Below are positions 1-48,479 of a DNA stretch of 48,479 nucleotides, piece after piece (the stretch's first letter is position 1; each line of letters opens with the position of its first letter). A model generated the notes under the pieces. It was not told the origin of the DNA. It did no database searches and saw only the letters and a list, made by a program, of their open reading frames with translations. The position numbers were made by a program, and so were the translations under genes. Source of the stretch: Gammaproteobacteria bacterium (lineage in GTDB: Bacteria > Pseudomonadota > Gammaproteobacteria > Xanthomonadales > Wenzhouxiangellaceae); assembly GCA_003565625.1 (NCBI GenBank), contig PXBD01000066.1, positions 1 to 48,479 of the forward strand. The letters run 5' to 3'.

Positions 1-541
1 CGTGGAAGCGGCGGTCCAGCGGGTTGCGGTATTCCGCGTCGCAGTCCGCGCACAGCGGAAAATCTTTCAAGGTCGTGTTCGGGCGGTCGTAGGGCAGCGC
101 GCGGATGATGGTGTAGCGCGGGCCGCACTGGGTGCAGTTGATGAAGGGATAGCGGTAGCGGCGCTCGGTCGGATCGCTGATCTCGGCCAGGCAGTCGTCA
201 CACAGGAACTGGTCCGGCGGCACGCGGATTTCCGGGTCGGCTGCGGACTGGCTGGCGCGGATTTCGAAGGTCTGGAAGTCTTCTGATTCGGCCGGCTCGT
301 TGCGCAAAAGCTCCGGCCGGGCCAATGGCGGGGCGCGCTCAATGACATCGCGAGCGAAGGCGTCGAGCTGTCCTTCGGGGCCCTGGATCGCGACCTCGAC
401 CACGCCCGAGGCGTTGTAGACCCAGCCGGTCAGGTTCAGCTCGTGCGCCAGGCGGTAGACGAAGGGCCGGAAACCCACGCCCTGCACGCGACCGGCCACG
501 GTGACCCGGCGGACCGGCAGTGTTTCCTGATCGGTGCTCAT
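1..541 (-). CDS. hypF: HypF, carbamoyltransferase for [NiFe]-hydrogenase CN ligand synthesis (N-terminal part, cut by window edge)
   Basis: The gene reads leftwards and leaves the window, so only about 180 N-terminal residues are present out of the roughly 750 usual for HypF. An acylphosphatase-like domain comes first (RVQGVGFRPFVYRLA at about residues 18-32). Next are the zinc-finger cysteines CDDC and CTQC, then CADC at the truncated end. HypF makes thiocarbamate on HypE from carbamoyl phosphate, the precursor of the CN ligands of the hydrogenase iron. The ATG at 541-539 overlaps the hypX stop as ATGA, so the two are translationally coupled. The break is only the window boundary. Identification is by family motifs and is firm. 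Confidence 0.95.
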   Translation of the reverse strand, partial: MSTDQETLPVRRVTVAGRVQGVGFRPFVYRLAHELNLTGWVYNASGVVEVAIQGPEGQLDAFARDVIERAPPLARPELLRNEPAESEDFQTFEIRASQSAADPEIRVPPDQFLCDDCLAEISDPTERRYRYPFINCTQCGPRYTIIRALPYDRPNTTLKDFPLCADCDAEYRNPLDRRFH

Positions 542-2211
542 TTGGATCCAACCCGTGCGCGGTGATGGGCCAGATACAGCGGCGTCCAGGCATGCGGACT
601 GCGCCGAACCAGGCGGAAGCGGGCGACGTGGTAGGACGGGTCGAAGCCGTAGAAATTCATGCGCATGCGCTCCAGTTCGGCGTCGCGGTAGGCGTGCAGC
701 GGGCGCTCGGCTTCGTCTTGCGTTCGGCGCTTGGCCTTGGCCGCCAGGCGGGCCTCGAAGTCGTCCTCGGCCAGTTGCGCGGCCTGCTTAAGCGCGAATC
801 GATCAAACGCCGCCCGGTCGCCGGGGCCGACCCGATCGATCAGCCCGAGATCCCTGGCCTCGGCCGCCAGCATGGGCAGGCGATGCCCCATCACGGCCTT
901 GATGCCGTCCTCGCCGACGCGCTTCGGCAACCGGTAGGTCCAGTATTCCGAGCCGTACAGATTGCCCATGTTCTTGTAGTGCGGGTTGAGCACGACGCCG
1001 GATCGCGCCCAGACTTCATCGGCGGCCAGGGCCAGGAACACCCCACCGGCCGCTGCGTTGCCGCCGATGGCGCTGACGGTCAGGTGGCTGGTGGTGCGAA
1101 TGATTGCCTCGGCCACCTCGTCGATGGCGCGGATGTTGTCCCAGGACTCGTCCGGCGGGCTGGCAGCAGCCTCGATGGTGTTCAAGTCCATGCCGTTAGA
1201 CCAGAAGTCCGAACCGCCGGCCAGCACGATGACGCGGGTCGGGCGGTGGGTTGCCTGCTGGTAAGCCGCCAGCAAGGCGCCGCAGTCCTCGGTGGACATG
1301 GCGCCGTTGTAGAAGTCGAATTCGAGGATGCCGACGGCGCCGATTTCGCGGTAACGGATCGGTCCGCTGCCGGTTTCGGGATCGGGCTTGAGGTTCAGCT
1401 CCGGAAGCTCGGCCAGCGCTTCGCCCAGCACCGCCGTGGCGCGGCGTTTGAAGGAGCGCTCGCCGTCCTCCTTCAGATGCCCGATCCAGACCGCGCCATC
1501 GACCGTGGCCCGGCAGATCGCGCCGTGGCAGCGCGCCAGCAGCGCACCGGGTTCGCCCTTCAGCTCCGGCTCCGGCCAGGCGTTGAACAGCCGAAGCTCT
1601 CGGCCCGCAATCTGGTCCACCACGCCGGGAAAACCATCGGCGCTGCGGATCTTGTTCAACACAGTGGCAGTGTTGTCGTTGGCCCAGTCGATACGCCGGA
1701 CTTGACTCGGTACCGGATCGCGCCAGCGCCCGGGCGGCGGCGGATTGCCCGACTCGCCGCGCTGTAATTTCTCCAAGGCATCAAACAAGGCCGCCACGGC
1801 GGCTTCGGTCACCTCGATGCGGTACAGACTGGACTTGCGCGCAGGCCGCATCGGAAAGTTGCGGCTGGCCAGCACCGGCCCGCCGTCGAGTTCCTCGGTC
1901 GCACGAATGATCGACACGCCCCACTCCGACGCCTCCTCCAGCACGGCCCAGTCCAGCGCGGCCGGACCGCGATCGCCGGGCGGTCCGGGGTGCACGATCA
2001 GGCAGGGCACGGCGGCAAACACCGTCTCGGGAATCCTGCGCTTGAGGAATGGGGCGACGACGACATCAGGACGGAACAGCTGGACCGCCTCGGCCGTGAC
2101 TTCATCGCTGATGTCCAGCTCAACGCTCACTGCATACCCAGCCGACCGTAGCTCGGCGTGGGCCCGCTGGCTCAAACTGTTGAATGCGTGACAGAGCAGG
2201 AGAATGCGCAT
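538..2211 (-). CDS. hypX: HypX/HoxX, CO-ligand-forming hydrogenase maturation protein
   Basis: This 557-residue protein has the two-part HypX architecture. The N-terminal half is formyl-THF-transferase-like, with HPGPPGDRG at residues 74-82. The C-terminal half is enoyl-CoA-hydratase-like, with FWSNGMDLN near 336-344 and an oxyanion-hole segment AIGGNAAAGG at 381-390. In characterised homologues HypX transfers a formyl group from formyl-THF to CoA and decarbonylates formyl-CoA, giving the CO ligand of [NiFe]-hydrogenase under oxic conditions. Its presence suggests the organism matures a hydrogenase in air. It is coupled to hypF by a 4-bp overlap. No hydrogenase structural genes are in view. 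Family assignment is strong; the aerobic role is inferred from the family. Confidence 0.93.
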   Translation of the reverse strand: MRILLLCHAFNSLSQRAHAELRSAGYAVSVELDISDEVTAEAVQLFRPDVVVAPFLKRRIPETVFAAVPCLIVHPGPPGDRGPAALDWAVLEEASEWGVSIIRATEELDGGPVLASRNFPMRPARKSSLYRIEVTEAAVAALFDALEKLQRGESGNPPPPGRWRDPVPSQVRRIDWANDNTATVLNKIRSADGFPGVVDQIAGRELRLFNAWPEPELKGEPGALLARCHGAICRATVDGAVWIGHLKEDGERSFKRRATAVLGEALAELPELNLKPDPETGSGPIRYREIGAVGILEFDFYNGAMSTEDCGALLAAYQQATHRPTRVIVLAGGSDFWSNGMDLNTIEAAASPPDESWDNIRAIDEVAEAIIRTTSHLTVSAIGGNAAAGGVFLALAADEVWARSGVVLNPHYKNMGNLYGSEYWTYRLPKRVGEDGIKAVMGHRLPMLAAEARDLGLIDRVGPGDRAAFDRFALKQAAQLAEDDFEARLAAKAKRRTQDEAERPLHAYRDAELERMRMNFYGFDPSYHVARFRLVRRSPHAWTPLYLAHHRARVGSK

Positions 2212-2481
2212 GAGGTTCTGAGGCCGGTTTGATTAACGAGCTTTGCCTTGGACCAGCGCAGATTAACTTGGATGGAAGGGGGACGTTTGCTTGCTTTTCG
2301 CCGGACAAACACACCAGACCAGGCAATTCCACGGTCGCGGCCCTTTTGAACCGGTTGATGTCCGGCGTGGTGCAGCGATTTCCATTTCGTTACACTCAGC
2401 CAGGATCGCCGAAGCGATAGACTCGCTCTGCGCCGAACTCCCTGAGTGAATCGAGCGAAACGATCGCAGCGCCGCAACAGC

Positions 2482-3327
2482 ATGGAACTTGTCAAGAACA
2501 GTTTGCTCGTCCTTGGCCTCGTCGGCCTGTTGATCTCTATCCATCCGGTCCAGCGTCTGAAGGCAGACCTGCCGCTCGGCAAGCTCCGCTCACTCTGGAA
2601 TCTGCTGCTGGGCCTGATCTGCTTTTTCATTGCAGGATACCTGGCTTACCTCGTTCTGTTCTGGGGCACTGCCACCGGCTTGATCGATCTGGTCGTGCCC
2701 AACGTTTTCTTTCTTGGGGCCATCTTTGTCCTTCTGGTCTGCTGGCTGTCTTTCAGCACGGGTCGTAGTCTGAAGCGCATCTATTTGCTCGAATATGAGA
2801 CGACGATCGATTCACTGACCGGCGCATACAACCGACGGCATTTCGACCGCAGATTGCGGGAGGTGTTTTCAGTCTCACTGCGTCACAGGCAAGCCCTGGC
2901 GCTGATCATGCTCGATATCGACCTTTTCAAGCAGGTCAATGATGAACTTGGCCATCCCTTTGGCGATCTGGTTTTGAAGCGGCTGACCGAGGTACTGACC
3001 CGCAATGTACGCGAGGGGGATGTCGTTTGTCGTTACGGGGGTGAAGAATTCGCGGTCATTCTGCCGCAGACCGATCTGGAGAGCGCCCGCTTTCTTGCCG
3101 AGCGTCTCCGCGAGCAAATCCAGAAAACCGAGATCATCCCGGAAAACGCCAGTCCATCCCGCCGCGCGGTGCAGGTGGCGGTCAGCCTGGGCGTGGCAAC
3201 ATCTGCCGCTTCGATGGACGCAGGGCACATGCTGCTCGACCAGGCCGACCAGGCGCTTTACCAGGCCAAGAAAGCAGGCCGCAACCGGGTCGTCTGCGCC
3301 GCTGCCGAAAGCAAGCTCCAGCAATGA
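2482..3327 (+). CDS. Membrane-anchored GGDEF diguanylate cyclase
   Basis: About 281 residues. Three hydrophobic segments (roughly residues 3-22, 38-62 and 66-90) precede a complete GGDEF domain. The active-site signature is RYGGEEFAV, and an RxxD inhibitory I-site (REGD) sits exactly five residues upstream, so the protein should make cyclic di-GMP and be product-inhibited. The N-terminal membrane part has no sensory domain I recognise. I chose ATG 2482 because it starts right at the first membrane segment; an in-frame GTG at 2446 would add a polar dozen residues. The gene is plus-strand and sits between the minus-strand hypX and hypD blocks, so it is not part of a hyp operon. Confidence 0.88.
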   Translation: MELVKNSLLVLGLVGLLISIHPVQRLKADLPLGKLRSLWNLLLGLICFFIAGYLAYLVLFWGTATGLIDLVVPNVFFLGAIFVLLVCWLSFSTGRSLKRIYLLEYETTIDSLTGAYNRRHFDRRLREVFSVSLRHRQALALIMLDIDLFKQVNDELGHPFGDLVLKRLTEVLTRNVREGDVVCRYGGEEFAVILPQTDLESARFLAERLREQIQKTEIIPENASPSRRAVQVAVSLGVATSAASMDAGHMLLDQADQALYQAKKAGRNRVVCAAAESKLQQ

Positions 3328-3434
3328 CCAGAATCTGCTCGTGGCGGAATCGATCAACGCTCAGATAAAGAACGCGGATTCACGGAGACGGGCACATCGG
3401 TCCCACAAGGCACATCAAGCCCGCCGATGCTCGC

Positions 3435-3830
3435 TCAAATCTCAGTCGCACTTCGGATATCCGTCCGGCTGAAATCGTCGCCCTTGAACAGCAGACTCTG
3501 GCCGCGCTGCCGGCTCAGGGCGTAGGCGAAACAGTCGCCAAAGTTCAGTCCGGCGACGTGTCGACCCTTGCCGAAAAGCCGCCAGGCCTCACGCGCCAGT
3601 TGGCCTTGCTCGAGGTCCACGGGCACAATCTCGATTGCGGCCCGCTCGACGAAGCGCTGCAAGGCCAGATCCCCCTCAGCGCCGTGCCGGGCGGCGATCA
3701 CGATGAAGATCTCAAGCCAGTTAGCCACCGACATCAGGCGCTCGCCGGCAGCGTCGATCGCCTCGATGAAAGCCCTGCGCTCGGGCTCACCAAACAGGAT
3801 GACGGCCAGCGCCGAGCTGTCGATGACCAT
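3435..3830 (-). CDS. vapC: VapC-type PIN-domain toxin
   Basis: 131 residues. The N-terminal [12 protein letters not shown] carries the first PIN acidic residue. An internal Glu (WLEIF) and the NFGDCFAYALS motif of type II VapC toxins follow, and FKGDDF near the C-terminus gives the last Asp. VapC proteins are Mg-dependent RNases that cut tRNA or rRNA when not bound by antitoxin. The start ATG (3830-3828) shares one base with the stop of the upstream antitoxin gene (TGATG), the usual coupled arrangement. All four acidic positions look intact, so the toxin is probably functional. The exact RNA target cannot be read from sequence. Confidence 0.9.
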   Translation of the reverse strand: MVIDSSALAVILFGEPERRAFIEAIDAAGERLMSVANWLEIFIVIAARHGAEGDLALQRFVERAAIEIVPVDLEQGQLAREAWRLFGKGRHVAGLNFGDCFAYALSRQRGQSLLFKGDDFSRTDIRSATEI

Positions 3831-4084
3831 CAGCCCGGTAGGCCCCGCTCGTCGTAGCCCAGAATCTCATCGGCGCCACGGGCATCCAGCATCGGCAGGG
3901 CCGCGCACTGAGCGGCGATGGCCTCCAGCTCATCGACCAGAGAGGATCTGGCCTGATCACGCCGAACGCGTGCAAGCCGCTCACGCAGCGCCTGGGCGAC
4001 GGCCTCGGTCTTGGTCTCTCCGGTCTGGCGGGCCAGTTCCGCAGCCAGCCGCTCGGCTTCCGGATTGCGAATATTCAGCGCCAT
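3830..4084 (-). CDS. vapB: VapB-type antitoxin (Rv0623/PSK-like)
   Basis: 84 residues beginning [18 protein letters not shown], then [17 protein letters not shown]. This is the conserved N-terminus of the Rv0623/PSK family of VapB antitoxins that pairs with VapC PIN toxins. The N-terminal part should form the DNA-binding dimer; the C-terminal half, ending [12 protein letters not shown], should wrap the toxin. It precedes vapC with a one-base overlap. A TACAAT-like -10 element on the minus strand (positions 4116-4111) lies about 27 bases before the start, with no convincing -35 box. Repression by the VapBC complex is expected from the family but no clear operator was identified here. Confidence 0.87.
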
Positions 4085-4405
4085 GGCAACAGATCTACAT
4101 CAAAGACTGCATTGTATCATCAGGTACCTAAGCTGCTTTTTCGGCCTCCTCGACTTCGGGATGCTGTCAGCAGGCTGCCGTCGGCGGCACATTCGGAAAC
4201 CCTCCCGTTGCCGTCGCCGACGAACACCCGGCCATCCGCGGCGAACACCAGATGAACGGCGTTCCGGCTATTGGGCAGCGTGGCAAATAAGAGAGAACGG
4301 CATCGAGTTCAATCAGGGCTCAAACGATCGAGATCCTGACGGGTTCAAAACCGCCCGGGCAGGGAACACTTGACGCCACTTCAACACCGATGTAGTTTTT
4401 ACATC
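4085..4405. other. Intergenic region between two divergent VapBC modules, with a possible gene scrap
   Basis: This 321-bp stretch separates the two toxin-antitoxin promoters. It holds the -10 for vapB on the left (minus) and the TTGACG/TAGTTT promoter with palindrome on the right (plus). In the middle, the minus strand at about 4290-4135 reads AVHLVFAADGRVFVGDGNGR in one frame, ended by stops. This resembles an NHL or beta-propeller repeat and may be the remnant of a gene disrupted when the modules arrived. The scrap is short, so its origin is a guess. Confidence 0.4.
4370..4405 (+). promoter_or_regulatory. Promoter and palindromic operator of the second vapBC module
   Basis: A sigma70-like promoter reads TTGACG (4370-4375), 17-bp spacer, TAGTTT (4393-4398). 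The -10 lies inside a perfect inverted repeat GATGTA-GTTTT-TACATC (4389-4405) whose last base touches the start ATG at 4406. Such a palindrome over the -10 is where an RHH antitoxin would bind to autorepress. Transcription would begin at or within a base or two of the ATG, giving a leaderless mRNA. Confidence 0.6.
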
Positions 4406-4633
4406 ATGATCAGAACGCAAATTCAACTGCCCGACGAACTCTATCGCGAGGCCAAGCGCATTGCCGCTGAACAGGAGATCAGCCTGGCCGAGGTGCTACG
4501 CCGCGGGCTGGAACATATGCAGAGCATCTACCCGCCCGGGCGCGGGGCTCGTTCCTGGCGGCCGCCCGAACCAGCAGCGCTGGGCGAATTCAAAGCCGTT
4601 GAAAGCGACTGGCGCGAACTGGCCAACACCTGA
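4406..4633 (+). CDS. RHH-fold antitoxin (VapB/CopG-like)
   Basis: 75 residues starting [20 protein letters not shown]. This is a classic ribbon-helix-helix beta strand and helix, followed by [17 protein letters not shown]. The C-terminal tail ending [11 protein letters not shown] should contact the toxin. I chose ATG 4406 over an upstream TTG because the upstream codons fall inside the promoter. There is no Shine-Dalgarno sequence, consistent with a leaderless transcript. The stop is one base before the GTG of the following PIN gene. It is unrelated in sequence to the VapB antitoxin at 3830-4084. Confidence 0.87.
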
Positions 4634-4634
4634 C

Positions 4635-5090
4635 GTGCTGTCCATCGACACCAACATCCTGCTGTATGCGCAAAACCGGGATTGCCCGGAACATGGGCGC
4701 GCCCGGGATTTCATCGAAGCTTGCACCGAGCGTGATGGCGTGGCCATCTGCGAACTGGTGCTGGTCGAGCTCTACCAGTTATTGCGAAACCCGGCGGTTC
4801 TCGCAAGACCATTCAGCGCGCCCGACGCAACAGCCGTGTGCATGAGTTGGCGCAGCAATCCGCGCTGGGCCTTGATTGAAAACGCACCGATCATGAACCC
4901 GCTATGGCGTATCGCCGAGCAGCCAGAACTCCCACGGCGCGCCGTGTTTGACGCACGAATTGCCCTGACCCTGATCCATCACGGCGTGACCCGCTGGGCC
5001 ACGCGCAACGTTGCTGATTTCCAGGCCTTCGGCTTCGCGCAACTGATCAACCCGATCGACGAGACTGACCCCATCGTCCACGATCACTGA
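4635..5090 (+). CDS. VapC-type PIN-domain toxin (TA-system VapC)
   Basis: 151 residues from GTG 4635. The N-terminus LSIDTNILLYA gives the first PIN Asp; VLVELYQLL holds the conserved Glu; FDARIALTL the third acidic residue; and WATRNVADFQAFGF the T-x-N-x-x-D-F motif. This is the PIN subfamily normally paired with small RHH antitoxins, which fits the gene just upstream. Start chosen because GTG follows the antitoxin stop by one base and lies just before the conserved N-terminal strand. It should be an RNase toxin, apparently intact. It converges on hypD with 61 bp between the stops. Confidence 0.88.
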   Translation: MLSIDTNILLYAQNRDCPEHGRARDFIEACTERDGVAICELVLVELYQLLRNPAVLARPFSAPDATAVCMSWRSNPRWALIENAPIMNPLWRIAEQPELPRRAVFDARIALTLIHHGVTRWATRNVADFQAFGFAQLINPIDETDPIVHDH

Positions 5091-5151
5091 ATGGAGCCCC
5101 GCTCCAGGGAAGCGGCAAGTCAACCCACTACCCTGGATTCTGCAGCCGGCC

Positions 5152-6279
5152 TCAGCCGGCCTCGGCATATCGCCGGTAGCGATAGTAGGCCGCGCAAGCG
5201 CCTTCGTCGGAGACCATGCACGAACCAATCGGGTTGCGCGGGGTGCACACCGTGCCGAAGATTTCGCAGTCGGTGGGTTTCTTGACCCCGCGGATCACGG
5301 CCGGGCACTGGCAGGCCTTGTTTTCGCGCACTTCCTTTTCGACCAGGTCGAAGCGCTTTTCGGCGTCGAACCTTGCGTACTTGTCCTTGATCCGCAGGCC
5401 GCTGTAGGGCACTGTCCCTAAGCCCCGCCAGACAAACTCGGGTCGCAGCTCCAGGGTCTCGGCGACCATGGCCTTGGCCTTGGCGTTGCCCTCGCGCTTG
5501 ACCCCGCGGGTGAACTGGTTCTCAACCTCGGCCCGGCCCTCGTTCAACTGACGGATCAGCATGACGATGGAGGCCATCACGTCCAGCGGCTCGAAACCGG
5601 CGATCACCACCGGGCGCTGGTATTCCTCGGCGAAGAACTCGTAGGGCTCGGAGCCGATGATGGTCGACACGTGCGACGGGCCCAGAAAGCCGTCGACCCG
5701 GACCTGGCCCATGTCGCGCACTTCGGGTGAATCCAGGATCGACTGGATCGCCGAGGGCGTAAGCACATGGTTGCAGAACACGCTGAAGTTCTCCAGGCTC
5801 ATTTTCTCGGCCTGCCGGATGGCCAGCGCGGTCTGCGGCGTGGTGGTCTCGAAGCCGATGGCAAACATCACCACCTGCTTGTCCGGGTTGTCGCGGGCCA
5901 GTTCGAGTGCCTCGACCGTCGACTGGACCACGCGCACATCCTTGCCCTGCCCGCGCGCCTTCAACAGGCTGTTGCGGCGCGAGGCCGGCACGCGCAGCAT
6001 GTCGCCGTAACTGGCCAGGATCACATCATCGCGCGAGGCCAGTTCGATGGCCAGGTCCAGGCGTGCCACCGGCAGCACGCACACCGGGCAGCCGGGGCCG
6101 TGAACCATCTCGACGTTGTCGGGCAAGAGATCCGGAATGCCGTAGCGGAACACCGCGTGGGTGTGCCCGCCGCAGAACTCCATCAGGTGATAGCGCCGGT
6201 CGGGTCGGGCCTCGCGGCGGATGACCTCGGCCAGGGCCGAAGCCGCTCTGCCCTCACGAAACCCGTGGATATAGCGCAT
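5152..6279 (-). CDS. hypD: HypD, Fe-S scaffold for the hydrogenase Fe(CN)2CO unit
   Basis: 375 residues, the normal HypD length. Visible motifs are CGGHTH (residues 36-41), GPGCPVCVLP (61-70), GFETTTP near 154, and the C-terminal cysteines CQC...C...C that bind a 4Fe-4S cluster. With HypC, HypD receives cyanide from HypE and CO, and assembles the iron fragment of the [NiFe] centre in the cytoplasm. ATG 6279 is preferred to an upstream in-frame start because it begins the conserved MRYIHGFREG. It overlaps the hypC 3' end by 26 bp. The family's usual neighbour hypE does not follow; two TA modules and a cyclase do. Confidence 0.96.
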   Translation of the reverse strand: MRYIHGFREGRAASALAEVIRREARPDRRYHLMEFCGGHTHAVFRYGIPDLLPDNVEMVHGPGCPVCVLPVARLDLAIELASRDDVILASYGDMLRVPASRRNSLLKARGQGKDVRVVQSTVEALELARDNPDKQVVMFAIGFETTTPQTALAIRQAEKMSLENFSVFCNHVLTPSAIQSILDSPEVRDMGQVRVDGFLGPSHVSTIIGSEPYEFFAEEYQRPVVIAGFEPLDVMASIVMLIRQLNEGRAEVENQFTRGVKREGNAKAKAMVAETLELRPEFVWRGLGTVPYSGLRIKDKYARFDAEKRFDLVEKEVRENKACQCPAVIRGVKKPTDCEIFGTVCTPRNPIGSCMVSDEGACAAYYRYRRYAEAG

Positions 6280-6511
6280 CGGTCGATGCTCCAATGGTGT
6301 CGGCCAGTTCGCGGAACAGCTCGAGCGAGCGCTCGGCCTCGTCGACATCCAGGCGGGTGATGGCGTGGCCTACGTGGACGATCACGTAGTCGCCCACTTC
6401 GACGCCATCAATCATGGACAGGGAGATCTTGCTGCGAACCCCACCCACCTCGACCGTGGCCTGGTCAAACTCGAGCAACTCTTCCACTTTTGCCGGTATC
6501 GCTAGGCACAT
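6254..6511 (-). CDS. hypC: HypC, hydrogenase assembly chaperone
   Basis: 85 residues starting MCLAIPAKV, the diagnostic HypC/HupF N-terminus in which Cys2 contacts the iron. An OB-like core follows with GVEVGDYVIVHVGHAITRLD. HypC binds HypD and carries the Fe(CN)2CO group to the hydrogenase large subunit. Its end overlaps hypD by 26 bp, so the pair is one transcription unit. A G-rich stretch (GGGG) about 11 bases before the ATG may act as ribosome binding site. Neither hypA, hypB nor hypE is in view. Confidence 0.95.
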   Translation of the reverse strand: MCLAIPAKVEELLEFDQATVEVGGVRSKISLSMIDGVEVGDYVIVHVGHAITRLDVDEAERSLELFRELADTIGASTDALYPRVS

Positions 6512-6654
6512 ATTGGACAGACCCCGTAAACAGGTAGATGAAATGAAGATTCACTGTACCGCAGTCGGGCGCATGCCAATTTGCGCTGGGTCAATTCACC
6601 TCCAACCCGGTTTCGCTGGGGGCCTGGGGCAACCCATTCGCTTTGCGCAGGCGT

Positions 6655-7146
6655 TCAGGCAGCGAGACCGCGCAGGGCCTTGAGCATGTCGAGCGTGCTG
6701 ACGATCCCGACGACCCCTTCATCGCGGGTTACGACCAGGCGGTGGATCCGCCCCTGGATCATGGTATCGGCCATGGTCGCGATATCGGTGCTTTCGTGGA
6801 CGGTATAGATCACCGAGGTCAGGATATCGGCCACCGTCATTCCCTCATCCTCGACAACATGAAAAGGGCGCAGTTCGGTCTCGTCAAGCTCGTCTTCCCA
6901 ACCCTGCAGGAAAAAGTCGCCGACGTGTTCACCGCCGCGGATGGCGCTGCGCTGACCGTCATTGGCCACGATATCGGACAAGGAAACAACGCCGACCAGC
7001 AAACCGTCACGATCCAGAACCGGGGCTCCGGAAATGCCACGATCGGTCAGGGTGGCGGCGAGCTCGTGGACGCTCATGTCATCGTAAACCAGCACGACGT
7101 CGGGGTTCATGATGTCCTTGGCGGTCAGTTGTTCAAGCGGTTTCAT
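6655..7146 (-). CDS. CBS-domain-pair protein
   Basis: 163 residues consisting of two CBS repeats. The first is at about residues 6-70 (TAKDIMNPDVVLV...GISGAPVLDRDGLLVGVVSLSDIV) and the second at about 95-160 (TVADILTSVIYTV...RIHRLVVTRDEGVVGIVSTLDML). CBS pairs bind adenosine nucleotides and act as energy sensors or regulatory modules. No enzyme domain is attached, so a partner is unknown. ATG 7146 is chosen because AGGA lies six bases upstream; an in-frame start 13 codons earlier lacks that. It is codirectional with hypC 143 bp downstream, but a functional link is not shown. Confidence 0.85.
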   Translation of the reverse strand: MKPLEQLTAKDIMNPDVVLVYDDMSVHELAATLTDRGISGAPVLDRDGLLVGVVSLSDIVANDGQRSAIRGGEHVGDFFLQGWEDELDETELRPFHVVEDEGMTVADILTSVIYTVHESTDIATMADTMIQGRIHRLVVTRDEGVVGIVSTLDMLKALRGLAA

Positions 7147-7334
7147 GCGGATTCCTGTGGTCAATGGGTCAGCCTGGATCGGCACACGCGCAGCCGACAG
7201 TCCAAGAAAACACAGGCGCGGCTACCGGCCAAAAATCGCGGCATCATCAAGCGTGAACTGCCTGCAAGGCAGAGCTCTGCATTCTACGCGCAACCGGGGG
7301 TTGGTTGGTCGGAACGTGTTGAAAAGCCGCGTTG

Positions 7335-7661
7335 TCAGCGGCGATTGCGCAACCAGTTGATGAAGTGGATCTTGAGGCCTGGCACTCTGACCAGCCTGCC
7401 CAGCCAGCGACTGCGCCGGGCCGGATCCAGATCGAGGATGGGTGCACCACGTGCGGTCAGCAAAAGAGCCTGGTCAGCCATTTGCAGACCGGCGGCGAGC
7501 TGCCGTACATTTTTCAGGCTCGCTGTGCGGGGCGGGAGTTGGCGGAGGAAAGCCAACGACGAGGCTGCCACCACAACACCTCGACCCTGGCTTTTGACGC
7601 TGATCGAGTCCGACCCGGCAACAATGTCCAGGTCGGCTTCGATATCCAGCGGTCCGTGCAT
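7335..7661 (-). CDS. Hypothetical protein, 108 aa, translationally adjacent to a 68-aa partner
   Basis: I do not recognise this protein. It starts MHGPLDIEADLDIVAGSDSI, has a hydrophobic beta-rich first half, and ends in a basic stretch WLGRLVRVPGLKIHFINWL. No signal peptide, membrane helix or cysteine pair is seen. The ATG follows the stop of the 68-aa gene with no gap (TAAATG), so the two are almost certainly co-translated. The 188 bp between its stop and the CBS gene contain only a 6-bp stem hairpin (7258-7272) with no T-run. Codon usage matches the genomic background. Confidence 0.6.
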   Translation of the reverse strand: MHGPLDIEADLDIVAGSDSISVKSQGRGVVVAASSLAFLRQLPPRTASLKNVRQLAAGLQMADQALLLTARGAPILDLDPARRSRWLGRLVRVPGLKIHFINWLRNRR

Positions 7662-7868
7662 TTACTTGGCCGGCGTCTTGAGATCGCGGGCGCGGATGAC
7701 GAGTGACCCGTTCATACCCCAGCGCGCGTGCACCGGATTGTCGCCCGGACCGGACGGCACGTCCAGCTGGAAATCCTTGAACTCGTAGGTGATCTCCGCG
7801 TTCCGGCCGGTCAGTTTGTCGTACAGGCTGATGGCCAGCTCGGACCAATCTTTTGGATGTTCTGCCAT
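7662..7868 (-). CDS. Small acidic hypothetical protein, 68 aa
   Basis: A compact protein starting MAEHPKDWSELAISLYDKLT, then a beta-rich middle (EITYEFKDFQLDVPS) and an end rich in strands (GMNGSLVIRARDL). A strong ribosome site GGAGT sits seven bases before the ATG, which supports translation. It heads a two-gene unit with the 108-aa protein. No domain is recognised; the fold looks small and globular, cytoplasmic, with no cysteines. Its position between hemG and a CBS protein upstream of hypCD suggests a redox or stress role, but that is only context. Confidence 0.65.
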   Translation of the reverse strand: MAEHPKDWSELAISLYDKLTGRNAEITYEFKDFQLDVPSGPGDNPVHARWGMNGSLVIRARDLKTPAK

Positions 7869-7999
7869 GGTTGTACTCCTTGAAAATTATTGATGATGCT
7901 CAGGAAACATTCGACACTGGCGGAGCGCGTTTTGACCCCGACTGCACAGATGTCAACATACGCGCAATGAACAGCCCGTGAAACAGGCCGCCGTGACGT

Positions 8000-8551
8000 T
8001 CACGACGCGGTTACGCCATCACTTGCGAGCGTTTTCAAGAGGTCTGCGAACCGGTCCACCTGCTCATAATCGGTGTAATCGATGACCGTCTTCCGATCGG
8101 TCGGGCCGTCGGTAAATTTCATTGTCAGTTGAATCATGATCCGGTCGAGAAAGCCGTAGCTGGGATAGTCCAGCTTGCCGGCCAGGATCTCGACATGATC
8201 GAGGTTCAGGGGCAGATTGTCGAGAAACTTGCGAACATAGACGTTGCCCTCGATGGTTTGCTTTTCTGGCTTGCGCGCGATCAGGTTGACCGAGAAAAAC
8301 ACCCGCCGGCAGTCCGTCATACGATGCGCGTTCTCGATCAAAAAGCGGCTCAGCCTGGGGTCATGCTTGCCGTAGACAACGCTGCCGCCTACCGCAACCA
8401 CCTGAAAAGCCGACGGATCCAGGTCAGCAGCTGACCCCACATCAACCAGCCGGACCTGCACACCCTGCTCATCAAGCTGGCGCTGCAGGCGCTGGGCAAT
8501 ACTGCGAGTGTGGCCATCCCGGCTGGCGTAGACGATCAGGATATCGGGCAT
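8000..8551 (-). CDS. hemG: HemG-like menaquinone-dependent protoporphyrinogen IX dehydrogenase (flavodoxin fold)
   Basis: 183 residues. The FMN phosphate loop is YASRDGHTRSIA near residues 7-18. VAVGGSVVYGKHDPRL and the long insertion ending MKFTDGPTDRKTVIDYTDYEQV are hallmarks of HemG rather than plain flavodoxins. HemG oxidises protoporphyrinogen IX to protoporphyrin IX in heme synthesis, passing electrons to respiratory quinone. The start ATG 8551 is one base after the stop of the SDR gene (TAGcATG), so they form an operon. The in-frame start 11 codons earlier lies inside the SDR gene and is less likely. Confidence 0.85.
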   Translation of the reverse strand: MPDILIVYASRDGHTRSIAQRLQRQLDEQGVQVRLVDVGSAADLDPSAFQVVAVGGSVVYGKHDPRLSRFLIENAHRMTDCRRVFFSVNLIARKPEKQTIEGNVYVRKFLDNLPLNLDHVEILAGKLDYPSYGFLDRIMIQLTMKFTDGPTDRKTVIDYTDYEQVDRFADLLKTLASDGVTAS

Positions 8552-8552
8552 G

Positions 8553-10127
8553 CTATTTCTGCTCCAGACGCTCGGCTTGCTCACCGATGTTGCGGGTCAG
8601 GCCGTTGAACAACACCAGGTGAGGCAGGTACATCGCGTACCAGTACAACAAGCCCCAGATACCGGCCGGATGCCAGGTGGCGGTGGCGTGGATGCGCGTA
8701 CCCTCGCCTTCGGGCACCGCATCGAACTCCAGAACCCCGTCGCCCGGTGCCTTCATGCCAAAACGCAGGGTGAAGCGCTCGCCGGGCTCCATGGCGATGA
8801 CCTCCCAGGAATCGATCCGGTCGCCCAACTCGATCACCTCCGGGTCGCGCCGATAGCGCTTGCGACCATGACCACCCACCAGCCAGTCGATCCACTCGCG
8901 AATGGTCCACAGGAAATTGAGGTAAAAGTAGCGGTTTTCACCACCCACCCGGGTCATGATCTTCCAGACCGACTCCGGACTGGCTTCAGTCCAGTAGTTT
9001 CCCGTCGCCTGCTTGCCGTAGTAGGCACTGTGGTGGTTGCGACCCCGAAAAAGAAAGCCGCCATCGACCCAGCGCGTATACACCGGCTGGTTGCGCTCGG
9101 CCTCGTACACGGCCTCGGTCGCCTCCCGAAAGGTCAGCAGCTTTTGCGGGACGAGTTCGCGGATCTTCGAATCGTCGGCGGTGAAGTTCTGGCGCATACC
9201 CTCAATCAAGGCCCCGGCAATGCTTGACGGCACCGAACTGACCAGCGGCAGAAACACCGCGGCCATGTTTTCGGTCAGGAAGGGGATGCGAAAGATCTTG
9301 CGGGGTTTGATCCCGCCAACCTCGGCCATGATGTCCATCTGCTGGGCATAGGTCAGTTCCTCCGGACCGGCAGCGTCGAAGATTTCACCGACCGCTTCGG
9401 GCATGACCGCCAGTTCCATGGCGTACTTGCACATGTTTTCCAGCGCGATCGGCGGTGAAACCCGGTCGACGTATTTCGGCGTCACCAGGAACGGCTGGTG
9501 AAAAATGGCATCGCGCATCACTTCAAACGCCGCCGAACCGGGCCCGACGATGATGCCGGCGCGAATCTCGGTCACCGGCACGCTGCCTTCTCGCAGCGTG
9601 TCACCGATGGCCGCCCGCGCCAGGATATGCTGGGTATCGGCGCCCTCCGGCACCAGGCCGCCAATGTAAAAAACGCGCTCCACACCGGCCGCCGCCGCGG
9701 CTTCGGCAAAATTGCGCGCCCCGTCCACTTCCAGCTGCAGATAGTCCTTGCCGGCACACATTGCATGGATCAGGTAAAAAGCGACGCGCACACCATCCAA
9801 CTTGCCAACCAGAGTATCCGGCTTGAGCACGTCGCCCTGCACGATCTCGCAGTGCGGCCAGCGCTCCGTCCAGCGCCGACCGGCCAGCTTCTCCGGAGCG
9901 CGTGCCATGGCGCGAACCGGAATACCCCGGTCCATCAGATAAGTGGCCAGGTGCCCCCCCATGTAACCGGTCACGCCGCTGACCAACCAGGGCCTTGCGT
10001 CGTCATCATTCTGGCAGCTGGGGGATTCTGGATTCTGGTTCATGTCGAGGCTGGATTCGATGGGCACAAAAGGATCGGGCACCTCGCCATATTCGGCAAA
10101 GTTCGCATGGCGGGGCTTGATATGCAT
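8553..10127 (-). CDS. SDR-family NAD(P)-binding oxidoreductase with C-terminal DUF2867/SRPBCC-like domain
   Basis: About 524 residues. An N-terminal extended-SDR Rossmann domain has the nucleotide loop VSGVTGYMGGHLA near residue 50 and a YLIHAM segment. The last 170 residues (from about 350) form a DUF2867-type domain with WTEASPESVWKIMTRVGG and a tryptophan-rich end. Proteins of this architecture are annotated as NAD(P)H-binding or nucleoside-diphosphate-sugar epimerase-like; the substrate is unknown. Start is uncertain: ATG 10127 is used, while ATG 10043 would place the Rossmann loop nearer the N-terminus. It is followed one base later by hemG and is divergent from frdC. Confidence 0.82.
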   Translation of the reverse strand: MHIKPRHANFAEYGEVPDPFVPIESSLDMNQNPESPSCQNDDDARPWLVSGVTGYMGGHLATYLMDRGIPVRAMARAPEKLAGRRWTERWPHCEIVQGDVLKPDTLVGKLDGVRVAFYLIHAMCAGKDYLQLEVDGARNFAEAAAAAGVERVFYIGGLVPEGADTQHILARAAIGDTLREGSVPVTEIRAGIIVGPGSAAFEVMRDAIFHQPFLVTPKYVDRVSPPIALENMCKYAMELAVMPEAVGEIFDAAGPEELTYAQQMDIMAEVGGIKPRKIFRIPFLTENMAAVFLPLVSSVPSSIAGALIEGMRQNFTADDSKIRELVPQKLLTFREATEAVYEAERNQPVYTRWVDGGFLFRGRNHHSAYYGKQATGNYWTEASPESVWKIMTRVGGENRYFYLNFLWTIREWIDWLVGGHGRKRYRRDPEVIELGDRIDSWEVIAMEPGERFTLRFGMKAPGDGVLEFDAVPEGEGTRIHATATWHPAGIWGLLYWYAMYLPHLVLFNGLTRNIGEQAERLEQK

Positions 10128-10198
10128 CAATCCCCGCCGCCGAGGGCGGTGTTAACGTTGCCACCGTCTTCTCGTCGGTAGCGCCATCTGGAACATTC

Positions 10199-10906
10199 GT
10201 GAACAAATCGCTCCTGCCCGCCCGCCTGGACCTGGCGCAAAGTATCACAGGTCTGGCACTGGCGCTCTTCATGGCCTTTCACCTGATCTTCGACTCCTCC
10301 ATCCTGCTGGGTGCCGATGCCTTCCGTTTCGTCTCCGGGGCCCTGGAGGGCGAAACACTGTTCGGGGAAAAGATTCCGCTGATCACTACCCTGGTGGTCA
10401 TTGTCATCTTCGCCATCTTCATCGCTCACGCCGGTTTGGCGATGCGCAAGTTCCCGCAGGATGCGGCCCAGTACCGGGCCTTTCGGAGCCACATGAAAGA
10501 CATGCGTCACAGCGATACCAGCCTGTGGTGGCTGCAGATCTGGACCGGGTTTGCCATGTTTTTCCTGGCCTCGGTGCACCTGTACATCATGATGACCCAG
10601 CCGCAGACCATCGGTCCGGCCGGGTCGGCCTACCGCATCGTGTTCGAGTGGAAGTGGCCGCTGTACCTGGTCCTGACCATCGCCGTAGTGCTGCATACGG
10701 CAGTCGGGCTGTACCGGCTGGCACTAAAGTGGGGCTGGTTCGAAGGCAAGGACCCGACACGGCGCCGCAAGACTTTGAAAAAAGCCGTCTGGATCGTCAC
10801 GGCAGTGTATTTGACGATGAGCCTGGCCGCACTCGGCGCCTTCGTCCATATCGGCCTGACCGGCCAAGACCATTTCGGCAACCCGGTCGAAGGAATCGGC
10901 CCATGA
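10199..10906 (+). CDS. frdC: FrdC, di-heme cytochrome b subunit of quinol:fumarate reductase
   Basis: 235 residues with five membrane helices. It closely resembles the Wolinella-type subunit: [14 protein letters not shown] and MRKFP are shared by memory of that protein. Four axial histidines appear at H28, H77, H127 and H166, and a glutamate at E50. Their spacing (22, 49, 99, 138 from the first His) equals that of H44, E66, H93, H143 and H182 in Wolinella. The Glu is the E-pathway residue for compensating transmembrane proton transfer. It donates menaquinol electrons to FrdAB. GTG start; the stop overlaps frdA as ATGA. The same fold could act as succinate dehydrogenase. Confidence 0.93.
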
Positions 10907-12882
10907 AAATCGTCTATACCGACGTCCTGGTCATCGGTGGCGGACTGGCCGGCCTGCGTACCGCGGTCGGGGTCAAGCAGCGTGGCCTCGATACCGTCGT
11001 CCTGAGCCTGGTGCCGGCCAAGCGATCCCATTCTGCAGCCGCCCAGGGCGGCATGCAGGCCAGCCTTGCCAACTCGACCATGGGCACGGGCGACAACGAG
11101 GACGTCCACTTCGAGGACACGGTCAAGGGCAGCGACTGGGGCGCCGATCAACGTGTGGCGCGCATGTTCACCCACGTCGCCCCCAAGGCCATCCGCGAAC
11201 TGGCCGGCTGGGGCGTGCCCTGGAACCGGGTGAGCCAGGGCGAGCGCGAGGCCGTGATCAACGCCGAGCGCGTGGTGATCACCGAATCGGAACAAGCCCA
11301 CGGCCTGATCACCGCCCGGGATTTCGGCGGCACCAGGAAATGGCGCACCTGCTACACCTCCGACGGCACCGGACACGCCATGCTGTTCGCACTGGGGGAT
11401 CAAACCATCGCCAACGGCATTCCGGTGATGGAGCGCATGGAGGCCCTGGCCCTGATCCACGAGGGCGGGCGCTGCTACGGCGCGGTGGTGCGCAACCTGG
11501 TCAGCGGCGAACTGACCGCTTTCCTGGCCCGGGCCACCACCATTGCCACCGGCGGCTACGGGCGCATCTACAAGGTCTCGACCAACGCCGTGATCTGCGA
11601 AGGCACGGGTACGGCCATCGCCCTGGAGACTGGCGTGGCCGAGCTGGGCAACATGGAAGCGGTTCAGTTTCACCCGACCGCCATCGTCCCGGCCGGCATT
11701 CTCACCACCGAAGGCTGCCGCGGCGACGGCGGCATCCTGCGTGACGTTGACGGCCATCGCTTCATGCCCGACTACGAGCCGGAAAAACGCGAGCTGGCCT
11801 CGCGGGATGTCGTCTCGCGGCGGATGACCGAGCACATGCGCAAGGGCAAGGGCGTTCCATCCCCCTATGGCGATCACCTGTGGCTGGACATCACTGTGCT
11901 GGGCAAGGAGCATGTCCACAAGAACCTGCGCGAGGTCACCGACATCTGCCGCTATTTCCTCGGCATCGATCCGGCCACGGACTGGATTCCGGTCCGGCCC
12001 ACCCAGCACTATTCCATGGGCGGCATCCGCACCGACCATCGTGGCGAGAGCACCACGCTCAAGGGCCTGTTTGCCTGTGGCGAGGCCGCCTGCTGGGATA
12101 TGCACGGCTTCAACCGCCTCGGCGGCAACTCGGTCGCCGAGACCGTGGTTGCCGGAATGATTGTCTCGGAATTCATTGCCGACTACTGTGGCGATCCGGC
12201 CAGCGACATCAACATTTCCACGGGCCTGGTGCGCGAGTTCGTCGAACGCCAGCAGGCAGAACTCGATGCACTGACCTCGAGCTCCGGCAACGAGAGCGCG
12301 ACCGCCATCCGTCAGCGCATGGAAGAAATCATGATCGACCAGGTCGGGATCTTCCGCACGGGTGAGGAACTGGACCAGGCAGTCACCGAGCTTGAGGACC
12401 TGCTCCGGCGCAGCCGCAACCTCGCCGTGCGCTGTCCGGCCCCCGGACCCAACCCGGAACTGGTCGCCGCCTACCGCCTGCCGAAGATGCTCAAGCTGGC
12501 CCTGTGCGCAGCACTCGGCGCGCGCGAGCGAACCGAAAGCCGCGGCGCGCATTTCCGTGAGGATTTCCCACAGCGCAACGACCGTGACTGGTTGAATCGG
12601 TCCATCACCACCTGGCCTGCAGCCGAAGCCAGCCTGCCCAGGCTCGACTACGAAGCCATACAAGTGGGCGACATGGAGCTGCCCCCGGCATTTCGCGGCT
12701 ATGGCGCGCGCAACCACATCGACCACCCCGACAGCCCGGCGCGCCAGGCCGAGATCGAGAAGATTCTGGTTGGCGTGGATCCGGACGACCGGCACGCGCG
12801 CCAGCAGGCGCTGATGCCGTTTGTCCACCTGCTGCCGGAAAAATACCGGCCGCGCAACCAGCGTCTGGAGACCAGCGCATGA
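10903..12882 (+). CDS. frdA: FrdA, flavoprotein subunit of fumarate reductase
   Basis: 659 residues. An N-terminal FAD dinucleotide motif VIGGGLAGL (residues 10-18) is followed by [10 protein letters not shown] with His43, the expected site of covalent FAD. Active-site segments [21 protein letters not shown] and [14 protein letters not shown] carry the catalytic His and Arg residues. The protein reduces fumarate (or oxidises succinate) in the cytoplasm, bound to FrdB and FrdC. It overlaps frdC and frdB by 4 bp on each side (ATGA), so the three are coupled. Gene order C-A-B is that of epsilonproteobacterial enzymes, not of the E. coli frdABCD or sdhCDAB operons. Confidence 0.95.
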
Positions 12883-13616
12883 GCAACGAAAGCAACCCGG
12901 CAGGCCGCACCCTGACCCTGCGCGTCCTGCGCCACAATCCGCAGGACCCGGACAGTGAACCACGCTGGGCACAGTACGAACTCGAGGAATACGAGGGCAT
13001 GACCCTGTTCATCGCCTTGAGCGAGATCCGCGACCGCTTCGAACCCTCGCTGCAGTTCGACTTTGTCTGCCGGGCCGGCATCTGCGGCAGCTGCGGCATG
13101 GTCGTCAACGGCCGGCCCGGCCTGGCCTGCCGGACCCTGACCAGCACCCTGCCGGCCGAAATCACTCTGGCGCCGTTACCCGTGTTCAAGCTGATTGGCG
13201 ATCTGTCGGTCGACACCGGCGCGTGGATGCGCGGCATGAGCGAGCGTCTCGAGACCTGGATTCACGCGACCGAACCGACCGACCTGCACAATCTCGAAGA
13301 ACGCATGGAGCCCGAACTGGCCGAGCAGGTCTATGAACTCGACCGCTGTATCGAATGCGGTTGCTGCGTGACCGCCTGCGGCACGGCCCGCATGCGCGAG
13401 GATTTCGTCGGCGCCGTGGGCCTGAACAAGATCGCGCGGTTTCGACTCGACCCGCGCGATCACCGCAGTGATCACGACCTCTACCAGCTGATCGGCGACG
13501 ACAACGGCGTGTTCGGCTGCATGAGCCTGCTCGGCTGCCACGACGTCTGCCCCAAGGAGTTGTCGCTACAGACCCAGATTGCGTTCCTGCGGCGCAAGAT
13601 GGTTAGGGTATCCTGA
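12879..13616 (+). CDS. frdB: FrdB, iron-sulfur subunit of fumarate reductase
   Basis: 245 residues. A plant-type 2Fe-2S motif uses C64, C69, C72 and C84 (CRAGICGSC). The C-terminal ferredoxin part has CIECGCC and a following C at 157-167 for a 4Fe-4S cluster, and C214, C220 and C224 ([12 protein letters not shown]) for the 3Fe-4S cluster. These form the electron wire between heme b and FAD. ATG overlaps the frdA stop by 4 bp. All cluster ligands are present, so the complex should be functional. HMG-CoA synthase follows after 28 bp and could be on the same transcript. Confidence 0.95.
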
Positions 13617-13644
13617 CCCGGTTCGAACACAACCACACCGTTTC

Positions 13645-14877
13645 ATGAAAGATTCTGCACCCGTCGGCATCGATGCCCTGGCCTTTGCCGGTCCTGCCGG
13701 CTTTGTGGACCTGGCCGAACTTGCCCGGGCCCGCGATACCGACCCGGCCAAGTTCACAAAAGGCCTGGGCCAGCACCGTATGGCCATTGCCGGACCTTGC
13801 GAGGATACCGTCACCATGGCGGTGGAAGCCGGGGCCGAGGCACTGCGCACTTTCGCTGTTGACCCGGACGAAATCGGCACGCTGATCGTCGGGACCGAAA
13901 CCGGCGTTGACCACAGCAAGCCGGTCGCGGTCTATGCCCACGAACTGCTGGGCCTGAGCGAGCGCTGCCGCACTTTCGAGACCAAGCATGCCTGCTACGG
14001 AGCCATGGCCGGGCTGACCGCCTCCATGGACTGGATTGCCTCGGGCCGGGCACGCGGACGCAAAGCGCTGGTCATCGCCTCCGATATCGCCAGCTACGGG
14101 CTTGGCACGCCCGGCGAACCCACCCAGGGCGCCGGCGCGGTGGCCATGGTGGTGTCCGACCAGCCACGACTGCTCGAGATTCGACCGAGCAGCATCGGGG
14201 ACTATACCCGGCAGGTGATGGACTTCTGGCGCCCGTTGTACTCCAAGCATGCGCTGGCCGACGGTCACTACTCGATCGAGTGTTATCTGGATGCGCTCAG
14301 CGGCGCACGCATGGACGCAGTCGGCGACCGCGGCGACCTGCTCCAGCAGTTGAGTGCCTGTCTGTATCACGTGCCGTTTGTGAAGATGGCCTTCAAGGCC
14401 CATCAGCGCGAACTGGAAATGGAATTGGGCCGGACCATCCGGCGCTCCGAGGCGCAAGAGTGGGCCCAGTTGACCGAAAGCTACGAACACTTGTGCGCGC
14501 CGTGGCTGAAGCTGAACGCCGAGATCGGCAATATCTACACCGGCTCGTTGTTCCTGTCACTGATCGACCTGCTGCGCCAGGCGGGCAAGCAACTGGCCGG
14601 CCGCGATATCAGCCTGTTTTCCTACGGCAGCGGCTGCGGGGCCACGTATTGCCTCGGTCAGATCGGCACCGAGGTCGGCGCCTGGCAAACCGTCATTGAT
14701 CCGTCCGAAAGCCTCGCTTCACGCCGTCGGCTGAGCATCCCCGAGTACGAGGCCCTGGTGCGTGCCGCTGAAAAGGCGGACCGCACGGAGCGCCTGAACC
14801 CGGCCGATTTCGGCCTCTCGGGCGGGTTGTATTACACTGGCACCCGCAATGACCGGCGCCATTACGAGCGTGGCTGA
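13645..14877 (+). CDS. mvaS: Hydroxymethylglutaryl-CoA synthase (MvaS-type)
   Basis: 410 residues with a thiolase-like fold. Catalytic residues are visible: Glu85 in VGTETGVDHSKP, nucleophile Cys117 in ETKHACYGA, and His242 in YHVPFVKMAF, matching the Glu/Cys/His triad of bacterial HMG-CoA synthases. The C-terminus has GNIYTGSLFLSL and SYGSGCGA. It condenses acetyl-CoA with acetoacetyl-CoA to HMG-CoA, normally the first committed mevalonate step. ATG 13645 is used because it opens the conserved region. No HMG-CoA reductase or mevalonate kinase is in view, so the pathway is unproven; a PksG-like polyketide branching role is less likely without ACPs nearby. Its 3' end overlaps tatA by 16 bp, tail to tail. 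Confidence 0.9.
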   Translation: MKDSAPVGIDALAFAGPAGFVDLAELARARDTDPAKFTKGLGQHRMAIAGPCEDTVTMAVEAGAEALRTFAVDPDEIGTLIVGTETGVDHSKPVAVYAHELLGLSERCRTFETKHACYGAMAGLTASMDWIASGRARGRKALVIASDIASYGLGTPGEPTQGAGAVAMVVSDQPRLLEIRPSSIGDYTRQVMDFWRPLYSKHALADGHYSIECYLDALSGARMDAVGDRGDLLQQLSACLYHVPFVKMAFKAHQRELEMELGRTIRRSEAQEWAQLTESYEHLCAPWLKLNAEIGNIYTGSLFLSLIDLLRQAGKQLAGRDISLFSYGSGCGATYCLGQIGTEVGAWQTVIDPSESLASRRRLSIPEYEALVRAAEKADRTERLNPADFGLSGGLYYTGTRNDRRHYERG

Positions 14878-15071
14878 ACCGGATCGGCTTTCTTGACCTC
14901 TTCAGCGGTGTCTGCCACGGCCGACTCGGTTTCGTTCATGCCCTTGCGAAAATCTCGCATGGCCCCGCCCAGGTCTGCGCCCAGGCCGCGAATTTTTTTC
15001 GTCCCGAACACCAGCATGACAACGACAAGCAGAATGACCAGCTGCGGAACTCCAATGTTACCGATACCCAT
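14862..15071 (-). CDS. tatA: TatA/TatE, twin-arginine translocase pore subunit
   Basis: 69 residues. A short N-terminal membrane helix (VPQLVILLVVVMLVFGTKK) leads into the FG-hinge and the amphipathic helix IRGLGADLGGAMRDFRKGM, then an acidic polar tail. TatA forms the pore for folded exports such as [NiFe]-hydrogenase small subunits. ATG 15071 is supported by AAGGTG about four bases upstream; an earlier in-frame start lacks this. tatB and tatC are not adjacent, so this may be a stand-alone copy. It overlaps mvaS by 16 bp at the 3' ends and is divergent from ndh. Confidence 0.93.
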   Translation of the reverse strand: MGIGNIGVPQLVILLVVVMLVFGTKKIRGLGADLGGAMRDFRKGMNETESAVADTAEEVKKADPVQPRS

Positions 15072-15170
15072 GACGCACCTTGAAAAGGACAGAAGAAAAC
15101 GAATGTGCAATCTAGCAAAGCACGGCCAGGCCCCGCTTGATCTCGGTCAACTGCGCGAGGTTCAGCCCTG

Positions 15171-16466
15171 ATGTCGTTGCCTCGTATCGTGATTATCGGC
15201 GGCGGCGCCGGCGGCATCGGGGTCGCCACGCGCCTGGGGCGCCTTCTTGGCCGCAAGGGCAAGGCCGAGATCATTCTGGTCGATATGGCGGAAGCCCATA
15301 TCTGGAAACCCCTGCTGCACGAGGTGGCAACCGGTTCACTCGACACCGGCATCGAGGCGATGAGCTACCGGGGCCACGCCCGCGGCAATGGTTACCGGTT
15401 CCAGCAGGGCACCCTGACCGGTCTCGACCGGGAACGGCGCACCATCACGCTGGCCCCGATCCATGATGGCGAACAGGAGCTGCTGCCGGCGCGCGAACTG
15501 GCCTACGACTACCTGGTCATCGCTGTTGGCAGCGTGGCCGATGACTTCGGCATCCCCGGCATCCAGGAACATTGCCGGTTTCTCGACACCACCGCCCAGG
15601 CGCTGGACATCCGGCAGAGTCTGCGCAAGCAATTCCTGCGCTACGCCCGCGACGAACAACTGGACCAGAAAATCAAGATTGCCATCATTGGAGCCGGCGC
15701 CACCGGAACGGAGATGGCCGCCGACATGGTCAACGCGGTCGATCAAATCCGGGGCTACGGATTCAATGTCCAGCCCGACATGCTCTCGATCATCCTGATC
15801 GATGCCGAAGCTGAAATCCTGCCGGCCGTGGTCCGACCAGCCATCCGCGAATCGGTTGCACGGAAACTCGAAGACATGGGCGTGGAGATTCGCACCGGCC
15901 AGGGGGTGACGCGGGCCGAGCCCGGCCGCATCATCTTGAGCGACGGGACGGCACTGGAGGTCGATTTATCGCTTTGGGCTGCCGGCATCAAGGCACCGAA
16001 CGAACTCAACGAGATCGGTGGCCTGGAAACCAATTGCCGCAATCAGCTGGTGGTCAAACCGAATGCCCAAACCACCAGAGACGAGCGCATCTTTGCCATC
16101 GGTGACTGCTGCGCCTGCCCGCAGCCGGATGGCAGCCTGGCGCCACCCCGCGGCCAGGTCGCCCGGCAGATGGGCCACATGGTGGTCCGCAACATCATCG
16201 ACATGCTCAACGACCGTCCGCCGAAACGCGAATACGTCTACCGGGACCTGGGTTCGCTGGTCAATCTGTCGCGGTTCTACACGGTCGGTAACTTGTTTTC
16301 CTTTCTCGGTGGCGGCGTCATGGTCGAAGGCCGACTGGCCCGTTTCACCTACCATTCTCTGTATCGTCGACACCTGCTGGAAGTCTACGGCCCGGTACGG
16401 GGCAGCCTGATGATGGCGGTGCGCCAGCTCAGTCATTTCCTGCGACCGCCGCTGAAGCTGCACTGA
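15171..16466 (+). CDS. ndh: Type II NADH dehydrogenase (NDH-2)
   Basis: 431 residues. Two dinucleotide motifs are present: IVIIGGGAGGIGVATRL at the N-terminus for FAD and IAIIGAGATGTEMAADM near 165 for NADH. The FAD-contacting IFAIGDCCACP follows near 305. The C-terminal stretch (YRRHLLEVYGPVRGSL and after) is amphipathic and should attach the protein to the inner face of the membrane. It passes electrons from NADH to quinone without pumping protons, complementing the fumarate reductase upstream. No EF-hand insertion is seen. ATG 15171 has GAGG about ten bases upstream. Confidence 0.92.
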   Translation: MSLPRIVIIGGGAGGIGVATRLGRLLGRKGKAEIILVDMAEAHIWKPLLHEVATGSLDTGIEAMSYRGHARGNGYRFQQGTLTGLDRERRTITLAPIHDGEQELLPARELAYDYLVIAVGSVADDFGIPGIQEHCRFLDTTAQALDIRQSLRKQFLRYARDEQLDQKIKIAIIGAGATGTEMAADMVNAVDQIRGYGFNVQPDMLSIILIDAEAEILPAVVRPAIRESVARKLEDMGVEIRTGQGVTRAEPGRIILSDGTALEVDLSLWAAGIKAPNELNEIGGLETNCRNQLVVKPNAQTTRDERIFAIGDCCACPQPDGSLAPPRGQVARQMGHMVVRNIIDMLNDRPPKREYVYRDLGSLVNLSRFYTVGNLFSFLGGGVMVEGRLARFTYHSLYRRHLLEVYGPVRGSLMMAVRQLSHFLRPPLKLH

Positions 16467-16492
16467 ACCGGCATGGCCAGCGGAGCGCCAGG

Positions 16493-19400
16493 ATGCTGAC
16501 CATCGCCCTGCCTGGCAAATGGTTGTGCCTGGCCCTGGCTGTGGGTCTTTCGATCCCGGCCCAGGCCGGCGACGGATTCGGAGCCCATTTCGAATTTGAA
16601 CGCCTGGCCGATGATCTCGGCGGCCGACAGTCCTCTATTTACGACATTTTCCAGGACCAGCGCGGCCTGCTCTGGATCGCCGGAGATACCGACGGCTTGC
16701 TGCGTTTCGACGGGCATGAGTTCTCTTCATGGAGCGAGGGATTCGTGGCTGAACAGACCCGCCCCAACGTCAGCACCCAACTCGTGACCCCGTCGGGCCA
16801 GCTCTGGGTGGGTAGCTGGGGCAACGGCCTGCAATACTGGGATCGATCTTCCGAACGCTTCATTCCCTACCTCGCCAATGATCAGGAGCCTGACGCACTG
16901 GCCGACAATCGGGTCCAGCACATGCACATCGACAGCAGCGGCCGGATCTGGATCGGAACCGCAGCCGGCATCAACCTGATCGAACCCGACCAACCGCGCC
17001 GGTTGACCCGCTTCGCCCGCGACGACCCGGGCCATCCGCTCTACCGGGAACGAATCTGGGCCATAGTCGAGCATAACGATGCTTTCTGGCTCGCCACCAG
17101 CGGCGGTATCTACCGGCTGAGCCTCGATCTGGGCGAGTGGCGTCATTACCTGCTGGACAGCGCAGCAGCGGAGTCATTCGAGCGCGGCGCCGAAGTACGC
17201 ACCATTGCGCTCGCCCAAGGCGATCTCTGGGCCGGTTCCCAGCTGGGCGTGTTCCGCTTCGACGCCGCAGCCGATCGTTTCAAGCCCGTACCGTTTGCCG
17301 GCGATGAACGGCAGCCTATACCCCGGGTCAACGTGATCACCGAAAGCCGGGAGGGTCACATCTGGGTGGGGGCGTTCGACGGACTGTATGCCATCGAGCG
17401 GCCCGAAGACCATTTTCAGCGCCAGGGCGACAGCTTCAACCGCATCGCCGATGTCGACATTCGGGCCCTGTTTGAAGACACCGAAGGCAACCTGTGGATT
17501 GGCAGTCGCGATCAGGGCATGATTCATGGGCGTCGGTATCAGCCTTTGTTTCGGGCGCTGGCCGACGATCTGCCCGAGGACTTCAGCGAGCAGGGGACAC
17601 GCCTGACCTCGGCCGTCCTCCACGACCGTCGCGACCGCCTGTGGCTGGGCGTCCCCGGCGGCATCCTGCGGCGCGCACAAGATGGCACCTGGCGCTCCTG
17701 GGAATTTCCCAGCGAAATCGGCGTGCGGCGGGTCGAAAGCCTGGTCGAGGCGCCCAGTGGCGAGATCTGGATCGGCACCAACGACGGCCTGTTTCGAATC
17801 GGTGCTGACGACCAGCTTCAGACCGAAACGCGCCTGTTTGAACTGCTGGAGATTGGCGCCCGGGCCGTGCTTGGTCTGCACATCGATCCCGACGGGACCC
17901 TGTGGATGGGCCTTTGGCAATACGGCGTGGTGCGCTGGCACCCGGACCGGGGCCAGCCGCGGGTGTTTCTCGAGCAACTGCGCGAGTTGCGTGGTGATCT
18001 CGCGTACCACTTGCGGCGCGACGCGGCCGGTCAGCTTTGGGCAGCCACCCGCTATTCAGGCGTCTTTCGTTTCAACGGCGAAGCATTCGAACGCGTGCAC
18101 CTGCCGCTGGCGGATCAGGCCTCGCCGCCGAGCTTTTATTGCCTGATCCCCGAGCGCCCCGACCTGCTCTGGCTGTGCAGCGAGGACGGCCTGATCCGGT
18201 ACGACCTGAGCCAGGACGAATACGAGCATTTCGGTATTGAGCAGGGCCTGCCGGTTGAGCGCGTCACGGGCTTTCATCTCGATGTCGGCGGCAGCGCATG
18301 GGTACTGACCTCGCAGGGCGTAGCCCGGCGATTGCCTGGTAGCGAACGCTTTGTCAGTTTCGGCGCCAGCGACGGGCTGTCCGGACAGGGCCTGCAGCGC
18401 AACGCTGTAGACCAGGGTGCCGACGGCCAGTTGGTGCTCGGCACCAATCGGGGCGCCTTCCGCGTCGATCCCGATGCGCGGCCACGCGGTCTCAACGCAC
18501 CGGCGACGGTCTTGAGCCGCCTGTGGATCGACGGTGTCGAGCGCACTCGATCGGTCGATCTGGCGGCCCCTTCGCTCAGCCTGGCCTCCGATGTTCGAGA
18601 TCTGATGATCCAGTTCGCGGTGCTGGACTTTCATGATCCGGCGCGCAACCTTGCCCGGCACCGGCTGCGTGGCTATGAAACGGAATTCAGCGAATTGACC
18701 CGTGATCGGACCATTCGCTACATGAACTTGCCGCCTGGCGAATACCTGCTTGAGGTCGAAGGCTGGAGCAGCCGCGGTGTTCCCGGCCAGAATCTGCTGA
18801 CCCTGCCCATTCGGGTTGCTGCACCCTGGTGGCATTCGCCGCTGGCCTGGCTTGCCGCATCCTTGCTGCTCGCGGCCTTGATCTGGATGGTCGTCCAGCT
18901 GCGTCTGCGGGCCCTGCGAATCAGCAACGAAACCCTGCAGCAACTGGTCGATGAACGGACCCGTGCGCTCGAGCAGGCCAATGCGCGTCTGCGCGCCCGC
19001 TCGGCGCGCGATTTCCTGACCGGCCTGCTGAACCGGCGCGGTTTTACCGAGCGCTTCGCGGCGTTGCAGCAGTTGTCCGTGCGCGCCGACACCGTGCTCA
19101 GCGTCGTCCTGTTTGATCTCGATCATTTCAAGCAGATCAATGATTCTTACGGTCACGACCTCGGCGATGAGCTGCTGAAGAGCGTCAGCACGGTACTTTC
19201 GGACAACCTGCGCGCCCAGGATCTGGCGGCGCGCTGGGGCGGCGAGGAGTTTTTGCTCGCTCTGCCCGAGACCAGCGCCGAGGGCGCCGCCGGGGTCTGC
19301 GAGAAACTGCGCTCCCGACTGGCCGCCACCCAACTCCGAAGCGAGCATCAGGCCCCGATCATCACGGCAACCTTCGGGGTGGTATCTCGGAAAGGCAGCG

Positions 19401-19504
19401 CCCAGCCGCTGGAGAACTGGGTCAAGGCCGCCGATGAGGCCCTCTATGCCGGAAAGAAAGCCGGACGAGACCAGGTCAGGCTGGCAACAGACGATGATCT
19501 ATAA
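16493..19504 (+). CDS. Two-component-regulator-propeller diguanylate cyclase
   Basis: 1003 residues. A signal peptide (to about AQAGDG, residue 27) is followed by some 600 residues of Reg_prop beta-propeller repeats; segments such as LLWIAGDTDGLLRFDG, IWIGTAAGINLI and LWIGSRDQGMI recur. A Y_Y_Y domain follows, then a membrane helix near 775-795 and a short coiled coil. The cytoplasmic GGDEF domain has RWGGEEFLLALP with an RxxD I-site (RAQD) five residues before it. It should sense a periplasmic ligand, perhaps a glycan, and make cyclic di-GMP. GGAG lies about eight bases before the ATG. The serine hydrolase start is only 31 bp past its stop. Confidence 0.93.
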   Translation: MLTIALPGKWLCLALAVGLSIPAQAGDGFGAHFEFERLADDLGGRQSSIYDIFQDQRGLLWIAGDTDGLLRFDGHEFSSWSEGFVAEQTRPNVSTQLVTPSGQLWVGSWGNGLQYWDRSSERFIPYLANDQEPDALADNRVQHMHIDSSGRIWIGTAAGINLIEPDQPRRLTRFARDDPGHPLYRERIWAIVEHNDAFWLATSGGIYRLSLDLGEWRHYLLDSAAAESFERGAEVRTIALAQGDLWAGSQLGVFRFDAAADRFKPVPFAGDERQPIPRVNVITESREGHIWVGAFDGLYAIERPEDHFQRQGDSFNRIADVDIRALFEDTEGNLWIGSRDQGMIHGRRYQPLFRALADDLPEDFSEQGTRLTSAVLHDRRDRLWLGVPGGILRRAQDGTWRSWEFPSEIGVRRVESLVEAPSGEIWIGTNDGLFRIGADDQLQTETRLFELLEIGARAVLGLHIDPDGTLWMGLWQYGVVRWHPDRGQPRVFLEQLRELRGDLAYHLRRDAAGQLWAATRYSGVFRFNGEAFERVHLPLADQASPPSFYCLIPERPDLLWLCSEDGLIRYDLSQDEYEHFGIEQGLPVERVTGFHLDVGGSAWVLTSQGVARRLPGSERFVSFGASDGLSGQGLQRNAVDQGADGQLVLGTNRGAFRVDPDARPRGLNAPATVLSRLWIDGVERTRSVDLAAPSLSLASDVRDLMIQFAVLDFHDPARNLARHRLRGYETEFSELTRDRTIRYMNLPPGEYLLEVEGWSSRGVPGQNLLTLPIRVAAPWWHSPLAWLAASLLLAALIWMVVQLRLRALRISNETLQQLVDERTRALEQANARLRARSARDFLTGLLNRRGFTERFAALQQLSVRADTVLSVVLFDLDHFKQINDSYGHDLGDELLKSVSTVLSDNLRAQDLAARWGGEEFLLALPETSAEGAAGVCEKLRSRLAATQLRSEHQAPIITATFGVVSRKGSAQPLENWVKAADEALYAGKKAGRDQVRLATDDDL

Positions 19505-19535
19505 TCCCGGCTCTTCCCGCAGGCGGAGTCATTCC

Positions 19536-20726
19536 ATGCCACGTCCGTTTTCGACGATCTCGGCGCTTGCCGTTGTGGCTCTCTTGCTGCTGACAGCCCC
19601 TGGATCAGCCTGTGCCCAGGCGGTCCCGGAATCCTTCGATCAGCACTTCCGCGAGACGCTCACCGAACATGGCGTGCCCGGCGGTGCCTACGCCATTGTG
19701 CGCGGTGGACAAATCGAGAAGGTCGGCACCTTCGGCGTTCGCCGGGTCGGCGACCCGGCGCCGGTCACCGCCGATACCGTGTTCCGAACCGCATCGGTAT
19801 CGAAAACCTTTGCCGCCCAGCTGACCAGCCTGCTGGTAGCCGAAAACCGTCTGCGCTGGGAAGATCCGATCACCGATTACCTGCCCGAGTTCCGTCTCAA
19901 GAACCTGGTGGATACTCACCAGCTGCAGCTCCAGCATCTGGTGGGTCAGTCCACCGGGGTAGTCTCCAACGCCTACGACAACCTGCTCAACGCCAACCAG
20001 CCGCTGGAGCGGATTCTGCCCCAGTTCGCCCAGCTTGAACCGCTGTGCCAACCCGGCACCTGCTACACCTATCAAAACGTGCTGTTCGCCCTGGTCGGCC
20101 CGGCGATCGAACAAAGCACCGGGCAACGCTACGAGGATGTACTCGCCGCGCGCCTGTTTCAGCCGCTGGGCATGCGCAAGACCTCTACCGGGCGCGAAGC
20201 CTTCCTGGCCGAGCCCAACCGTGCCGCACCGCACGTCCGGCGCGCGCGCGGGACGATCTGGACACCGGTCGAGGTAGCGGAATCGTACTATCTGGTGCCG
20301 CCAGCAGCCGGGGTGAACGCCAACGTACTCGACCTGGCGCGCTGGCTGATCGCCCAGCTCGGCTACCGCCCCGACGTGCTCAGCCCGGCCGTGATCCAGC
20401 CGCTGAAGGAAAAACGAGTGCGCACCCTGCGCGATCTGCGCCGCGGTTCGTGGCGCGACCTGCTCAGCGATGCACACTACGGGCTGGGCTGGAGGATCTA
20501 CAGCGTCGGCGAGGAAGACCTGTTCCTGCACTCCGGGTGGGTGCGGGGTTTTGTTGCCGACATCAGCTATTCACGAGACCGGAAAACCGGTCTGGTCGTT
20601 CTGCTCAACGGAGAGTCGCGCGCCTTGAGCGAAATCACCACCGGCTTCTGGGGCGAGGAGTTGTCCAGGCCGCTGCCGCGCCTAATGATCGACAGCGGCC
20701 CGGACAGTGTCGAGCTGACCCGCTAG
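19536..20726 (+). CDS. Serine hydrolase, beta-lactamase/class C family
   Basis: 396 residues with a signal peptide ending SACAQA. The penicillin-recognising fold is shown by the nucleophile motif SVSK (SxxK, near residue 89), YQN as the second motif and HSG in place of KTG as the third. This pattern is typical of class C-like esterases and peptidases rather than dedicated beta-lactamases. GGAG sits seven bases before ATG 19536. It is periplasmic or lipid-exposed. Substrate is unknown: EstB-like esterase, D-aminopeptidase or D,D-peptidase are options. It ends 7 bp from the ectB stop in convergent orientation. Confidence 0.87.
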   Translation: MPRPFSTISALAVVALLLLTAPGSACAQAVPESFDQHFRETLTEHGVPGGAYAIVRGGQIEKVGTFGVRRVGDPAPVTADTVFRTASVSKTFAAQLTSLLVAENRLRWEDPITDYLPEFRLKNLVDTHQLQLQHLVGQSTGVVSNAYDNLLNANQPLERILPQFAQLEPLCQPGTCYTYQNVLFALVGPAIEQSTGQRYEDVLAARLFQPLGMRKTSTGREAFLAEPNRAAPHVRRARGTIWTPVEVAESYYLVPPAAGVNANVLDLARWLIAQLGYRPDVLSPAVIQPLKEKRVRTLRDLRRGSWRDLLSDAHYGLGWRIYSVGEEDLFLHSGWVRGFVADISYSRDRKTGLVVLLNGESRALSEITTGFWGEELSRPLPRLMIDSGPDSVELTR

Positions 20727-20733
20727 TGGGCTA

Positions 20734-22014
20734 TTAGGCGACCTTGCGATCCGGCGCCGAACGTCCGGCGACCGCAAGCACGACTTCCTCGACGATCTTC
20801 AGCCCGGATTCCAGATCTGCGTCCGGGATCATCAGCGGCGGCAGCAGCTTGAGCACCTGATCGTCAACGCCGGCGGTCTCGATGATCAGCCCGCGCTTGA
20901 ACGCTTCCGCCGAGCACTCGGCGGCCAACTCTGGGTTGTCGAACTCGATGCCCTGAATGAAGCCGCGACCGCGCGTCTGCGCTTTGACCGGAATCCGGCG
21001 AACCAGAGCCTGCAAGCGGCGCTCGATCAGCGCAGTCTTGCGCTTGGTATCGTTCTGGAGCGTGTTGTCAGCCCAGAAATCCAGGGCCGCGGTTGCCGTC
21101 ACAAACGCCGGGTTATGGCCACGGAAGGTTCCGTTGTGTTCTCCCGGTGCCCACTGGTCAAGTTCCGGACGCATCAGGGTAACGGCCAGTGGCAGGCCGA
21201 AGCCGCTGAGCGATTTCGAAAGACAGACGATATCCGGATGAATACCGGCTTCTTCAAAGCTGAAGAACGATCCGGTCCGGCCGCAGCCGACCTGGATGTC
21301 ATCCACAATCAGCAGCACGTCATGGCGCTTGAGCACGGCGGCCAGCTCTTTCAGCCACTCCATACGGGCCACGTTGACGCCGCCTTCGGCCTGCACGGTT
21401 TCGATGATCGCAGCAGCCGGCTTGTCGATGCCGGACCCTTCATCCGACAACAGCATCTCCAGCAGGGCCAGGCTCTGATCCTTGCCCTCGTCAAGGTAGC
21501 TGTCGAACGGCACCATGCTGACATTCGACAGCGGCACGCCGGCTCCGGCACGCTTGAACGAGTTGCCGGTTACCGCCAGGGCACCCAGGGTCATGCCGTG
21601 GAAGGCATTGGTGAAAGAAATCACCCGTTCCCGGCCGGTGACCTTGCGCGCCAGCTTCAGTGCTGCCTCGACCGCATTGGTGCCGGTAGGACCGGGAAAC
21701 TGGACCTTGTAGTCGAGGCCGCGCGGCTTGAGGATGACTTCCTCAAAACGCTCGAGAAAGCGCGCCTTGGCCGCGGTCGCCATATCCAGGCTGTGCACGA
21801 TGCGGTCCTCGGACAAATAGTCCAGCAGGGCACGCTTCAGATGCGGATGGTTGTGGCCGTAGTTCATGACGCCGGCGCCGGCGAAAAAGTCGATATATTC
21901 ACGCCCGTCTTCATCGGTCATGCGCGCGCCACGGGCGTGGGTAAACACGCACGGGAAGTTGCGCACGTAGCCGCGTACTTCAGATTCGAGTCGATTGATG
22001 GTTTCAATGCTCAT
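20734..22014 (-). CDS. ectB: EctB, diaminobutyrate-2-oxoglutarate aminotransferase
   Basis: 426 residues, full length for EctB. PLP-dependent class III aminotransferase motifs: [15 protein letters not shown] near 43-57, [33 protein letters not shown] with the PLP Asp, and LSKSLSG with the Schiff-base Lys. It converts aspartate semialdehyde to L-2,4-diaminobutyrate using glutamate, the first ectoine-specific step. ATG 22014 is taken because [11 protein letters not shown] is the family N-terminus. It follows ectA by 17 bp. No ectC follows; the next gene converges 7 bp away. Confidence 0.95.
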
Positions 22015-22031
22015 GACGTTGTCTGCCTCTC

Positions 22032-22571
22032 TCAAGATGATTTGTTCAAAAATTTGGGTTTCAACGGGCCGATTCGGAACAGGTTCTCGGCCTCGTGGGC
22101 ATCGGGAAACAATTCCCGAGCCAGGTATTCGGTTTCAACACACTCGACCTTGTGGTCACGCGCTATCGATCGGAACAACTGCATCGACGCTGCGTTGTCC
22201 GGGCTGACCGTGGCCTCCAGCCAGGCAATGTCGCCGGCGTGGCGCTCCAGCAGCACATCGAGCATGCGGCGGGCCAGGCCCTGGCGGCGCATCCACGCGG
22301 CCACGCCGATCTGCCAGACAAACACCGCGTCGGGCCGGGCCGGCGGGCGATGACCGGCGACAAAGCCGGCCAGATGCCCATCGTCGGTTTCGGCGACGAT
22401 GCCGGTATCGGCAAAGTCCTTCGCATACAGCACGTAGAAATAGGCACTGTTGAGTTCCAGACCGCCCATTTCCCGGACCAGCCGCCACATTGCCGCGCCG
22501 TCTTCAGGCCGCGACCGGCGAAAACTCACGGCAATGCCTTCCGGCTGCACCCGGGCGGTTTCAGGCAACAT
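22032..22571 (-). CDS. ectA: EctA, L-2,4-diaminobutyrate acetyltransferase
   Basis: 179 residues, a GNAT fold with [32 protein letters not shown], the EctA signature, and the acetyl-CoA loop [11 protein letters not shown]. It acetylates diaminobutyrate to N-gamma-acetyl-diaminobutyrate, the immediate ectoine precursor. Its start overlaps the aspartokinase 3' end by 11 bp and ectB lies 17 bp downstream, so all three are one operon. The C-terminus ends FLNKSS. Residues contacting CoA look intact. Confidence 0.94.
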
Positions 22572-23763
22572 CGGCGACCCCGGAGTCGATGATCCGGAAG
22601 CCCTGGTGGAATGCTCGCGTGGCGTCCCCGACCCGGTCTGCAGGAATCAGGCAGGTGACCGCGTGCGGGAAGGCAAAAGACTGCAGCACATCGATGCCAA
22701 TATCGGTCAGCGCGGCGCGGGCAAATGCAAGCGTAGAGTCATCCTGGCCGGCCTGGAAACCAACTGCCGATACGCTCGCCAGCGGATAGCTCACCTGCGC
22801 CGACCCACCGAAACGAGCGCGCAGGGATTCAGCCAGTCCGTCCACATCGGCCATCTGCTCGATCGGCAGCAAATAGCACCCTGCCCCTTCCTGGCGCACC
22901 AATTCCGGTGCGAAGGCATCGTACTCGGCCATCGCTCCATCCAGCGCCTCTCGATCTGCGTTTTCGCCGACCGTCACGCAAAACAAGGCCTTGTGCGCGG
23001 CGATCCCCACGATACGCGAGCGACTGGCCCCCGGTTCACGACTTACCACCGTCTGCCCACCCTCACCGTGCGAGCGGCGGGCGTGGATGGTGACACCGTG
23101 GGCGAGCGCGTAATCAATGGCGCGCTCGTTCAGCACGCCGGCACCATAGTGGGCCAGGGTTTTCATTTCGTCCAGCCCAAGCATGCGCAGGCGGATGGCG
23201 TCGGGCACCAGGCGCGGATCTGCCGTGTAGACCCCGTCTACGTCGGAATAGATCTCGCAGCGCTTGGCCTTGACCGCGGCCGCGATGGCCACAGCGGTCG
23301 TATCCGAACCTCCGCGTCCCAGGGTCGTGATCTCCCCGGAAGGACTCGAGCCCTGAAAACCGGCCACGACCACGACCTTGCCCTGGTCAAGCGCGGAGAG
23401 CATACGGCCCGGCTCTACCGCCTTGATCCGTGCATTGAGGTGCGCATCACAGGTTCGAACACCCGCCTGCGGGCCGGTCATCGAGCAAGCGCTGATATCC
23501 AGATCCTGCAGCGCCAGCGACAGCAGCGAAGCCGACGTTTGTTCGCCGGCGGCCAACAACATGTCAAGTTCGCGATGGTCCGGCTGGGTGTTGAATCGTC
23601 CGGCGCTGGCCAGCAGTTCGCTGGTGGTATCGCCGCGTGCCGAAACCACAACAACGACACGGTGCCCCTGGCGCCGTGTGCGGGCAACGCGCTCGGCTAC
23701 TGCGCGCAACTGTGCATCTTCGGCAAGCGATGAGCCGCCGTACTTCTGAACAATCGTGTCCAT
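22561..23763 (-). CDS. ask_ect: Aspartate kinase dedicated to ectoine synthesis
   Basis: 400 residues. The N-terminal VQKYGGSSLA is the aspartokinase substrate loop, and TLGRGGSDTTAVAIA binds ATP. Two ACT-like regulatory regions occupy roughly residues 270-400. It phosphorylates aspartate, feeding aspartate semialdehyde to EctB. Ask_Ect enzymes of ectoine clusters are usually less feedback-inhibited by lysine and threonine; that cannot be read here. Unusually it is first in the operon, ahead of ectA, whereas ectABC-ask is the usual order. The putative ribosome site AAGG lies very close (three bases) to the ATG. Confidence 0.92.
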   Translation of the reverse strand: MDTIVQKYGGSSLAEDAQLRAVAERVARTRRQGHRVVVVVSARGDTTSELLASAGRFNTQPDHRELDMLLAAGEQTSASLLSLALQDLDISACSMTGPQAGVRTCDAHLNARIKAVEPGRMLSALDQGKVVVVAGFQGSSPSGEITTLGRGGSDTTAVAIAAAVKAKRCEIYSDVDGVYTADPRLVPDAIRLRMLGLDEMKTLAHYGAGVLNERAIDYALAHGVTIHARRSHGEGGQTVVSREPGASRSRIVGIAAHKALFCVTVGENADREALDGAMAEYDAFAPELVRQEGAGCYLLPIEQMADVDGLAESLRARFGGSAQVSYPLASVSAVGFQAGQDDSTLAFARAALTDIGIDVLQSFAFPHAVTCLIPADRVGDATRAFHQGFRIIDSGVADVA

Positions 23764-23792
23764 AAACCTTAGCAGTCTTTATTTTGAGTTTG

Positions 23793-23819
23793 AAAAAAGC
23801 GTTGCAGGCGCTGGCCTGC
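23793..23819 (-). terminator. Intrinsic terminator or attenuator after the MarR-family gene
   Basis: On the minus strand a perfect 6-bp stem GCAGGC-CAGC-GCCTGC (23819-23804) is followed after five bases by six T (23798-23793). It stands in the 64-bp gap between marR and ask. It should end most marR transcripts, so ask-ectA-ectB would need read-through or a promoter in the last 30 bp before ask. Confidence 0.65.
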
Positions 23820-23827
23820 GGTCGATC

Positions 23828-24394
23828 TCAAGACGCCCGGAAGGTATCGTTTTTATAAGATCCGGACGGTATGGGCGCCATGGCGAATTCTTCTTCTCGA
23901 ATCGCCAGAATTTCAACCAGCGCACCAAGGCTGTTGCCCAATTCGTCCAATGCTCCGTCGTCCATCCGCACCAGGGCGTTGAGCAGTGCACCCTCGGCCG
24001 GTCCGGGCGCGTTGGCCAGCAGTTCCGCTCCTTGGTCGGTCGGAAACAACTGCACGACGCGTTGATCCGGACCGCAGCGGTCGCGCACGATCAGCCCCTT
24101 GCTCTCGATCTTGTCGAGCAGGTTGCTGGCCGTTGCAGGCCTGATGGACAGGCGCTCGGAGATGTCCTTGACGCGCAGGCCGGGTTCGGCGTGGATTTCC
24201 CACAGCGCCCAGAGTTGCGCGGCACTGACCCCGCACTGACGTTCCACCCAGGCCGAATGGGCCTGGATGGCTTTCACCACCGTGCGAAAGTGGCGAATGA
24301 TCGCTACTTCCTGCACGCGGCGCGCCTGCGAGCGGCGCGGCGACCGGGACGATGCCGGGGTCGAATTGGGTTCGTTGGTCATTTGTTGGGCCAT
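23828..24394 (-). CDS. MarR-family regulator, EctR-like
   Basis: 188 residues. A basic N-terminal arm (RSPRRSQARRVQEV) precedes a winged-helix domain: VSAAQLWALWEIHAEPGLRVKDISERLSIRPATASNLLDKIESKGLI is the recognition region, with the wing at DRCGPDQRVVQLFPTDQG. EctR-type MarR repressors control ectoine operons in some methylotrophs, and this gene sits directly upstream of ask-ectA-ectB. The start gives a leader of only a few bases below a TATAAT box; ATG 24382 is an alternative. A palindrome over its own promoter suggests autorepression. Effector unknown. Confidence 0.85.
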   Translation of the reverse strand: MAQQMTNEPNSTPASSRSPRRSQARRVQEVAIIRHFRTVVKAIQAHSAWVERQCGVSAAQLWALWEIHAEPGLRVKDISERLSIRPATASNLLDKIESKGLIVRDRCGPDQRVVQLFPTDQGAELLANAPGPAEGALLNALVRMDDGALDELGNSLGALVEILAIREEEFAMAPIPSGSYKNDTFRAS

Positions 24395-24398
24395 ATTG

Positions 24399-24439
24399 GT
24401 GACTAATTATATGCCACAAATTAGTTTTGTGCAAAACTA
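24399..24439 (-). promoter_or_regulatory. Promoter and operator of the EctR-like regulator
   Basis: On the minus strand TATAAT (24411-24406) stands 17 bp from a weak -35 TTGCAC (24434-24429). A perfect 18-bp palindrome TAGTTTTGTGCAAAACTA (24422-24439), made of 8-bp half-sites with a 2-bp centre, covers the -35. A second inverted repeat CTAATT-N10-AATTAG (24403-24424) covers the -10. Geometry of 8-2-8 is what has been described for EctR1 sites. Confidence 0.65.
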
Positions 24440-24522
24440 TTTGGTCACAAAACTATTGATACCCAATCGGCAAACCGGAACACGGGGAGAAATCGGCCCG
24501 ACAGACGCCGGGCCGAGTGCAA

Positions 24523-25575
24523 TCAGGGCTGGTGCTGCTCGACCAGATCCAACAGCGTGTCGAGAATTTCCCGGCCGCGCTCGCCGGCCTGCTCGACGTA
24601 GATATCTCGCACCTCGAGACTGGCCTGCCGGAACGCGTCGCGCTCTTCCTCGGTCAGCTCGACCCATTCGGTACCGCCTTCGTCGAGGATGATCTCAAGG
24701 CGCTCGGCGTTGTAGCGCAGCTGCTCCCGATCGATCCACTCGACGAGCTCGTCGCGCACATTTTCAACCATGCTACGTTGCTCGTCGCTCAGGCCGTCGA
24801 ACCAGCGCCGGCTGGCGGCCACCGTGGCCACGAACTGGGCATGCCGGCCCGAGGTCAGGTAGTCCTGCTCCTCGTAGAAGCTCATTTCCTCGATCGCGAA
24901 AATCGGGTTGACCTGGCCGTCGATCTGGCCAAGCTGCAGCCCGCTGTAGACCTCGGCGTAGGGCATCGGCGTGGGATTGGCGCCGTAGGCCCGATACGAC
25001 TCGACCAGGATCGGCGAGGTCATGGTGCGAATCTGAAAGTTCTCGAAATCGGCTGGAGTGCGCAAGGGCTTGTTGCCGCTCCAGACCATCCACCCTTCCT
25101 GGACCACCGCCAGCAATTCGAGGTCTTCGTCGCGATAGGGATCGCGTAGCAGAGCGTGCAGGTCGGGGTGGGAAAGCACCTGCCGGTTGACCTCGTCATC
25201 GTCAGAAAGCACGAAGTGCAGGGTGAACACGCCGACTTCGGGGATGGCATCGGCAAGATGCCCGGGCGAGGCGAAGGCCAGCTCCAGCGCCCCGCTCTGG
25301 AGCATTTCGGTGATCTGGGACGAAGTGCCCAGGCTGCCGTAGGGATAGACCTCCACCTCGATGGCCCCATCGCTCAGCGCCTCGATCCGGCGCTTGAACT
25401 CCTGCGCGTAGGCATCCTGCACGCTGCCTTCAACCTCTTCCAGGGCAAAGCGCCAGGTGACGGTCTCGATCGCTTCGCTGGACGGGTCGGCGGATTCTTC
25501 GGCCGGCGGCGAACAGGCTGACAGGACCACAACCAGGGCGACCAGGCCGCTCAGGGAACGCAACAGATTTATCAT
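24523..25575 (-). CDS. DctP-type TRAP solute-binding protein, predicted lipoprotein
   Basis: 350 residues. The N-terminus MINLLRSLSGLVALVVVLSAC ends in a lipobox (LSAC), so the mature protein should be lipid-anchored rather than free in the periplasm. The DctP fold follows with GSLGTSSQITEMLQSGALELAF and the conserved IRTMTSP, whose Arg normally pairs with a carboxylate of the ligand. ATG 25575 is chosen because the signal sequence begins there. It is divergent from dctQ-dctM. Ectoine or another compatible solute is a reasonable guess from the neighbouring ect genes; sequence alone does not identify the ligand. Confidence 0.9.
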   Translation of the reverse strand: MINLLRSLSGLVALVVVLSACSPPAEESADPSSEAIETVTWRFALEEVEGSVQDAYAQEFKRRIEALSDGAIEVEVYPYGSLGTSSQITEMLQSGALELAFASPGHLADAIPEVGVFTLHFVLSDDDEVNRQVLSHPDLHALLRDPYRDEDLELLAVVQEGWMVWSGNKPLRTPADFENFQIRTMTSPILVESYRAYGANPTPMPYAEVYSGLQLGQIDGQVNPIFAIEEMSFYEEQDYLTSGRHAQFVATVAASRRWFDGLSDEQRSMVENVRDELVEWIDREQLRYNAERLEIILDEGGTEWVELTEEERDAFRQASLEVRDIYVEQAGERGREILDTLLDLVEQHQP

Positions 25576-25702
25576 CGCAAATTCTCCATACAGTGGGGAT
25601 TTTGTGGGCGCAGAGCCTACCATGCCCGTCGCCAACCGCCGCGATCAGGGCCCAAATCGGATGCTATGGTAGGCAAAACCTGCCCGATGAAACCGTCCGC
25701 GC

Positions 25703-26563
25703 ATGAGTTCTGAGTTGCCCAACAATCGCTGGCGCGCCCGCACGCAGGCCGGGCTGCACTGGCTCGATCAGGGTCTCGATGCCTTCGAGCGCAGCGTGCT
25801 GGTGGTCGGCATTCTGATCATGGCCGGCATGTCGGTCGGCAACGTCTTGCTGCGTAATCTCACCGGTTCCAGCCTGCTGTATGCCAACGACGTGACCCAG
25901 TTGTTGCTGGTGGTCGTGACCTTCATGGGATTGGGCCTGGGCGCGCGCCATGCCCGCCATATCCGGGTCTCGGCCATTCACGACTTGCTGCCAGAACCGG
26001 CCCGCAAGGTGCTCCTGATCATCACCAGCTTCACTACCGCCGGGCTGCTGCTGCTGATGGCCGGCTGGGCCCACGACTACGCCATGTCGACCCGCCGAAG
26101 CTGTCGCATCCTGCCCGAAACGGTCGACCTGGCCGGACTGGCCATACCGGTAGGCGGGATGGCGCCGGGTGCCGCGGTAATCGTGCTGCTGACCATCATG
26201 GTGCTTTCCGGGCAGCTGATCCGGCTGGTGCCCCGCGTGGCGTCCCATGTGCGCGCCCGCCTCTCCGCCTGGACCTGGTGGCTTGCCTGCCTGATCGCGT
26301 TTGCGCTTACGGCGGCAGTCTCGCTCTGGCTGTTTGGATGGACGGCGGAGTTGATCGCCAGCCGCAGCGGCCGCTGTCGGGTGATGTCCTCTCTCGGGCT
26401 GCCGGTCTACCTGGTTCACCTGGTCGTCCCGCTGGGTTTCCTGCTCGGCGCCATTCAGTTCGCCATGGCCGGCATGCGCAACCTGATCAGCCCCGCCAAC
26501 TACCTGTCCTGGCAGCAAAAAGACGAGTACCAATCGGCCGATTCGGACAGCCGCCATGTCTGA
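25703..26563 (+). CDS. DctQ-type TRAP transporter small membrane subunit (enlarged)
   Basis: 286 residues, longer than the usual 160-200 for DctQ. The first helices and the motif YANDVTQLLLVVVTFMGLGLGARHARHIRVSAI match the family core. About 100 additional residues with two more hydrophobic helices (near 150-172 and 192-212) are inserted before the last helix LVHLVVPLGFLLGAIQFAM. It pairs with the large subunit to hold the binding protein and enable Na-driven uptake. Its stop overlaps the dctM start by 8 bp. Enlarged small subunits are known in some TRAP systems; the role of the insert is unknown. Confidence 0.88.
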   Translation: MSSELPNNRWRARTQAGLHWLDQGLDAFERSVLVVGILIMAGMSVGNVLLRNLTGSSLLYANDVTQLLLVVVTFMGLGLGARHARHIRVSAIHDLLPEPARKVLLIITSFTTAGLLLLMAGWAHDYAMSTRRSCRILPETVDLAGLAIPVGGMAPGAAVIVLLTIMVLSGQLIRLVPRVASHVRARLSAWTWWLACLIAFALTAAVSLWLFGWTAELIASRSGRCRVMSSLGLPVYLVHLVVPLGFLLGAIQFAMAGMRNLISPANYLSWQQKDEYQSADSDSRHV

Positions 26564-27887
26564 GTTCTTCGAATGGATCGGCCTGAGCAGCCTGCCGGTC
26601 GAGCAGATCGCCCTGGTCGCGGCCGCGGCCATGATCGTGCTGCTGCTGATGGGCTTTCCGATGATGATCCCGCTGATCGTCGGGGCGTTGATCCTGCTGC
26701 TGGCCGGATTTGCCAACCTCGAGCCTTCGGTGCTGGTCCAGCAGATGATCGGCGGGGTGGAACAAAGCGTACTGGTCGCCGTGCCGATGTTCATTCTGGC
26801 CGCCGACATCATGATCAAGGGCAACACGGCCGACCGCCTGCTTGACCTGGTCGCCAGGTTCTGCGCCCACTTGCGCGGCGGCGTGGCGGTCACGACCGCG
26901 ATTTCGTGCACGCTGTTCGGGGCCGTATCCGGTTCGACCCAGGCCACCGTGGTGGCCATGGGCCGGCCGCTGAAACCGCGCCTGCAGGAGGCCGGCTACT
27001 CCGAACGGTTTTCGATTGCCCTGATCATCAACGCCAGCGACATCGCCCTGCTGATTCCGCCGTCAATCGGCATGATCATCTACGGCGTGGTCTCCGGCAC
27101 CTCGGTCGGCGACCTGTTCATCGCCGGTATCGGGCCGGGCCTGATGATCCTCAGCATGTTCGCGCTGTACTGTTACGGCCTGTCGGTGTGGAAAGAGATA
27201 CCGGTCCAGGCGCCGGCCAGCTGGCGGCAGCGGCTGACGGCGGTGCGCCGGGCCGTTCTCGCGCTGGGCTTTCCGGTGATCATCATCGGCGGCATTTATA
27301 CCGGCACCTTCAGCCCGACCGAGGCGGCGTCGATGTCGGTGGCCTACGCGCTGGTGCTGGAAATGCTGGTCTATCGCGAGGTCCGGGTGCGCGATCTGCC
27401 GTCGATCGCCCTGTCAACCGGCCTGATCACGGCCGTTGTATTCATCCTGGTCGCCGCCGGCATGGCCTTTTCGTGGATCATCTCGTATGCCCAGATTCCC
27501 GGTCTGCTGCTGGGCGACGTGATCCTCATGGCCGCCGATCACCCCTACCGGGTGCTCGCCCTGATCGCTGTGGCCTACTTCATCGGCTGCATGTTCGTCG
27601 ACCCGATCGTGGTCATCCTCGTCCTGACCCCGATCTTTGCTCCGGCCATCGCCGCGGCCGGGCTCGATCCAGTCCACGTTGGCACCATCATCGTCCTGCA
27701 GGCCGCGATCGGCTCGGCGACACCGCCGTTCGGCTGCGACATCTTCACCGCCGTGGCGATCTTCCGCCGACCCTACCTGGAAGTCATCCGCGGCACGCCG
27801 CCGTTTGTATTCATTTTATTGTTGTCCACGGTGCTGCTGATCCTGTTTCCGCAGATCGCGCTGTTCCTGCCGTCCCTGATGCGATAA
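26556..27887 (+). CDS. DctM-type TRAP transporter large permease
   Basis: 443 residues with about a dozen membrane helices. Family motifs include SGSTQATVVAMG, NASDIALLIPPSIGMIIYGVVSGTSVGDLFIAG and the C-terminal GSATPPFGCDIFTA. It is the Na-coupled transport channel of the TRAP system. ATG 26556 overlaps dctQ by 8 bp, so they are co-translated. Length and motifs look complete. Confidence 0.94.
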   Translation: MSEFFEWIGLSSLPVEQIALVAAAAMIVLLLMGFPMMIPLIVGALILLLAGFANLEPSVLVQQMIGGVEQSVLVAVPMFILAADIMIKGNTADRLLDLVARFCAHLRGGVAVTTAISCTLFGAVSGSTQATVVAMGRPLKPRLQEAGYSERFSIALIINASDIALLIPPSIGMIIYGVVSGTSVGDLFIAGIGPGLMILSMFALYCYGLSVWKEIPVQAPASWRQRLTAVRRAVLALGFPVIIIGGIYTGTFSPTEAASMSVAYALVLEMLVYREVRVRDLPSIALSTGLITAVVFILVAAGMAFSWIISYAQIPGLLLGDVILMAADHPYRVLALIAVAYFIGCMFVDPIVVILVLTPIFAPAIAAAGLDPVHVGTIIVLQAAIGSATPPFGCDIFTAVAIFRRPYLEVIRGTPPFVFILLLSTVLLILFPQIALFLPSLMR

Positions 27888-27960
27888 AACCGCCCGATTT
27901 CACAGCCCCGGGCTTTGCCTTTGCTATGTTTAGCGGCTATCAATCCACACTGGAGCATTC

Positions 27961-29511
27961 ATGAGCCGCCCCATCATCGCCGCCAACAAACCGGTCAAAG
28001 TCAGCCTGGAAAAAGGCAACAAATATGCTTTCTGCGTGTGCGGCCGATCCAGCGATCAACCCTTCTGTGACGGCTCGCATGGCGACAGCGGCTTCAAGCC
28101 GAAAATGTTCACCGCCGAAAAGGACGAGGACGCCTACCTGTGCCAGTGCAAACAGACCGGCGATGCGCCGTTCTGCGACGGCACGCACAAGCAGTTCAGC
28201 GACGACCAGGTTGGTGAAGAAGCTCCGGATGACAACGACGATGAGGAAGATGACAACTCCGCGCCCGAACCGAAGGCGACCGCCGAGGAGCCCGGCGTTG
28301 AGCGAATTCATGAGCTTGCCCGCGGTGGCCTCAAGGGCATCGGTCGACACGGCCCGAGCGTGGCCATGGGCGTTCCCGGACCCGAGCTGCCGCGCTGGGA
28401 CCAACTGCAGCTGATGGCCGCCCAGCTGGCCACCCGGCCGCTGGAAGAAGACGATCCCGTTGCCACTGAGCTGGTGATCGGGCCGGAAGCGAAAAAACCG
28501 CTCCGGCTCGAAATTCCGCTGCTGGTCACCGACATGAGCTACGGCGCCCTGTCGCCGGAAGCCAAGATCGCGCTGGCGCGCGGCGCCGAAATGGTGGGCA
28601 CCGGCATCTGTTCCGGCGAAGGCGGCATGCTGCCCGAAGAGCAGGCCGAAAACAGCCGCTACTTCTTCGAGCTGGCCAGCGCCCGCTACGGCTACTCCGA
28701 GGAGGTGCTGAACAAGGTGCAGGCGTTTCACTTCAAGGGCGGCCAGGCGGCCAAGACCGGCACCGGCGGACACCTGCCCGGCAGCAAGATCAGCAAGAAG
28801 ATCGCCGAGGTCCGGGGCATCGAAGAAGGCCAGGATGCCTATTCGCCGGCCACCTTCGACGATCTCAAAACCGCGGCCGATTTCCGCCGCTTCAGCGACC
28901 GGGTGCGCGAAATCACCGGCGGCATTCCGATCGGCTTCAAGCTCAGCGCCAACCACATCGAGCGCGACATCCAGTTCGCCCTGGATGCCGGAGCCGACTA
29001 CATCATCCTGGACGGGCGCGGCGGCGGCACCGGCTCATCGCCGGAGCTTTTGCGCGACCACATCAGCGTGCCGACCATTCCGGCCTTGGCCCGGGCCCGC
29101 CGCTACCTGGACGACCAGCACGCCAGCGGTCGGGTCACCCTGATCGTCACCGGCGGGCTGCGCATGCCGGTTGATTTCATCAAGGCCCTGGCTCTGGGTG
29201 CCGACGGCGTCGCGCTGGGCAACAGCGCCATCCAGGCCGTGGGCTGTGTCGGTGCGCGTATCTGCCACACCAACAACTGCCCGACCGGAGTCGCGACCCA
29301 GCGCGAGGATCTGCGCAAACGCCTGAATGTCGAGCATTCCGCCGAGCGCCTGAAAAACTTCTTTGAAGCTTCGGTGGCGCTGATGCAGGTCATGGCCCGC
29401 GCCTGCGGCCACCCATCGCTGGCCGACTTCAACCGCGACGACCTGGCTACCTGGAACCGCGACATGGCCAAGCTTGCCGGCGTACGCTACGCTGGGGTCG
29501 AGCGTCCGTAA
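27961..29511 (+). CDS. Twin CDGSH iron-sulfur domain fused to glutamate synthase-like FMN domain
   Basis: 516 residues. Two CDGSH (mitoNEET-type) motifs stand at the N-terminus: C25-x-C27...C36-D-G-S-H40 and C61-x-C63...C72-D-G-T-H76. An acidic linker (about 80-105) follows. The rest is the FMN-binding GltB-like barrel with KGGQAAKTGTGGHLPG, YIILDGRGGGTGSSP and the 3Fe-4S ligands in CVGARICHTNNCPTG. It resembles stand-alone GltS domains found without the amidotransferase, so glutamine is not necessarily a substrate. GGAG sits about eight bases before the ATG. A redox enzyme whose CDGSH clusters may pass electrons to FMN is inferred. Confidence 0.9.
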   Translation: MSRPIIAANKPVKVSLEKGNKYAFCVCGRSSDQPFCDGSHGDSGFKPKMFTAEKDEDAYLCQCKQTGDAPFCDGTHKQFSDDQVGEEAPDDNDDEEDDNSAPEPKATAEEPGVERIHELARGGLKGIGRHGPSVAMGVPGPELPRWDQLQLMAAQLATRPLEEDDPVATELVIGPEAKKPLRLEIPLLVTDMSYGALSPEAKIALARGAEMVGTGICSGEGGMLPEEQAENSRYFFELASARYGYSEEVLNKVQAFHFKGGQAAKTGTGGHLPGSKISKKIAEVRGIEEGQDAYSPATFDDLKTAADFRRFSDRVREITGGIPIGFKLSANHIERDIQFALDAGADYIILDGRGGGTGSSPELLRDHISVPTIPALARARRYLDDQHASGRVTLIVTGGLRMPVDFIKALALGADGVALGNSAIQAVGCVGARICHTNNCPTGVATQREDLRKRLNVEHSAERLKNFFEASVALMQVMARACGHPSLADFNRDDLATWNRDMAKLAGVRYAGVERP

Positions 29512-29522
29512 AAGCCGGCCAG

Positions 29523-30044
29523 TCAGCGCGCCAAGCTGACCAGGGACAGCGCCTGGCGCAGAGTCTGGCGCAACTCCAACTCGCGCGCGACCAGCTCGGC
29601 CAGGGCGGCGAGAATTTGGCGCTCGCGCTGATCGAGCCCGGGGCGTGGCTGGTTGTCGAGCAGGCACAGCGTGCCGACCGCCTCGCCGCCGGGCATCGTC
29701 ACCGGCGCGCCGGCGTAGTACCGCACTCGCGGCCCTTCAAGAACCAGCGGATTGGTCGCAAAGCGCGGGTCAGCCTCAGGGTCCAGCACCTCGAAAAAAG
29801 CCTGTTTTCGAACCGTATGGTTGCAAAAGGCCCATTCGCGCGGGGTCTCGGCACAATCGACCAGACCGCGCCGGGACTTGAACCACTGACGGTCCTCATC
29901 CAGCAGAGAGATCGGCACCGTATCGATCCCCAGAACCAGAACCGCCAGATCGGTAATGCGCTCGAAAGCGGGCTCTTCGGGCGTATCGAGAACGTTGAGT
30001 GCCTGCAAGGCGGCCAGCCGCCGTTTTTCGTCGAAATCCGTCAC
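29523..30044 (-). CDS. GAF-domain protein
   Basis: 173 residues. A single GAF domain covers nearly all of it: LAALQALNVLDTPEEPAFERIT, the redox-type insertion SRRGLVDCAETPREWAFCNHTV, and APVTMPGGEAVGTLCLLD. The C-terminus is a short helix rich in Leu and Arg. It starts at GTG 30044, overlapping the EAL fragment stop as GTGA, so it was once the next gene of a signalling operon. This GAF subtype is usually found at the N-terminus of kinases or GGDEF proteins; here it stands alone. Ligand unknown. Confidence 0.75.
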   Translation of the reverse strand: MTDFDEKRRLAALQALNVLDTPEEPAFERITDLAVLVLGIDTVPISLLDEDRQWFKSRRGLVDCAETPREWAFCNHTVRKQAFFEVLDPEADPRFATNPLVLEGPRVRYYAGAPVTMPGGEAVGTLCLLDNQPRPGLDQRERQILAALAELVARELELRQTLRQALSLVSLAR

Positions 30045-30793
30045 TGCGCCAACTCCTGAAGGCGCGCCAGCAAGTTGGCGTCGACCTGCTCGGCCGGCAC
30101 CGGCCGGCTGTAGAAAAAGCCCTGGATCATCGGCACTCGCAGGTCGGCCAGAATGGACTCTTCGGCGCGCGTTTCGACACCTTCGGCGACAACATCCAGG
30201 CCGAGCAGATGGGCCAGCGAACAAACGGTTCCGACGATCGCGCGCGTCTCGGCGCGCTCGTCGAGCTGACGCACGAAGCTGCGGTCGATCTTGAGCACGT
30301 CCAGCGGCAGGCGCTGAATGTATTCCAGCGAGGAATAACCGGTACCGAAATCATCCAGGGAGATCCGCACACCGATTGCGCGCAAGCGGTTGAGCGCCTC
30401 GACCGCGTGGTCGATGTTTTCCATCAACGAGGTTTCGGTCACCTCCAGCTTCAGGCACCTGAGCGGCACGCCGCTCTCTGCGAGCAGGGCGCACAGCATG
30501 TCCGGAAAGTCCGGGTCGATCAACTGGCGTGCGGCCAGATTAACCGAGACAAAGACGGCATCGTCGAGCAGGCCAATTTCACGCCAGCCGGCCAGATGAC
30601 CAAGCGACCGTTCAAGCATGAGACGACCCACCGCATCAATCAGCTCACTGCCTTCGATCACCGGTATGAATACGCCAGGCGATACCCACTCGCCGTTCTG
30701 GTCGCGCAGGCGGGCCAGCGCCTCGAAACCACGCAGTTGACCGGAACCAGTCGCAACGATGGGCTGGAAGAACGGCTCGACCCGGCCGCCCCC
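30041..30793 (-). pseudogene. EAL domain of a broken cyclic-di-GMP signalling protein
   Basis: Read in its own frame from about 30793, the sequence gives VEPFFQPIVATGSGQLRGFE, with the EAL signature (FEALARL), and continues to a complete EAL domain. Catalytic positions appear intact: Asn in SVNLAARQL, Glu in LEVTET, the SLDDFGTGYSSL pair, Lys in LKIDRSF, and Glu in VVAEGVET. It should hydrolyse cyclic di-GMP if translated. The first ATG in this frame (30661) lies inside the domain, so on its own it would lack the catalytic EAL Glu. It is out of frame with the PAS-GGDEF piece because of a one-base loss, probably in the C5 run 30789-30793. Confidence 0.75.
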
Positions 30794-31551
30794 GCCACCC
30801 GATGGGCACCCAGATCCATCACACCGATCGACAGTCCCAGCCAGTGAAACATGGCGCCACCCAGGCGGGTCGGCTGATCAAAGGCCCGGCATACCGCCCG
30901 CAAGGCGGCCTCCGGATTGTGCTCACCCGGAGCAAAAACCACCCCGAACTGATTGCCCGGCAATTGCGCCAGCATGGTCCGAACCGGCAATGCGCGCAGC
31001 AATCGCTGGCGGGTTTCCGAGCGCAGTTGCTCAACGCCCTGGCTGTCCAGAGCTTCGACGAGATCGCCCAGGCGGTTGAACGCAAGCAGGGCCACGACCG
31101 CGCCGGACTCCTGGGCAATGAGATCTTCAATCGTCTCGCGGAAGCTGCGCTCGTTGGGCAGGCCGGAGGCAGTATCGACGCAACGCAGTGCGGTCACGTC
31201 GGACTGGGTTCCGGCGAGCAGATGGACCAGACCCTGCGGATCGCGATTCGCGAGCCCGCGACAAAGCATCCAGCGATAGGTGCCGTTGGCATGCCGAATG
31301 CGGAACTCCACGTTCACAAACGGCTCGAGACCGTCCAGATGCGCCGCGATTGCGGTCCGCAGGCGAACCAGGTCACGCGGATGGACGAGGTCAAACCAGA
31401 ATTCGGGGCAGGCGTCCTCGGGGACAGCGCAATCGATCATCTCCAGCCAGCGGCGGGAAAACTCCACCCGGTCCTCATCCAGATACCAGACCCAGACCCC
31501 GTCATTGGAGCCTTCCAGAATCAGGTTCAGCTTGGCCGTGCGCTCGCGCAC
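30658..31551 (-). pseudogene. PAS plus degenerate GGDEF segment of the broken signalling protein
   Basis: The useful coding part runs from about 31618 to 30794. It begins with a short coiled coil (KAAQQDLEQRVRERTAKLN), then a PAS domain with VWVWYLDEDRVEFSRRWLEM and the PAC end GLVHLLAGTQSDVT. The GGDEF-like domain has LPGNQF instead of GGDEF, so it is not a cyclase. After LGLSIGVMDLG the usual 60-70 residues that finish GGDEF and lead to EAL are missing. Downstream the frame yields nonsense. This points to an internal deletion plus frameshift. No credible start codon precedes the PAS domain, since the nearest GTG lies in the coiled coil. Confidence 0.7.
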
Positions 31552-31580
31552 GCGCTGCTCGAGATCCTGCTGGGCTGCCT

Positions 31581-31901
31581 TCAGACGACCGACTGGCCAG
31601 TCAGCCCGGCGGCAAAGCTGGCGTGGATGACCGGCTGGCGGACAAGAAAATCCTGGACGCCACTGGACATTTTGAAAAAGCGCGGAAACACCGACTCGGC
31701 ATACTGGATGAAATGCACCGCATAGTGTTCCATCAGCTGCGCCCTCGTCCAGCCGATCTCGGCCTGGCTGGCCTCGAACAGCGCATGCACCTGTTCGTCT
31801 GGATAGTCGGTGTGAATTCGAAAGCTGGTGCCGGCCTTGAGTTCACTGCCACCGTGCTCTTCGACCAACGACAACAACACCTTCTGGATCATCCCGATCA
31901 T
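31581..31901 (-). pseudogene. Truncated H-NOX (heme nitric-oxide/oxygen-binding) domain
   Basis: 106 residues from ATG 31901. MIGMIQKVLLSLVEEHGG is an H-NOX start, and LMEHYAVHFIQYAESVFPRFF matches the region before the heme. VIHASFAAGL supplies the likely proximal His at about residue 93. The domain normally needs about 180 residues including a YxSxR motif; here it stops at TGA just after the His. The following bases continue as coiled coil and PAS in the next frame. It is the N-terminal fragment of a gas-sensing cyclic-di-GMP regulator now broken into pieces. A GGTGA ribosome site stands before the ATG. Confidence 0.7.
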
Positions 31902-31941
31902 GGGTCACCTGCCTGCATTGCCGAAAATGGCTACCAATAGA

Positions 31942-33945
31942 TTACCGGTAGCGCTCGAACCAGTGGACGACATGAGCCGGCTTGGCCATCAGCTGGCTGG
32001 GTCTTCGATGCAGGGCATGCGAGGCACCCGGCACGCGCACCATGGCGCTGTCGATACCGCGCAGCTGCAAGGCCTGGAAATACTGCTCGGTCTCCGAAAT
32101 CGGCGTGCGCCAGTCTTCCTCACCGGTCAGCAGCAGGGTCGGCGTGTTGACGTAACCGACCCGCTGGATCGGTGAGTGGGCCAGGTAGTGTTCAGCGTGC
32201 TCCCACGGCGGGCCCGGAAACCAGTAGCGTGAAAACAGGAAGTACAGGTCGGCACTGAGCATGAAGCTGTACCAGTTGATGACCGGGTTGACCGCCGCGG
32301 CCGCGGCAAAGCGGTCGGTCTTGCTGATTGCCCAGGTGGTGAGCACGCCGCCGCCGGAACCGCCGGTGATGAACAAGGCGTCTTCGTCGATGTAGCCACG
32401 GGCAATGACAGCGTCGACACCGTCCATCAGGTCATCGTGGTCGTGGCTGGGATAGTTGTGGTGAATCAGGTTGGCAAACTCTTCGCCGTAGCTGGTGCTG
32501 CCGCGCGGGTTGAGGTAGACGACCACATAGCCCTGCGCGGCCATCAGCTGCAACTCCATGGCGAAATACTCGCCGTAAGTGGCAAAAGGCCCGCCGTGGA
32601 TTTCCAGGATCATCGGCCACTGCCGGTCGGGGTCGAAATCCGGCGGGTAGATGACCCAACCCTGCAGATCGCGTTCATCGATGCTGGAGGTATACCAGAA
32701 GCCCTCTACCCGGCCAACCGAGCGCTTGGCCAGAAAGTCGCGATTGAAGTCGGTCAGTACCGCGCTGGCCCCGTCGCGGATCACGGCCAGCTCCGAGGGT
32801 CGCCGGGTGCTGGCGTGAGTGTGCGCGATGAGCCCGCCGGCGGTGGCGAACTGACCCGACGAATAGGGCCGGCTGAAGTACTCGCCGCCGAGTTCGTCGG
32901 TCAACACGGTGCGGCTGCCGTCCATGGACTGGCGCGCCAGGCGGGTGCGGCCGTGATGGTCGTACTGGATCAGCAGGCGGTTGTTATCGGCCCAGGTGAA
33001 GCGGTCGATATCGCGGTCCAGGTCCGCGGTCAGCTCGCGAACGCCGGAGCCGTCCAGATCGGCCACGAACAGGCGCTTGGCCTGGTGAGACAGTTCACGG
33101 TCCTCGAACCCCAGCCAGGCCAGCCGGCTGCCGTCCGGCGAGACCTGCGGCTGGCGCTGGGGGTCATCGTCCCGGGTGACGGCCGTGATGGCGCGCGATT
33201 CGATCTCAATACGGTAAATACTGGACTTGAGCGGATAGCGATGGGCGTCGTCGCGTAGGTTGGCTTCGACGAACAAAGACTGCCCGTCCGGATGCCAGGC
33301 CGGGCTGGAGTGATCAAACGGACCGTCGCTGATGCGCATCGGAGAGCCGCCTGCGGCCGGCAGCACGTAGACGTGGTGATGACCAGCCCGCAGGTAGCCG
33401 CGACCGTCGGCGCGGTAGCGTGGCTGTTCGATCCAGATCGCTGGGTCGGCCCAGTCAGCACCTTCGGGTTTGCCCGGCAGGGTGACCGGATTGTCGGCGG
33501 GCAAGGGCGTGAACATCACGAACGCCAGCCAGCGCCCGTCCGGTGACCAGGCCAGACCGGACGGGGTCTCGGGCAGCTCGGCGATGCGACTGTCACGTCC
33601 GCTGGCAAGCCAGTGCAGGCGCAGCTCGCCGCCGGCAAGGTAGGCCAGACGAGTGCCGTCGGGCGACCAGCGTGGCGCGGACGCATCACTGTCGCGATCG
33701 GTCAGCGGTTCCAGGTCGGAGCCGTCGGCGCTGATCAGCCACAGGCTGGAACGAGCCCGGTCGGTCTGTCGATCCATCCAGTGGCGGACAAACGCGATGC
33801 GCTCGCCGGACGGGTCCGGCTGCGGATCGCTCACCGCCTCCAGCAGAAAGACATCGTCGTAGTCCAGGGCGGGCGGCTCGGCGGCCAGCACCGGAGCGAA
33901 CCACATGCAGGCAGTGAGCAGGGCCAGGCAAAAGAATCGCTTCAC
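31942..33945 (-). CDS. S9-family prolyl oligopeptidase-like serine peptidase, secreted
   Basis: 667 residues. A signal peptide (to about APVLAAE) is followed by a WD40-like beta-propeller with TolB-type repeats (PRWSPDGTRLAYL, LAWSPDGRWLAFV). A C-terminal alpha/beta hydrolase contains the nucleophile elbow GGSGGG, an Asp in EEDWRTP and the His in GASHALHRRP, giving the Ser-Asp-His triad. It should cleave short peptides in the periplasm, as dipeptidyl or acylaminoacyl peptidases do. Start is GTG 33945. It is monocistronic on the minus strand, divergent from the outer-membrane protein gene. Confidence 0.93.
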   Translation of the reverse strand: MKRFFCLALLTACMWFAPVLAAEPPALDYDDVFLLEAVSDPQPDPSGERIAFVRHWMDRQTDRARSSLWLISADGSDLEPLTDRDSDASAPRWSPDGTRLAYLAGGELRLHWLASGRDSRIAELPETPSGLAWSPDGRWLAFVMFTPLPADNPVTLPGKPEGADWADPAIWIEQPRYRADGRGYLRAGHHHVYVLPAAGGSPMRISDGPFDHSSPAWHPDGQSLFVEANLRDDAHRYPLKSSIYRIEIESRAITAVTRDDDPQRQPQVSPDGSRLAWLGFEDRELSHQAKRLFVADLDGSGVRELTADLDRDIDRFTWADNNRLLIQYDHHGRTRLARQSMDGSRTVLTDELGGEYFSRPYSSGQFATAGGLIAHTHASTRRPSELAVIRDGASAVLTDFNRDFLAKRSVGRVEGFWYTSSIDERDLQGWVIYPPDFDPDRQWPMILEIHGGPFATYGEYFAMELQLMAAQGYVVVYLNPRGSTSYGEEFANLIHHNYPSHDHDDLMDGVDAVIARGYIDEDALFITGGSGGGVLTTWAISKTDRFAAAAAVNPVINWYSFMLSADLYFLFSRYWFPGPPWEHAEHYLAHSPIQRVGYVNTPTLLLTGEEDWRTPISETEQYFQALQLRGIDSAMVRVPGASHALHRRPSQLMAKPAHVVHWFERYR

Positions 33946-34001
33946 GGGGTAGTCTCGGTGCAGAGCGGGGTATTATTCTAGCGTTTCAAGGATCGACTTC
34001 C

Positions 34002-34505
34002 ATGACCAGACTGTTTTTTTTCGTTGTTTTGATCATCTCCGCCGCTGGCCTTGCCGAGCCGGCGCGCGCCCTGCCGCTGGTGGATATCGGGCTGGGCGCC
34101 GGGGCAGTGATGATTGGCGACGACCCGGCCGTATCGATATCGCTGGACGTGCACGTGTCACTGGGCCCCTGGTGGGGCGCAGAAGCCGGCTACACCCGCA
34201 CCGTGCTCGACGGGGCTATCGATCGGGCAAGCGGGTCGGTGGATTACAGTGCCAGCCTGCTGGCTGGATTCCTGACCCTGACCTCGCCCAGCCCCGGCAT
34301 CAAGTTTCGCGGCAAACTCGGCCTGCAGCGTGCCCGCTTCCGGCTCGACCACGAGGCAGACGGCGGGAACTTCAACAGTCTTGGCCCGGCCCTGGGGGTC
34401 GGCGTTCTGGCCCGACACTGGCAGCTGGAACTGACCCGGTCGCGCATTGATGACGGCGACCTGGACGAAGGCATCACCCAGCTGAACCTGAAATACCTCT
34501 GGTAA
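34002..34505 (+). CDS. Small outer-membrane beta-barrel-like protein
   Basis: 167 residues with a signal peptide (MTRLFFFVVLIISAAGLAEP, cleavage near ARA). The mature part has alternating hydrophobic strands (VSISLDVHVSLGPWWGAEAGY, YSASLLAGFLTLTSP) and ends in LNLKYLW. A C-terminal aromatic strand of this kind is typical of outer-membrane barrels inserted by BAM. It resembles YfaZ or OmpW-like small barrels in general shape. Ligand and role are unknown. AAGGATCG precedes the ATG. DUF6498 follows 81 bp later. Confidence 0.75.
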   Translation: MTRLFFFVVLIISAAGLAEPARALPLVDIGLGAGAVMIGDDPAVSISLDVHVSLGPWWGAEAGYTRTVLDGAIDRASGSVDYSASLLAGFLTLTSPSPGIKFRGKLGLQRARFRLDHEADGGNFNSLGPALGVGVLARHWQLELTRSRIDDGDLDEGITQLNLKYLW

Positions 34506-34586
34506 CGTCCAGCTGAGCACATCGGCTGGCAGAACCAGCCGGCGGTTTTCGTTAAGGAGACAGAACCGCAACCCTGAGAGTACTCC

Positions 34587-35225
34587 GTGAAACATCCTCT
34601 GGCGCTGTCGGCCAGTTTTCTGGTGGCAGTCAACCTGCTGCCGCTGGCCGGCGTTCTGTTTTTCGGCTGGTCCGTCTACGAGATCCTGTTGTTGTTCTGG
34701 GCCGAGAACCTGGTCATCGGCCTGTATGCCATTGCCCGCATGCTCACGCTGCTGCGATGCAACGGCGATCGCCGCGTGCTCTTGCTCATCCCGTTCTTCT
34801 GCGTCCACTTCGGCATATTCACAGCGGCCCATGGTGCGCTTGTGGTCGGACTGTTCCGGCCCGAAGACCATGTCAGCGAAGGCGCGGCCATGAGTCTGTG
34901 GATTCCGTTTCTGGCCCTGCTGGTCAGCCACGGCGTGTCTTTCGTAACCAATTTTCTCGGCAAGCAGGAATACCGCGGCCTGCGCGGAGAAGAAGCAATG
35001 TTGGCGCCCTACCGCCGGGTCATCATCCTGCACGTCACCCTGCTCGGCGGCGGCTGGCTGATCGACGCCCTGGGGGAACCGGTGTATGCACTGGCGCTGC
35101 TGGTGCTGCTCAAGATTTTCATCGACTGCGCCGGTCATTTGCGCGAGCACCGTGAACGAGTCGAAAAAGAGGAACGTATACGAAAGACCGGCCGTGCCGA
35201 CAGCGATGTATTTCGTGACTGGTAA
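34587..35225 (+). CDS. DUF6498-like integral membrane protein
   Basis: 212 residues with about six membrane helices (for example SASFLVAVNLLPLAGVLFFG, LIPFFCVHFGIFTAAHGALVVGLF, FLALLVSHGVSFVTNFLG) and a charged C-terminal tail. It matches what I recall of DUF6498 proteins, which have conserved FWAENL and the HFGIF and SHGVSF stretches. Function unknown. GTG 34587 is used; a strong AAGGAG lies at 34554-34559, too far upstream for this start. The DUF3137 gene follows 19 bp downstream, so they may be cotranscribed. Confidence 0.8.
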   Translation: MKHPLALSASFLVAVNLLPLAGVLFFGWSVYEILLLFWAENLVIGLYAIARMLTLLRCNGDRRVLLLIPFFCVHFGIFTAAHGALVVGLFRPEDHVSEGAAMSLWIPFLALLVSHGVSFVTNFLGKQEYRGLRGEEAMLAPYRRVIILHVTLLGGGWLIDALGEPVYALALLVLLKIFIDCAGHLREHRERVEKEERIRKTGRADSDVFRDW

Positions 35226-35244
35226 ACCACACTGGAGCAATCGC

Positions 35245-36270
35245 ATGCAACAAACCAAATCATCCGAGCAGCTCGACCTGGCAACCCTGACCGACCGAGT
35301 CCGCCCGAGTCTTCAGAAACTGGAAGCGCATCGCCAGGCCATGCGGAAATCGACCCTGGTTCGGTCGGGCGTATTCATCGGCATCCTGCTGGTGGCAGGC
35401 ATCATCGCCGCCGTAGCCGCGGGACACCCGGCACCCGTGTTCATGGCGCTGTTCGCGGCGGTCATCCTTGTGATCATCTATATTTCCAAGCGCCAGACAA
35501 AGTGGGCGGATCATGCCGGCAGCGTCCTGATCCCCGACATTGCCGGAAGCCATGCCGAGGACATCAGGTACCAACCGACCGCCGACCGGGCATTGGTCAA
35601 GCCCTTCGATGCGCTGGAATTGCTCGGACAATGGAACCGGGTAACGGTCAAGCACCTGGTGCACGGCGCGTATCGCGGCCGCCGTTTTGAGTGGGCCCTG
35701 GCCAACCTGCGGCATGAAAGCAGCGGCAGCGGCAAAAGAAACAGCTCCGTAACCCAGATCTTCTACGGCCTGATGTTTCGCGTCCAGACCCGGACCCACT
35801 TCGAGCCCGGGCTTTCCATTCGCCCCAACTTCGGCTGGTTCTCCAAGACCTTCGGCAAGCGCGCGATCCCTACCGGCAACGAAGCTTTTGATGCCGTGTT
35901 CCTGGTCAGCGTGGATGATGACAGCCAGCTCGACAGCACGCAGCTTAACCAGATGCTGACGCCGGAATGGCAGCAGGCCCTGCTGAACCTGCATGAAGAT
36001 GCCGGCACATTGCCCTACGAGCAAACGCGCTTGCGGGCCGGCATGAAGTACGACTCTTTCTACCTCGCTCTGACCATGGAAGAGGAAGGCCGCAAGCTCG
36101 GCCGGATCCGCACCTCGAAAATGCGAACCTTCCCGGATGTCGGGCACCTGATGGCAAAGGAATCAGCGCTGGAATCGAAACTGGAGCGAATCATCGAGGA
36201 TGTCGACACATTCCGCCGGATCATTGACCGGCTGCCGGATGGCGGGCCTGCGACCGACAACAGATCATGA
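35245..36270 (+). CDS. DUF3137 membrane protein
   Basis: 341 residues. Two adjacent membrane helices (about 37-54 and 58-76) sit near the N-terminus, followed by a 260-residue cytoplasmic domain with LFGK-like segments, IFYGLMFRVQT and ALTMEEEGRKLGR. This layout matches DUF3137, a family of unknown function. ATG 35245 is chosen because GGAG is eight bases upstream. It is probably transcribed with the DUF6498 gene. Confidence 0.8.
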   Translation: MQQTKSSEQLDLATLTDRVRPSLQKLEAHRQAMRKSTLVRSGVFIGILLVAGIIAAVAAGHPAPVFMALFAAVILVIIYISKRQTKWADHAGSVLIPDIAGSHAEDIRYQPTADRALVKPFDALELLGQWNRVTVKHLVHGAYRGRRFEWALANLRHESSGSGKRNSSVTQIFYGLMFRVQTRTHFEPGLSIRPNFGWFSKTFGKRAIPTGNEAFDAVFLVSVDDDSQLDSTQLNQMLTPEWQQALLNLHEDAGTLPYEQTRLRAGMKYDSFYLALTMEEEGRKLGRIRTSKMRTFPDVGHLMAKESALESKLERIIEDVDTFRRIIDRLPDGGPATDNRS

Positions 36271-36271
36271 T

Positions 36272-36306
36272 ACATTAGATCACTCTTTTTTATAAAGACC
36301 TAATGT
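36272..36306 (+). promoter_or_regulatory. Inverted repeat with TATAAA upstream of the DUF4395 gene
   Basis: ACATTAG (36272-36278) and CTAATGT (36300-36306) are a perfect 7-bp inverted repeat separated by 21 AT-rich bases that contain TATAAA (36291-36296). The arrangement suggests a regulated promoter for the gene at 36320. The -35 is not clear. Confidence 0.4.
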
Positions 36307-36319
36307 GAGAGCCCAACCG

Positions 36320-36763
36320 ATGCTGCGATTTGATGTTCCGGCCGTTCCGGCCAACGTAATCCGCTTTGAAGCCTTCCTGACCTTCCTGATCTGCTGGCTG
36401 GCGCTGCTGGTCACGCCGTGGGTTCTGGCGCTGCTGGTGGCGCAGGGGCTGGTGCGTGGTTTCGTTGGCCATCACCGCTGCCCTTCGCACCTGCTGTGGA
36501 AGAAAATGCTCGCCAGCCAGGACTGGCAAGGCCCAATGGAAAACGCCGGCGCCAAGATGTTCGCCAACAAGATCCTGCTGCTGGCCAGCGGCGTGGGGCT
36601 GGCCCTGTTTCTTGCCGGCAGCTCGCTGTGGATGGTGCCAACCATCGCCCTGATCATCTTTTCGTTCCTGGAATGGGCGTTCAAGTTCTGCGCCGCCTGC
36701 TGGGTGTACGCCCTGTGGTACCAGCGCTTTCCGCCCAGCGACGCGAGCACCCCGCGGGGCTGA
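36320..36763 (+). CDS. DUF4395 integral membrane protein
   Basis: 147 residues starting MLRFDVPAVPANVIRFEAF, with four hydrophobic helices. Cysteines in KFCAACWVYALWYQR lie near the C-terminus. DUF4395 proteins begin with a (F)D.. .P.N..R family signature of this type and may be linked to thiosulfate or redox metabolism in some genomes; nothing here shows a function. A TATAAA box (36291-36296) lies 24 bases upstream inside the loop of an inverted repeat ACATTAG/CTAATGT. GTG 36305 is an alternative start. Confidence 0.75.
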   Translation: MLRFDVPAVPANVIRFEAFLTFLICWLALLVTPWVLALLVAQGLVRGFVGHHRCPSHLLWKKMLASQDWQGPMENAGAKMFANKILLLASGVGLALFLAGSSLWMVPTIALIIFSFLEWAFKFCAACWVYALWYQRFPPSDASTPRG

Positions 36764-36869
36764 CTCGGACCGGGCCGTACTGACGGCTGCAGCAACGTGC
36801 CTTCGCCAGCAGCTTGCCGGGAAATATCTTTGCATCTATCATTGGAATGAGATTTCCGAATGAGCTGTG

Positions 36870-37769
36870 ATGGACGATCTGGACCGCATCCTGAAGGTGC
36901 AGCGACCGACACCGGCGGCAGGGATGGGGCCACTCGTCCGGCTGACCATGCGCCTGGCGGTCGTCCTGCTCTGTGCCGCAGCGGTGGCACTGCCGGCCTG
37001 GGCGGACAGCGAACCCAAGCTCCGGCTGGAACCAGTACCTGGCCGTTCCGGACAACACCTGCCCCTGGCGCATCCCGCCGAGATCAGCGGCGACGAACTG
37101 GTCGACTTGCTCAATAGCCTTACCTATCGGGAAAGCGGACTATTTCAACGATCCAGCGGGCAATCCGTTTTCAGCGCGGAAGAACTCTCCAGCCTGGCCC
37201 CGCGGCTGGCCGAAGCGCTCGCTCGCGCCAGCGCTTCGGAACAGGTTCGATTTGCCTCCTTCTCGCGCCGGTCGGGTGCGCTCAGCCAGCTGTTGAAAAC
37301 GGAGGCCGTCCTTTTTGTCGATGCCGAAGGCTTCCTCAACCTCGCTTTTGCCGGCATCCATGAATTTGCCGGGCCGGACACGGACTTTTTCGCCTTTCTC
37401 GATCTGAGCGACCGCGACCCTCTGACCACCGAACGCAGCCTGCTGCGCCTCGATACCAGCGCACCAGTCTGGGCTACGCGTCAAGATCGACCGCTGTGGG
37501 CGCAAACCAATCTGAGCGCCCAGCCCACAGCCGCCGGGCCGACAGCAGATCCTGTAGAGACTCTGGAGACCGAAATCGCGGCGCCGGAAGAACACGCCCA
37601 GCCCACCGAGCCGGCTGCGACGCATGCCCCCGAGCCCGGCCCCGACCCGACACTGGAGGCACAAGTCAGGCAACGCCTGGAGTTCCTGATGGGCCTTTAC
37701 GAAGACGGCCTGATTAGCCAGGAAGAATACGAACAGCAAAGACGCGAGGCGCTCCGGCGGCTGAATTGA
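36870..37769 (+). CDS. Exported protein with C-terminal SHOCT domain
   Basis: 299 residues. A hydrophobic segment at about 28-46 (RLAVVLLCAAAVALPAWA) looks like a signal peptide ending AWA; if so the real start may be ATG 36924 or 36948. A Pro-Ala-Glu-rich linker (about 215-255) leads to a SHOCT motif at the C-terminus (LEFLMGLYEDGLISQEEYEQ), a short helix-hairpin thought to mediate oligomerisation. The middle, with ELVDLLNSLTYRESGLFQ, matches nothing I know. It ends 13 bp before upp. Confidence 0.7.
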   Translation: MDDLDRILKVQRPTPAAGMGPLVRLTMRLAVVLLCAAAVALPAWADSEPKLRLEPVPGRSGQHLPLAHPAEISGDELVDLLNSLTYRESGLFQRSSGQSVFSAEELSSLAPRLAEALARASASEQVRFASFSRRSGALSQLLKTEAVLFVDAEGFLNLAFAGIHEFAGPDTDFFAFLDLSDRDPLTTERSLLRLDTSAPVWATRQDRPLWAQTNLSAQPTAAGPTADPVETLETEIAAPEEHAQPTEPAATHAPEPGPDPTLEAQVRQRLEFLMGLYEDGLISQEEYEQQRREALRRLN

Positions 37770-37782
37770 GGATCAGCGCGGT

Positions 37783-38445
37783 GTGACTGTTCCCATTCAA
37801 AGCAACGAGTACCGCATCATGCACAAGCTGATCGATCATCCCTGCGTGCAGCACAAGCTGGCCATCATTCGCGATATCGAGACGGGCCACAAGCGCTTCC
37901 GGGAGCTGGCAACCGAGATCACCAAATTTCTCTGCTACGAGGCGCTGCAGAACATCGCCACGCAGGAAATCACGGTCAAAACCCCGGTTGGCGAAGCCCG
38001 GGGCAAAAAGATTGCGACCGATATCGTGGTCGTCCCCATCCTCAGGGCCGGCGTGGGCATGCTCGATGGCATTCTCGAATTGGTGCCTACCGCCAGGGTC
38101 GGGTTCGTCGGGCTGTTTCGTGACGAAGCCACCAAGCAGCCGATGACCTATTACGAGCGCTTTCCGCCGCAGATCCGGGGCGGAACCTGCTTTGTCATTG
38201 ACCCGATGGTGGCAACCGGTGGCTCCACGGTTGCCGCACTGGACCTGCTTAAAGAAAACGGTGCCGACAACATCGTGGTCATCTGCATCGTGACCTGCCC
38301 GGAAGGACTGGCCGAGGTCAACACAAAGCATCCGGACGTGCCCGTCTACACCGCCGCGATTGACGAAAGACTCGATGCGCGCAAATATATCGTTCCCGGT
38401 CTTGGCGATGCTGGCGATCGCCTGTTCGGCACGCCGCATTCATGA
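37783..38445 (+). CDS. upp: Uracil phosphoribosyltransferase
   Basis: 220 residues, slightly longer than the usual 208-210. The PRPP loop DPMVATGGSTVAA near 145-157 and the uracil-binding end YIVPGLGDAGDRLFGT are diagnostic. It makes UMP from uracil and PRPP in pyrimidine salvage. GTG 37783 is the likely start, with GGAT upstream; conserved residues begin soon after (HKLIDHPCVQHKL). Its stop overlaps the convergent SRAP gene by 6 bp. Confidence 0.95.
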   Translation: MTVPIQSNEYRIMHKLIDHPCVQHKLAIIRDIETGHKRFRELATEITKFLCYEALQNIATQEITVKTPVGEARGKKIATDIVVVPILRAGVGMLDGILELVPTARVGFVGLFRDEATKQPMTYYERFPPQIRGGTCFVIDPMVATGGSTVAALDLLKENGADNIVVICIVTCPEGLAEVNTKHPDVPVYTAAIDERLDARKYIVPGLGDAGDRLFGTPHS

Positions 38446-39165
38446 TGAGTCCGTGGCTTGCAGGAGATCTTCTTCCTGGTAGCCGGGATTGTTGACCTTG
38501 GGGGTCACTTGCTGCGCCCGAAGGGAGCCATCCGGTGGTGGAGCGATCAGGAGCTCGGCCTCGGCCGGTGACCCCGACAGCCAGGTCGACCACTGTTCCG
38601 GCCGCAGTACAACCGGCGCCCGGTGATGGCCAATCTCACGCAATAACTGGTTCGGCTCGGCCGTCACCAGCGTGAATGAACGAAAGACCGGCCCGTCGAC
38701 CGGCTGCGTCTCGTCCCACAGGCCAGCCATCACCAGCATCGGTGCCTCGGCGGGAAACACCCGCCACGGTTGCTTGGGCTTGGTGCGCTGATCCCACTCA
38801 TAGAACCACGAAAACGGCACCAGGCAGCGCCGGTTTCGGCGCCAGGCATTGCGAAAGGTCGGCTTTTTGCTCACCGTTGTCGAGAACGGCTCGCCCGGCT
38901 CGGAACGGCAGTTGGCGGTAGAGAATTTAGGCAGTTCGCCCTTCATCCAGCCAGGCACCAGTGGCCAAACCATGCGTACCAGCTGCCGACCGTCGTCGCC
39001 ATCAGTAATTACCGCGGGCAATTGGGTCCAGTCAACGCCATCGGCACGGCGACTCGAGGGCGCCACATTGAGCCGTCGGAAATGACCGGCTGGCGCCTGC
39101 CCGGGGATGTCCAGGTAATCAAAGACCTGCTTCCAGGAAAAATCATGGCCGCCACGTCCGCACAT
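38440..39165 (-). CDS. yedK: SRAP-domain (HMCES/YedK) abasic-site DNA-protein crosslinking protein
   Basis: 241 residues. Cys2 follows the initiator Met (MCGRGG) and will be the N-terminal catalytic cysteine that bonds to abasic sites. FSTANCRSE, VPFSWFYEW with the active Glu and IGHHRAPVVL with the His complete the SRAP active site. It shields abasic sites in single-stranded DNA. ATG 39165 is fixed by the need for Cys2. The C-terminal 25 residues are poorly conserved. It overlaps upp by 6 bp at the 3' ends. Confidence 0.92.
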   Translation of the reverse strand: MCGRGGHDFSWKQVFDYLDIPGQAPAGHFRRLNVAPSSRRADGVDWTQLPAVITDGDDGRQLVRMVWPLVPGWMKGELPKFSTANCRSEPGEPFSTTVSKKPTFRNAWRRNRRCLVPFSWFYEWDQRTKPKQPWRVFPAEAPMLVMAGLWDETQPVDGPVFRSFTLVTAEPNQLLREIGHHRAPVVLRPEQWSTWLSGSPAEAELLIAPPPDGSLRAQQVTPKVNNPGYQEEDLLQATDSS

Positions 39166-39271
39166 GGCCGGTATGGTACCGCTCCTCCTTCGAGATGGTT
39201 CTATATTGACTTGTATCGCACGCGATCACGGGCGCATAATCAAGGAACAAGCTGCCTGACTGGAGCGCAAG

Positions 39272-40708
39272 ATGATAGACCAGTCACTATCCAAACCGTC
39301 CGATGATGTAATCAGGGCGCTGATCGATCGCTCACCGGCGGTGATCGCGACGTGGCGCAATGCCCCAGGCTGGCCGATCAAATACATCACTGCAAATGTT
39401 CGTCAATTCGGTTACCAGGCCGATGACTTCATGAGCGGGCAGTTGTCCTACATTGAACTGGTGCACCCCGATGACCATCTCGTCAACAAGGGGCAATTGC
39501 GACATTATCTCGAAACCGGACCAGACAGCTTCCGACAGACCTATCGCTTCCGCCATGCCGATGGTCGCTGGATCTGGCTGGAGGATCACACCTGGTTGAT
39601 TCGTACTGAAGACGGCCAGGTGCAAGAACTTCAGGGCGTTCTGATGGACGTCTCGCGCGAAAAACGCGCCGAATTGATGAACGCCGCGCAGGTTCACCTG
39701 ATGGAGCTTGCCGAAAGGTGTGAAGTCGAGGCGTTGCTGCAGTCCTTCCTGGATGAGGCTGAACTGCTGACCGACAGCAGCATCGGCTTTTACCACTTCA
39801 TCGACGAAGATCAGACAACGCTGGAATTGCAGGCCTGGTCGAGCAACACCCGCAAACGAATGTGCCAGGCGGTCCCGGATGCCCTGCATTACCCCGTGGA
39901 TCAGGCTGGAGTCTGGGCCGATGCCATTCGCACCCGAGAGGTGGTCGTTCACAATGACTATGTCGCCCTGCGCCAGCGTCGGGGCCTTCCGCCTGGCCAT
40001 GCCCATATCGAACGCGAACTCGTGGTTCCAGTCGTTCGACGCGACCGGATCGTGGCCATCCTCGGTGTAGGCAACAAGGCATCCGACTATATAGACGATG
40101 ATATCCAGGCGGTTCAGAGACTGGCCGATTTCACTTGGGAAATCGTGGCCCGCAAGCGACATCAGCAGGAGCTAGCTGCCCGCACGGAACAACTGCAACA
40201 ATTGGCCCACTACGATGTGCTGACCGGACTGCCCAATCGAAGCCTGCTGATCGATCGGCTCGAACAGGCGATGGCGCAAACCAAGAGGCGACAGTCCATT
40301 CTGGCCGTCGCTTTTCTGGACCTGGATGGCTTCAAGGCCATCAACGACCAGCACGGACATGCCGCCGGCGATTGTTATCTCTCCACTTTGGCCAGGCGTC
40401 TGCAGCAGGTGCTGCGCACTGGCGACACGATTAGCCGTCTGGGTGGCGATGAATTCATCATCGTTCTCGTCGATCTGGAGCATCCCGATGCCGTCCATCC
40501 GCTGCTGGAACGAGTGCTGACGACGGTCAAGCAGCAGGTCGAACTCCCCGGGAGCAGCGCAATCTTGCAGACCGCTGCGAGCATCGGCGTCACCTTTTTT
40601 CCACAGGAATCACCGATCGATGCAGAGCAGTTGATGCGTCAGGCCGACCAGGCCATGTATGAGGCCAAGCTGGCCGGCAAAAACCGCTGCCATTTTTTCG
40701 CCTGCTGA
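39272..40708 (+). CDS. PAS-GAF-GGDEF diguanylate cyclase
   Basis: 478 residues, cytoplasmic with no membrane helix. A PAS_3-type domain (residues 15-135, with FGYQADDFMSG and FRHADGRWIWLEDH) is followed by a GAF_2 domain (140-295, with IGFYHFIDEDQTTLELQAW). The GGDEF domain has SRLGGDEFIIVL with an RxxD I-site (RTGD) five residues before. GGAG is present upstream of ATG 39272. Ligand unknown. It sits alone, divergent from the SRAP gene, with 106 bp between. Confidence 0.93.
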   Translation: MIDQSLSKPSDDVIRALIDRSPAVIATWRNAPGWPIKYITANVRQFGYQADDFMSGQLSYIELVHPDDHLVNKGQLRHYLETGPDSFRQTYRFRHADGRWIWLEDHTWLIRTEDGQVQELQGVLMDVSREKRAELMNAAQVHLMELAERCEVEALLQSFLDEAELLTDSSIGFYHFIDEDQTTLELQAWSSNTRKRMCQAVPDALHYPVDQAGVWADAIRTREVVVHNDYVALRQRRGLPPGHAHIERELVVPVVRRDRIVAILGVGNKASDYIDDDIQAVQRLADFTWEIVARKRHQQELAARTEQLQQLAHYDVLTGLPNRSLLIDRLEQAMAQTKRRQSILAVAFLDLDGFKAINDQHGHAAGDCYLSTLARRLQQVLRTGDTISRLGGDEFIIVLVDLEHPDAVHPLLERVLTTVKQQVELPGSSAILQTAASIGVTFFPQESPIDAEQLMRQADQAMYEAKLAGKNRCHFFAC

Positions 40709-40801
40709 CCTCAGTCCCGCTAACTCATCGGCCGAACGAATGGCAGGGCAGCAGTCGCGCCGGGGCCGTGGGGTATAGTTTCGGCTTGATCTGATCAAGA
40801 G

Positions 40802-42217
40802 ATGCTGCCGGTGTCCGAAAGCAGTCCGCTGAGTGGTCTCGACGCGGCCTTCCTGTACCTGGAAAGCCTGGGCACGCCCATGCATGTGGGCAGTCTGATG
40901 TTGCTGGAGAGCCCATCGCGCAGGCGCGGGGATTTTGCCCAGCGCTTGCGCGATCACGTGGCCGATCGCCTGAGTGCGGCCGCACCGCTGCGGCGTGTGG
41001 TCGAGACCGCGCCGCTGGGCTTGAGCCATCCGCTTTGGCGCGAACATGCAGCACTCGATCTGGACTGGCATATTCAAAAGCGCAAGCTGCGCGCACCCGG
41101 TTCCCACAATGCGCTGATGGCGCTGACCGGGCGCCTGCATGCCGAAACCATGGACCGGTCGCGCCCGCTCTGGCAGCTGGTGGTCATTGAAGGGCTGGCC
41201 GATGGCCGGATCGCGCTGTACAGCCGGATTCACCATGCCCTGCTGGACGGACAGGGCGGTATCGCGCTGGCCCGGGCGTTGCTGGATATCGAGCCGAACC
41301 CGAAACCGCGGGAATCGCTACCTGACCCCACTGCACCCAGCCGGCCGACCGGGCGGGCGCGCCTGGCCACACGCGCGGCAGGCGCGACCGTCGGCACCCT
41401 GGGGCGCTGGATGCGCTCGGTTCCCGACACCCTCAAGCTGGCCGCATCAAGTGCCGCCTCGCCGCGCAAGACGCTGACCGTCCTGCGCGACAGCCTGATG
41501 CTGGCCCCGCGCACGCCGTTCAATGCCCAAATCAGCGACGAGCGCGGGCTCGGCGTGACCAGCCTCGACCTGGAACGCTGCAAGCAGGTCGGCAAGGCCT
41601 GTGGCTTAAGCCTGAACGACGTGGTCATGGCGCTGTGCACCAGCGTGCTGCGGGCCACCCTCAAGCCGCGGGGGGCGCTTCCCAAGCAGGCCATGATTGC
41701 CGGCATGCCGGTGTCGCTCAGGGCGAAAAGCGACGACCAGGCCAACAACCAGGTTTCCATGGTCCAGTGCGAGTTGCCGACCGACGAAGACGATCCGACC
41801 CTCAGGCTCCAGCGCATCCATGCGACCACATCGCAGATCAAGGCCCGCGTGGCCGCTTTCAGCCAGCTGATCCCGACCGACTTTCCCGGGCTGGCGGCAC
41901 CCTTCTGGGCGACGGGCTTGAGCCGGCTGTGGGTGCAGGGCCGCTTGTCGGAGAAACTGCCGCCGCTGGCCAACCTGGTGATCTCGAACGTGCCCGGCCC
42001 ACCCGTGCCGCTGTATCTGGCCGGCGCCCGGGTGACCCATTATTTTCCGATTTCCATCGTCACCCACGGCCTGGCGCTGAACATTACCGTGCAAAGCTAC
42101 GCCGGCAGCCTGGAGTTCGGCATTCTGTCCTGCCGCAAGGCCCTGCCCCGGCCCCAAGCCATGGCCGATCGCTTCGCGGCCGCGCTCGACGAACTGGAGC
42201 AAGGAATGCCTGCCTGA
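40802..42217 (+). CDS. WS/DGAT bifunctional wax ester synthase / diacylglycerol acyltransferase
   Basis: 471 residues. The catalytic HHALLDG (HHxxxDG) is near residue 144. SLNDVVMAL and the family motif LANLVISNVPGPPVPLYLAGA are present in the C-terminal half. The protein transfers acyl-CoA to long-chain alcohols or diacylglycerol, making wax esters or triacylglycerol as carbon reserve. Start ATG 40802; GTG 40811 is possible since no ribosome site precedes the ATG at good distance. It stands alone. Confidence 0.92.
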   Translation: MLPVSESSPLSGLDAAFLYLESLGTPMHVGSLMLLESPSRRRGDFAQRLRDHVADRLSAAAPLRRVVETAPLGLSHPLWREHAALDLDWHIQKRKLRAPGSHNALMALTGRLHAETMDRSRPLWQLVVIEGLADGRIALYSRIHHALLDGQGGIALARALLDIEPNPKPRESLPDPTAPSRPTGRARLATRAAGATVGTLGRWMRSVPDTLKLAASSAASPRKTLTVLRDSLMLAPRTPFNAQISDERGLGVTSLDLERCKQVGKACGLSLNDVVMALCTSVLRATLKPRGALPKQAMIAGMPVSLRAKSDDQANNQVSMVQCELPTDEDDPTLRLQRIHATTSQIKARVAAFSQLIPTDFPGLAAPFWATGLSRLWVQGRLSEKLPPLANLVISNVPGPPVPLYLAGARVTHYFPISIVTHGLALNITVQSYAGSLEFGILSCRKALPRPQAMADRFAAALDELEQGMPA

Positions 42218-42489
42218 GCCTGACGATCGTCACGCCGACAGGCGGCGCGCCATGCGCTCGACCTCCTTCCAATAGTGGCCAGGCGCAACGGTTGTCAGGT
42301 ACGCTGATGTCGAAGTTGGCTGTGGGGCGAACATGCTCGGCAACCTGGGCAACCCCGGTCGGTCTTCGGCGAAATTGTTCGGCGTGCTGGTGCGCGGGCG
42401 CAATGCGGCGTCCATCAACGCCGCCGTTCTGGCCGCGCCTGCAGAAACTCCGGACCCCGGAGACGATAGGGTTCTGTCCCGTGCTTTTA

Positions 42490-42753
42490 CTACTCGTAGT
42501 GCGTCCACAAACGCAGCACCTTGACGACCCGCTCTTCCTCCAGAATCTGGTACACAAGGCGGTGCTGAACGTTGATTCGCCTTGAGTACGCTCCAGCAAG
42601 ATCGCCCACCAGCTTCTCGAAAGGCGGCGGCCGTTGAAAAGGATCGGAAACCAGAAACTCAAGCAACTCCTGGGCCTTTGGCTTCAATCCGCCGCGAGCG
42701 AGCTTCCGTGCGTCTTTCTGGGCCTGCCTGGTGTAAACCAGGCGCCAGCTCAC
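42490..42753 (-). CDS. yoeB: YoeB/Txe-family mRNA interferase toxin
   Basis: 87 residues starting (GTG) SWRLVYTRQAQKDARKLA. The RelE fold contains PPPFEKLVGDLAGAYSRRINVQHRLVY, where FEKL, SRRI and HRLVY are typical of YoeB, and ends LRLWTHYE. The conserved Glu, Arg and terminal His/Tyr active-site residues are present. YoeB cuts mRNA at the ribosomal A site. GTG overlaps the antitoxin stop as GTGA, which identifies this start over one eight codons upstream. Confidence 0.9.
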   Translation of the reverse strand: MSWRLVYTRQAQKDARKLARGGLKPKAQELLEFLVSDPFQRPPPFEKLVGDLAGAYSRRINVQHRLVYQILEEERVVKVLRLWTHYE

Positions 42754-42992
42754 CAATCCAGTTCCCCGGCGCACTCTTCGACGGGCGTGGCCATGCCCTC
42801 GATAATGGATTCGCGCATTCCCGGGACTGTCAAAAGGAACAGGGTTTCCTGGATTGCTTGCCAGTCCTCTTCGGCGATCAATACCGCCTTGTTGCGCTTG
42901 CCCGTAATGAGCAAGGGCCGGTGGGACTCGGCAGCCTCGTCGATCAGGCGATAGAGTCGGGCGCGGGCTTCGCTGGCGGTGATGGCGGACAT
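42750..42992 (-). CDS. yefM: YefM/Phd-family antitoxin
   Basis: 80 residues beginning MSAITASEARARLYRLIDEA, then PLLITGKRNKAVLIAEEDWQAIQETL, the Phd/YefM N-terminal fold that binds DNA. The C-terminus (GMRESIIEGMATPVEECAG) is the toxin-neutralising helix, with the typical SIIEGM motif. ATG 42992 begins the conserved core. It is preceded by GGAG eight bases upstream and an operator-like promoter. Coupled to yoeB by 4 bp. Confidence 0.92.
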   Translation of the reverse strand: MSAITASEARARLYRLIDEAAESHRPLLITGKRNKAVLIAEEDWQAIQETLFLLTVPGMRESIIEGMATPVEECAGELDW

Positions 42993-43020
42993 GTCAGGTC
43001 TCCGGAACGTAACCATTGAG

Positions 43021-43060
43021 ATGGTACGCGATTTCGAACGTACGTTAAGCAGTACGTTAC
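43021..43060 (-). promoter_or_regulatory. yefM-yoeB promoter with GTAC-core operator repeats
   Basis: On the minus strand, TTAACG (43048-43043), 16 bp, TACCAT (43026-43021) form a weak promoter. A perfect 10-bp palindrome AACGTACGTT (43037-43046) and a second GTAC core at 43052-43055 are 12 bp apart centre to centre, with a third GTAC at 43024-43027. Two palindromes spaced 12 bp are the known geometry of YefM-YoeB operators, whose core is TGTACA. Confidence 0.55.
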
Positions 43061-43080
43061 CGCTGTCGTGTGTTCCGGCT

Positions 43081-43170
43081 ATGGGCATCGGATGCTCAAT
43101 GAACTGGCGGCAACTTTCCAGCGGCGTGGTCGAGGGTTTCAACGCCAAAGCAAACAAGGAATACCCCCCG
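43081..43170 (+). mobile_element. Remnant of an ISL3-family transposase
   Basis: The frame beginning at 43081 reads GCSMNWRQLSSGVVEGFNAK, then a few more residues and loses similarity. LSSGVVEGFN.KAK is the C-terminal catalytic-Glu region of ISL3 transposases. Only about 25 residues remain, with no terminal inverted repeats visible. It shows past IS activity between yefM and the ADP-ribosylglycohydrolase gene. Confidence 0.5.
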
Positions 43171-43223
43171 GAGTGCCGAATGCACAGCACATGTATAGCT
43201 GAAGATTCGGTTATCCTCAAAAC

Positions 43224-44015
43224 ATGGTTGGTGCAATCATTGGCGACACCGCGGGCTCGGTTTACGAGTGGCAGAACGTCCGCAGGAAGGACTTCGGGCC
43301 GCTGTTTGATTCCAAGGCCTTCTATACCGACGACACCGTCTGCACCGTGGCCGTGGCCGACGCGCTCGTCAACGACCGTCACCCTGGCGAGGCACTGAAG
43401 GACTGGGGGCGACGCCACTGGGAGAACGGCGGCTGGGGCGGGATGTTTGCCCGCTGGCTGATGTCGGACTCGCTTGAGCCCTATGACAGCTTCGGCAATG
43501 GCGCAGCAATGCGGGTGTCACCCGCCGGATTGCTGGCGCAGTCGGAAGAACAGGCGATCGAGTTGGCCCATCGCGTCACCGAAGTCACCCACAATCATCC
43601 TGAAGGGATGAAAGGTGCAGCGGCCACGGCGCTTGCTATCTATCTGGCCCGCATCGGACAGCCCGCTGCGTTCATTCGCCTGGCCGTGACCGAGCGCTTT
43701 GGCTACGACCTCGACCGCACGCCGGACGATATCCGCCCTACCTATCGCTTCAACGAAACCTGCCAGGAAACCGTGCCCCAGGCCCTGGTCTGTGCACTGG
43801 TCGCCAGCGACTTCGAAGACGCCATCCGCAACGCGATCTCCATCGGCGGCGACAGCGACACCGTGGCCGCCATTGCCGGCGGAGTCGCGGAGGCCCTGTT
43901 CGGCGTCCCGGAACAGATCGCGCGCAAGGGCTGGGACTATCTGCCCGACGATATGCGCGAAGTACTGCAAGCCCTCTACAAAAAAGGCGGAATCGACATT
44001 CATGGCCACCAATAA
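43224..44015 (+). CDS. ADP-ribosylglycohydrolase (DraG/ARH family)
   Basis: 263 residues. The two metal-binding segments are present: TDDT at residues 35-38 and GGDSDTVAAIAGG at 208-220. HNHPEGMKGA lies in between. The enzyme removes ADP-ribose from proteins or from ADP-ribosylated nucleic acids. The start ATG has no visible ribosome site and may be read from a short leader. Its end overlaps the next gene by 14 bp. No ADP-ribosyltransferase is nearby to explain its substrate. Confidence 0.9.
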   Translation: MVGAIIGDTAGSVYEWQNVRRKDFGPLFDSKAFYTDDTVCTVAVADALVNDRHPGEALKDWGRRHWENGGWGGMFARWLMSDSLEPYDSFGNGAAMRVSPAGLLAQSEEQAIELAHRVTEVTHNHPEGMKGAAATALAIYLARIGQPAAFIRLAVTERFGYDLDRTPDDIRPTYRFNETCQETVPQALVCALVASDFEDAIRNAISIGGDSDTVAAIAGGVAEALFGVPEQIARKGWDYLPDDMREVLQALYKKGGIDIHGHQ

Positions 44016-44634
44016 ACGAACAGCGCGGCCGAAAACCGTGTTGCGCTTCAGGATTGATCTCGAGGATGGTCCCGTTTCCGTATCGCGTCTGATCGATGTC
44101 CCTGAGAACTACTCGTTCTGGGATCTCCACGTTGCCATCCAGGACAGCATGGGCTGGCTGGACTGCCATCTGCACGAGTTCAGCGCCCGGCGGCCCAAGT
44201 CGAGACTGCGCCAGCCAGTCGGCTTGCCCCTTGACGCGGACCGTCTGCCGCCGGTCCTGGCCGGGTGGGAGGTTCCTGTTTCCCAGTTTTTTCAGAAGCC
44301 CGGCGATGTCATGCAGTACCTCTACGACTTCGGCGATGGATGGCAGCATGCCATCACGCTGACCGGACTGCTGTTGGCCGAACCGGATCAGTCTTACCCG
44401 GCCTGCATCGACGGCGCCGGGGCCTGCCCGCCGGAAGACTGCGGTGGTGTTTGGGGTTATGAAAGGCTGCTGGCGGTCATCAATGACCCAGAGCACGAGG
44501 AGTATGCGGACCTGCGGAGTTGGCTGCGCGGAGCCCGACCGGACAACTGGCCGTTCGACCCCGCCCACTTTGATCAGGCGGCTGTTCGCTTCGACTCGCC
44601 GAAAAAGAGACTGAAAGTGCTATTCGATCACTAA
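44002..44634 (+). CDS. Plasmid pRiA4b ORF-3-like protein
   Basis: 210 residues. LRFRIDLEDGPVSVSRLIDV opens a family fold with FWDLHVAIQDSMGWLDCHLHEF, then YLYDFGDGWQHAITL, which is the hallmark of the pRiA4b ORF-3-like family. CIDGAGACPPEDCGGVWGY follows, and the C-terminus has FDPAHFD. The family is common on mobile elements; its function is not known. ATG 44002 sits inside the ADP-ribosylglycohydrolase 3' end (14-bp overlap), so the pair is probably co-expressed. Confidence 0.88.
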   Translation: MATNKRTARPKTVLRFRIDLEDGPVSVSRLIDVPENYSFWDLHVAIQDSMGWLDCHLHEFSARRPKSRLRQPVGLPLDADRLPPVLAGWEVPVSQFFQKPGDVMQYLYDFGDGWQHAITLTGLLLAEPDQSYPACIDGAGACPPEDCGGVWGYERLLAVINDPEHEEYADLRSWLRGARPDNWPFDPAHFDQAAVRFDSPKKRLKVLFDH

Positions 44635-44877
44635 GGCGCAAGGTTCCTGTAGACCGCACACTCGACTACTGAGTAAAGCCGATGACAGACCCAATCCACC
44701 AATGTAACCAAATCCCACAGGGCATCCGTGTGGAACGCGACAGTGGCTATCTGGGCAATAGCGGGTGTCGCTTGACAAGTGTAGGCAGTGCCTCCCGGCG
44801 CCGACCCCTAACCCCAGACTGATAAGATTTCTCCATGGAACCCGGCTATCCGCCAAGTAAGCCTGAGACACCGGTCG

Positions 44878-45130
44878 ATGACTGACCGCTATACCGCATC
44901 GGGCCTGGAAGCCGAATACGAGCCTGGCTCGAACGGGCTTGTGTTAAGGCAATGGACGCCTCGCGAGACTGCTGGCAGACGTCATGGCCATACAGGCTGG
45001 CCCGGGGCCGCTGGACTACAGCACATGGGATGCAAACAGGAATCAATACTTTTCGGCGATCCAGCACGGGCTCGCGCACGATTACACGCCGATGACGGAG
45101 CTGATGCGAGAAGCGCTCCGGCTGGAGTGA
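44878..45130 (+). pseudogene. Internally deleted Fic-family (filamentation/AMPylase) gene
   Basis: The first 24 codons from ATG 44878 read MTDRYTASGLEAEYEPGSNG, then LVLR, a Fic N-terminus. At 44948 the frame shifts and the C-terminus of Fic continues: GNGRLARLLADVMAIQAG, PLDYSTWDANRNQYFSAIQH, ending at TGA 45128-45130. GNGR is the tail of the HPFx[DE]GNGR active-site motif; its first half and roughly 120 residues before it are missing. The gene is dead. A 16-codon open frame at 44835-44884 overlapping the Fic ATG may be the end of its antitoxin gene. Confidence 0.8.
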
Positions 45131-45145
45131 CACCAACGAAACGAC

Positions 45146-45322
45146 TCAGGACTTGAGCTTGGCGAGCCTCGCATTGGGAAAACGGTTTCTGCCTGAATTC
45201 AGTTTCTCTTCAAGATCGGAAACTGACTGCCGGGTTTCAATGGCCGTCGAAGTCGCCACCGCGCGCCGAATCTGCTCGCGTGTCGCTCTTTTCCCGGACT
45301 TTGGTTCAGCGACGATTTTCAT
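45146..45322 (-). CDS. Small hypothetical protein, 58 aa
   Basis: MKIVAEPKSGKRATREQIRR, then AVATSTAIETRQSVSDLEEKLNSG, a mostly helical basic-acidic protein. The segment STAIET has the form SxxxE seen in the inhibitory helix of Fic antitoxins, although the next residue is not Gly or Asn. It lies just after the dead Fic gene in opposite direction, so a pairing is doubtful. AT-rich flanks suggest recent acquisition. ATG 45322 is chosen; an upstream start at 45367 would add 15 residues. Confidence 0.45.
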   Translation of the reverse strand: MKIVAEPKSGKRATREQIRRAVATSTAIETRQSVSDLEEKLNSGRNRFPNARLAKLKS

Positions 45323-45394
45323 TGAAAATTCACCCGAATTTCGATTCATAAGTCTAACAGAACCCACCGCACAACGAAAGCCTTAAAAACCTGA

Positions 45395-46432
45395 TTCGCA
45401 TTTAATAAACAACGACCTACAGCCATCGCCCAAGGCGGGAAACGCGCGTGCCAGGTCTACCTCGACGTGTCCGGCTCCATGAACGCCGAGATGGGCCTGC
45501 TGATCGCCTTGCTGGCGAAACTCTCGCGCTGGATCCGCCGGCCCTTCTGGGCCTTCAGCGACGAGGTCGCCCCGGCCATGATCGAAAACGGCCAGGTCGA
45601 AGTCGCCTGCTGGTCTGACCAGGTGTGGCTGTCCGGCGGATTGTGCACCCGCACCCCCATCGGCCTGGACTGGCGCGACGTGGTGGTGCAAACCGGGCTG
45701 GATATCGGCTACGTGCCCGGCAATGCCATCGACGCCAACCGCTACCAGCTCATCAACACGATCTGCGAACAGGTCGGCGACCCGACCCGCTGGAGTCATC
45801 ATGTCAACGACCAGGCCATCGTCATCGGCTGGGCCGGCTCCGACCAAAAGACCCGCTGGCTGCCGCCCGAACACCACCTGGCCCACGCCTTCCGCGAGGC
45901 ACTGACCGAGTCCTGCCGCAGCGGAATCCTTGCCGGCGAGGGCCCGGACGGTAAGCTCTTGGTGCGCCTGCGCGAAAACCCAAACGACTGGTCCGTCGAA
46001 CACATCCTGGTCACCCTGCAGCAGCGCGAACAGACCCGCCTGATGGACCTGTGCGAGCGCATCCTTGCCACCCTCGAGCGCGCCTACAAAAACCTGCAAC
46101 AGCAAGACCCGCGCTGGACCAGCCCGTGGCCGCAGATCCAGTGCCCGATCAACCCCAACGGCCCGCTGCTGAACGGCGGCAGCGACGGCGACAACGGCCA
46201 GACCGGCCGCAAGCTGGTGATGGACTACTACGGCCCGCGCGTGCCCTTAGGCGGCGGCGCCCTTTGCGGCAAACACCCCACCCACATCGACCGAATCGGC
46301 GCCCATGCGGCCCGGGATGCCGCCCTGCACGCCGTGCAAACCGGCGCGGAGGAATGCCTGGTGCAGGTGACCTATGCGCCGAATTGTGACCAGCCGCTGG
46401 ATGTGGCGCTGACGCGTGGGTCCCTGCGGTAG
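45395..46432 (+). pseudogene. Chimeric fragment: von Willebrand A domain fused to a SAM-synthetase (MetK)-like protein
   Basis: An open frame runs from just after TGA 45392-45394 with no start codon ahead of its conserved part; the first possible one, GTG 45467, lies inside the vWA motif. The first ~55 residues are a vWA half-domain with MIDAS YLDVSGSM and FWAFSDEVAPAMIENGQ. From about VACWSDQV on, it becomes MetK-like: GYVPGNAIDANRYQLIN, AIVIGWAGSD, LAHAFREALTESCRSG, then INPNGPLLNGGSDGDNGQTG with the phosphate and K-binding region, and GGGALCGKHPTHIDR. The GHPDK motif is absent. After QVTYAPNCDQPLDV the end is replaced by ALTRGSLR, lacking ~70 residues. Fused at one side and truncated at both ends. 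Confidence 0.75.
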
Positions 46433-47085
46433 CGCGACAGCGGCACCAGTGCGCCGGCAAAAGGGCGGTCCGTGGCGATCTGTAAGCCCTCCGCCCTGAA
46501 CGCCTTGAGGGCTGCGTGCAGCAGATCAGCCGGGGTGTGATAGTCGTCGGTTCCGAGACAGATCTCGGGTCGGACGGGGTTCTGATCGGGTTCGTAAGGC
46601 AGCGGCCTGGACGGAAAGCTGTGGCAGTCGATCAGCAGGCAGCGGCCGTGCCGGCCGATGGCTCTGTCGACTGCCGCTTCCAGTCTTCGGTGGTGCGGCC
46701 AGTACCAATCGTTCAGAAGAGTCTGGCGTTCCTGAGCGGAGATCGGCCGCCGCAGCGGGCGACCATTTGAAGTGAGCTGGTAAATCACCCCCATGCCACG
46801 CCCAGCCATCGGCTCGTCGACATCGTCCGGGAAACGCTCCACATCCACCACCAAGCGGCTGACCGGAGCCCACACCACGGTCGGGTTCTGGACATCCAGA
46901 CCAAAAAGCCGGGCCGTGGCATGGTCAGTCATGCGCAGAAGTTCCTTGGCCAGTTCCGAGTCGCTCAGGACAAACTGCTCTCGCACTTCGGCAGGGATGT
47001 CCATGGCATCGTGCGGCAGGTGCCACACGATGCTGGAGCGATCCACGACAACTGGCTCGACGCCGGAATCGATCTTAAGGGTCAT
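46372..47085 (-). CDS. N-formylglutamate amidohydrolase-like protein, C-terminally truncated
   Basis: 237 residues. Zinc-binding family landmarks are WHLPHDAMDIPAEVREQ, a region VSRLVVDVERFPDD, DWYWPHHRRLEAAVD and LLIDCHSFPSRPLP. The family hydrolyses N-formyl or related acyl amino acids; the true substrate here is not known. After YRRDPRVSA the usual C-terminal SIMIEVNR.LYM strand is absent and the frame ends TSSGWSQFGA inside the antisense of the MetK-like fragment, so ~30 residues were lost at a rearrangement joint. GGGGA lies seven bases before ATG 47085, overlapping the preceding small gene by 11 bp. Whether it is active is doubtful. Confidence 0.8.
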   Translation of the reverse strand: MTLKIDSGVEPVVVDRSSIVWHLPHDAMDIPAEVREQFVLSDSELAKELLRMTDHATARLFGLDVQNPTVVWAPVSRLVVDVERFPDDVDEPMAGRGMGVIYQLTSNGRPLRRPISAQERQTLLNDWYWPHHRRLEAAVDRAIGRHGRCLLIDCHSFPSRPLPYEPDQNPVRPEICLGTDDYHTPADLLHAALKAFRAEGLQIATDRPFAGALVPLSRYRRDPRVSATSSGWSQFGA

Positions 47086-47272
47086 GCGGTGTCCCCGGCG
47101 CCGGCTGATCCTCGTTGTCGGTTACAACATCCGTATCTGCCGGCGCCGAGCTCGCCTGTGCCTTGAGCTTCGCAAATTGCTCAGGCGTTGGTCGCTTCGT
47201 CCAGAAAATGATGCGGGTGCCGTATAGCGGATGGTCGGGCGGCAATGGGCCATTTCGTTTCCTGACGACCAT
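47075..47272 (-). CDS. Small hypothetical protein, 65 aa, in the uncharacterised cluster
   Basis: MVVRKRNGPLPPDHPLYGTR, then IIFWTKRPTPEQFAKLKAQ and an acidic, Pro-rich tail. No family recognised. The ATG is one base after the stop of the 172-aa gene (TGAcATG) and its own stop overlaps the formylglutamate amidohydrolase-like start by 11 bp. Such dense packing supports a real gene in an operon of three. Confidence 0.6.
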   Translation of the reverse strand: MVVRKRNGPLPPDHPLYGTRIIFWTKRPTPEQFAKLKAQASSAPADTDVVTDNEDQPAPGTPHDP

Positions 47273-47273
47273 G

Positions 47274-47792
47274 TCAGCTCTTCTCCCCGTCCAGGCTTTT
47301 GGGCTTCTCGGGCCAGACATGCCTGGAAATCGCACGCATCTCGGCCGGGCCCAGAAGCCCGCTATCGGCAATCCAGTGGAAGTGATCCAGGTCCTGGACC
47401 TCGATTTCTTCCTTCAGTGAGGCGATGACCAGGTGGATCGCTGCAGTCCGTTCATCGAGATCGCTGCGGGGGCAGACGGCGCTGACCACCCATGGATCGT
47501 CGCCGTTTTCTTCCAGATCGACGAAGTAACTCCACAGCACCCAGTCGCGGTTTTCGTAGCGCTCCAGGCTGAACCCCTGCAGCCGGCTGTGCATGGGACT
47601 CCAGGCCCACTCCAGCGCGACCAGAAAGGTGTCTTTCTTTGGACCGGCGCGCTGGGCCTGCTTCTTCGGGATCTTGAGCGCATCGGTGATGATGCGGGTG
47701 CCCGGTGGCAGTGGCGGCAGCCCGACAACCTCTACCAGCCGCTGCTGCGGCAGTTGCTCGGGTGACATCGGAACATCAAATGGTCTGCTCAT
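47274..47792 (-). CDS. Uncharacterised protein, 172 aa, behind a 56-bp repeated leader
   Basis: Starts MSRPFDVPMSPEQLPQQRLV. A hydrophobic core includes FLVALEWAWSPMHSRLQGFSL and WVLWSYFVDLEENGDDPWVV, and the C-terminus contains DLDHFHWIADSGLLGP and AISRHVW. Aromatic-rich, no membrane helix, no known motif. AGAGG precedes ATG 47792 by eight bases; the same distance is found in the next gene upstream. It heads the operon 47792-46372. I do not assign a function. Confidence 0.7.
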   Translation of the reverse strand: MSRPFDVPMSPEQLPQQRLVEVVGLPPLPPGTRIITDALKIPKKQAQRAGPKKDTFLVALEWAWSPMHSRLQGFSLERYENRDWVLWSYFVDLEENGDDPWVVSAVCPRSDLDERTAAIHLVIASLKEEIEVQDLDHFHWIADSGLLGPAEMRAISRHVWPEKPKSLDGEKS

Positions 47793-47813
47793 GCGGTTTT
47801 CCTCTTTGCAAAG

Positions 47814-47869
47814 GCCCTGTTTAGCGGTATGCATTTAACGTCCCCCGCAAGTCGGGCTAAATCGGGACG
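47814..47869 (-). repeat. 56-bp structured leader repeat, copy 1
   Basis: Identical at 54 of 56 positions to 48270-48325. It contains an outer inverted repeat TTTAGC (47820-47825) / GCTAAA (47856-47861), extended by CCC/GGG after a 2-by-2 mismatch, and an inner hairpin CCCG-CAAGT-CGGG (47844-47856). It lies 21 bases before the start of the 172-aa gene and 22 bases after the previous stop. It has no T-run, so it is not a plain terminator. Confidence 0.85.
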
Positions 47870-47891
47870 GTGGTGCTGTCGGTGCTTGTGC

Positions 47892-48245
47892 TCAGGCGCG
47901 GGCGAGGATGTCCGGCGAAGACGGCTCAGCCTCGGCCCGGGCGACCCAGCCGCCGATCAGGGCGTCCGGCGCGAACTGGTTGAAGACGATGCCGGGCGTG
48001 TGCTGGGTGGGGCCGTGCATGGCTTCGGCCATGGCCAGATCCTGGTCCGGATCCAGCCCGCCCGAGGACAGCTTGTGCAGTATTTCCTGGAAATCCTGAC
48101 CGCTCATCGCGCCCATGCGGAACAGGAAGTCGTCTTCGGCGTAATGCTGGAGCTGCTCGCGGAAACCCTCGAGACCGCCGACGAAGCGGGCTTCGACCCG
48201 GGACTTCAGGACGAAGATATTCATCAAACCAACGGGGAGTGACAT
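47892..48245 (-). CDS. Uncharacterised protein, 117 aa, behind the second copy of the leader repeat
   Basis: Starts MSLPVGLMNIFVLKSRVEAR, then FVGGLEGFREQLQHYAEDDF and MGAMSGQDFQEILHKLSSGG. The C-terminal half (GIVFNQFAPDALIGGWVARAEAE) is hydrophobic-acidic. Not recognised. ATG 48245 is chosen over 48251 because AGAGG is then eight bases upstream, exactly as in the 172-aa gene. The stop is 22 bp before repeat copy 1. Confidence 0.65.
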   Translation of the reverse strand: MSLPVGLMNIFVLKSRVEARFVGGLEGFREQLQHYAEDDFLFRMGAMSGQDFQEILHKLSSGGLDPDQDLAMAEAMHGPTQHTPGIVFNQFAPDALIGGWVARAEAEPSSPDILARA

Positions 48246-48269
48246 GATCATTTCCTCTTGATCGGAAAC

Positions 48270-48325
48270 GCCCTGTTTAGCGGTATTCGTTTAACGTCCC
48301 CCGCAAGTCGGGCTAAATCGGGACG
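48270..48325 (-). repeat. 56-bp structured leader repeat, copy 2
   Basis: Second copy, differing from 47814-47869 at two adjacent-region bases (TATTCGTTT against TATGCATTT on the plus strand) and ending 24 bases before the 117-aa start. Both copies have the same orientation relative to their gene. The remaining 154 bp to the window end hold a further inverted repeat (CTCAGGTTT 48431-48439 / AAACCTGAG 48464-48472) and no recognised gene. Confidence 0.85.
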
Positions 48326-48479
48326 TGTAGCGCAGGCTCGTTTCCGAACACTGCAGGGCAAGCTTAACCCGGATTTGCCCCTGCCGAAAAAATTCCCCTC
48401 CTTTTTTCTCAGCAGCCAATCCGGACCCTTCTCAGGTTTTGAGAATACGGGGGGCCAGACTGTAAACCTGAGGGGAAAA

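Follow-up and report, generated by a model that had tools for sequence, protein, structure and literature searches.

A fused vWA/SAM synthetase-like reading frame as a probable remnant of a SAM-riboswitch operon encoding a MoxR/vWA pair

Work on the rubisco activase CbbQO supports a MoxR hexamer joined by a vWA subunit, which binds the client via its MIDAS and remodels it, and the authors predict the same mechanism for other MoxR/vWA pairs, in a family termed poorly studied (PMC4660213). The operon described in this work resembles CbbQ/CbbO in joining a MoxR gene to a MIDAS-bearing vWA gene that would putatively serve a metabolic enzyme. However, the neighbouring enzyme is here a homologue of SAM synthetase, the vWA protein has an HExxH domain, and the operon includes an extra gene, X, and SAM riboswitches in its leader. 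A MoxR and vWA core is also present in the vWA-MoxR ternary conflict systems (eLife 2020, PMC7159879), but neither MetK nor a synthetase appears in the main text of that article. The SAM synthetase homologue, here called MetKL, belongs to the same domain family as MetK (methionine adenosyltransferase, TIGR01034) and has its catalytic motifs, although it lies far below the equivalog cut-off and forms a separate, long-branched group.

A review of tandem SAM riboswitches lists 44 doublets of SAM-II and, in two cases, a SAM-II element behind SAM-I/IV; the main text of this review does not mention MoxR, and our operon loci may be among its examples (PMC9481103, RNA Biol 2022). In Escherichia coli, metK is one of only seven genes whose expression changed in each of the two ravA-viaA data sets, which is a hint at most (PMC3893208). 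The preliminary description of this DNA knew of no system with such a combination of families, and our literature searches for MoxR and vWA with SAM synthetase (also as S-adenosylmethionine synthase or methionine adenosyltransferase) likewise did not find the combination described. By title, a search on MoxR and riboswitches gave nothing on such an operon.

An operon of MoxR, vWA and MetKL genes

The gene order MoxR AAA+, small gene, HExxH/vWA gene and MetKL was found in seven relatives: L033 (a Caulobacteraceae MAG), L034 (genome G022), L036 (G006), L037 (G048), L038 (G100), L089 (G928) and L090 (G1086), with contig ends cutting MetKL in L036 and MoxR in L090. The vWA and MetKL genes adjoin and are separate in all seven operons, overlapping by 4 nt in L033 and L089, and the vWA frame of L089 (6266-7651) is intact. 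The separate vWA and SAM synthetase-like genes proposed in the preliminary description for an ancestor are therefore seen side by side in every relative found. The operon is rare and patchily spread among bacteria: the vWA profile A2 matched five of 398 genomes of the order, including that of the window (the whole stretch of 48,479 nucleotides analysed here), one of 398 genomes of the phylum, which is the window's own, and two of 337 genomes of the class around G401, these counts being lower bounds since at most four candidates were scored per genome.

The ATPases of L033 and L034 matched AAA_5 (37.5 and 39.6 bits, cut-off 22), and DVSGS and TDG are invariant in the five aligned operon vWA proteins, so that an AAA_5-type ATPase stands beside a MIDAS-motif vWA protein as in a MoxR AAA+/vWA pair. 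The vWA proteins of L033 and L034 score below the Pfam vWA cut-offs (DUF2201, 17.3 and 24.1 versus 26.4 bits), and the bpMoxR domain of the vWA-MoxR-beta-propeller ternary system reached 15.2 and 20.6 bits in the same two loci, versus a cut-off of 27. The small gene X constitutes one family in L033, L034, L036 and L089 (38-58% identity). Its place in L037, L038 and L090 is taken by an ORF of similar size with no recognisable likeness to it; the ORFs of L038 and L090 have a 13-residue match in common. A structure of X predicted from the single sequence had a mean pLDDT of 37.2 and was set aside. Another HExxH/vWA gene overlapping a gene for a MoxR-type ATPase was observed in a 177-kb viral contig (L044:7356-10456), with no MetK seen by eye in the stretch examined.

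The six full MetKLs all retain GHPDK, DQ, PDxK, GDNGxxG[RK]K and GGGAxxGK..DR; the lysine ahead of the last DR is replaced by H in L033, L034 and L089, and the partial MetKL of L036 has GHPDR. We take GHPDK, DQ, PDxK, [TS]G[RK]K and GGGAxxGK..DR to be the catalytic motifs of MetK. MetKLs deviate from ordinary MetK in the SEG to LPG, GAGDQG and PDAKS stretches, with FPG instead of LPG in the MetKL of L090 only, and of the 198 alignment columns that do not vary among 26 ordinary MetKs, 43 are also kept in all six. Their relatives in the PDB are SAM synthetases (best E 1.2e-29). In the scan against the metK equivalog TIGR01034, which covered the MetKLs of L033, L089 and L037, the scores were 133.2, 143.0 and 151.7 bits, versus a cut-off of 309.4. 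In the tree, a branch with 100/100 support separates MetKL from the 26 ordinary MetKs and MetKL falls into two sub-groups, whose depth and placing are unsure because of their long branches. X tracks these sub-groups, being found in that of L033, L034, L036, L089 and the window fragment.

A second, partial MetKL lies at a contig start in G022 (L035), overlapping by 8 bp a canonical-type MetK (L035:382-1572) that scores 519.7 bits, above the TIGR01034 cut-off; a tandem MetKL/MetK pair therefore exists in this genome. No second MetK was seen by eye in the other operon loci. The contig does not extend upstream of this copy. Together with the operons described above, it accounts for all MetKL-grade matches in 101 relatives.

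It is conceivable, though rather unlikely, that MetKL is a stand-alone emergency or substrate-shifted enzyme making SAM or an analogue, and that MoxR and vWA serve some other target, such as a protein modified with its product. The retention of catalytic motifs in proteins below the equivalog cut-off in all three cases tested would fit such an enzyme, as would the deviating GAGDQG stretch. Nevertheless, vWA adjoins MetKL in all seven operons found and, in the 101 relatives searched, MetKL is restricted to such loci and the second G022 copy, which favours a physical partnership between them.

Deletion joints in the window

The window contains an open frame of 345 codons at 45395..46432 on the plus strand, in which parts of these two genes are fused. 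The SAM synthetase M domain (PF02772) covers residues 137-256 of this frame (31.4 bits, Pfam cut-off 29) and the C domain (PF02773) residues 261-339 (68.6 bits, cut-off 25). The vWA part, 45451..45594 (plus strand), has 83.3% DNA identity to L034 and includes the start of the DxSxS MIDAS motif, lacking the N-terminal HExxH part and the later MIDAS residues; Pfam vWA models gave no match on this short fragment. The MetKL part, 45590..46405 (plus strand), contains PF02772 and PF02773, has 82.8% DNA identity to L034, and lacks the GHPDK N-terminus and the C-terminal end. By DNA homology to L033, L034 and L089 the left vWA edge lies at 45451-45452; the protein alignment to L033 continues weakly to 45416, an extension that is absent from those to L034 and L089.

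The two homologies overlap by 5 nt at the joint (45590..45594, plus strand). In the DNA alignment 347 bp are missing relative to L034, leaving the fusion in frame, and by subtraction of alignment coordinates 347 bp are also missing relative to the distant L089, from another class of the phylum. G022, which belongs to the same genus and is the best relative of the fused frame among 101 genomes, has vWA and MetKL as separate adjoining genes. The in-frame joint near 45590 that the preliminary description had pointed out is thus real, and its suggestion of a collapse by deletion agrees with the missing 347 bp. The loss of the MetK-like end and of the C-terminus of the opposing amidohydrolase-family gene (FGase), both placed by it near 46405, were borne out as well: the match of MetKL to L034 and that of FGase to its counterpart in genome G017 (locus L065) both end at the joint 46405..46405.

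That the frame encodes a functional fusion with some novel role seems highly improbable. The frame is long and open across an in-frame joint, and its dN/dS versus L034 is 0.18 over 272 codons, but such a low value can stem from selection that predates the deletion. Its earliest in-frame start codon, GTG at 45467, lies inside the MIDAS motif, past the first Asp, and the product would be devoid of HExxH, the later MIDAS residues and GHPDK. Moreover, a search for relatives with the same fusion found no other match running from the MIDAS part into MetK in the 101 genomes.

An assembly chimera at one or more of the joints must also be considered, since the window's assembly comprises 95 contigs (89.5% complete, 2.35% contamination) and several joints fall within 1 kb. 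Against this stand the short common sequence at the joint and the same identity to one relative on either side of 45590, which argues against mis-assembly at this position. In the window's own assembly, which is incomplete, no other vWA or MoxR match was found, one of the searches lacking a positive control, and we hold a chimera to be improbable. The fused frame is almost certainly a remnant of the operon. Amino-acid changes, when polarised, fall 12 on the window branch and 11 on the G022 branch, with 18 not assignable; there is no sign of long decay, and the damage by deletion looks recent.

Among plasmid records, 161 matched the fused frame, all below 60% identity and at most 31.2% among the 25 matches listed, which is the level of ordinary MetK, and the vWA gene had no match among plasmids. 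In viral contigs, 43 stretches fit MetKL patterns, none of them a relative.

SAM riboswitches in the leaders

The preliminary description had missed MoxR, its small neighbouring gene and the main point, the SAM riboswitches. A 60-nt repeat is found twice in the window, at 47810-47869 and 48266-48325. In the 30 genomes of the genus there are six copies in four genomes: the two in the window, two at the FGase cluster of G017 and one each before MoxR in G022 and G006, and this subtype is confined there to FGase-cluster and MoxR-operon loci. The repeat was considered as an integron attC and rejected, as it lacks attC spacing and cmscan recognised it as SAM-II. Nothing in the window reached the Rfam gathering threshold; a permissive cmscan of 700 bases found SAM-II (RF00521, gathering score 36) at 47800..47878 on the minus strand, within the leader of FGase-cluster gene B (34.9 bits, E 4e-6), and at 48256..48334 on the minus strand, within that of gene A (35.5 bits, E 2.8e-6). 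Elsewhere the scores were 36.2 and 34.0 in G017, 34.2 twice in L034, 34.5 in L036 and 32.2 in L037, so that one of eight elements, in G017, is at or above the gathering score, with E values from 2.8e-6 to 1.8e-3. The P1 helix CGTCCC/GGGACG is present in all six short-type elements and a putative pseudoknot pairs the loop GCCC with a 3' GGGC by eye. A start codon comes right after each 60-nt copy, and most copies are separated from it by a purine-rich site, also by eye.

SAM riboswitches precede MoxR in five of the six visible leaders (that of L090 is off the contig), in all five as tandem doublets. In L034 both elements (4822-4901 and 4705-4783) were found by Rfam. In L036 (4267-4346 and 4139-4217) the first was found by Rfam and the second rests on our model R1 and 88% identity to a window copy, and in L037 (15034-15111 and 14925-15001) the first is by Rfam and the second by R1 only, with 57.3 bits. 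L038 has a SAM-I/IV element at 1413-1537 (Rfam, 46.2 bits) followed by SAM-II at 1561-1638 (R1 only, 38.7 bits), and L033 has two SAM-I/IV elements, 4858-4956 and 5080-5188, with 61.4 and 58.3 bits. The three SAM-I/IV matches exceed the gathering score of RF01725 (41.1), and SAM-II and SAM-I/IV have no common clan in Rfam. In the leader of L089, no SAM riboswitch was detected.

R1 is a model of our own whose building set, A5, includes the upstream elements of L034, L036 and L037, so that these three match it by construction. The second L037 element, that of L038 and one at L065 9849-9929 (69.0 bits) are independent of the building set. R1 scores low on the 60-nt type (11.9 to 28.4 bits) because it was built without it. 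As a control, RF00521 matched 16 of the 30 genus genomes (nine above cut-off) and none of 14 named controls. Away from the loci discussed here (L066-L073, L076, L078-L081) the next gene is by eye of LysR type in 12 of the 13 cases examined (in L067 the automated choice of ORF fell on a different frame), and one such gene had CysB as its best NCBIfam model (392 bits, below the cut-off of 436). A weak SAM-II match in G017 (contig C21, 26.5 bits) is followed only by a 73-aa ORF. Terminator-like hairpins follow the first element in L037 and L038, and shuffled sequences equal them by chance (mean 0.7 and 1.0).

Riboswitches of the SAM-II and SAM-I/IV families generally act as OFF switches. It is very likely that SAM controls the intact operon, and the riboswitch pairs ahead of most intact copies suggest a machine that services SAM production. 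A drop in SAM would then allow the tandem riboswitches to permit expression of the operon, MoxR would form rings that act with the vWA protein, and the latter would bind its client through the MIDAS site. ATP-driven remodelling might then free or mature a SAM synthetase, as CbbQO does for inhibited rubisco; this could be MetKL alone or a pair of MetKL and an ordinary MetK. Remodelling of SAM synthetase by the intact operon, proposed by analogy with that activase, is a tentative idea that we would not put at even chances. As a whole, we think it probable that the fused frame is a recent remnant of a SAM-riboswitch operon, MoxR-X-HExxH/vWA-MetKL, whose intact machine remodels SAM synthetase. In the window this machine would have been destroyed, next to a second module under SAM-II control (A, B, C and FGase). 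The operon suggests what the target might be, a SAM synthetase, and the leader what the trigger might be, SAM, which makes both directly testable. If the proposal holds, SAM synthetase would resemble rubisco in having an AAA+ caretaker of its own, and riboswitches from two different families would have been recruited for its control.

The amidohydrolase cluster

The N-formylglutamate amidohydrolase-family gene of the window (46372..47085, minus strand; PF05013, 158.9 bits) is convergent to the fused frame. It lacks the last 39 residues, its tail consisting of about 10 residues of antisense MetKL. In G017 (L065) the homologue is intact, with 267 aa and 72% identity to the window copy over residues 18-228. 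FGase has the PF05013 domain like HutG/N-formylglutamate deformylase, but the intact G017 protein scores 62.4 bits against the HutG equivalog TIGR02017, versus a cut-off of 278.75. Three further genes of the cluster lie on the minus strand of the window: the small gene C (47075..47272; 59% identity over 27 aa to L065, no Pfam family), and genes B (47274..47792, 62% identity to G017) and A (47892..48251, 35% identity to G017), both of no known family. A structure of protein B predicted from the single sequence had a mean pLDDT of 43.5 and was set aside.

The G017 cluster reads SAM-II doublet, A, SAM-II, B, C, D, FGase and ART-PolyVal. The window retains A, B, C and the truncated FGase, and D and ART were not found in it; what is left of the module may still be expressed. 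Directly after FGase in G017, the ADP-ribosyltransferase-family gene of ART-PolyVal type occupies L065:6908-7306, and a Cas3-like gene (L065:12055) starts about 2 kb past the leader of the cluster.

The preliminary description placed vWA, MetK-like and amidohydrolase-like genes in one ancestral cluster. This stands for vWA with MetKL but gained no such support for FGase, which was not found together with them outside the window when co-occurrence was checked as it had proposed. Protein B was detected in the window's own genome (G000) and in G017, two of the 398 searched in the order; G017 has no vWA match, and the operon carriers G022 and G006 have no match to FGase or protein B. Among the genomes found, the window is the only one with both the FGase cluster and the operon, and the cluster thus looks like a module separate from MoxR/vWA/MetKL. 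Its link to the operon rests on adjacency in the window and on the common SAM-II subtype, which supports a shared regulon or a recombinational exchange at the leaders and is no proof of one system.

The same elements could belong to a defence system in which loss of SAM, through phage SAM-degrading enzymes or methylation demand, triggers MoxR/vWA/MetKL, with FGase and ART as effectors. The distribution is sporadic; an integrase-like ORF near L089 and ORFs of transposase type in L035 and L038 were seen by eye; next to L033, a WYL regulator matches PADLOC WYL models of CRISPR loci (106.8 bits); and ART-PolyVal and Cas3-like genes are near the G017 FGase cluster. However, PADLOC, in a scan of nine proteins, gave for the four L034 operon proteins a single weak mad8 match, to MoxR (25.5 bits), and none for FGase, and we find a defence system unlikely. 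A related and similarly doubtful proposal is a SAM-gated mobile stress or defence machine, in which the MoxR/vWA motor would re-arm or replace SAM synthetase upon SAM collapse, with FGase, ART and A/B as satellites of a dispersed SAM-starvation regulon.

Other genes were observed in the window to the left of the remnant. At 43224-44012 an ADP-ribosylglycohydrolase-family gene precedes one resembling pRiA4 ORF3, and a Phd/YefM-type antitoxin domain is found at the end of an over-long ORF at 42750-43418. A small ORF (42490-42774) comes next on the same strand, overlaps the latter and may be its partner.
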